Source: an uncultured Methanobacteriaceae archaeon (GTDB lineage: Archaea; Methanobacteriota; Methanobacteria; Methanobacteriales; Methanobacteriaceae). Taken from it: 32,227 bases of DNA. The first letter of the stretch is position 1; every line of letters starts with the position of its first letter. Of this stretch, positions 1 through 32,227 are shown piece by piece. The stretch covers positions 1 to 32,227 of the forward strand of contig CACZOU010000036.1 in NCBI GenBank assembly GCA_902782945.1, read 5' to 3'. The translations under genes were made by a program, and so were the position numbers. The notes beneath the pieces were generated by a model, which saw only the letters and a program-made list of their open reading frames with translations, was not told the DNA's origin and ran no database searches.

Positions 1-164
1 ATACTTTCATTTATAATCACCTATAATATATTTACATATATAAATATCATTTTGTATTATAAATAATTACTTAAGAAAAATAAGAATTAAACATATAAAG
101 AAAAATTCAGAAATAAAAATTAATCATAATAATTTTAAACAAAAAAAGAATAAAAAAAGGAATA

Positions 165-2165
165 TTAGAATGGTAGAGATGTATAATACTTAATTGTTCC
201 ACATTTAGACCAATTAACAATATTACCAAACGTGTTACTACTTGATGATGCATCACAATTATACCATACTCCATTAACATATACCTGTGCCCATACGTGA
301 CCTACTACTAGACCACTACGGAATGTACATGTAGCATGACAATACCTTGCCGGTATATTACATGCACGCATCACAGCAACCACTAGATGTGCTAAATCAC
401 AACAATTACCACTACCACGGGTTAAGGTACCAACAGCACCATAACGAGTGTTAGAATAGTAAGTATAACTTGTAATACTATTCACATAACTAAATATATA
501 AGATGCAATAGTTTTAGTATTAGAGCTAGATACCTTAGATAAGATAGTATTAGCTAAACTAACAATCTTACTATTAGTAATGTCACAATTTGAAGTAGAT
601 TTAACATAACTTTCATAACCAGATGGAACTGAAATCTTAGAATTACTACTATTATTACTTGTAATATTCAGTTTAAGTGTTCCGTTAGCTCTTGAACTAG
701 AATAATATTCATTATCACCATACACAACAGTAATAGTATATGAGGATGAACCCCAACTAGAAGGTATAGTGTAATTAATCTTAGCTACACCATTGGTTAC
801 ATTGGTTGAACCTATTGTTTTTCCATTAATCTTAAATGCAACAGTACCATTTTTCACATAGGACCCATTACTACTTTTTATAACAGCTGAAAAGGTAGCA
901 GTAGACCCTGGTTTAACAGTAACAGTATTTACAGTTATAGATGTTGTTTGTTTATGAAGAACTGTAAGAGTACTATTTGCTCTAGAAGCAATATATTTAC
1001 CATTACCACCATATACTGCTGTTATAGTATATGTTGAATCCTTATAACTTGATGGTATTGTATAAGTTATTGATGCTCCACCATTAGATACTGTACCGTA
1101 TCCAATTGTTTTTCCATTGATTTTAAATGCGACAATTCCAGATTTTATGTAAGAACCATTATTTGTGGTTATAATTGCTTTAATTGTTGTTGTTTTACCT
1201 GCTAATACGGGTGTTGTTTTAATAGTTATTTTTGATTCGACGGTTGGAGTTAATGTTAAATTTCCATTATTTTTTGATGATGAATATATATTATTTCCAC
1301 CATAAACAGCTGTGACTGTATATAGTGTAGATCCATATGTTGATGGAATAATATAATCCAACTTAGCTCCACCGTTGGATACATTAGCATATCCCACTGT
1401 GTTTCCATTAATCTTAAATGCAACAAGTCCATTTTTTACATAAGAACCGTTACTTGTCGTAATTACTGCTTTTAATGTTACTGATGACCCTGATTTTCCA
1501 GTCACTGATGTTACTGTAGTTTTTGTATCATACTTGTTAATATTTAAAGTACCAGCCGCACTAGCTGAACTGTATTTTGTAGTACCGGAGTATATAGCAG
1601 TAATATTATATGTACCTGCAGAAAAGCCGTTTAATGGATATACATAACTAGCTTTTCCATTACTTACTGTAGTGTTTCCTACAGTCACTCCATTTATTTT
1701 AAAAGCTACTGTTCCACTATTCACATATTTACTTGAATTATCTACGACGGTAGCTTTCATTGTATAATTGGAGTATCCATATAATGTAGTATTTGTTACT
1801 GACATTTTTGTGCTAGTTTTAGATGAGCTACTATTACTGCTTTTTAAGGACTTTGTTTGAGTATTACTGTTAGTATCAGAACTTGAAACAGAAGTTGTGT
1901 TTTTCACTGTTGAACTTGATTGTGTTGAAGTTACTGAATTCGTTTTCACTGTATTTTCATCAGAATCTGTACTAGATGTATCTGATGTGCTTGGCGTTGT
2001 AATCTTTTCACTTACAGTATCTGTATCTGATGCTTCACTACTTGCTGTTGTAGTTTGTAAGCTAGATGCAGTTGATATACTGCTATGTGTTGTATCATTG
2101 GATGCAGTGTCTGTAGCTGCTACTGATCCTATTAATAGTATCATAGTTGCTAGTAATAGAATCAT
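165..2165 (-). CDS. Secreted Ig-like repeat protein with C-terminal transglutaminase-like (Cys-His-Asp) domain
   Basis: Adhesin-like surface protein. An N-terminal hydrophobic signal segment (residues 1-18) is followed by a Ser/Thr-rich linker to about 120, then four Ig-like bacterial-type repeats (about 122-208, 214-306, 312-402, 408-500), each with a VAFKING core and a YGG or YSG turn. The C-terminal domain (about 515-666) has a transglutaminase-like triad: C588 in GNCCDLAH, H623 in GHVWAQ and D638 in CDAS. Pseudomurein endoisopeptidases PeiW and PeiP use the same kind of Cys-His-Asp fold, so cell-wall peptide cleavage or crosslinking outside the cell is a reasonable inference; no pseudomurein-binding repeats are visible. 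The first ATG lies about 25 bases from the GGAGG site. In-frame ATA (2186) or ATT (2183) codons sit at normal spacing and would add a basic IKRYFG stretch expected of a signal peptide, so the true start may be upstream. Confidence 0.85.
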   Translation of the reverse strand: MILLLATMILLIGSVAATDTASNDTTHSSISTASSLQTTTASSEASDTDTVSEKITTPSTSDTSSTDSDENTVKTNSVTSTQSSSTVKNTTSVSSSDTNSNTQTKSLKSSNSSSSKTSTKMSVTNTTLYGYSNYTMKATVVDNSSKYVNSGTVAFKINGVTVGNTTVSNGKASYVYPLNGFSAGTYNITAIYSGTTKYSSASAAGTLNINKYDTKTTVTSVTGKSGSSVTLKAVITTSNGSYVKNGLVAFKINGNTVGYANVSNGGAKLDYIIPSTYGSTLYTVTAVYGGNNIYSSSKNNGNLTLTPTVESKITIKTTPVLAGKTTTIKAIITTNNGSYIKSGIVAFKINGKTIGYGTVSNGGASITYTIPSSYKDSTYTITAVYGGNGKYIASRANSTLTVLHKQTTSITVNTVTVKPGSTATFSAVIKSSNGSYVKNGTVAFKINGKTIGSTNVTNGVAKINYTIPSSWGSSSYTITVVYGDNEYYSSSRANGTLKLNITSNNSSNSKISVPSGYESYVKSTSNCDITNSKIVSLANTILSKVSSSNTKTIASYIFSYVNSITSYTYYSNTRYGAVGTLTRGSGNCCDLAHLVVAVMRACNIPARYCHATCTFRSGLVVGHVWAQVYVNGVWYNCDASSSSNTFGNIVNWSKCGTIKYYTSLPF

Positions 2166-2190
2166 TCCAAAATATCGCTTAATTATAAAA

Positions 2191-2195
2191 CCTCC
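2191..2195 (-). promoter_or_regulatory. Shine-Dalgarno GGAGG of the Ig-repeat protein gene
   Basis: GGAGG on the minus strand. It is 4 bases from an in-frame ATA (2184-2186), 7 bases from an in-frame ATT (2181-2183) and 25 bases from the first ATG (2163-2165). The spacing argues for a non-ATG start or for a point change that removed an ATG. Confidence 0.55.
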
Positions 2196-2924
2196 TTATA
2201 ATTATATAATTTGGATATAATTACATTCATATAGTTAGTTAAATTATTTTTTCATAACTAACCTATTATATATTTAAATTGTTTATGACTAATAAATTTA
2301 TTCTAATGGAAAATGTTTTTTAAGCTTTTTTAATCCATTTGTTATCTTTAAATAAAAAATAGAACCCATATAAACAAATTCGATTGATTGAGATTTTTTT
2401 TATTAATATCTAATTATATGACCTTTGTTATATCATTATAAGGAATTTTATCCTTATTTTACCGTGTTTTATACTTTCTGTCTGTTCTTTATTTTATTTA
2501 TTAATGATTTATCTTCTTTTTATATTTTTTACAGATGAAGTTATCTCTTTTATAGGATATTAATCAGAGTATATCTTATCATTATTAATACTCATGGAAT
2601 AACTTTATTCTTATGCTGATTATAATTAACTTCTTCTTTAAGAAATTTCTATTTATATAGATAGTAGAGACATGAGTCAATACTGTTATTAAATGGATAA
2701 TAGAACTAGATTAATTGATAATAATCCTTTTTATTTAATATAAAGATTTTTTTAGTAGTTATAATTAATATAGTTGATTAATTCTCTAGGTTAACGTATT
2801 TCAAAGAGAAATGATATATATTTTAATAGATATTAATTCTTAAAGTTAACGATATTAAAATAAGAGCATACATCTAATACTATCTATTTTATCCAAAAAC
2901 CTGCTTAATATAATAGATTAAAAT

Positions 2925-2955
2925 AAGCATGCTTTTATTAAATATTATTTAAATA
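2925..2955 (+). promoter_or_regulatory. Putative MFS gene promoter with palindrome AAGCATGCTT
   Basis: A TATA-like box TTTAAATA is at 2948-2955, about 45 bases before the MFS start, which places transcription start near 2975-2980. A perfect 10-base palindrome AAGCATGCTT (2925-2934) lies just upstream of it, at the place where an archaeal activator or repressor could bind. No regulator gene is adjacent, so the role is a guess. Confidence 0.35.
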
Positions 2956-2999
2956 CTATTAAGAATCAACAATGACAAAATTAATATTAGAGAATAAAT

Positions 3000-4199
3000 A
3001 TGATTAATGAAAATACAAGGATGAAAATTGGATTCATAGTAGCCAGTATAACAATAACAGTATTATTCATTGCAAGCAGTACGGCAATACCCTTCTATGC
3101 AACATATCAAACATTATATAACATACCAAATAATATCATATCATTCAGTACAGTTGTATATTTTATTGGAAACGTATTTAGCTTAATATTTCTATCAAAA
3201 ATAAGTAACTACCTAGGAAGAAAACCAACAATCAGAATAACATTAATCTTAAGTATACTAGGATGTTTAAGCTTCATCTACGTAAATAATGGACAGTTAT
3301 TATTGTTAGGACGGTTATTACAGGGAATTTGTTGTGGAATGACAGCAGGTAGTATACAAGCATATATTATAGATACCTCACCCGAAAATTCAAATATAGG
3401 CGTAATAATAGCAACAAACATGCCATTAATTGGATTTAGTATAGGAGCAATAAACTCAGGGGTAATAGTAGACTATAATCCATCACTAATCTCAACAGTA
3501 TTTCTGCCAATAATACTAATTCTAATAATCTGTATAATCTTGATATCATTAGGAAAAGAAACAGTAACACCTAAAAAAGGAGTAATAAAATCAATAAAAC
3601 CAGAAATCAGCATACCTCATAATATCAGAAAATACATACCAATTACCATAATAGCCACAATATCAACATATTCCATCACAGGATTCTATCAATCATTTAG
3701 TTCAATAATGTCATTAATGCAATTCGGAACAAATAGTAAACTAATAGCAGCAATAGTATATGCTAATATAATGGCTCCACAAATATTAGGAAGTAGTCTA
3801 ATAAACCATTTTGGAAATAAAAAAGGTCAAAAATATGGTATAATTGGATTTACAGCATGTTTAGTAATAATAAACATATCTTTAATAATGTCATGGATAA
3901 TACCATTTATCATATCAAGTATTCTAACAGCAATATTCTGTGGATTAACATTTACAGCTACAATGAATAACTTAGTAGAAAAAACTAGTCAAGAAGACAT
4001 GGCAGGAGTATTATCAACATCATACCTAATAACAGATGGAGGAACGGCACTAGTAAACATGATGATAAGTATTATAATTACATATACAACATTAATAAAT
4101 GTATCATTATTGTATCTGGTATTTGTAATTATATCATGTATATTAACACTTAAATTATCTAAAAATTTATCAACAAAAAAAGAAAATAGAGGAATATGA
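3000..4199 (+). CDS. Major facilitator superfamily transporter
   Basis: A 399-residue polytopic membrane protein with about twelve hydrophobic segments in two halves, the usual MFS size. The cytoplasmic loop between segments 2 and 3 reads SKISNYLGRKP, a recognisable form of MFS motif A (GxxxDxxGRRP), and a long basic loop near residues 185-200 separates the two halves. It most resembles drug or small-solute exporters of the YfcJ/EmrD sort, but the substrate cannot be read from sequence. No clear Shine-Dalgarno precedes the ATG; the transcript may have a short leader from the TATA box at 2948. It stands alone on the plus strand and meets the convergent flavoprotein gene 14 bases after its stop. 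Confidence 0.85.
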   Translation: MINENTRMKIGFIVASITITVLFIASSTAIPFYATYQTLYNIPNNIISFSTVVYFIGNVFSLIFLSKISNYLGRKPTIRITLILSILGCLSFIYVNNGQLLLLGRLLQGICCGMTAGSIQAYIIDTSPENSNIGVIIATNMPLIGFSIGAINSGVIVDYNPSLISTVFLPIILILIICIILISLGKETVTPKKGVIKSIKPEISIPHNIRKYIPITIIATISTYSITGFYQSFSSIMSLMQFGTNSKLIAAIVYANIMAPQILGSSLINHFGNKKGQKYGIIGFTACLVIINISLIMSWIIPFIISSILTAIFCGLTFTATMNNLVEKTSQEDMAGVLSTSYLITDGGTALVNMMISIIITYTTLINVSLLYLVFVIISCILTLKLSKNLSTKKENRGI

Positions 4200-4213
4200 A
4201 TGATTAATTCCTT

Positions 4214-4888
4214 TTAATTTCCCTTAATAGTATCTTCTGCTATTTGAACACCCATTTCATAAGCTTTCTTAAGATCACGGGGAAATTGTTTTTGTTGATG
4301 AATAGCTTTATCTTCTTCTTTAAATAGATAATTTTCATATTTGGAATAATCATCAAATTGATACGTATCATATACTTTTAAAGAGTAAACATCTTTTAAA
4401 AGAAGACCACTTAAACCAGATTCCAATGGTTCATAAATAGTTTCTTTATATAATTTATCGGATAATTTCTCATCAACATTCATAGTGTAAATTAATCCCA
4501 TAGGAATACTCTTTTCTAATAATGGTCCTCCACCATAAACATATTTTGGAAATCTAAATCTTTCAAGAAAACTTTCTGTTTCACCATTAATATTACTAAA
4601 ATAGATAGGAGTACCTATTATAATACCATCAGCATTCCATAATTTTTCAAGTAATGGTTTAAGGTCATCATTTATAGGACAAGTTCCATAAAAAGGACCA
4701 TCTATTCGTTTACAAGCAAAACAAGACATACAACCTTTATAATCAAGAGAATATAAATCAATTATTTCAACATTAACCTCAGCATCTAAATCACAAGTTT
4801 TATCCAAAATACCAGCTACTGCTTCGTCTAATAGTTTTCCAGTGTTATTATTTTTACGAGGACTACCATTTATAACATAAAAATTCAA
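4214..4888 (-). CDS. NAD(P)H-dependent FMN reductase / iron-sulfur-flavoprotein-like protein
   Basis: Flavodoxin-fold oxidoreductase. The N-terminus carries the FMN phosphate loop INGSPRKNNNT, followed by a cysteine cluster GCMSCFACKR and, ten residues on, GTCPINDD. GTPIYFSN is the second flavin-contacting loop. The cysteine arrangement (CX2CX2CX10C) resembles archaeal iron-sulfur flavoproteins, in which a compact cysteine motif binds a 4Fe-4S cluster, though many relatives with this pattern have no cluster. The likely role is cytosolic electron transfer or reduction of quinones or oxygen species. The start is taken at TTG 4886-4888: AAGGAG lies 8 bases upstream of it, while the longer in-frame GTG (4895-4897) overlaps that same site and so is unlikely. 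About 225 residues is normal for the family. Confidence 0.8.
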   Translation of the reverse strand: MNFYVINGSPRKNNNTGKLLDEAVAGILDKTCDLDAEVNVEIIDLYSLDYKGCMSCFACKRIDGPFYGTCPINDDLKPLLEKLWNADGIIIGTPIYFSNINGETESFLERFRFPKYVYGGGPLLEKSIPMGLIYTMNVDEKLSDKLYKETIYEPLESGLSGLLLKDVYSLKVYDTYQFDDYSKYENYLFKEEDKAIHQQKQFPRDLKKAYEMGVQIAEDTIKGN

Positions 4889-5011
4889 GTTATTCACTCC
4901 TTATTTAATATAATATTTAATATCTATCTTTTGATTAATTAATATATTAATATAAGGATTACATGTATATAAATAGTACAAATTTAATTATGGAAAATAA
5001 TTATTTTAGAT

Positions 5012-5115
5012 AAAGTAGCAGTAGCCTCTTGTAATGGTAGGAGTTCAGTGAGACTTGTTGCAAGGGTAAGTTATGAAATCTTTCAAAATCAGATATTTTT
5101 TATTTCCTTGTTTAG
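5012..5115 (+). pseudogene. Decayed partial copy of the DGC zinc-binding protein gene
   Basis: This stretch repeats the 5' end of the gene at 5268. Reading from 5012, the frame encodes KVAVASCNGRSSVRLVARVS, which aligns with KVSVAACSGMSPMGLVARVS of the intact gene. At DNA level the two copies share a run of 21 identical bases (in 5052-5072) and one of 18 further on, but the copy lacks a start codon and a one-base deletion near 5076 shifts the frame. After about 5115 similarity fades. It is therefore a tandem-duplication remnant lying about 260 bases upstream of the parent. Confidence 0.75.
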
Positions 5116-5267
5116 TAGATTATATTATATACCATCTAATTTATATATAGATATTAGTACATTTTTAATAAGATTTATAATGTTATTATTCTCAATTTAT
5201 TTATTTTTAATTGTTTAAAAAGATAAAAATATAATTAATATGTAAACAAAAATTAAGAGGTATTCAC

Positions 5268-5654
5268 ATGTCAGAAAAGGTATCCGTAGCAGCATGTAGT
5301 GGTATGAGTCCTATGGGACTTGTTGCAAGGGTAAGTTGTGATGATCTTTCAAAATCAGATAATCATATTTCATCAATATGTATGTCAAGTGTATCAGCAA
5401 ACCGTGATGGATACATAAATTATATTGATAAATACCCAATAATAGCAGTTAATGGCTGTAAAAATAATTGTGTTAATAGTATACTTAAACAAAAGAAGAT
5501 AAGTGTTTCACGAACGGTAATTGTCAAAAAAGTACTTGACGAAGCAAATCTTAAAGCTAACGATACATCACGATTAGATATAGAAGGAGAAAAATGTGTT
5601 GATAAGGTAAAAGATGTTATTAATGAAGTTGTAATAAAAATGAGTAAAAAATAG
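5268..5654 (+). CDS. Putative zinc-binding DGC-domain-like protein
   Basis: Small cytosolic protein of 128 residues. The features match the DGC family of putative zinc-binding proteins: an N-terminal ACSGMSPMGLVAR motif (C10), C38 in SSIC, and the central motif IIAVNGCKNNC (C64, C68), where the usual DGC is NGC here. Four conserved cysteines are thought to bind zinc in this family; the cellular role is not established. Start ATG has GAGG about 8 bases upstream. A degraded copy of its first 28 codons lies upstream, and a strong hairpin plus T-run follows directly after the stop, so it appears to be a single-gene transcript. Confidence 0.75.
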   Translation: MSEKVSVAACSGMSPMGLVARVSCDDLSKSDNHISSICMSSVSANRDGYINYIDKYPIIAVNGCKNNCVNSILKQKKISVSRTVIVKKVLDEANLKANDTSRLDIEGEKCVDKVKDVINEVVIKMSKK

Positions 5655-5655
5655 A

Positions 5656-5698
5656 GAATAATATTCTAGAATTAGTCTAGATTATTCCTATTTTTTTT
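5656..5698 (+). terminator. Hairpin plus T-run terminator after the DGC gene
   Basis: GAATAAT (5656-5662) and CTAGA (5666-5670) pair with TCTAG (5676-5680) and ATTATTC (5681-5687), giving a 12-pair stem with a three-base bulge, followed by eight T at 5691-5698. It begins two bases after the stop codon of the plus-strand gene and lies in front of a convergent gene. Confidence 0.7.
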
Positions 5699-6098
5699 AT
5701 TCTTCGTTTGTAACTACTACATTCTTTTTTAATGTGAATAGGATAGGACCCTTTGCATCCACATAATAATCTGATGGAAAATGTGCTGGTTCTGGATTTT
5801 CTTTTATGCTGATATGATTCATATTCATAGTTGCACCAATATCCTTTTTATGGAATACTTCATAGAATGCTTCATCTATAGCGCCAACTATCATTTCTAT
5901 ATCATTATCAGTTATTTCATCCTCATATTCATATGACCATTCGTCACCATTTTTATATTCAATGTCTTCTATTAAACCTAATTCATTATTAATTATACGG
6001 AAGTCAACAACTTTATCGTTATAACTACATTCGCATAGTTGAATAATTTCCTTAACATTATTTAATAGTTTTGCATCATTAATATTTCTTATTTCCAT
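5697..6098 (-). CDS. Hypothetical acidic protein downstream of a ferredoxin
   Basis: I do not recognise this 133-residue protein. It is acidic (many E and D, for example EDEITDNDIEM), has no membrane segment, and has two close cysteines (QLCEC) near residue 22. It lies 24 bases after the ferredoxin gene and in the same direction, so it is probably the last gene of a three-gene transcript (6716 to 5697). A GGTGGGG stretch about 9 bases before the ATG serves as a ribosome site. A partner role for the ferredoxin is possible but unproven. Confidence 0.6.
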   Translation of the reverse strand: MEIRNINDAKLLNNVKEIIQLCECSYNDKVVDFRIINNELGLIEDIEYKNGDEWSYEYEDEITDNDIEMIVGAIDEAFYEVFHKKDIGATMNMNHISIKENPEPAHFPSDYYVDAKGPILFTLKKNVVVTNEE

Positions 6099-6122
6099 GA
6101 TTACATCCCCACCAATTCTTAC

Positions 6123-6302
6123 TTATTTTGATATTGCATCACTAGGACAAGCTATTATGCATAAACCACAGTCTACACATCCTGGAACTTTAGGTTTGGG
6201 TGTATTATCTACATCCTGAAGCATGTTTAATGCACATGCATCAAAACATGTTCCACAGTTATTTATCCCTTGACATTTGTTTTCATCTATTTTTACTGTC
6301 AT
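6123..6302 (-). CDS. Small two-cluster 4Fe-4S ferredoxin with atypical first motif
   Basis: A 59-residue ferredoxin acting as a soluble electron carrier. The second cysteine set is canonical (CVDCGLCIIACPSDA, CX2CX2CX3CP). The first set is CQGINNCGTCFDAC, that is CX5CX2CX3C, with three extra residues between the first two cysteines and no proline after the last. Two cubane clusters are likely. The start is taken as ATG at 6300-6302 (protein begins MTVKIDENKC); a TTG at 6309-6311 sits only two bases from the AGAGGA site and is less likely. It is the middle gene of a unit with two unknown small proteins. Confidence 0.85.
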   Translation of the reverse strand: MTVKIDENKCQGINNCGTCFDACALNMLQDVDNTPKPKVPGCVDCGLCIIACPSDAISK

Positions 6303-6335
6303 ATATGTCAAATCCTCTTTTTGATTATATTTTTG

Positions 6336-6716
6336 TTATAAAAACCTACGTTGTTTCTGATTATTTGTTAATCTGGTTAACTCTTTATAGAATTCGTGCA
6401 TTACTATTTTATCATTGAATTCCAGATAGATTTTAGAAGCATTTACCTGTACTGTTAATATATTTCTAGTACTTGTAATTATTGTATTAATAAGATCTAT
6501 AGACTTATAATAAATTAAAGTGTTACCTAACCACTCTGTTTCATCTAAGTTATATTTTATTATTTTAAGTGTACCTCTTTGTAATAGAAGCATGCATTTT
6601 AAATCTAATTCGTCTTTGTCTATTTTTTCATGAATTCTAGCATAATACACGTATTTTTTCTCTTCTAATTCTTTAATGTATTTATATTCATCCTTATTAA
6701 TGTTTAATACTTTCAT
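6336..6716 (-). CDS. Hypothetical protein, first gene of ferredoxin unit
   Basis: I do not recognise this 126-residue or slightly longer protein. It is rich in K, E, I and L with alternating strand-like segments (YVYYARIHEK, KIYLEFNDKIV) and one cysteine, and has no signal or membrane segment. It precedes the ferredoxin gene by 33 bases on the same strand. The first ATG (6714-6716) has no ribosome site nearby: the purine block GGGGGG (6749-6754) is 32 bases upstream, whereas an in-frame ATA at 6738-6740 is 8 bases from it and would add IEDTIETW. The start is therefore uncertain. Confidence 0.55.
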   Translation of the reverse strand: MKVLNINKDEYKYIKELEEKKYVYYARIHEKIDKDELDLKCMLLLQRGTLKIIKYNLDETEWLGNTLIYYKSIDLINTIITSTRNILTVQVNASKIYLEFNDKIVMHEFYKELTRLTNNQKQRRFL

Positions 6717-7010
6717 CCATGTTTCAATAGTGTCTTCTATATCTATTTCCCCCCTTTCTTTAGAAAATTATAGTTATTATTATATTTATTTTATTAATAA
6801 TTTAATACTTGTATTTAATAACAATGTTAATAAAATTATATTAAAAAAAGATTAAAGGAATATTTATAAAATATTAGTTTAAATAGATAACAATAATAAA
6901 TTAAGAAGGAAAATAACTGGATAAAAGGAGTATTATTATACTTTAATTTAGTTTTTCATAATTTTAAAAAAAAGTAGTAATGGAGGTTATACCTATTTAA
7001 TTATATCTTT

Positions 7011-7931
7011 TTAGGCATTTTCTGTCATTATGGGTACTACTTGTTTTTTACGGGATACTACGCCTTCAAGAAGTACAGTGTTATCTTCTAGTTTTACGTT
7101 GTATGCTTTTTCTACAAGTTTTGCTTCTTTACCTAATGCTATTACTTGAGAGTTACTGTTTATTATGTCAGTGATTAGAAGCATGAATATATCTAAATCT
7201 TGTTCTTTGATGATTTTATTCATTCCTTTTTCTAATTGGTCTTTCATTTGCATTACATCATCAATACTTGCAGTGTTAACTTGGTTTACTATGGATTTAA
7301 TGTCTTTAAAGTCTATTTGTTTTGCATCTAATTGTAGTATTTCATCAATTGTAAATCCTGATAGGTCTGTTCCAGCTTTTAACATGTCTAGTCCATATTC
7401 TTCATAGTCTATTTCTGCTATTTTTGATAGTTGTTCTACAGCTTCTTTGTCTTCTTCTGTGGTAGTTGGTGATTTTAGTAGTAGTGTGTCTGATATTATT
7501 GCTGATAGCATTAATGATGCTATTTCTTTTGTTATTTCTATATTGTTTTCCTGGTATAGCTTGTATAATATTGTTTCAGTACATCCTACTGGTTCTGTTC
7601 TAACATATAATGGATAGCTGGTGTTAAATGCGATTTTATGGTGGTCTATTATTTTCTGTATTTTCGCATTTTCTAGGTTATCCACTGATTCTTTTGGACT
7701 GTTATGGTCTACTAGTATAACATTTGCATTATCATCTATTTTTTCTAGTAGTTCTGGTGCTTCTAGGTCTAGGTAGTTTAGTACGTATTCTGTTTCCTTG
7801 TTTATATTTCCTAGTCTGTATGCTTTTGCTTCTGTATTTCCTAGTTGTTGTTCTAGGTTTGCCATTACTATACTTGATGTTATTGTATCGGTGTCTGGAC
7901 TTTTATGTCCGAATACATATGTTTTTTCCAT
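7011..7931 (-). CDS. ppaC: Manganese-dependent (family II) inorganic pyrophosphatase
   Basis: Cytosolic enzyme hydrolysing pyrophosphate to two phosphates and so pulling biosynthetic reactions forward. The 306-residue length is that of family II. The DHH-superfamily metal ligands are all visible: H9, D13 and D15 in GHKSPDTD, D75 in VDHN, D96-H97-H98 in DHH, and D148 in SDT. The C-terminal DHHA2 domain ends with the substrate-binding SRKKQVVP near residue 293. There are no CBS domains, so it is the unregulated short form. GGAG lies about 10 bases before the ATG. It stands as a single gene; its promoter lies in the 174-base gap before 8106. Confidence 0.95.
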   Translation of the reverse strand: MEKTYVFGHKSPDTDTITSSIVMANLEQQLGNTEAKAYRLGNINKETEYVLNYLDLEAPELLEKIDDNANVILVDHNSPKESVDNLENAKIQKIIDHHKIAFNTSYPLYVRTEPVGCTETILYKLYQENNIEITKEIASLMLSAIISDTLLLKSPTTTEEDKEAVEQLSKIAEIDYEEYGLDMLKAGTDLSGFTIDEILQLDAKQIDFKDIKSIVNQVNTASIDDVMQMKDQLEKGMNKIIKEQDLDIFMLLITDIINSNSQVIALGKEAKLVEKAYNVKLEDNTVLLEGVVSRKKQVVPIMTENA

Positions 7932-8105
7932 ATTTTTTAATCTCCATTAATAGATAATGATTTCTCATTTATTATTTATATATTTCTTTTTTATTTTATT
8001 AGTCTTTTATCTTAATTTTAGTTAAGTATTTATGTTAGTTGGGTTAAATTATAATAAAAGTGGGTAAAGGACATATGCAAAGAAAATTATGGAGGTTTTT
8101 TAGTT

Positions 8106-8435
8106 ATGAATAATGATACTAAGTTATTATTAGTGTTATTAGTTGTGGCTTTTGGTATAATTCTAATATTATTTGGATCTTATTATTTAGATAATAACTC
8201 AGCTAATAATACAACTGTAGCTAATAATACAACGGATGATAATGTTACTATTGTTGGAAGTAGACAGATAGATAATAGTAGTAATACTTATGAAGTATTG
8301 TATTCTAATGGTTATGTTCGTAGATTTACTGATAACCAATTAGTAATGAGTTATTGGCAGGATAATTATACACGTAATGATAGTTTTTCATTATATGTGA
8401 GTGATCAAAACACACTTAATAATTCAAATGGATAG
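8106..8435 (+). CDS. Small membrane-anchored protein with Asn/Thr-rich outer part
   Basis: 109 residues: one N-terminal hydrophobic segment (about residues 7-27, KLLLVLLVVAFGIILILFGS) followed by an Asn/Thr-rich stretch with many N-glycosylation-type NNT and NNS sites and a short beta-rich region (TYEVLYSNGYVRRFTDNQLV). Function unknown. It is probably anchored in the membrane with the C-terminal part outside. A perfect GGAGG lies 11 bases before the ATG. A 12-codon open frame (8075-8113) starts upstream and ends overlapping the start codon. T-runs after the stop (about 8470-8482) probably end the transcript. Confidence 0.65.
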   Translation: MNNDTKLLLVLLVVAFGIILILFGSYYLDNNSANNTTVANNTTDDNVTIVGSRQIDNSSNTYEVLYSNGYVRRFTDNQLVMSYWQDNYTRNDSFSLYVSDQNTLNNSNG

Positions 8436-8524
8436 AATACTTATACTTTTTACCACCATAATTAATTTTTTACTATTTTTTTTAGAGGTAAATCTAAATA
8501 ATTACTTGTTACAGATGATTAACT

Positions 8525-8875
8525 ATGACAGATTATAGTATAGAATCATTAGGAATTACAGGAGAAATTAGATTTATAGATAATTATCTTGAATATTTTA
8601 TTGGATACTTGAATAAGCATCAGATTGGATTATATAAAAATGAGTATGAAATAATACAGGATTCAATGAAATTCTTTGAAGATTTACTGAATAATAGTAG
8701 TGATAATTTATCACAGAATGATTTAGAAGATATTCCTAAAACATTAAATATTATGTGGACAGCATTAACTAATCTAACTGAACTATACACATTAAATAAT
8801 ATACATGTTGCAATGGAGAAACCATCATCTATCATTGAATCAAAAGTAAATCCTTTAATAGAAAAAGATAATTAA
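8525..8875 (+). CDS. Hypothetical acidic helical protein
   Basis: I do not recognise this 116-residue protein. It is acidic, has no cysteine, signal peptide or membrane segment, and is predicted from its pattern to be largely alpha-helical (for example FIDNYLEYFIGYLNKHQIGL, then DIPKTLNIMWTALTNLTELY). It follows the small membrane protein by 90 bases, including T-runs, so the two may not be co-transcribed. It meets the convergent MATE gene 70 bases after its stop. Confidence 0.5.
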   Translation: MTDYSIESLGITGEIRFIDNYLEYFIGYLNKHQIGLYKNEYEIIQDSMKFFEDLLNNSSDNLSQNDLEDIPKTLNIMWTALTNLTELYTLNNIHVAMEKPSSIIESKVNPLIEKDN

Positions 8876-8945
8876 TTTAAAATAGTTTTTAGAAAAGTGG
8901 TGGGTAGTAATTGTATATGAAATAATTCATATACCTTTTTTTATC

Positions 8946-10328
8946 TTATTTTGATTGAGTATAATTATGTTCTAGACGACTAATATAGAATCTTGAATAT
9001 AGGAATGATATTATACCACCTAAAAGACCACCTGATACTACTCCAAGGTAGACTCCTTGTTCTCCCATTCCAAGCAATATACCCAGTATATAGGCAACAA
9101 CTACTTCTAATAATAATGCTCTTATGAATGTTAATGTTAATGAGGTGAATCCTTTTCCTACTCCCTGGAATAACATTGCTCCTAACATACCAAGACATAC
9201 TCCATATATGAATATTATCATTAAACGTATTAGACTTGCTATTCTTGGTGCAAGGGATGCTGTTGAACCATAAGCAAATATTATACTTATTTGTGGTGCA
9301 AATATATAGAATATCACTGCCATAATTGTAGAGATTAATAATCCTAATTTTAAAGTGTAATAGAATGAATCATTTAATCTCTTGAAGTCATGTGCTCCAT
9401 AGGATACTCCAATTACTGTTAGTAATGCTGTACCAAATCCTACTAATGGTATCATTGATAATTGTATTAAACGCATTCCTGCTGTATATGTAGCTACTGC
9501 AACGTTTCCTGATACTATTACAAGGAAGTAATTTATACATATACCTAATACACTGAATATTAAATTTTCTGCTGTAGATGGTATTGCTACAGTTAATATG
9601 TTTTTATATATGTATCCGCTAGTATGATAGTTACTAAGGGTTAAATCGATGAAGGTATCTTTCTTTACATGCATCCAGTATAATAATACCGCACAGCTAA
9701 CTGTTGCTGATATAACTGTTGCCCAAGCTGCTCCTGCTATTCCCATACCTAGTATGTATATGAAAATCGGGTCTAATACTATATTTAGTATTGCTGTTAT
9801 AGCCATAACATACATAGCACGTGTTACATCACCCTCTGACCTTAGGATTGCTGCTCCAACGTTACTGTAAATAAATACTATCATAAACATAAATACTATG
9901 TTTCCATAATCTAGTGCTAATTGTGTTGAAGATCCAGCACCCATAATCTCTAGTAATGTTGGTAGTATTATATACATCACTACTGATCCTAGTATACTAA
10001 TTATTAATGTCAGTACTAGACTATGTAATGCCGCGTTATTTACTCCATCTTTGTCTTTAGCTCCAATATATCTTGCTATAAGACTGTTTGCTCCTGCTCC
10101 TACTCCATTACCTAATCCTACTAGTATCATGAATAAAGGGGTGATAAATCCTATTGCTGCTAATGCATCTGATCCTAAACCTGCTACCCATATACTGTCT
10201 GCTAAGTTATATGCCATTACTAGAAACATACTGACCATCATTGGCCATGCTAATTTTTTTATTGCTTGTTTATAGTCTCCAGTTATTAGTTCTATATTAC
10301 TATTGTTTCCTCTATCCTTTGAGTTCAT
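8946..10328 (-). CDS. MATE family multidrug efflux transporter
   Basis: About 460 residues with twelve hydrophobic segments in two six-helix halves, the usual MATE size. The N-terminal sequence KLAWPMMVSMFLVMAYNLADSIWVAGLG is a typical MATE first helix with its N and D. It should export cationic or other toxic compounds using a sodium or proton gradient. The start is taken at the ATG 10326-10328 (MNSKDRG), five bases after GGAGG; a longer in-frame start at 10358 lies inside the preceding regulator gene and has no better ribosome site. It follows the MarR gene by 13 bases on the same strand, so the two form an operon in which the regulator probably controls the pump. Confidence 0.92.
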   Translation of the reverse strand: MNSKDRGNNSNIELITGDYKQAIKKLAWPMMVSMFLVMAYNLADSIWVAGLGSDALAAIGFITPLFMILVGLGNGVGAGANSLIARYIGAKDKDGVNNAALHSLVLTLIISILGSVVMYIILPTLLEIMGAGSSTQLALDYGNIVFMFMIVFIYSNVGAAILRSEGDVTRAMYVMAITAILNIVLDPIFIYILGMGIAGAAWATVISATVSCAVLLYWMHVKKDTFIDLTLSNYHTSGYIYKNILTVAIPSTAENLIFSVLGICINYFLVIVSGNVAVATYTAGMRLIQLSMIPLVGFGTALLTVIGVSYGAHDFKRLNDSFYYTLKLGLLISTIMAVIFYIFAPQISIIFAYGSTASLAPRIASLIRLMIIFIYGVCLGMLGAMLFQGVGKGFTSLTLTFIRALLLEVVVAYILGILLGMGEQGVYLGVVSGGLLGGIISFLYSRFYISRLEHNYTQSK

Positions 10329-10341
10329 ATTCTCCTCCTTT

Positions 10342-10791
10342 TTATTTTCCTTCATCATATTCTTTTGATATTTCTATAATTTTTAGTAGATAATCTATCA
10401 GTTCTTCTCTTGAGATTGGGGAATGTTCCATGATAGCTTCTTCTCGTTCGCGTTCTTCTTTTTTTAGAAGGTTTGCTAATTCATTGCCTTTTTTGGTTAT
10501 TCTTATTTTGTTTTGCCTGCGGTTTTCATCGTCCTCGATGCGTTCTATGTATTGGTGGTCTTCAAGTTTTCGTATATATCTTGTAAGTAATCCCCCATCC
10601 ATATTTAGTATTTCTGAAATTTCTTTTTGGTAGACGTATTCCTTGTTTTTTAGTATTAAAAGTATCATAGCTTGTTTTATGTGTATTCCTGTGTTTTCTA
10701 ATAGTTTATTGTATGCATTGTTTTGTAATTTGATGTATATGCTGAATAAGAATGTCATTGATAGATTTTCTTTTTTGAATGAATATTCCAT
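10342..10791 (-). CDS. MarR family transcriptional regulator
   Basis: A 149-residue winged-helix DNA-binding protein. The wHTH core runs from about residue 38 to 115, with QKEISEILNMDGGLLTRYIRKLEDHQYIERIEDDENRRQNKIRITKKG in order: recognition helix (GGLLTRYIRKLE), then wing DENRRQNKI. Family members bind as dimers to palindromes and release DNA when ligand or oxidant binds. ATG 10789-10791 is preferred: GGGGG lies six bases upstream, while the in-frame TTG at 10795-10797 abuts it. The gene is first in the marR-MATE operon, and TTGA/TCAA repeats in the region before it are candidate operators. Confidence 0.9.
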   Translation of the reverse strand: MEYSFKKENLSMTFLFSIYIKLQNNAYNKLLENTGIHIKQAMILLILKNKEYVYQKEISEILNMDGGLLTRYIRKLEDHQYIERIEDDENRRQNKIRITKKGNELANLLKKEEREREEAIMEHSPISREELIDYLLKIIEISKEYDEGK

Positions 10792-10917
10792 TGTCAACCC
10801 CCTTTCATTGTCAATTATTATTTATTGTAATTTTTGATATATATAATTATTGATAAAGTCAAGAGTTTACAGAGTAATAAAAATAAAGTTTATATATATA
10901 ACCTTTGATAAAGTCAA
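10791..10917. promoter_or_regulatory. Candidate MarR operator region
   Basis: Between the divergent marR-MATE operon and aldo/keto reductase gene, the 13-mer TTGATAAAGTCAA occurs twice (10850-10862 and 10905-10917), 55 bases apart. Each is an imperfect palindrome with TTGA and TCAA ends, which is common in MarR-family operators. TTGTCAA half-like sites also occur at 10791-10797 and 10808-10814, over the regulator's ribosome site. A TATA-like TTTATATATATAA lies between the 13-mers. Confidence 0.5.
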
Positions 10918-11027
10918 TAATATACTTAGTATACAGAATTTATAAATACTAATAAAAATAAAATAAATTACAATTAAGATATTTAAATATTTATGATTAT
11001 TAATATGTAAAATAAGGAGTTAAAAAA

Positions 11028-12146
11028 ATGAGTAAAGACGTAATACTAGGATTTGGAGCAATGAGATTACCTCTCACAGACAAAAATAATGATTCAAAAG
11101 TTAATGATGAAGAATTCTCAAAAATGATAGACTACTACATGAATCAAGGCTACAACTACTTTGACACATCATACGCATACCACCAAGAAAAATCTGAAGA
11201 ACACCTAAGAACACAACTAGTAGAAAGATACCCAAGAGAATCATTTAAAATAGCAGATAAAATGCCAACATGGCTACTTACAGGACCAGAAGACAATGAA
11301 AGACTAGTAAACGTAATGCTAGAAAGATTAGGAATAACATACTTTGACGTGTTTTTAATACACAACATAAACAGTGCTTTTCTACCACTAGCAGAAAAAG
11401 CAGAAACATTCCAATACATAGCAAAAATGAAAGAAGAAGGAACAGCAAAAAAAGTAGGAATAAGCTACCATGATAAATCAGACTTACTAGAACAAATACT
11501 AGAAAAATATGGAGACATACTCGACGTTGTACAACTACAACTAAACTACCTAGACTGGGAAAGTAACCTTACAGAAGCACGTAAAAACTATGAACTATGC
11601 GAAAAATATGGATTAGATGTAATAGTAATGGAACCAGTAAAAGGTGGAACACTAGCTAAATTACCTGACAATATAGAACAAGAATTCAAAGAATACAACA
11701 ATGAATACACATTACCACAATGGGCACTAAGATTTGCAGGAACACCAAAAAATGTTAAAATCGTATTAAGTGGAATGAATAACTTCCAACAAACAAAAGA
11801 TAACTGTGAAGTATTCAAAGACTTCAAACCAATCAATGATGAAGAACATGAATTCCTACAAAAAATTGCTGATGAGATAAATAAATTAATACCAATACCA
11901 TGTAGTTACTGTGGATACTGTAAAAAACAATGTCCCAAAGAAATACCAATACCAGACTACTTTGAATTATATAATAACCACTCACTATATAAATTAGAAT
12001 CAATATCAGCAATATACGGTACAACATCAGCAGTAAATACACCCGCATCAGGATGTATTGAATGCGGAAACTGTTTAGATATTTGTCCACAAAAAATTAA
12101 CATACCAGAAGAACTTAAAAAAGTAGCAAAAGAATTCGGACAATAA
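11028..12146 (+). CDS. Aldo/keto reductase with C-terminal two 4Fe-4S ferredoxin domain
   Basis: 372-residue oxidoreductase of the ferredoxin-fused AKR group. The barrel catalytic tetrad is complete: D46 and Y51 in FDTSYAYH, K78 in ADKMP and H112 in LIHN. The C-terminal part has two canonical CX2CX2CX3C sets, C292/C295/C298/C302 and C343/C346/C349/C353, each followed by P, for two 4Fe-4S clusters. Family members reduce carbonyl compounds with NAD(P)H and the clusters suggest coupling to ferredoxin; the substrate is unknown. AAGGAG lies eight bases before the ATG. It is divergent from the MarR-MATE operon and could share its operator. It ends at a hairpin at 12162. Confidence 0.9.
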   Translation: MSKDVILGFGAMRLPLTDKNNDSKVNDEEFSKMIDYYMNQGYNYFDTSYAYHQEKSEEHLRTQLVERYPRESFKIADKMPTWLLTGPEDNERLVNVMLERLGITYFDVFLIHNINSAFLPLAEKAETFQYIAKMKEEGTAKKVGISYHDKSDLLEQILEKYGDILDVVQLQLNYLDWESNLTEARKNYELCEKYGLDVIVMEPVKGGTLAKLPDNIEQEFKEYNNEYTLPQWALRFAGTPKNVKIVLSGMNNFQQTKDNCEVFKDFKPINDEEHEFLQKIADEINKLIPIPCSYCGYCKKQCPKEIPIPDYFELYNNHSLYKLESISAIYGTTSAVNTPASGCIECGNCLDICPQKINIPEELKKVAKEFGQ

Positions 12147-12161
12147 AAGAAATCATTTCAT

Positions 12162-12199
12162 AGTAGATATAAAAATAATAATTATCTACTTATATCTCC
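12162..12199 (+). terminator. Hairpin after aldo/keto reductase gene
   Basis: AGTAGATA (12162-12169) pairs perfectly with TATCTACT (12183-12190) across a 13-base loop, starting 16 bases after the stop codon. Only a short T-run (CCCTTTT) follows, so terminator activity is probable rather than certain. Confidence 0.45.
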
Positions 12200-12314
12200 A
12201 CCCTTTTATAACAAAACTATTTCTAAACATTATTTAATTTATATAAAGAGTAAATTTACTAAATACTATGAAAAATAAAATAAATACTATCTACCAAAAC
12301 AAGGGAATCATACA

Positions 12315-13979
12315 ATGAAATGGAAAACATACTTTGACGAAGAAAGAATAAAAAGAGGATACCAATACTACCAGGAAGGAAAAGTATACAATACAATAAT
12401 AACACCTAACACTATAACCACAAAAGTAGAAGGATCACACTCCCATACATATGAAGTAAAAATAACATTAAATAAGGATAAACAGATAGAATCAATGTAC
12501 TGTACATGCCCATATGCTTATTCTATGGATTACTGTAAACACATGGTAGCAACACTATATAAGTATGAAGAAATAACAAAAAATAAAGATTCAAACATCA
12601 CAAATAATATAAAAAATCCTCAACAACAATTTAAACAATTATTAGATAATACAAGTGAAATAGAATTAAAAGAATACATATACCAACGATATAAGGATGA
12701 TGAAGATTTCATAAAAGATTATAATCTACAATTTAAGCCAGATACAACACGAGAAGACTACTATGAAGCACTGAATTTATTAAACAATATCTTTAGTACA
12801 GATACAAGAAAATTATATAATGAAAATGCTTATTATGAGGAGTTACCATTAAACAAGTATCTCTATGATTTCTTAAATAATAATGTAAAAATTTTCTATG
12901 ATAAATGTGAATTTGATTATCTTCAAAGATTAATTTATATAATCTATGAGAATATATCATTAAAAGATGAAATAACTCAATATATTGACGTGGATAATAT
13001 ATTAGACATGACTGACTACTACCTAGAAAAGGTCATAGAATCTGATAATGAAACTAAAGATGATGTATTTAATTATATACTTAATAATATACAATATGAA
13101 TACAATAAGTATACATCAATACATTTAGCTCAAGTATGTATTAAGATGTATGATAAGAAAAGTTATCTTCAGAAATTAAGTGATATTATTTCCTTAAAAA
13201 TAAAACAGTACGATGATAATATTCCTGTGGAATTATTAGCTCAACAATATGAAATATTAAAGAAAATAGGTACTCCAATTGTTAATATTGAGAAATACTT
13301 GGAAAAATTTAGGAATTATAATCTTATTAGACAATATTATATTGATTATGAAATTAATGAGAATAATTATTATAAAGCTATAGAATTATTATGTGAAAAA
13401 AGACAATTAGGCAGTGAATTATCATTAGATGAGAATAAAAAACTATTACAATTATATGATAAAACAGAAGATAATGTTAACTATAAAAAAGAGCTTAAAA
13501 ATATTTTAAATAAGTACACTATTAATGATATAGCTTATGTTAATAGATTAAAAGAGACATGTACTCCTGATGAATGGAAGAAAGAATATTCTACTCTTGT
13601 AAATAGTTATCAGCGTAGTCATAATTATGATTTTCTTAATGTGATTTATGTTAATGAGGAGAATTATGATGCATTATATGAAAATCTTATTAATCATTTC
13701 TCGTTAGATTCTTTTGAGGAATATAAGAAGTATCTTGAAGATAGATACGGTATGGATATATTAATGCTGTATAAAAACAGAATATTAGAAGAGGCCAAGG
13801 TTGCTAAACATAGAGGTGCATATAATTTAATAATCAGGTATATTAAGGCTATGCTTTCTTATAAGAATAGTAAGGATATTGTCACTGAATTAATTAATAT
13901 ATTAAAAAATAAGTATAAGAATAAGAATCTCTTAATCACTGAGTTAAGAGATATAGAACAGGAATATCAACTAGATTAG
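12315..13979 (+). CDS. SWIM zinc-finger domain protein
   Basis: 554-residue protein with an N-terminal SWIM zinc finger: C63 and C65 in YCTCPYA, then C74 and H76 in YCKH (CxCX8CxH). The domain sits behind a conserved-looking start, TYFDEERIKRGYQYYQEGKV, common in prokaryotic SWIM proteins. SWIM domains bind nucleic acid or protein partners. The rest (about 100-554) is a long helical region rich in Y, N, E and K with no recognisable catalytic motif, perhaps helical repeats. No helicase domain follows in this window, although bacterial SWIM proteins are often near SNF2 helicases. AAGGGA precedes the ATG. Codon use changes along the gene: C-ending Tyr codons are common near the 5' end, T-ending ones dominate later. 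Confidence 0.8.
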   Translation: MKWKTYFDEERIKRGYQYYQEGKVYNTIITPNTITTKVEGSHSHTYEVKITLNKDKQIESMYCTCPYAYSMDYCKHMVATLYKYEEITKNKDSNITNNIKNPQQQFKQLLDNTSEIELKEYIYQRYKDDEDFIKDYNLQFKPDTTREDYYEALNLLNNIFSTDTRKLYNENAYYEELPLNKYLYDFLNNNVKIFYDKCEFDYLQRLIYIIYENISLKDEITQYIDVDNILDMTDYYLEKVIESDNETKDDVFNYILNNIQYEYNKYTSIHLAQVCIKMYDKKSYLQKLSDIISLKIKQYDDNIPVELLAQQYEILKKIGTPIVNIEKYLEKFRNYNLIRQYYIDYEINENNYYKAIELLCEKRQLGSELSLDENKKLLQLYDKTEDNVNYKKELKNILNKYTINDIAYVNRLKETCTPDEWKKEYSTLVNSYQRSHNYDFLNVIYVNEENYDALYENLINHFSLDSFEEYKKYLEDRYGMDILMLYKNRILEEAKVAKHRGAYNLIIRYIKAMLSYKNSKDIVTELINILKNKYKNKNLLITELRDIEQEYQLD

Positions 13980-14016
13980 TTTATTTTTTCTTTTTTAAAA
14001 TTAATAAAAAGGAAAT

Positions 14017-14427
14017 TTAACTCATGACATAATCTGTGAATTGTTTCCAGGGTTCTCTCTTCATGCTTTCCTGTAGATTAGTTTTATGATGGTCAAACAC
14101 TTTTTGTCCTGTTTCTGTTATTTTATAAATTTTTATATTTTTCTTTTCATGTGTTCCATCATATTTTTTTATTAATCCATCATGTTCCATGTCTTTGAGT
14201 ATAGGGTATATTTTATTTGATCTGCTTTTATTTATTAATCCATCCTCAATTTGTGGCTGGAAGAATGTATCTATTTCTTTCATTAATCCGTAACCATGTA
14301 AATCCTTGTTTTTTAATGTCCATAATATTAGTATTCTGAATAATCCATTGCTTAAATCTCTTAGGAATATTTTTCTTTGTTTATTTACTATATTCTGGTA
14401 GTTGTCTCCTTTTATCTCATTATCCAT
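14017..14427 (-). CDS. PadR family transcriptional regulator
   Basis: 136-residue winged-helix regulator. The diagnostic PadR pattern is present: a first helix ending in LFRILILWTLKNKDLHGYGLMKEID, then NKIYPILKDMEHDGLIKKY as recognition helix and following turn, and a wing with KIYKITETGQKVF. Residues 1-20 form a longer, charged N-terminal extension. PadR proteins repress adjacent genes, often transporters or detoxification genes, but none is co-oriented next to this one; autoregulation is possible. AGAGGG precedes the ATG by about 7 bases. Two copies of TATATATTCC on the plus strand (14469-14478 and 14483-14492) lie in its promoter. Confidence 0.85.
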   Translation of the reverse strand: MDNEIKGDNYQNIVNKQRKIFLRDLSNGLFRILILWTLKNKDLHGYGLMKEIDTFFQPQIEDGLINKSRSNKIYPILKDMEHDGLIKKYDGTHEKKNIKIYKITETGQKVFDHHKTNLQESMKREPWKQFTDYVMS

Positions 14428-14558
14428 AATAAAAACCCTCTATATTAATAATTATATATATTTTTATATATATATTCCTTTTTATATATTCCATTTTTAA
14501 AAATATAAACAATTTAAGGTATAGTATCAAATATCAAAAATAAAAGTTATAATACACA

Positions 14559-14580
14559 GAAAAATAAAAAAAAGATAGTC
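14559..14580 (-). terminator. T-tract terminator after the glutamate-cysteine-ligase-like gene
   Basis: Read on the minus strand this is a pyrimidine-rich tract with eight T in a row (complement of 14566-14573) about 70 bases after the stop codon at 14648, followed by a second short T-run. Archaeal transcription commonly stops at such tracts without a hairpin. Confidence 0.4.
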
Positions 14581-14647
14581 AAAGGAGGTTAATAACTAAT
14601 CAATCGTTTAATAATCGAAAAATATTAAAATCGAGATTTAATAAATA

Positions 14648-16042
14648 TTAATCTAATTTACCGTATTCTTTAATGATTGAGTCTAAACTAATATTATTAT
14701 CAAGTGCAGATAATAATCTTTTACCAGGATTTGTTCTATTTTTTATATTCTCATAAATCGGTTTAAGAAATACCTCTTCACCATAGCCTCTTTCTTTAAG
14801 ACCCTCACGTGATAAGTCAACAATCTTTTTACATAAATCATATAATTCATCCTCAGATATGAATTTAGGAAGGTCTTTTTTAATAAATAATTTTCTTAAC
14901 TCACTTGATGAATACCCATGATTATAAAGATCAGAATTATCAAATAATTCATTTAATTCATTAACTTTATGTTTTAATCCAATTTGAAATGCAGGAGAAG
15001 ATATAGTATCCTTTATTGGCTGAGTACATACACTTCTATATTCTATAGTTCCACGGAAAGTGAGGTCTATGAACTTAAATGATCTTACATAGTCAATATC
15101 ATCTAATGATGGAGTAAATTCAATCGTTTTATACTCTCCATTATCATAATAGTCTCCAGTTATTTTATCTTTACTAAAATAATCATATAAATTCATTGAA
15201 GTAAAGTTAATATAATGGCCATCTCTAACTACACAATAAATATTTAATGTGGACAGGTAATTTATTAAACTATTAATATCCTTTAATTTAAAGTCATACA
15301 TTCCAATATTATGTGGATTTATTCCATGAGTACTATATTCCCAGAATATATCCCGATAACAGAGATAATCCGTATTTTCACCTAGAAATACGGAATTTGA
15401 AAATAGAATTGCTTTAATTGGTTCTAATTTTGTAGATATATTGATGGTATTAATTAATTCATCATATGGAACATCTAATTGTATTTGTGAAGCACTTGAG
15501 AATAATCCGTATTCTGGGTAGTGATGGAAGTACATTGGGTTTTTATATTGGGGATATGTTTTTAAATGATGGTAGAGCATTAAATATCTTTCATTAGGAA
15601 TAGGTTCTTTAACATTGTATTTCCAATATGGATTGATACCCATTCCGACTAGTGTATGGTTGTTTTTTTCTAGTTCTTCCTTGATGAATTTGTAATATTT
15701 TCTGAAACGTTTATTAATAGTAAATAGGTCTTTTTCTTTTCCCATTGCAAATTCTATATTATTATAAGAGCAGTCAAAGCAGATTATATCATTGTTTGAT
15801 TTGTTTTTTAAGGCATTGATGTTTCCTTCATAATCTGTTTCTTCTACGTCGAAATTGTTGAATTTATCTTTAAATATATTGGTTACTTTGTGAACAACAT
15901 TAAAGTTCACGGGTTCTTTGTTTAAGTTAATGATTGGTATTTCTATTTCTATTCCTATGTATTCTTCCTTATTGTTTTTGGTAGGCTTTATATATTTTTG
16001 GTAAATTCTATTTTTTATATCTTCTTCTGTAATGTTAACCAT
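14648..16042 (-). CDS. Glutamate-cysteine-ligase-like (GCS2 superfamily) enzyme
   Basis: 464-residue ATP-dependent carboxylate-amine ligase of the GCS2 type. Visible motifs are the metal-binding strand GIEIEIPI (30-37), the QIQLDVPYDE strand (186-195) and EYRSVCTQP (334-342), which match positions used for metal and substrate binding in this superfamily. Such enzymes join the gamma-carboxyl of glutamate to an amine, as in gamma-glutamylcysteine synthesis. Methanobacteriales are not known to make glutathione, so the acceptor is an open question. No glutathione synthetase partner is adjacent. GAGG lies about nine bases before the ATG. It lies alone between the PadR gene and an adhesin, all on the minus strand but separated by a T-tract and about 140 bases. 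Confidence 0.75.
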   Translation of the reverse strand: MVNITEEDIKNRIYQKYIKPTKNNKEEYIGIEIEIPIINLNKEPVNFNVVHKVTNIFKDKFNNFDVEETDYEGNINALKNKSNNDIICFDCSYNNIEFAMGKEKDLFTINKRFRKYYKFIKEELEKNNHTLVGMGINPYWKYNVKEPIPNERYLMLYHHLKTYPQYKNPMYFHHYPEYGLFSSASQIQLDVPYDELINTINISTKLEPIKAILFSNSVFLGENTDYLCYRDIFWEYSTHGINPHNIGMYDFKLKDINSLINYLSTLNIYCVVRDGHYINFTSMNLYDYFSKDKITGDYYDNGEYKTIEFTPSLDDIDYVRSFKFIDLTFRGTIEYRSVCTQPIKDTISSPAFQIGLKHKVNELNELFDNSDLYNHGYSSSELRKLFIKKDLPKFISEDELYDLCKKIVDLSREGLKERGYGEEVFLKPIYENIKNRTNPGKRLLSALDNNISLDSIIKEYGKLD

Positions 16043-16180
16043 TAATATCCTCTTTATATTTTTTATGTGGTGTGCTATAAAATTATTATAACTATTGTTA
16101 TATTTTTAATGTTATATAAAATTAGTTATCATATATAAAATAAAATAATAAAAAAAATAAAATAAAAAAAGTAAGATAAT

Positions 16181-18502
16181 TTATAAACGCTGTTTTTTAG
16201 TAAATCCATAAATCAGGGAACCAGCAACAATAATAATCAATAACACAACTTCACCTAAATTCAAATCATCATTTTTTTGATTATTATTAATAGGACTAAT
16301 TTCACTAACAATACCAGTAGCCTCTGCTGTTGAAGAAACACTATTATCAGAGTCAACAAGTAGATTACTATTACTACTATCAGAGGAAGATGCATCTTCA
16401 TGGGAATTAGAATTACCACTATCGCCTACAGCAGATGAACTAGATGCACTATTATCTGAATTATTAGTTTTAACCAGGTTAGAGCTATTAGTTATAACAT
16501 TTGTATGAGTCATATTAGTCTGTTGATTATTATTAGTGTTAGTAGGGTTAGAATTAACAGGTACTGTAGGAGTTGTCTGATTTACTGGTGTAGTTGGATT
16601 AGTTGGTACTGTAGGAGTTGTTGGTGTAGGAGTTGTTGGCACTGTCTGATTTATTGGTGTGGTTGGAGTTGTTGGTGTGGTTGGAGTTGTTGGTGTGGTT
16701 GGAGTTGTTGGTGTGGTTGGAGTTGTTGGTGTGGTTGGAGTTATTGGTACTGTTTGATTAGTTGTAGTGGAACTATTTGTAGCTGTAGAGTTAGTACTTG
16801 TCTGATTTTCCTGTATTGTAGTGTTAGATTCGGTAGTATTTGGTGTTGGTGTATTAACTGGTATATTATTAAATACTTGGTTATTTTCTGCTGATATTGA
16901 TGAATCAGTATAATGATTTATAGTATTATCATGAATAGTTGAGCCACTTGTATTATGTATTGTTACTATTGATACACTATTATCTATACTGTCTATATTA
17001 TTATAGGATACAGTTGAACCTTCTTCAATATCTAAGGTTACACCAGGTCCTCTTTCTGTTACTATTGTATTACCCGTTATAGTGGTGTTAGTTCCATAGT
17101 ATGCATATACACCAGTTGTTCTAGGTCTTAAGTAATCGGGTGAAGGAACTGTATTATTAGTATATCCTCTGCAATGAATATTATTGTTTATTATTGTAGT
17201 ATTTGCACCAATAACACCAACACCCATCGTGTATATTCCATCAAGATTTATGTCATTATCTTCAATAAGTGTGTTATTTCCACCGAATTGTTCAATTCCA
17301 TACATTTGAGCTGCTGAGCCAGTTATCCTGTTTCCTCGTAGTATATTGTTTGATGTTTCAGAATTTTCTATATTATACTTATATCCATGGTAATCGCTTT
17401 CTATTATAATAATACCATATGCTGAGTCTACTCTTGATGTATCATTATTGGTTCCATTTTCACATACTACATTAATTGTATTGTTTTCAACTGTACAATT
17501 TGATGCTTTTCCATCTACTGAAATCCCGTTAGCGTATCTTACTGAAATTACATTTATTGTATTATATGTTATCGTGTTATTATGGTAGTAAACCATTATT
17601 CCATAGAGGAATAGCTTTCCTCTGACATCAATGTTATTTCTTGTTACGAGGTTATTATTACCGAAGACATCTATTGCTTCTACTGTACCATAATCAGCAT
17701 CTATTAATTTTCCTTGTTTTAGTTTAATAGTATTGTAGCTTATTGTATTGTTATCACCATATGCTATGATTACATTAGCCTTTCTTGATCCACCATATAC
17801 TGTCCAGTCTATATTTAATCCGGGGTATGTAGCATTAAAGTAGTTATTAGTTATTGTATTATTGTTTCCGTTTATGTTTATTTCTCTGTAGTAATCAGTT
17901 GCTCGTTGTGTTTTATAATCTAGGAATGTGCAGTTTTCTATGATGTTGTTATTATTGTTTATGTTGATTACACTGGAGTATTGGCTAGAATCATCACTTT
18001 TAAATGATACATTATATATGTGTATTGAACCATCTATTACATCTATCATTGAATTTGATAATGTTACATTATTATTTGCTGTTAGTGTGATATTTTCATT
18101 GAATATTGTTAAGTATATATCATTTACTGATTCATTTATAACTATATTTGTATTTGCTTCGAATTCGTAATCATTGTATTCTTCTTTGTTGTTATTATTT
18201 ATGTAGATTGTATTATTGGTTGTATTGCTTGTTTTTAGATATTTTTTATGGTTTGTTACTTCTTTTGTAGGAATATTTGTTGTTTTATTATCTTTTATGG
18301 TTATTTCTTCTTTGTTATTGTTTATTGGATCTTTTTGTTGTGGTGTTATTTTATCTGTTATTGTGTTGTGATTGTAATTGTTTTTTATTGTCGTGTTTGT
18401 GGTGTTTTGATCTGTTGCTGATACTACTGATAGTGTTAGTATTATTGTGATTAATATTATTAGGGTGATATATGTTTTATGTTGTTTTCTGAATTTATTC
18501 AC
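16181..18502 (-). CDS. Adhesin-like beta-helix surface protein with Thr-Pro stalk and C-terminal anchor
   Basis: 773-residue cell-surface protein. N-terminal signal helix (about 11-29, YITLIILITIILTLSVVSA), Asn/Thr/Lys-rich segment to about 110, then a long parallel beta-helix region (about 115-550) with repeated N-N-T-I turns. A TPTTPT-repeat stalk (about 586-616) and a Ser/Asn/Thr-rich region lead to a C-terminal membrane helix (EVVLLIIIVAGSLIYGF) and a basic tail KKQRL. This is the usual plan of adhesin-like proteins of gut Methanobacteriales, thought to bind host glycans or other microbes. The only possible start in front of the signal peptide is GTG 18500-18502, which overlaps the GGGAGG ribosome site, an odd arrangement. 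Confidence 0.88.
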   Translation of the reverse strand: MNKFRKQHKTYITLIILITIILTLSVVSATDQNTTNTTIKNNYNHNTITDKITPQQKDPINNNKEEITIKDNKTTNIPTKEVTNHKKYLKTSNTTNNTIYINNNNKEEYNDYEFEANTNIVINESVNDIYLTIFNENITLTANNNVTLSNSMIDVIDGSIHIYNVSFKSDDSSQYSSVININNNNNIIENCTFLDYKTQRATDYYREININGNNNTITNNYFNATYPGLNIDWTVYGGSRKANVIIAYGDNNTISYNTIKLKQGKLIDADYGTVEAIDVFGNNNLVTRNNIDVRGKLFLYGIMVYYHNNTITYNTINVISVRYANGISVDGKASNCTVENNTINVVCENGTNNDTSRVDSAYGIIIIESDYHGYKYNIENSETSNNILRGNRITGSAAQMYGIEQFGGNNTLIEDNDINLDGIYTMGVGVIGANTTIINNNIHCRGYTNNTVPSPDYLRPRTTGVYAYYGTNTTITGNTIVTERGPGVTLDIEEGSTVSYNNIDSIDNSVSIVTIHNTSGSTIHDNTINHYTDSSISAENNQVFNNIPVNTPTPNTTESNTTIQENQTSTNSTATNSSTTTNQTVPITPTTPTTPTTPTTPTTPTTPTTPTTPTTPINQTVPTTPTPTTPTVPTNPTTPVNQTTPTVPVNSNPTNTNNNQQTNMTHTNVITNSSNLVKTNNSDNSASSSSAVGDSGNSNSHEDASSSDSSNSNLLVDSDNSVSSTAEATGIVSEISPINNNQKNDDLNLGEVVLLIIIVAGSLIYGFTKKQRL
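16656..16745 (-). repeat. Five tandem 18-base repeats encoding TPTTPT
   Basis: On the plus strand the unit GGTGTGGTTGGAGTTGTT recurs five times without gap (16656, 16674, 16692, 16710, 16728), the last with one change (ATT for GTT). Related imperfect units extend over about 16560-16757. The near identity of the units points to recent slippage or unequal crossing-over, which would lengthen or shorten the Thr-Pro stalk in frame. Confidence 0.9.
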
Positions 18503-18726
18503 CTCCCATAACTTTTTTTTTAATATATTATAAAACTATTTAAATATTTTTTATAATAATTTTATTTTTTATTATTAGTTTATATTTATCATAATCATAT
18601 TAATAAAATTTAGGCGTATTTTTTCCTTTTTTCAGGCTATTTGAACTATTTTATTATAGATTACTTGATAAATTAGTTCATTAAAAAGGAAATTAGGATT
18701 ATTTCAAATATTCTTTAAAAAAATAA

Positions 18727-18936
18727 AATATTAGTCTCCCTAGATTAGGTAGGATTATTTGCCAGTTTATTTGCAAAAATAGCTATATTAGTGGATTAGT
18801 ATTGTTATTAATATTCCTTAATATAAATAGGAAGAACGTAATTATTTATTCATCAGCTGTTTTTCATGAATCAATTTTCGTATTAGTTACTGCTTTAATA
18901 CTCTTCATAACTAGAATTAGACTATCAGAAAATTAA
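18727..18936 (+). pseudogene. Possible remnant of a membrane-protein gene
   Basis: In the 518-base gap between the adhesin and thioesterase genes, a 69-codon open stretch begins right after a stop and ends at TAA 18934-18936. It has no ATG, but its translation looks like membrane protein: SGLVLLLIFLNINRKNVII and HESIFVLVTALILFITRIRL form two hydrophobic helices with basic borders. The family cannot be named. It could be the C-terminal end of a deleted transporter or subunit gene, or chance. The remainder of the gap shows only AT-rich promoter-like DNA. Confidence 0.35.
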
Positions 18937-19020
18937 TAAGTATTGTTTTTTTTATTAGATATTCTTTTTTATACTATTTAGTACATACATATATTAATAT
19001 AAGATAGTAGATGATTTATC

Positions 19021-19416
19021 ATGTTTAAAAGTAAAATTGATGTTTGTTCCAGGGATACTGATGGTTTAGGCCATGTGAATAATACGTCTTTACCTATATG
19101 GTTTGAAACGGCTCGTAATCCTCTTTATAAAATTTTTAATCCAGATATGAGGCTGCGTCCTGATTCTTGGAATATTATAATGGTTCATCTCAGTGTAGAT
19201 TATCTTGATCAGATTTATTATGGCTATGAAGTGGAAATTAGAACGTATGTTTCTAAGATTGGTAATTCATCTTTCACTGTTTATCAGGAAGCTTGGCAGA
19301 ATGGTGTGAAGAAGGCTACTGGTGAAGTTGTTCTTGTTTATTTTGATTTTAATAATCAGAAGTCCATGAGGATTCCTGATGATATTCGAAAGGATTTGAG
19401 TGAGCATTTATTATAA
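19021..19416 (+). CDS. Acyl-CoA thioesterase (4HBT hotdog fold)
   Basis: 131 residues, the usual length for the 4-hydroxybenzoyl-CoA thioesterase/YbgC type. The motif RDTDGLGHVNNTSLPIWFETAR contains the signature catalytic region (D before GHVNN, then a helix with E and R). VHLSVDYLDQIYYGYEVEIRTYVSKIGNSSF is the typical central sheet. It should hydrolyse an acyl-CoA or acyl-carrier thioester in the cytosol; the substrate is unknown. No strong ribosome site is seen. Codon use is rich in T- and G-ending codons (AAT, GAT, GGT, GTT), unlike the A/C-rich style of most genes here, which may point to a different origin. Confidence 0.85.
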   Translation: MFKSKIDVCSRDTDGLGHVNNTSLPIWFETARNPLYKIFNPDMRLRPDSWNIIMVHLSVDYLDQIYYGYEVEIRTYVSKIGNSSFTVYQEAWQNGVKKATGEVVLVYFDFNNQKSMRIPDDIRKDLSEHLL

Positions 19417-19436
19417 TTTTTTCATCTTAATTTTTA

Positions 19437-19512
19437 GGCATGCCAAAACCTTTATATAATATAGTGTCTAATATAATATTGACTAAGAGTTAGGTTTACC
19501 TAAATTCTTAGT
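19437..19512 (+). promoter_or_regulatory. Strong promoter with DtxR-like palindrome but no adjacent intact gene
   Basis: A TATA box TTTATATAAT (19451-19460) is preceded by a palindrome GGCATGCC (19437-19444) and a purine-rich AAAACC that could serve as BRE. Just downstream, where transcription should begin, lies an inverted repeat: TTAGGT TT ACCTAA (19490-19503), whose arms continue as ACTAAGAG and ATTCTTAGT (19482-19512). The TTAGG/CCTAA half-sites resemble operators of DtxR/IdeR-family metal-dependent repressors. The next coding start is 260 bases away and belongs to a broken gene. Confidence 0.5.
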
Positions 19513-19594
19513 TGGGTATAAAAAAATAAGATTTTTTCAGACAAAAAGAAAAAATCACCACTCCTTATTATATAAAAAACATAACATATTCAAA

Positions 19595-19662
19595 AAAAAA
19601 GGAAAATATAAACCGAAAAATCATCCTACCAAATACCAAACAAAATTATCTTTTCCTTTTTT
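19595..19662 (+). terminator. Long-range 12-base inverted repeat ending in T-run
   Basis: AAAAAAGGAAAA (19595-19606) is perfectly complementary to TTTTCCTTTTTT (19651-19662), with 44 bases between. It ends in six T and could stop a transcript begun near 19480. With low-complexity arms, the pairing may be incidental and only the T-run matter. The rest of 19514-19775 contains no open frame of note. Confidence 0.35.
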
Positions 19663-19775
19663 ACCCAAAATCTAATTTTAAATATAAACTAGAAAATCAC
19701 TATTTTTATTATAAATAAATTTATATTAACTATTCTCTATATAATAACGTATAATCATATAATAAAGTGGTTACT

Positions 19776-20650
19776 ATGATGAAAATACATGTATTACAAA
19801 CAGGAAAAGTTAATATATCTGAATCACTAGCATTTCGTGATGAAAAAGTAAATCCTTCCTACCAAAACTAACAATACTAAGCAATTACGGTAGAAAAAAT
19901 CGTAAATAGTTCCCTGTATCAGCATACCTAATAGGATATGATGACCAACTAATATTATATGATACAGGATGGCATAGAGATATATCACCAAATGGTAAAT
20001 ATAACAGGTTATCACAAATTAAACACCAAACACTAAAAGACTATCTAACAAACTAGGGATTAGTACCACCAGGTCAAGCAATCAATGAACAATTAGCGGA
20101 TATGAATATAAAACCGGAAGACCTAGATTATGTATTATTAAGTCACTTAGACGTTGTCCATGTTTCAGGCTTAAAACATGTACAAGATGCTAAAAACATA
20201 CTAGTAAGTAGGGATGAACTAGAATTTGCTAATAATAACAAGATTAGATATGTAAGTAACATGTGGAAGGGAGTAAATATGAAAACTTTTCAATTCAAAG
20301 AAAAACCACATGATACTAATGATGAAATCTATGGAAATGGTCCAGCAGGTAAAGTATATGACCTATTTGATGATAAAAAATTCCAATTAATTAATATACC
20401 TGGACATACACCAGGACTAGCAGCACTAAAAATAACAAACACAGACACTGGTAAATATGTATTATTATTCTCTGATGGAGGATATGCAGAAAAATCATGG
20501 TACGACATGATACTACCGGGAATAACAGAGAACCTGAATCAGGCAATAGACTCACTAAAATGGATAAGACAACAAAGTCTAAATGATAACTGTATAGAAA
20601 GCTTAGCTAATCATGATCCAGACATAGAACCACATACTATAACTTTATAA
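19776..20650 (+). pseudogene. Decayed metallo-beta-lactamase-fold hydrolase gene
   Basis: The broken gene reads MMKIHVLQTGKVNISESLAF from 19776, then loses frame near 19857 (equivalent to a one-base deletion). In the restored frame the protein continues to 20650, with two in-frame TAG codons at 19907-19909 and 20054-20056, both where tryptophan would fit (AAATAGTTC, AACTAGGGA). The metal motif reads SHLDVVH where the family has HxHxDH or HLDxDH, so a metal-binding Asp has become Val. Later motifs are kept (INIPGHTPGL, LLFSDGGY, ANHDPDIEPH). It resembles N-acyl-homoserine-lactonase/quorum-quenching-like MBL proteins in size (about 290 codons). Frameshift, two stops and a lost metal ligand together show it is dead, apart from a possible 182-residue fragment from ATG 20102. 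Confidence 0.85.
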
Positions 20651-20682
20651 TCCTTCTATTTTTCATATACTCCCTTTTTTTT
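20651..20682 (+). terminator. T-rich tract after the MBL pseudogene
   Basis: After the stop codon the sequence runs CTATTTTT and then CCC followed by eight T (20675-20682), a typical archaeal T-tract, placed before the promoter of the next gene. Confidence 0.4.
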
Positions 20683-20738
20683 ATATAATTTTTATTTTAT
20701 CGTAAATTTAATAATCAAATTAAATCATATATAAGAAT

Positions 20739-21362
20739 ATGAAAACATTATATATATTTGATTTTGATGGAACACTAGTAGATTCCTTATATGATTCAAT
20801 ACATTGTGTGAACCAGGCACTAGAACAGGAAGGAAAGCCAGTATATCGTGGAAATCTTGAAACAATAATATACAAGGATTTCAGAAAATTCTTAGTAGAT
20901 AATGATGCTGGTAAAAACTCTAAAGTATATCACTTATACAATGACATATACCGTAAATATGATAAACCAAACACAAAGCCATACGAGGGAATAATAGATG
21001 TATTAAAAACTCTTTCTAAACAAGGTGCAACACTAGCAGTATGCTCTAACAAGGAAAATAATTATCTAGTAGAATATACTAAAAAACTTTTTCCTAACAT
21101 AGATTTTAAATATATATCAGGACATAGGGAGGGTATACGAGATAAGCCTAATCCTGACAGACTCTTAGAAATAATAGAAAAAGAGGGTACACCACTAGAT
21201 GAAGTGATATATTATGGAGATAAAGATGTGGATATAGAAGCAGCTAAACAAGCAGGAATAGACATGATACTAGTAAGTTATGGACAGGGAAATGAGGAAG
21301 ACTATAATAATGATTATCCACTAAAAATAATGGATTCACCAAGAGATTTACTAGACTTTTAA
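20739..21362 (+). CDS. HAD superfamily hydrolase (phosphoglycolate-phosphatase-like)
   Basis: 207-residue HAD phosphatase with the catalytic motif I YIFDFDGTLVDS (nucleophile D8, acid D10), motif II VCSNK, and motif III/IV region KPNPD followed by YYGDKDVDIEAAKQAG. An alpha-helical C1-type cap lies between residues 15 and 85. Such enzymes dephosphorylate small metabolites; the substrate is not evident. It is directly followed, 10 to 25 bases on, by a second HAD gene of the same build, so the two arose by tandem duplication. No clear ribosome site is visible before the ATG; the mRNA may be leaderless or short-leadered from the AATCATATATAAG region. Confidence 0.88.
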   Translation: MKTLYIFDFDGTLVDSLYDSIHCVNQALEQEGKPVYRGNLETIIYKDFRKFLVDNDAGKNSKVYHLYNDIYRKYDKPNTKPYEGIIDVLKTLSKQGATLAVCSNKENNYLVEYTKKLFPNIDFKYISGHREGIRDKPNPDRLLEIIEKEGTPLDEVIYYGDKDVDIEAAKQAGIDMILVSYGQGNEEDYNNDYPLKIMDSPRDLLDF

Positions 21363-21387
21363 TAATAAACTTATGGGAGTAATAACG

Positions 21388-22005
21388 TTGACAAAGAAAT
21401 TATTCATATTTGATTTTGATGGAACACTTGTAAACACCTTCTATGATTCAGTGATTGCATATAATAAAGCATTAGAACAACATGGAAGAGAAGTATATCA
21501 TTATGATAAGCTTGAAGACCTAGAATTTGATGATTTCATAGAAAATATGACTCGTGACGAGGAAATACTAGAAACATATGGCGAAATATATACTAATAGT
21601 AACATGGAATACACAAAACCATACCCTGGAATAATGGAAGTACTAGAAACACTAGATAATAACCCCGAGGTAGAATTAGCAATCTGCTCAAACAGGATAC
21701 AAAACCTCCTAGATATGCTCACAGAACGATTATTCTCAAACATCAACTTCAAACATGTAATAGGATACAATGAGGGAGGCTACTTCAAGCCAAACCCTGA
21801 AATGATGAATCAAATACTAGACCATGAAAACTATTCCCGTGATGAAATTATATATATAGGCGACAGAGGTACTGATATTAAAACAGCAAAAAACTCAAAT
21901 CTAGACCTAATTCTTGTAACATGGGGACAAGGAAATAGTGAAGCATACAATGATTCATATCCGTTAAAAGTTATAGATAACCCCAAACAATTATTAAACT
22001 TATAA
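21388..22005 (+). CDS. HAD superfamily hydrolase, tandem paralogue
   Basis: About 205 residues, aligned over its whole length with the preceding HAD protein. Motifs: LFIFDFDGTLVNTF (both catalytic Asp), ICSNR, KPNPE and YIGDRGTDIKTAKNS; the last block ends with VTWGQGN, like VSYGQGN in the paralogue. TTG 21388-21390 is preferred as start: GGGAG is eight bases upstream and the resulting N-terminus (MTKKLFIFDFDG) matches the paralogue, whereas the in-frame ATG at 21373 is upstream of that ribosome site. The two phosphatases have diverged strongly in the cap, which suggests different substrates. Confidence 0.86.
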   Translation: MTKKLFIFDFDGTLVNTFYDSVIAYNKALEQHGREVYHYDKLEDLEFDDFIENMTRDEEILETYGEIYTNSNMEYTKPYPGIMEVLETLDNNPEVELAICSNRIQNLLDMLTERLFSNINFKHVIGYNEGGYFKPNPEMMNQILDHENYSRDEIIYIGDRGTDIKTAKNSNLDLILVTWGQGNSEAYNDSYPLKVIDNPKQLLNL

Positions 22006-22026
22006 AAATATGCGAGATAAAATACA

Positions 22027-22242
22027 ATGATGATGAAATGTGATATATGTGGATGTGAATTTGACCATACAAAAGCAGGACACTGTGACTGTGGATTTGA
22101 CTGTTGTGGCCTAATGCTAAAATGTCCACGGTGTGGAATACACATAGACCTTCCACCAGAACTAAAAAAAGAAAAACAAGAAGAACATGATAAAAAATCA
22201 ATATTCACGAGACTAGAAAAAGAATTAGAAGACAAATTATGA
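22027..22242 (+). CDS. Cys-rich mini-protein, probable zinc-ribbon type
   Basis: 71 residues; three ATG codons lie in a row and any may be used. The first half holds nine cysteines and two histidines: CDICGCEF, HCDCGFDCCG and CPRCGIH. CxxC knuckles at 5-8 and 33-36 suggest a zinc ribbon, with a central CDCGFDCC stretch that could bind additional metal. The second half is a charged helix (PPELKKEKQEEHDKK onward). Similar small proteins are common but uncharacterised in methanogens. It begins 21 bases after the second HAD gene on the same strand and is probably co-transcribed with it. Confidence 0.7.
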   Translation: MMMKCDICGCEFDHTKAGHCDCGFDCCGLMLKCPRCGIHIDLPPELKKEKQEEHDKKSIFTRLEKELEDKL

Positions 22243-22421
22243 ATAAAATAAAATTCATATTAAATAGAAAAAAGAATAATTAACATATATATGGAGTATG
22301 TAAAAAGAGAATTGAGGGCTCTCTTGATAATATAAATAAAAGAATAAATAAGATTTAAGTAAAGTATTTGATGAATATGATGTGTCTTATTGTATTATCA
22401 ATGTTTAATAGGAGAGATATA

Positions 22422-22843
22422 ATGTCTATGGTAAGTATTATTCGTCCTGATCATCCTGAAAGTCCTGACGATATAGGAATAGTAAGAGAAGAAATTCAAG
22501 AGAAAAGAACAGATCCAGAAGCAATGATATTAAGAGAATTTATAAAATTATGTATGGATAATTTTAAAGATATGGATAAGTTAAACGAATTAGTTAATGA
22601 GTATTCTGAAAAATTAAGTATAACTCCAAAGAGTTAATACATAAACGGGCAATATTTGAAGGACTTATTGAAGATGATGAGCGTGAGTTGCGTGAAGAAA
22701 AATATGGAAAACATTAATAGGCGAAGAATACAATGAATTAATAAAGGAATACCTTGACAGACTATGCAGTGACACCATACATACTCATAACTAAAACAAA
22801 AGAATAAGATATAGAAGAATACAAAGAAGAAGTTTTTTTATAA
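22422..22843 (+). pseudogene. Multi-frameshift remnant of an unknown cytosolic protein gene
   Basis: A well-placed AGGAG (7 bases) leads to ATG 22422 and an open frame to TAA 22635-22637 (MSMVSIIRPDHPESPDD onward). Coding-like sequence then continues in other frames: ELIHKRAIFEGLIEDDEREL to about 22711, TLIGEEYNELIKEYLDRLCSD from 22714, PYILITKTKE from 22775 to a TAA at 22805, and DIEEYKEEVFL to TAA 22841-22843. Together these read as one acidic helical protein of about 140 residues with three frameshifts and one in-frame stop. I do not recognise the family. The first 71 codons might still be translated. Confidence 0.6.
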
Positions 22844-23058
22844 TACTATTAATTCGAAGATAAAATACAATAATTAATCCCAAATACTTAAAGATATATC
22901 ACTGTTTTATAAATTTAATGATTGCTAAAACAAATCAAATCACATTAATAATAATCCAAGAACAATAATTGAAGTGAATATAGACACATGCTAACTGATG
23001 TAATCTACATAAAATGCTGTGTACTCGCAAGCTAATTTAAGGATAAATAAGATAGGTC

Positions 23059-23502
23059 CTAATCTCTTTTAAGATCTAGACCTTGAATAATAACCAATCC
23101 CTGTTTTCTAAAAACAGGATCACACTCAGATACATTAACTAAGAAAATAATATCACCTGTAACATTTAAGTTTTCATCTAAGTTAACTGTATGAACTTTA
23201 CGTCCATCAACTATTTTTTCATTTATATCTAAGTATACTGGTTTATCAATAAGAGCTGGTACATCATCAACATCCCTTGGAGACATAATAATATTATATG
23301 AGACATTATCCTCAGCACTGTAATCAGAGACAAGGTACTCATAGATTAATATAGCTTCTAATGGATTATCACTTAATGAATTCCACCAATGATATATATC
23401 ATCTGGTAAGATAAGCTCGTTATCAGATAAAACACCATCATATCGTAACTCTAATTCTCCATATTTATCAGTTATAATCATAAAATATCCATCCAGGACC
23501 AT
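23059..23502 (-). CDS. Hypothetical acidic protein
   Basis: I do not recognise this 147-residue protein. It is acidic, without signal peptide or membrane segment, and appears rich in beta strands (YFMIITDKYGELELRYDG, KPVYLDINEKIVDGRKVHTVNL, GDIIFLVNVSECD). A single cysteine lies near residue 127. The start is uncertain: ATG 23500-23502 has no clear ribosome site, and the in-frame ATG at 23479-23481 (MIITDKYGEL) has a weak GGATGGA upstream. It is divergent from the NAD(P)H oxidoreductase gene, with about 125 bases between. Confidence 0.55.
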   Translation of the reverse strand: MVLDGYFMIITDKYGELELRYDGVLSDNELILPDDIYHWWNSLSDNPLEAILIYEYLVSDYSAEDNVSYNIIMSPRDVDDVPALIDKPVYLDINEKIVDGRKVHTVNLDENLNVTGDIIFLVNVSECDPVFRKQGLVIIQGLDLKRD

Positions 23503-23627
23503 GTAAATTTTTTTATCTATAAACTATTTTATCTATCTTATAATTAATATGAATATCCATTATGATAAAAGATTTATCTAATATATAACAAATAGTTATA
23601 ACAAAAAAGAAGTAGGAATAGTTAACT

Positions 23628-24218
23628 ATGAAAACACATATAATATATTGTCATCCAAGTAATAAAAGCCTCACGTACCAGATAAAAGAAAAATATATTC
23701 AAGCACTAACAGATGTAGGAAAAGAATACACAATATCTGATTTATATGCAAAGAATTTTAACTCAGATATGACTGAGGAAGAATATCTCAGAGAATCAAA
23801 TTACACACTAGATACACCATCAAGTGACGTGTTAGAAGAACAAAAACTACTGGATGAAGCTGATAATCTAACATTCATCTTCCCAGTATTCTGGCTAGAC
23901 TGCCCATCAAAACTCGTGGGATGGTTTACAAGAGTATTCACATATGGCTACAGATATTACTCAACAGAGGGCAAAGAACAAATGAAAACATATGATAATA
24001 TAAGATTTATCATAACCATGGGCAGCGGATACAAAGATTTAGAAGCTGATGGAAAAATAAGTGCAATAAAAACAATCTTCGACGTCGATAGAATAAAAGA
24101 TAAAGCAAGAAATACACAATTCTACATCTACACTAGTACAAGTCATGATAAAATAACTGATGAAAGAAAAAGAAAAATATTAGATGATGTATATAAAATA
24201 GGTATTAATTCAAACTAG
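23628..24218 (+). CDS. NAD(P)H-dependent flavin oxidoreductase (quinone reductase-like)
   Basis: 196-residue flavodoxin-like-fold protein of the NQO1/KefF (Flavodoxin_2) type. HIIYCHPSNKSLTYQI is the FMN/FAD phosphate loop; the substrate-site motif TFIFPVFWLDCPSKLVGWFTRVF is the family's typical PLYWFSMPAxLKGWxDRV block, and GSGYKDL follows at the flavin ring. It should carry out two-electron reduction of quinones or similar compounds with NAD(P)H in the cytosol. It is convergent with the redox operon of the RiPP cassette, whose last gene ends 170 bases away, but nothing shows that they are linked. Confidence 0.85.
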   Translation: MKTHIIYCHPSNKSLTYQIKEKYIQALTDVGKEYTISDLYAKNFNSDMTEEEYLRESNYTLDTPSSDVLEEQKLLDEADNLTFIFPVFWLDCPSKLVGWFTRVFTYGYRYYSTEGKEQMKTYDNIRFIITMGSGYKDLEADGKISAIKTIFDVDRIKDKARNTQFYIYTSTSHDKITDERKRKILDDVYKIGINSN

Positions 24219-24389
24219 AATAATATACATTTTATCTATATTATACAAAAATTAGGGTAATTGTATATAATAATATGCTGTTTAACAATGGATGATTCTT
24301 TTAAATTAGATTAAGAAATAATTTTATATTAATTATCTTGGATAAAAATTAAAACTAAAAAAAAAGAATGTTAGAGAAAAGAAGATATT

Positions 24390-25004
24390 CTAGTAAGGAT
24401 CTTCTATAGCATTAACAGGACAATTTTCGTAACATGTACCACAATCAAGACAATGATTAGGCATTATATGATATGGACTTCCTTCTTCTATAGCATTTTG
24501 AGGACAGGTAGCTTTACATACATCACATTCTATACAATTATCAGTTATCACATATTTTTTATTGAAATATGTTGATTCTTCAGTGTTTATCTTGAATGTT
24601 TTCCGATATATTGGTTTTTGGGTTAAATCAAAGAATTCCATTTCTCCACATTCTACCTTAAATGGTTCTAAGATGTATCGTGCATCACCTGGATAAACAT
24701 TATTCATATACTTATTTTTTTCAAACATTTTATCTATCCATTTGTGTTGATCTTCTAATTGTTTTACTTCACCTATTATACGTACTGTTTTATTATCTTT
24801 TAATCCTACTAATGCAATGTGATTGTTTTCTTGTAATTGTTTATAGAATCTTTTTCCTCTTGCAGTTAGGAAGTATACTGTTTCTCCATCTTCTAACATT
24901 ACATCTATTACCCTACTTTGCGGATTTCCATCCTTATCTACTGTAGCTATAGTTGTATCTATTAATTCTCTTAAAAATTTTAAGCAATCCTGTTTACTAT
25001 CCAT
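24390..25004 (-). CDS. PPOX-type flavin protein fused to two-cluster ferredoxin domain
   Basis: 204 residues in two parts. Residues 1-135 are a pyridoxamine-5'-phosphate-oxidase-like split barrel (IATVDKDGNPQSRVIDVML, YFLTARGKRFYKQLQENNHIALVG), which normally binds FMN or F420. Residues 150-204 are a ferredoxin domain with C157/C160/C163/C167 and C185/C188/C191/C195, each CX2CX2CX3CP, for two 4Fe-4S clusters. It should pass electrons between a flavin-type cofactor and ferredoxin. It is the last gene of the RiPP operon: its AAGGAG lies within the last codons of the dehydrogenase gene and only 5 bases separate the two, so translation is coupled. It may supply electrons to the radical SAM enzyme or act on the peptide. 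Confidence 0.85.
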   Translation of the reverse strand: MDSKQDCLKFLRELIDTTIATVDKDGNPQSRVIDVMLEDGETVYFLTARGKRFYKQLQENNHIALVGLKDNKTVRIIGEVKQLEDQHKWIDKMFEKNKYMNNVYPGDARYILEPFKVECGEMEFFDLTQKPIYRKTFKINTEESTYFNKKYVITDNCIECDVCKATCPQNAIEEGSPYHIMPNHCLDCGTCYENCPVNAIEDPY

Positions 25005-25009
25005 AAAAT

Positions 25010-25999
25010 TTACTCCTTATTATTGATTACTACTATTTTCCCTAATTTTTTATTATTCTCTGTTACACTATGTGCTTTTCCAATTTCTTCTAATGAATAT
25101 TTATCTGCAATGATTGGTCTTATATCATTCTTGTAAATATATCTAAATATTTCATTCATCTTTTCCTGTGTTGGGTAATTACTATAGAATGATGTAAGAT
25201 ATTTATCATTTGGTATATCAATAATAGGATCGAATTTTTCTATTGTTTCTTGTCCACCAAGTATACCTGTAATGCATAAAGTTCCATGTTTTTGCAGAGC
25301 TTTGAATGATTCCTTCATAGTTAAAGGACCAAGCAGTTCAAGTACCTTACTAACACCCTCAGGAGCTAATGATAATATATTAGTTATTAGATTATCATCA
25401 TCTATGAGAGCATAGCTTGCTCCATACATACTAAGATATTTAAGCCTGTCACGGCTACGAGTAGTAGCTATTACTGTAGCACCACACCTGGAGGCTAATT
25501 GTATTGCAGCTATACCAACAGTACTACTTCCACCACGGATGAGTATAACATCCCTACTGTTTAATTCTAATGAATCAAATAAGGAACAATAGGCTGTGAA
25601 GAATGTTTCTGGAAGTGCACTGATTTCCTCTACACTATACTTCTCTGCCAGTTTTTCATCTATTTTAAAAACGTTAGATTCTGGTAGAAGGGCGTACTCT
25701 GCATAGCTTCCATCAAAGCTTCTGCCCATACCTCCCATTAATGCTACAACATGGTCTCCTATATCCAGACAACAATCTGATTTATCAACAACAACACCAT
25801 AACATTCAATACCTGGTATAACGGGCAAGTTAATATAATCCTCATCTGCCTCATATTCCCTGAGTATTAACTCTGAACGATTAAGACCAAAACCTAATAC
25901 TTCTACTAATACCCAGCCATTCTTTACTTCTGGCTTAGCTATCTCTGACACGTGTAATTGACTAGCTTCACATGTCTCGGTTAGTAATACTGCTTTCAT
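25010..25999 (-). CDS. Medium-chain dehydrogenase/quinone oxidoreductase-like protein
   Basis: 329 residues of the MDR superfamily, quinone-reductase-like branch. An N-terminal GroES-like domain (FGLNRSELILREYE, PVIPGIECYGVVV) is followed by a Rossmann domain with GGSSTVGIAAIQLASRCGA and TTRSRDR, the latter favouring NADPH. The structural-zinc cysteine lobe of classic alcohol dehydrogenases is absent. The start is ATG 25997-25999 (MKAVLLTE, the standard MDR start); AGGTGA overlaps the stop codon of the radical SAM gene. Being eight bases behind the maturase, it probably reduces or oxidises an intermediate or the peptide itself, or supplies electrons. The substrate is unknown. Confidence 0.87.
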   Translation of the reverse strand: MKAVLLTETCEASQLHVSEIAKPEVKNGWVLVEVLGFGLNRSELILREYEADEDYINLPVIPGIECYGVVVDKSDCCLDIGDHVVALMGGMGRSFDGSYAEYALLPESNVFKIDEKLAEKYSVEEISALPETFFTAYCSLFDSLELNSRDVILIRGGSSTVGIAAIQLASRCGATVIATTRSRDRLKYLSMYGASYALIDDDNLITNILSLAPEGVSKVLELLGPLTMKESFKALQKHGTLCITGILGGQETIEKFDPIIDIPNDKYLTSFYSNYPTQEKMNEIFRYIYKNDIRPIIADKYSLEEIGKAHSVTENNKKLGKIVVINNKE

Positions 26000-26007
26000 G
26001 AAATCAC

Positions 26008-27033
26008 CTATATTTTCTTCCAACACTGAGGGTCACTACTATACATAGAACCCGTATAACCATAGCTTACAGCAGGACAGCCCCTACAGAATCTTAGTAA
26101 TTCACATTTACTGCATTTCTCGAAATTCTCGTATTGTCTGTATTCATCCATCTTTCTACTGGTAAATAGTGATACAATATTTTCCTCAAAGGCATTACCA
26201 ATTAGACTGTTCATACGTCTACAAGCATATACATTACCATTTGGCAGTATTGTTACATGAGAATTACCACAGTTACATCCATCATAGATTACATCATCAT
26301 CTAAATCACTAGGGATTTCAAATAATCCTTTTTCATACAGGAATAATGTCCATAGATGATCTTTTAAATCAAAATTAGTACTGGAATCCTTGTATTGTTC
26401 ATATTTATCCCAGCATTTCTCTAAAAACTGATGATATTCCTCTGGCGTCATATGACTGTCCTCATCAAATCCTTCAGGACAATATCTTGCAAAACTATAA
26501 GTATCAACACCATGCTCTACCACTACATCAATTAATTCTGGTATTTCATCCATATTAACTTTAGAGACTGTTGTCATGATATTAACATTCATACCAGCAT
26601 CTTTTAGTACTTTAATCTTATCTAGTGTTGTATCATATGAACCAGGCATTCTGAAGTAATCATGTGTTTTTCTTAAACCATCTAGTGATAATTGGTATGC
26701 AAGGCATCCTGCATCCTTTAATTTTTCACATACTTCACTTGTTAGATGGAAGGGATTGCCCATAATACCAAATTTAATGTTATTTTCCTTAAATAAGTTT
26801 ATTAACTTCCAGAAATCTGGATGAAGTAGTGGATCTCCACCTGTGACATAAAAGAATGGTTCTCTGTTTACTATGTTACACATGTTTATACAGTTATTGA
26901 ATATATCCTCTAAATCATTAATACTTGTTGTTGTTAGATTTGTTGTATGTTCATTATTAAATATATAACAGTGTTTGCAGCGTTGGTCACATTCATCTGT
27001 TATATGCCATTGAAATGCGAAAAAATCTCTCAT
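26008..27033 (-). CDS. Radical SAM/SPASM peptide maturase
   Basis: 341 residues. The radical SAM cluster motif is C15/C19/C22 in ECDQRCKHC (CX3CX2C), followed by a GGDPLLHP SAM-binding motif and a TIM-barrel core. The C-terminal SPASM-like region carries many cysteines (DGCNCGN, YACRRMN, KCSKCELLRFCRGCP, PQCWK), enough for two auxiliary 4Fe-4S clusters. Such enzymes install thioether or carbon-carbon links in ribosomal peptides. There is no N-terminal RiPP-recognition domain; the core begins at residue 7. It lies 85 bases after the gene for the ACGS-repeat peptide on the same strand, so that peptide is the probable substrate. GAGAG is a weak ribosome site. Confidence 0.9.
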   Translation of the reverse strand: MRDFFAFQWHITDECDQRCKHCYIFNNEHTTNLTTTSINDLEDIFNNCINMCNIVNREPFFYVTGGDPLLHPDFWKLINLFKENNIKFGIMGNPFHLTSEVCEKLKDAGCLAYQLSLDGLRKTHDYFRMPGSYDTTLDKIKVLKDAGMNVNIMTTVSKVNMDEIPELIDVVVEHGVDTYSFARYCPEGFDEDSHMTPEEYHQFLEKCWDKYEQYKDSSTNFDLKDHLWTLFLYEKGLFEIPSDLDDDVIYDGCNCGNSHVTILPNGNVYACRRMNSLIGNAFEENIVSLFTSRKMDEYRQYENFEKCSKCELLRFCRGCPAVSYGYTGSMYSSDPQCWKKI

Positions 27034-27060
27034 ATATAATCTCTCTATGATAATAAAAAA

Positions 27061-27112
27061 ATAGGTTAAAAAAATGTAAAAAGGGAAAAAAGTTATTAAA
27101 AATTATTTGTTT
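27061..27112 (-). terminator. T-tracts between peptide gene and maturase gene
   Basis: Read on the minus strand, the 85 bases between the peptide stop and the maturase start contain four runs of five to seven T within about 50 bases, without a G/C stem. In archaea such tracts terminate transcription, often partially. This would give abundant peptide mRNA and less read-through into the enzymes. Confidence 0.45.
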
Positions 27113-27118
27113 TACTAT

Positions 27119-27364
27119 TTATAAGCTAATTTCACTACCACATGCAGTATTGATTTCGCTTCCACATGCTGTACTTACTTTACTTCCACAGGCTGTATTA
27201 ACTTCACTACCACAGGCAGTGCTGATTTCACTACCGCATGCTGTACTTACTTTACTTCCACAAGCAGTATTGATTTCACTACCGCAAGCTGTGTTTAAGT
27301 AGTTTTTAGAGTTTTTTGATTGGTAATAATTAGCGTTTTTAGTCCAAGAGTTTAATTTGTACAT
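27119..27364 (-). CDS. ACGS-repeat RiPP precursor peptide
   Basis: 81-residue peptide. Residues 1-23 (rich in N, K, S and Y) look like a short leader with no cysteine. Residues 24-79 are seven exact 8-residue repeats of [N/S]TACGS[E/K][I/V], with cysteines at 27, 35, 43, 51, 59, 67 and 75, and the tail is SL. The seventh position runs E,K,E,E,K,E,E. AAGGAG lies 10 bases before the ATG. Directly downstream are a radical SAM/SPASM enzyme and two redox genes. I recall an NCBI/TIGRFAM family named ACGX-repeat peptide paired with such maturases; the match has not been tested here. The likely product carries one modification per cysteine, perhaps Cys-sulfur-to-carbon links or metal sites. Confidence 0.88.
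   Translation of the reverse strand: MYKLNSWTKNANYYQSKNSKNYLNTACGSEINTACGSKVSTACGSEISTACGSEVNTACGSKVSTACGSEINTACGSEISL
27128..27295 (-). repeat. Seven tandem 24-base coding repeats of the precursor peptide
   Basis: The 168 bases encoding residues 24-79 are seven head-to-tail 24-base units. The units differ at many third codon positions (for example GCATG, GCAAG and GCAGG variants on the plus strand) while the TACGS residues stay fixed. That pattern indicates old repeats kept by selection on protein sequence rather than recent slippage. Confidence 0.9.
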
Positions 27365-27450
27365 TGTATTAATTCTCCTTTTGATTTAGTTTATTTTTTT
27401 TAATATGAGTCATATAATTCTAACTCTTATTTTATAATATTATTTTTCTC

Positions 27451-27501
27451 TTATTTAAAGAAAATGTAATCTTAATGTTACTTAGTTACTAAAAAGTTAC
27501 C
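27451..27501. promoter_or_regulatory. Divergent promoter with triple GTTAC repeats (candidate HxlR operator)
   Basis: The 194-base gap between the divergent peptide and HxlR genes holds GTTACT at 27477-27482, GTTACT at 27485-27490 and GTTACC at 27496-27501. On the minus strand CTTTAAATAAG (complement of about 27450-27460) is a TATA-like box for the peptide gene, so the repeats lie just upstream of it, at an activator or repressor position. HxlR-family sites in other microbes also contain GTTAC/GTAAC elements. Confidence 0.5.
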
Positions 27502-27558
27502 ATAATATCTAATAGTAGTAATAATATAAAGTTTTATAGTATTTAAGGATTAGATTTT

Positions 27559-27957
27559 ATGACAAATGATAAAGATGAGATTCCATGTCCTATGGAATTA
27601 GCAATTCAGTTAATTAATAAGAAGTGGGTTATTCAGATTATTAGGGACATGTTTTTTGGTAAGACTCATTTTAGTGAGTTTAAGGAGGATAAACCTGGCC
27701 TATCTAATAAGGTTTTATCTGGTTGTCTTAAGAATTTGGAAGAAAATGGTTTGATTGAGAAGAATATTTCTGATATTAATGGTGTTGTTGATATTTCTTA
27801 TAATCTTACTGATCATGGTCGTGCTTTAAATAAGGTTATTTATGAGCTTGCCATGTATACTTTGAATGAGGATATTAATAATAAGATTTATGATGATGAA
27901 CAGAAGAAAGAAATTGGTGAATATTTTAGGGATAAGTTAAATATTGATGATAATTAA
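27559..27957 (+). CDS. HxlR family transcriptional regulator
   Basis: 132-residue winged-helix regulator. The family hallmark is IPCPMELAIQLINKKWVIQIIRDMFFGKTHFSEFK, with C10 in the position of the redox- or electrophile-sensing cysteine of HxlR proteins such as YodB and HypR. The recognition helix is in LSNKVLSGCLKNLEENGLI. The gene is divergent from the RiPP operon and separated by 194 bases that hold GTTAC repeats, so it probably controls that operon, perhaps in response to oxidants or quinones. Its codons are strongly T/G-ending (GTT, ATT, GGT, AAG), unlike most genes in the window. Confidence 0.88.
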   Translation: MTNDKDEIPCPMELAIQLINKKWVIQIIRDMFFGKTHFSEFKEDKPGLSNKVLSGCLKNLEENGLIEKNISDINGVVDISYNLTDHGRALNKVIYELAMYTLNEDINNKIYDDEQKKEIGEYFRDKLNIDDN

Positions 27958-28573
27958 TATTTTTTTTATTGTTTTTTTATGCAAAAGTTTAGTATTTAAA
28001 AGCAAGATTATTAGAAATTATTACACATATTTTTAATAAAAAAATTACTAAAATACTAAAATGAGTATAGTTGATGTATATGTATTGGTTGATTTATAGT
28101 GTTTTTGAAGAGTTTTTTACATGTATTTCTGTTGAATGAAAAATTGAAATTTACTTCGTTAAACCCAGCTATAACGAACTAAAAAAATATCACCCACAAA
28201 AAACACAAAAACAAAAAACAACCCATCACCACAAAAAATTCTATTACAAACGAACTAATTTTAGACAAATGTTGTAAAACAAAAAAGTAATAAAAAATTC
28301 AATAAAAATAATAACTGATAGAAAATAGAAAAAATAATAGAATATAAACATGACAAAAAATATCATACTCCTAAAAAAATAAAAAGAAAAAGATTATCAC
28401 TAAAAATCAAACACTCAACACTACAAAAAAAATAACAAAAATAATACAACACGTTACACAATAAACATGAAAATAGAAAAAATCAACTCAATACTAATTC
28501 CAATATAATCCCTAAAAATCCAAAATTTTTATCCAAAAATTCAGACTTTACTAAAATAGTAAAAATATTATAG

Positions 28574-28587
28574 TACATGTACATGTA
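28574..28587. promoter_or_regulatory. 14-base palindrome TACATGTACATGTA, copy 1
   Basis: Perfect palindrome, found again 216 bases downstream. Two overlapping TACATGTA units make it a candidate binding site for a dimeric regulator. A shorter TACATGTA is present at 28117-28124. Confidence 0.5.
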
Positions 28588-28789
28588 ATATATTAAAAAA
28601 CATATTCTAAGAAGATTATAATTGATGAAAAAAAATCAACTCCTAAAAATTTACAATTCTACATAAATTTTCATAAAAAAGATATTAAAATTATGATTTT
28701 TTATATATTTTAAATTATTAATTGATTAGATTATATTAAAAAATTACTTCAATTTAAAAAATACTATTAAACAGTGAAAAATGAGTTAA

Positions 28790-28803
28790 TACATGTACAT
28801 GTA
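28790..28803. promoter_or_regulatory. 14-base palindrome TACATGTACATGTA, copy 2
   Basis: Identical to the copy at 28574-28587. It lies 290 bases before the acyltransferase gene start. Confidence 0.5.
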
Positions 28804-29092
28804 GCTATAAAAAATTGATTTTTATCATGGAAAAATATCATAAATAACTTACTTATCTATGTAAATTCAATTACCATTAATAACTCTTTCTAATACTTTT
28901 TTTATAATTATACTATTTAGGTTATTAAATTTTAATTGATTAAATATTATATTAGGGTGTTATTTTTTTAAATAAAATTAACTTTATCTTACAATTTAAA
29001 AAGTATTACCATAACCTTTTAATACAAGTAGCATATTTAATTAATAATATTAATCTATACATTTTAAAATTAATAATGAAGAATTGATATCA

Positions 29093-30193
29093 ATGTTTAA
29101 AAACAATAATGAAAATCATGTAGTAAATGAACGAATTACATATGTAGACCAATTAAGAACACTAAGCATAATATGGCTAATACTAATAAATGTAGCATTC
29201 ACATTCAGATTTCAAAACTCGGCGACATTAGAAGAATATGTATTATTCACATCATTTGCATTTGGAGTACCAGTATTTCTAATGCTTCTAGGATTACTAA
29301 TGTTAGAAAGAGACTACACTGATATAAAAAACTTCCTAAAAACAGACTTCATACGCATACTAATACCATTCCTTATATGGAACACAGTAATGGCTATTAT
29401 AGCAACAATAAACAATAACGGATTTATACTAACTACAGCTACATTATACCAGTTCTATCTAAATTTCATGAAACAACACTGGTATGCATGGATGTTACTA
29501 GGAATATATCTATCACTACCAATCCTAAGTGAATTTATCAGATCATGGAAACTAAAAGGAGCAGCATACTACCTAATACTAGGAGTAATAGCATCAATAA
29601 TATATCAGGCACTAGCATACTACAACACACCCAGCTACTTCAACCTCACATTCTTCATAGGACCACTAATATACGTATTTGCAGGATACTATTTTGAAAA
29701 CAAGGAAATAAAACTATCACACAACAAAATAGTAACAATAGGATTCATAATATTTCTATTAACATCAATTATAATTATATACAACGCTGTAGTAATCAAC
29801 CACTACACATTCACTATACTACTACATCATTATAATTTCTTCACACACTCCTACCTAGACGTAAGTCTAATAGTAGTATTACAAGCCATAGGATTATTCC
29901 TTGTATTCAAATACATCAACATGAACGTAACAGGACTCTTAATACCAATAAAACACGTACTAGAAAACAGATGGATAATGAAATTCACAACATCAATAAG
30001 CAGGTCATGCTATGGAATATACCTTACACATCAATCACTTATAATAATACTAACAACACTAATCAGCCAATTTTCAATAAACGAGGCATACGGAACAATA
30101 ATACTCACAATCATAATACTACTAACAAGCTGGTTTATAATACTATTACTAAAAAAAGTAGGAGTCCCAACAAAATATATAGGATACGATTAA
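29093..30193 (+). CDS. Acyltransferase-3-type polytopic membrane protein lacking the usual catalytic His
   Basis: About 366 residues with ten or so membrane helices, the size and layout of acyltransferase family 3 (OafA/WecH-like O-acetylases). The N-terminal helix YVDQLRTLSIIWLILINVAF matches the family's first helix with its LRxLxI pattern, but the conserved R-X10-H motif reads R-X10-N: Asn sits where the proposed catalytic His should be. LTHQSLIIILT near the end is typical of the last helices. Members transfer acyl groups to cell-surface glycans or lipids. ATG 29091-29093 region is taken as start; an in-frame TTG at 29084 would add three residues. Ribosome site weak (GAAG). A T8 tract follows the stop. 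Confidence 0.8.
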   Translation: MFKNNNENHVVNERITYVDQLRTLSIIWLILINVAFTFRFQNSATLEEYVLFTSFAFGVPVFLMLLGLLMLERDYTDIKNFLKTDFIRILIPFLIWNTVMAIIATINNNGFILTTATLYQFYLNFMKQHWYAWMLLGIYLSLPILSEFIRSWKLKGAAYYLILGVIASIIYQALAYYNTPSYFNLTFFIGPLIYVFAGYYFENKEIKLSHNKIVTIGFIIFLLTSIIIIYNAVVINHYTFTILLHHYNFFTHSYLDVSLIVVLQAIGLFLVFKYINMNVTGLLIPIKHVLENRWIMKFTTSISRSCYGIYLTHQSLIIILTTLISQFSINEAYGTIILTIIILLTSWFIILLLKKVGVPTKYIGYD

Positions 30194-30216
30194 AAAAAAA
30201 AATATTTAAAATTATC

Positions 30217-30234
30217 TTCCCCCTCCTTTTTTTT
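30217..30234 (+). terminator. C-rich/T8 tract after the acyltransferase gene
   Basis: The pyrimidine tract CTTCCCCCTCC followed by eight T (30227-30234) lies about 25 bases after the stop codon, with no hairpin; a typical archaeal intrinsic terminator. Confidence 0.5.
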
Positions 30235-30292
30235 ATTATTAGACATTTCTTATAAAAATTTTATATAATCTATAAGATATTGTACATTTAAA

Positions 30293-31028
30293 TCATAGTT
30301 CTATTTCAAAAATAAGTGGAACATGATCACTTTTCATATTTTCACAGCCCACAAATTCTTCATAAGATCCAATTGATAATGTTTTTACTAAATTAGGTGT
30401 TGAAAACACATAATCTATGTGGTAAGGTTTATCTTTATGAAAATATTGATAAAATGTAGGAACGGATTCTTTTCCTTCTTTTTCTTGAGATAGTTCATGA
30501 TATATACTTTTTAAATTCATTGAATTAAATAGTTTAACCATGTCCATATGACCCTTTCCATTATTCTTATCCCAAATTTTATTACTGTTAAAATCTCCAC
30601 AGAATATAATTTTTCCTGATTTTTTTATTTTTTCTTTAAATATTCTAAGATAGGCTATCATTTCTTCAACGTAATATGAGTTTAACTTTGTATTATTTTG
30701 TGTCCATACACCCACTAAATCAAAATAATTATTAACATTAATTGATAAAAATAATTCATGTTTTGAATTCCAGAAGTTGTTTTTTAAGGCGATATCTTTT
30801 TTTGCAAAAATTAGTAATCCTTTATCTTCATATAATTTTCCATCTTTATAAGAACCAATCCAATAATGATTTGAAATAATGTCAAGATATTCTTTATACT
30901 TAGATTGATGAGCGTATTTCTCTGGTCTTTCAGCTTCAGAAATTATATAAATATCTGCATTATATTTTAAAACTTTTTTTATATTTATTACGAAAGGCTC
31001 GGTTACAATTCCAACTAATAATTTTCAT
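30293..31028 (-). pseudogene. Endonuclease/exonuclease/phosphatase-fold gene with one frameshift
   Basis: From ATG 31026-31028 the gene reads MKIISWNCNRAFRNKYKK and then runs into a stop, because a run of seven A (complement of 30974-30980) has one base too many. With six A the frame continues without interruption to 30293, giving about 244 residues. All motifs of the EEP fold are kept: WNCN, the metal-binding E in IISEAERPEKY, GDFNSN, HIDYVF and the final SDHVPLIFE. The enzyme would cut nucleic acid or a phosphodiester. The single homopolymer change may be a real inactivation, phase variation, or a sequencing error. The fragment from the in-frame GTG at 30715 (140 residues) lacks the N-terminal metal site. 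Confidence 0.85.
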
Positions 31029-31379
31029 ATAATTTCACTCTTATTTAAGTAAATATATAACTCATTTTTTATTTATTCTTTTTTAAATTCATGATTTTTA
31101 AATAATTATTTGTTACAATTTATTTACATAAGTATAATGTTTCTCTGCTTATTAATAGTAGAATAGTTATCTTTTAAAAAAATAATAGAGGCTAAATAAT
31201 CCCTAAGATATCCCTCTTGATTTATTATATAACAAAAAAATACTCGAAAAATATATACATTCATGATTAATAGTTTTTTAATATAAACTAAAAAAAGGTT
31301 TTAAATTATCAATTACTTATCTAATGAATTAAAATTGTTTAATTAAAAATAAAAAAAGTAAGGTTAATGGAGAAATGAG
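31029..31379. other. Short gene-free gap
   Basis: About 350 AT-rich bases between two minus-strand genes. I see no coding frame or structured repeat. It should hold the promoter of the EEP gene and, on the minus strand, the T-rich 3' end of the secreted-protein gene. Confidence 0.4.
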
Positions 31380-32126
31380 TTATTTACGACTTTTGTAGTA
31401 TTCACCTGACATATGATTATCTCCACCATAATAATCGTAATGTCCGGGTCCATAATAAGTGTATTCACCATCATCCTGTTGAACTGTCACTGGATGATCC
31501 ACACTTGCATGTTGATGACTAGCATCACGTTTTGGGTCGTAATCAGGGTCTATATTATTATTGTTATCGTTTGTTTTCTTGTTTATTTCCTGATTATTAG
31601 ATAAGTCATTAATACTTGTATTCTTCATCTGACTTGTCATGTTAGTTATTGAGGAATTTGAAGCAATCTGAGGTATTCCTGTTTTATTCATTGTTTTTAC
31701 TGCATGTGTCACCTGATTTATGTCTGTTCCTGTTATTACTATCATATAGTTTTTCTGAATATCCTCTTCGTAGTATGTGTATGTTCCACTTTTGTTATAT
31801 ACTGATATATTATCATATGTGATGTTTGAACCTATATTGGAGCTTTGTTGTGTACCAATATCCCAACCTGCCTGTAATGATCCGTTAATATCGTTTGTAT
31901 CTCTTACAGACCATGATTTTATGCTTAGATTATTTTTTGAGTCACTGTATGAATTATAGTTTGCACTATTATTTTGTACGGATGCATTACTACTTGGTAC
32001 TTCTAATGTTATTCCACTCATTGATATTGTCTTATATTGTGGCTGAAGTGTGTAATATGCTCCTGCACTAATAGTACAGAGTAATATTACTAATATTAGT
32101 AATACCACTATGTTTTTTGTTCTCAT
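31380..32126 (-). CDS. Membrane-anchored secreted protein, function unknown
   Basis: 248 residues: an N-terminal basic stretch MRTKN and one hydrophobic helix (about 5-24) act as signal anchor, with the rest outside. Residues 32-155 (YKTISMSGITLEVPSSN and SWSVRDTNDINGSLQAGWDI through MIVITGTDINQVTHAVKTM) form a small beta-alpha domain of a kind often seen in Methanobrevibacter and Methanosphaera secreted proteins of unknown role. A long Asn/Ser/Thr/Asp-rich linker follows, and the tail is rich in Tyr, His, Gly and Asp (GEYTYYGPGHYDYYGGDNHMSGEYY), which could bind metal or interact with the cell wall. AGGAGA lies eight bases before the ATG. Confidence 0.7.
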   Translation of the reverse strand: MRTKNIVVLLILVILLCTISAGAYYTLQPQYKTISMSGITLEVPSSNASVQNNSANYNSYSDSKNNLSIKSWSVRDTNDINGSLQAGWDIGTQQSSNIGSNITYDNISVYNKSGTYTYYEEDIQKNYMIVITGTDINQVTHAVKTMNKTGIPQIASNSSITNMTSQMKNTSINDLSNNQEINKKTNDNNNNIDPDYDPKRDASHQHASVDHPVTVQQDDGEYTYYGPGHYDYYGGDNHMSGEYYKSRK

Positions 32127-32227
32127 TTTGGATTTCTCCTAAATTATTTTGTTTTAATTCATGTTTAGAATTAAAAAGAATTCAACGAATCTATTAATTT
32201 ATATATTTCATTTATTCCTCCATTATA

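Follow-up and report, generated by a model that had tools for sequence, protein, structure and literature searches.

An ACGX-type peptide/maturase cassette in a Methanobacteriaceae archaeon and its possible part in thiol/electrophile stress

Results

The window, that is, the whole 32,227-nucleotide stretch of an uncultured Methanobacteriaceae archaeon analysed here (contig CACZOU010000036.1), is confirmed to carry an ACGX-type peptide/maturase cassette, for which we give an even chance to an HxlR-controlled, cytosolic thiol/electrophile stress system making a non-exported peptide with modified cysteines. Four of its genes lie on the minus strand. The precursor peptide (81 aa, leader MYKLNSW..., 27119..27364), recognised from its open frame and by repeat analysis, holds a core of seven ACGS units with an 8-residue period (residues 26-77, 27134..27289). 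It is followed by a radical SAM/SPASM maturase (341 aa, 26008..27033), assigned by profiles, alignment and a structural model, by an MDR-type reductase resembling quinone reductases of the PIG3 kind (25010..25999, counted from an ATG, the longest open frame beginning at a GTG further up), assigned by profiles and genome comparison, and by a PPOX flavoprotein fused to a ferredoxin domain (204 aa, 24390..25004), assigned by profiles. A divergent HxlR regulator with an N-terminal Cys-Pro (132 aa, 27559..27957, plus strand; profile and residue check) lies on the other side, and the intergenic region between it and the peptide gene contains a candidate operator, GTTACTAAAAAGTTAC (27485..27500, no strand assigned), 136 bases before the peptide start codon. 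Recomputed coordinates give gaps of 85, 8 and 5 bases between the cassette genes, in agreement with the gene order, positions and spacings of the initial annotation.

The maturase matches TIGR04340 (acgM) with 566.1 bits against a cut-off of 400, over profile positions 2-341 of 341, and an ACG-repeat peptide gene adjoins it. The system is therefore the named one (NCBI acgA/acgM), as had been suspected, and, in line with its description as uncharacterised, no paper describing it was found in the open-access literature searched. The Radical_SAM and SPASM domains exceed their cut-offs (PF13186 with 33.1 bits against 21.5), and both the CX3CX2C cysteines (C15, C19 and C22) and the C-terminal ones of the SPASM region (253, 255, 271, 307, 310, 316, 319 and 337) are invariant in 29 sequences. 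The second-best model is TIGR04082 (SbtM), with 183.2 bits, far under its cut-off of 350; it scores 163-194 bits on all six maturases taken from other groups, where the remaining hits reach at most 82 bits, and its cut-off was reached in none of 300 genomes of the Sporomusa class. The predicted structure of the maturase is nearest to SuiB and anSMEcpe, the latter having also been solved with Cys peptides.

In regard to the peptide, the proposed profile check turned out differently, as the window peptide gave no match to TIGR04341 (cut-off 28 bits) at E up to 1. This model scores 36-77 bits on three bacterial peptides and one Thermoplasmata peptide and 12 bits on a Methanosphaera peptide (L040), and at E up to 1 it matches seven of 14 Methanobacteriales precursors, two of which belong to the second family described below, with a best E of 0.0034. 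Judged by its sequence, the window peptide is a Methanobacteriales variant of the ACGX-repeat peptide and a predicted RiPP. The repeat pattern goes beyond chance, because all codon differences among the 28 A, C, G and S codons of the seven units are synonymous, the spacer residues between the units vary (N/S, E/K, I/V), and a Cys-Gly repeat frame, counted as two CG in one frame, recurs within 1.3 kb upstream of the maturase in 88 of 95 distinct archaeal and bacterial loci, where distinct maturases are those differing in the last 300 residues, so that close species stay in. At least two ACG were present in 85 of these 88 frames. The seven loci in which this count found no frame comprise four with fewer than 500 bases upstream (L002, L066, L073, L111) and three with more (L026, L098, L100). 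Counted from the first [ASPTG]C[GC] onward, 543 of 555 core cysteines precede Gly, and 513 of these 543 also follow Ala. Furthermore, ten genomes of one Methanobrevibacter-group genus carry a second precursor, which shares the leader of the ACG peptide but has TSCCIDTT repeats, a family that is not covered by existing models and is new here; such precursors could provide a ready second substrate for the same maturase.

Among 150 genomes of Methanobacteriales, all 33 with a maturase hold a peptide match, and a peptide apart from a maturase, which would have spoken against the initial annotation, was not found: outside the maturase genomes the search gave two remnants consisting of the leader alone, in G077 and G080, and a single very weak match in G023 (E 0.007). 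The additional peptide copies of G118, G129 and G100 resemble cassette ends cut by assembly. Maturases with 54-68% identity are spread across methanogens, Bacteroidales, Clostridia, Treponema and Elusimicrobia, many of them from animal guts, and a search of phage records gave no match.

The window MDR has ADH_N and ADH_zinc_N domains and its best NCBIfam model is TIGR02824 (quinone_pig3), with 167 bits, below the cut-off of 296.8; the PPOX-ferredoxin protein combines PNPOx_N and Fer4 domains. The description of the MDR as a dedicated partner is well founded, as a homologue with at least 46% identity is present in 30 of the 33 maturase genomes and intact in only one of the 117 others of the order. 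Fourteen genomes were picked for having an MDR in their cassette; in all of them the closest match to the window MDR adjoins the maturase, and only G456 has another with at least 46% identity. PPOX genes without a maturase (G055, G105, G007) are all at contig ends. With bit-score limits set by us, a search range from -2.5 to +3 kb and 42 of the 95 loci left out for short flanks, the partner in 53 full-flank loci was a quinone-reductase-type MDR in 31 and a nitroreductase in 16, with both in none; the MDR stood alone in 16 and the nitroreductase alone in nine, and two loci had none of the three reductases. MDR and nitroreductase occurred together in 0 of the 95 loci, and looser limits gave one locus in 43 (L076) where an MDR was accompanied by a distant nitroreductase hit. 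The two were exchanged at least 14 times on the maturase tree, a quick tree with 32 of 92 inner branches open, labels that include short-flank loci and no shuffle baseline for the changes. A glyoxalase-family gene follows the Sporomusa cassette.

The regulator scores 62 bits with the HxlR domain PF01638 (cut-off 20.8), and with its N-terminal Cys it is predicted to be an electrophile sensor of the HxlR/YodB type. Such a Cys does not single out the cassette HxlR, because it is typical of the HxlR genes seen at any distance: 39 of 39 near the peptide, 12 of 13 near the second precursor and 32 of 33 further away. An HxlR gene was found in 38 of the 53 full-flank loci and was absent within the searched range in 15. 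Kinship with the formaldehyde-sensing HxlR, characterised by Cys-x-Lys (Cys11 and Lys13, helix 1), was considered and rejected, as the window protein reads Cys-Pro-Met; the motif is given as FNCEKEL in the accessible part of the source (PMC7835342).

The candidate operator GTWACY-N4-RGTWAC precedes the peptide genes, being present in relaxed form in 35 of 37 upstream regions, which were chosen by an N-x-W leader and include one bacterial region (L052). The strict GTWAC-N6-GTWAC occurs in 31 of the 37 vs 0.05 per set in shuffles that preserved base content only. A gap of 5 gave nothing useful and a gap scan gave 6. Its half-sites are like those of YodB, TACT..AGTA in the available part of PMC8063818. 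Throughout its own genome the strict pattern is no commoner than a reversed control (2 occurrences vs 3). The one other exact operator match in this draft genome (G000), at positions 2825-2840 of contig C32, lies before a Zn-macrodomain/Sir2 operon, which sits on another contig than the cassette.

There, a Sir2-fold gene (PF02146, 28.2 bits against 24) lies beside the Zn-macrodomain, the arrangement of SirTM, and overlaps the NF003163 macrodomain gene; the Sir2 of a Roseburia cassette stays below that PF02146 cut-off with 20.9 bits, and an NCBIfam scan of two Sir2 proteins at E up to 1e-10 gave no match. ADP-ribosylating activity of these proteins is a prediction. Among the 53 full-flank cassettes, Sir2 was found in 14, macro in 13, and Zn-Macro and Sir2 both near the maturase in 13, all bacterial; none of the Sir2 or macro cassettes comes from Methanobacteriales. 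Zn-Macro is present in 31 of 33 maturase genomes of the order vs 45 of 117 others, a co-occurrence that is partly kinship because both are confined to the same four of 19 genera. A link to ADP-ribosylation through the operator alone is weakened, since the operator precedes Zn-Macro genes about equally often with a maturase in the genome (19 of 32 loci) and without one (22 of 40); these counts omit three of 75 loci with too little sequence upstream and four of 79 Zn-Macro places that are partial genes. Many of these Zn-Macro genes are accompanied by their own HxlR gene.

Discussion

Our explanation starts from what was observed: gene content, conservation, the sequence of the operator and the fact that the two reductases exclude each other. 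The HxlR protein, through a reactive N-terminal Cys, would bind GTWACY-N4-RGTWAC between its own gene and the peptide gene, and would release it in the presence of thiol-reactive compounds. The peptide would then be expressed, and its N-x-W leader may guide the maturase, which could abstract hydrogen from the beta carbon of the Cys in every A-C-G unit and so oxidise this residue. The oxidised residue may most likely be a 5-thiooxazole, a step of which we are less sure, as its chemistry is drawn by analogy from kinship to SbtM, the nearest characterised relative; according to the part of PMC11002830 that was available, SbtM removes four hydrogens from a Cys peptide to give a thiooxazole. The MDR here, or a nitroreductase elsewhere, together with the flavin-ferredoxin protein could serve to reduce the modified peptide or adducts of it, or to recycle them. 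The product would remain in the cell, where as a multivalent thiol group it would buffer electrophiles, oxidants or metal, and the Zn-Macro/Sir2 operon, predicted to serve ADP-ribosylation and preceded by a similar operator, may act alongside. An internal redox role had already been proposed from the absence of an exporter; it gains more weight from the operator, the Zn-Macro/Sir2 link and the second precursor than it had from that absence.

The initial annotation had the dehydrogenase and the flavin-ferredoxin protein supply electrons or carry out further steps. Electron supply to the maturase as the role of the MDR we reject by inference, because a hydride-transfer MDR and an FMN-family nitroreductase interchange. 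Such an exchange would be easier to understand if an organic substrate is reduced than if single electrons are passed to an Fe-S enzyme.

Alternatively, anaerobes may have in this product their own version of bufferins and bulbicupramide: a radical SAM enzyme, in place of an MNIO enzyme, would turn Cys-Gly units into thiooxazoles, and these would sequester Cu(I) or a different soft metal. Many bacterial ACGX peptides indeed hold two CG per repeat of about 18 residues, but an HxlR is the regulator, NAD(P)H-type reductases recur as partners, and reading the recurrent neighbour clusters by eye we recognised no copper gene among them, so we regard metal binding as unlikely. The exchange of the MDR for a flavin-family enzyme, and the dedicated MDR subfamily, could also be explained by a second maturation step, in which an unsaturated residue made by the maturase is reduced by the MDR or nitroreductase to give a possibly antimicrobial product. 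Lanthipeptide reductases offer a parallel, as LanJA is an MDR and LanJB a flavin enzyme. LanJA is zinc-dependent, whereas the window MDR reads GIEC at the position of GHE, the signature of zinc-type MDRs; no recurrent exporter or protease was recognised by eye and an ABC-type ATPase occurs in 3 of 86 loci, which leaves this explanation quite improbable. A slightly smaller probability goes to reductases that travel as passengers with a mobile stress island and leave the peptide untouched: plasmid copies of the cassette exist in three genera, and HxlR genes paired with quinone or nitroreductases occur without ACGX, but such passengers would hardly be expected to form an MDR subfamily that within the order is nearly limited to genomes with a maturase, and the best match to the window MDR lies beside the maturase in every genome chosen for a cassette MDR. 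That a small redox cofactor is cut from the repeats for the reductases to use, as mycofactocin serves its dehydrogenases, is the least probable, for although the reductases are dedicated and frames differ in repeat number, with 2 to 11 CG units, the spacers vary freely between units, two full-flank loci lack all three reductases and no recurrent protease was recognised.

Returning to the stress system, several known systems are comparable. The ACGX system shares a maturase over the TIGR04340 cut-off and an ACG-repeat peptide directly upstream, in the acgA (TIGR04341) slot, whereas the window peptide has a single ACGS every 8 residues, another leader and no TIGR04341 match. On a Roseburia plasmid, the NCBI-named ACGX pair has a divergent helix-turn-helix gene and is followed by nitroreductase, 4Fe-4S, macrodomain and Sir2 genes; the window differs in its MDR partner and in having its Zn-Macro/Sir2 genes on another contig.

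This arrangement recalls the extended SirTM/Zn-Macro operon (lipoyl-GcvH-L, OYE, LLM), which, in the part of its description available, combines a possible thiol carrier, reductases, Sir2, a Zn-macrodomain and a link to stress. The modified ACG peptide might be the anaerobes' counterpart of lipoyl-GcvH-L, a peptide thiol that a radical SAM enzyme makes and that either kind of reductase can service. SirTM would switch it by adding ADP-ribose and Zn-Macro by taking this off again, perhaps on the acidic residue found after most A-C-G units. In place of lipoylated GcvH-L, the cassette would have a repeat peptide as carrier and a radical SAM enzyme beside it, and no GcvH or LplA domain was found in 10 neighbour genes of five Sir2-bearing cassettes. 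An acidic residue lies within six residues of 355 of 543 CG units, but 188 have none there; 39 of the 53 cassettes have no Sir2, Zn-Macro is also found in genomes of the order without a maturase, and the shared operator is independent of the maturase, so we consider this reading quite improbable. If true, it would give a substrate to lone SirTM/Zn-Macro pairs, whose targets are called elusive in the available part of a 2024 Zn-Macro paper.

The thio(seleno)oxazole peptide system SbtM/SbtA (TIGR04082) provides the second-best maturase family, and SbtM acts on peptide Cys; unlike it, the window maturase reaches 183 bits vs 350 and covers only positions 198-515 of 516, and the window peptide has no in-frame UGA. 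Repeated Cys-Gly units also occur in some of the MNIO-made bufferins, bulbicupramide and oxazolin, and no protease is reported near the bulbicupramide genes. Those systems depend on an MNIO enzyme and bind copper, whereas the window has a radical SAM enzyme and an HxlR, and no MNIO match was found among the window genes scanned. If the thiooxazole reading is true, the cassette would represent an oxygen-free route to a group made elsewhere by MNIO enzymes for copper binding. Taken together, the comparison makes an unknown RiPP testable at its modified Cys, its interchangeable reductases, the DNA site of its regulator and a stress response possibly shared with Zn-Macro/Sir2.

The window cassette and its peptide

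The gene order and the gaps of 85, 8 and 5 bases claimed in the initial annotation agree with the checked coordinates. On the minus strand, the ACGS-repeat peptide gene (27119-27364) is followed by genes for the radical SAM/SPASM maturase (26008-27033), an MDR reductase (25010-25999) and a PPOX-ferredoxin protein (24390-25004), and an HxlR regulator gene (27559-27957) diverges from the peptide gene. A Flavodoxin_2-type NAD(P)H oxidoreductase gene (23628-24218, plus strand) and the PPOX-ferredoxin gene converge on each other. The draft genome to which the window belongs, as contig C36, comprises 1.7 Mb and is 91.8% complete. The same annotation had recognised the named ACGX pair, which held in a profile search for the maturase (TIGR04340, 566 bits, cut-off 400; next-best models TIGR04082 (SbtM), 183 bits, and heme b synthase, 136 bits) but not for the window peptide, which TIGR04341, the curated model for peptides with ACGX repeats, did not match. 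This model gives scores of 36-77 bits to four peptides from elsewhere, three bacterial and one of Thermoplasmata. Among named maturases, those of Methanosphaera are closest. The peptide/maturase pair is of a kind already named by NCBI, and the open-access literature searched (most subscription papers lie outside it) gave no paper describing the ACGX/TIGR04340 system among the matches listed. As far as our searches reach, what is new is the peptide class of Methanobacteriales, together with the second precursor, the exchange of reductases and the operator.

Across 87 distinct peptides, Gly follows 543 of the 555 core cysteines; 513 of these 543 have Ala in front, and the residue following Gly is mainly Ser, Ala or Thr. 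Codon differences at A, C, G and S among the seven window repeats are all synonymous. The A-C-G unit is thus conserved and the spacers are variable; they measure 8-9 residues in most Methanobacteriaceae peptides, and most bacterial peptides carry paired units, e.g. ACGSACGAGDK. In G112, a genome of the same species, the peptide (L139:8990-9205) has five repeats versus seven in the window, with MDR and PPOX-ferredoxin given as 100% identical, so repeats change quickly.

Distribution and a second precursor

One scan of species genomes gave 116 maturase relatives, of which 80, at 54-68% identity, were kept; they come from Methanobacteriales, Thermoplasmata-class methanogens, Bacteroidales, Clostridia, Sporomusa, Treponema and Elusimicrobia. 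In a quick tree, Thermoplasmatota maturases occupy two separate positions among bacteria, making transfer of the maturase between domains likely. Plasmid-borne copies of the cassette maturase occur in Methanosphaera, Roseburia and Subdoligranulum; two further plasmid matches, at about 25% identity, were other enzymes. On the Roseburia plasmid, NCBI names acgA and acgM, followed downstream by nitroreductase, 4Fe-4S protein, protein-ADP-ribose hydrolase, Sir2 and DUF1848 genes. On the Methanosphaera plasmid pNP174, the maturase is annotated in two pieces (L117:5001-6025), and a BREX brxL gene lies a few kb away.

Of the 95 distinct maturases, 88 have a frame containing two or more CG in the 1.3 kb upstream. 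Four of the other seven have less than 500 bases of upstream sequence, and loci L026, L098 and L100 hold no CG-repeat frame within 1.3 kb. L026, from genome G068, has a different precursor about 2.5 kb from the maturase. The Elusimicrobia loci L088 and L098 have none of the three reductases; the L088 peptide, about 320 bases before the maturase, is degenerate (GCGCSSC, TGCGS), and no peptide was found in L098, that region included.

At ten loci, a peptide with TSCCIDTT repeats and a similar N-x-W leader adjoins an HxlR gene (L051:5234-5425 and L035:9784-10044, minus strand; L134:5804-6022, plus strand; and seven more). In a profile search of 150 Methanobacteriales genomes, this second precursor appears in ten genomes, which belong to a single genus of the Methanobrevibacter group and all have the maturase (G043, G044, G056, G057, G059, G060, G063, G068, G096 and G097); named records of this kind are Methanobrevibacter. 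In G068 the maturase frame is open (343 aa), and the second precursor is the only one by both peptide profiles. Leader-only remnants remain in G077 and G080, where the maturase is absent. None of the seven members scanned matched a model of NCBIfam or Pfam at E up to 0.1.

Reductase partners

Of the 95 distinct loci, 53 have full flanks. In these, the genes near the maturase include MDR (31 loci), nitroreductase (16), PPOX-ferredoxin (26), HxlR (38), Sir2 (14) and macrodomain genes (13); two loci had none of the three reductases. MDR and nitroreductase never occurred together (Fisher p 5e-9, kinship uncorrected), nor did they in all 95 loci (54 MDR, 27 nitroreductase, 14 neither); when the limits were loosened, both turned up in one of 43 loci. 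At least 14 switches between them are needed on the maturase tree.

An MDR of at least 46% identity is present in 30 of the 33 maturase genomes of the order, and outside these an intact one occurs only in G069; G018 has it in broken pieces, G055 has a piece at a contig end, and other MDRs of the order reach at most 32% identity to that of the window. Fourteen genomes of other groups were selected for an MDR within the cassette; in every one the best match to the window MDR adjoins the maturase (46-57% identity), and G456 has a second MDR at 46% and a fragment. The window MDR lacks GHE, the signature of zinc-type MDR enzymes. We read these partner data as one putative hydride-type reduction step dedicated to the ACGX system.

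A predicted operator shared with Zn-Macro/Sir2 operons

For peptide genes with the N-x-W leader, 35 of the 37 upstream regions contain the pattern GT[ATG]AC-N6-GT[ATG]AC, the exceptions being L052 (a Treponema) and L166; strict GTWAC-N6-GTWAC occurs in 31, versus 0.05 per shuffled set. In a scan of half-site gaps of 0-15, no gap other than 6 exceeds 3 matches. The distance from the start of the site to the start codon is 88-224 bases, and many sites immediately precede a TATA-like stretch. The window site (27485-27500) is its sole strict match.

Searched across the window's own draft genome, the strict pattern GTWACYNNNNRGTWAC gave two matches, and its reversed control 3. A Zn-Macro gene (NF003163, 306.6 bits, cut-off 272) begins about 104-105 bases past the end of the second match, on contig C32 (operon at L207:2825-4634), and overlaps with a Sir2 gene (PF02146, 28.2, cut-off 24). 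Such a site lies ahead of Zn-Macro/Sir2 in five of ten genomes searched (G000, the window's own, G112, G013, G040 and G043). The 75 Zn-Macro stretches fetched hold 47 strict sites in 229 kb; for comparison, the reversed pattern has 23 matches in ten whole genomes. Of the placed sites, 39/44 lie 350-450 bases before the zinc motif. The operator is equally common before Zn-Macro genes in genomes with the maturase (19/32 loci) and without it (22/40 loci). Given the matches before both gene sets, the peptide and Zn-Macro/Sir2 operons share a kind of predicted operator.

Further matches in relatives occur ahead of a short PPOX-type gene in G013 and G043 (L209:5032-5733, L212:2867-3345) and, in G119, beside an HxlR gene with an old-yellow-enzyme-type gene after it (L224:3343-4801; PF00724, 86.6 bits); these genes are perhaps further members of the regulon. 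Next after the macrodomain gene of the Sporomusa cassette comes a gene of the glyoxalase family (L049:12710-13096), which is in line with an electrophile response. DUF1848 genes stand beside Sir2 or macro genes in the cassettes of Sporomusa (L049:10921-11850) and Roseburia (L116:10001-10942).

Comparison with known systems

SbtM, as described in an excerpt of PMC11002830, takes four hydrogens off a Cys peptide, yielding thiooxazole. From this chemistry, and from a predicted maturase model (mean pLDDT 87) nearest SuiB and anSMEcpe, we infer that the maturase would change the Cys of ACG. Thiooxazole peptides from MNIO enzymes bind copper. The extended SirTM operon, in passages of PMC4518038, includes a lipoyl carrier and reductases, is induced by oxidative stress, and has an OYE that binds the lipoylated carrier; for other SirTM/Zn-Macro systems, a passage of PMC11490716 terms the targets elusive. 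Combining these, we propose that the ACG peptide would remain in the cell as a thiol peptide controlled by stress, and give this about an even chance. The operator resembles that of YodB, a quinone sensor of the HxlR family whose site is given in part of PMC8063818 as TACT[7]AGTA, in that many sites here read TTACT-N4-AGTAA.
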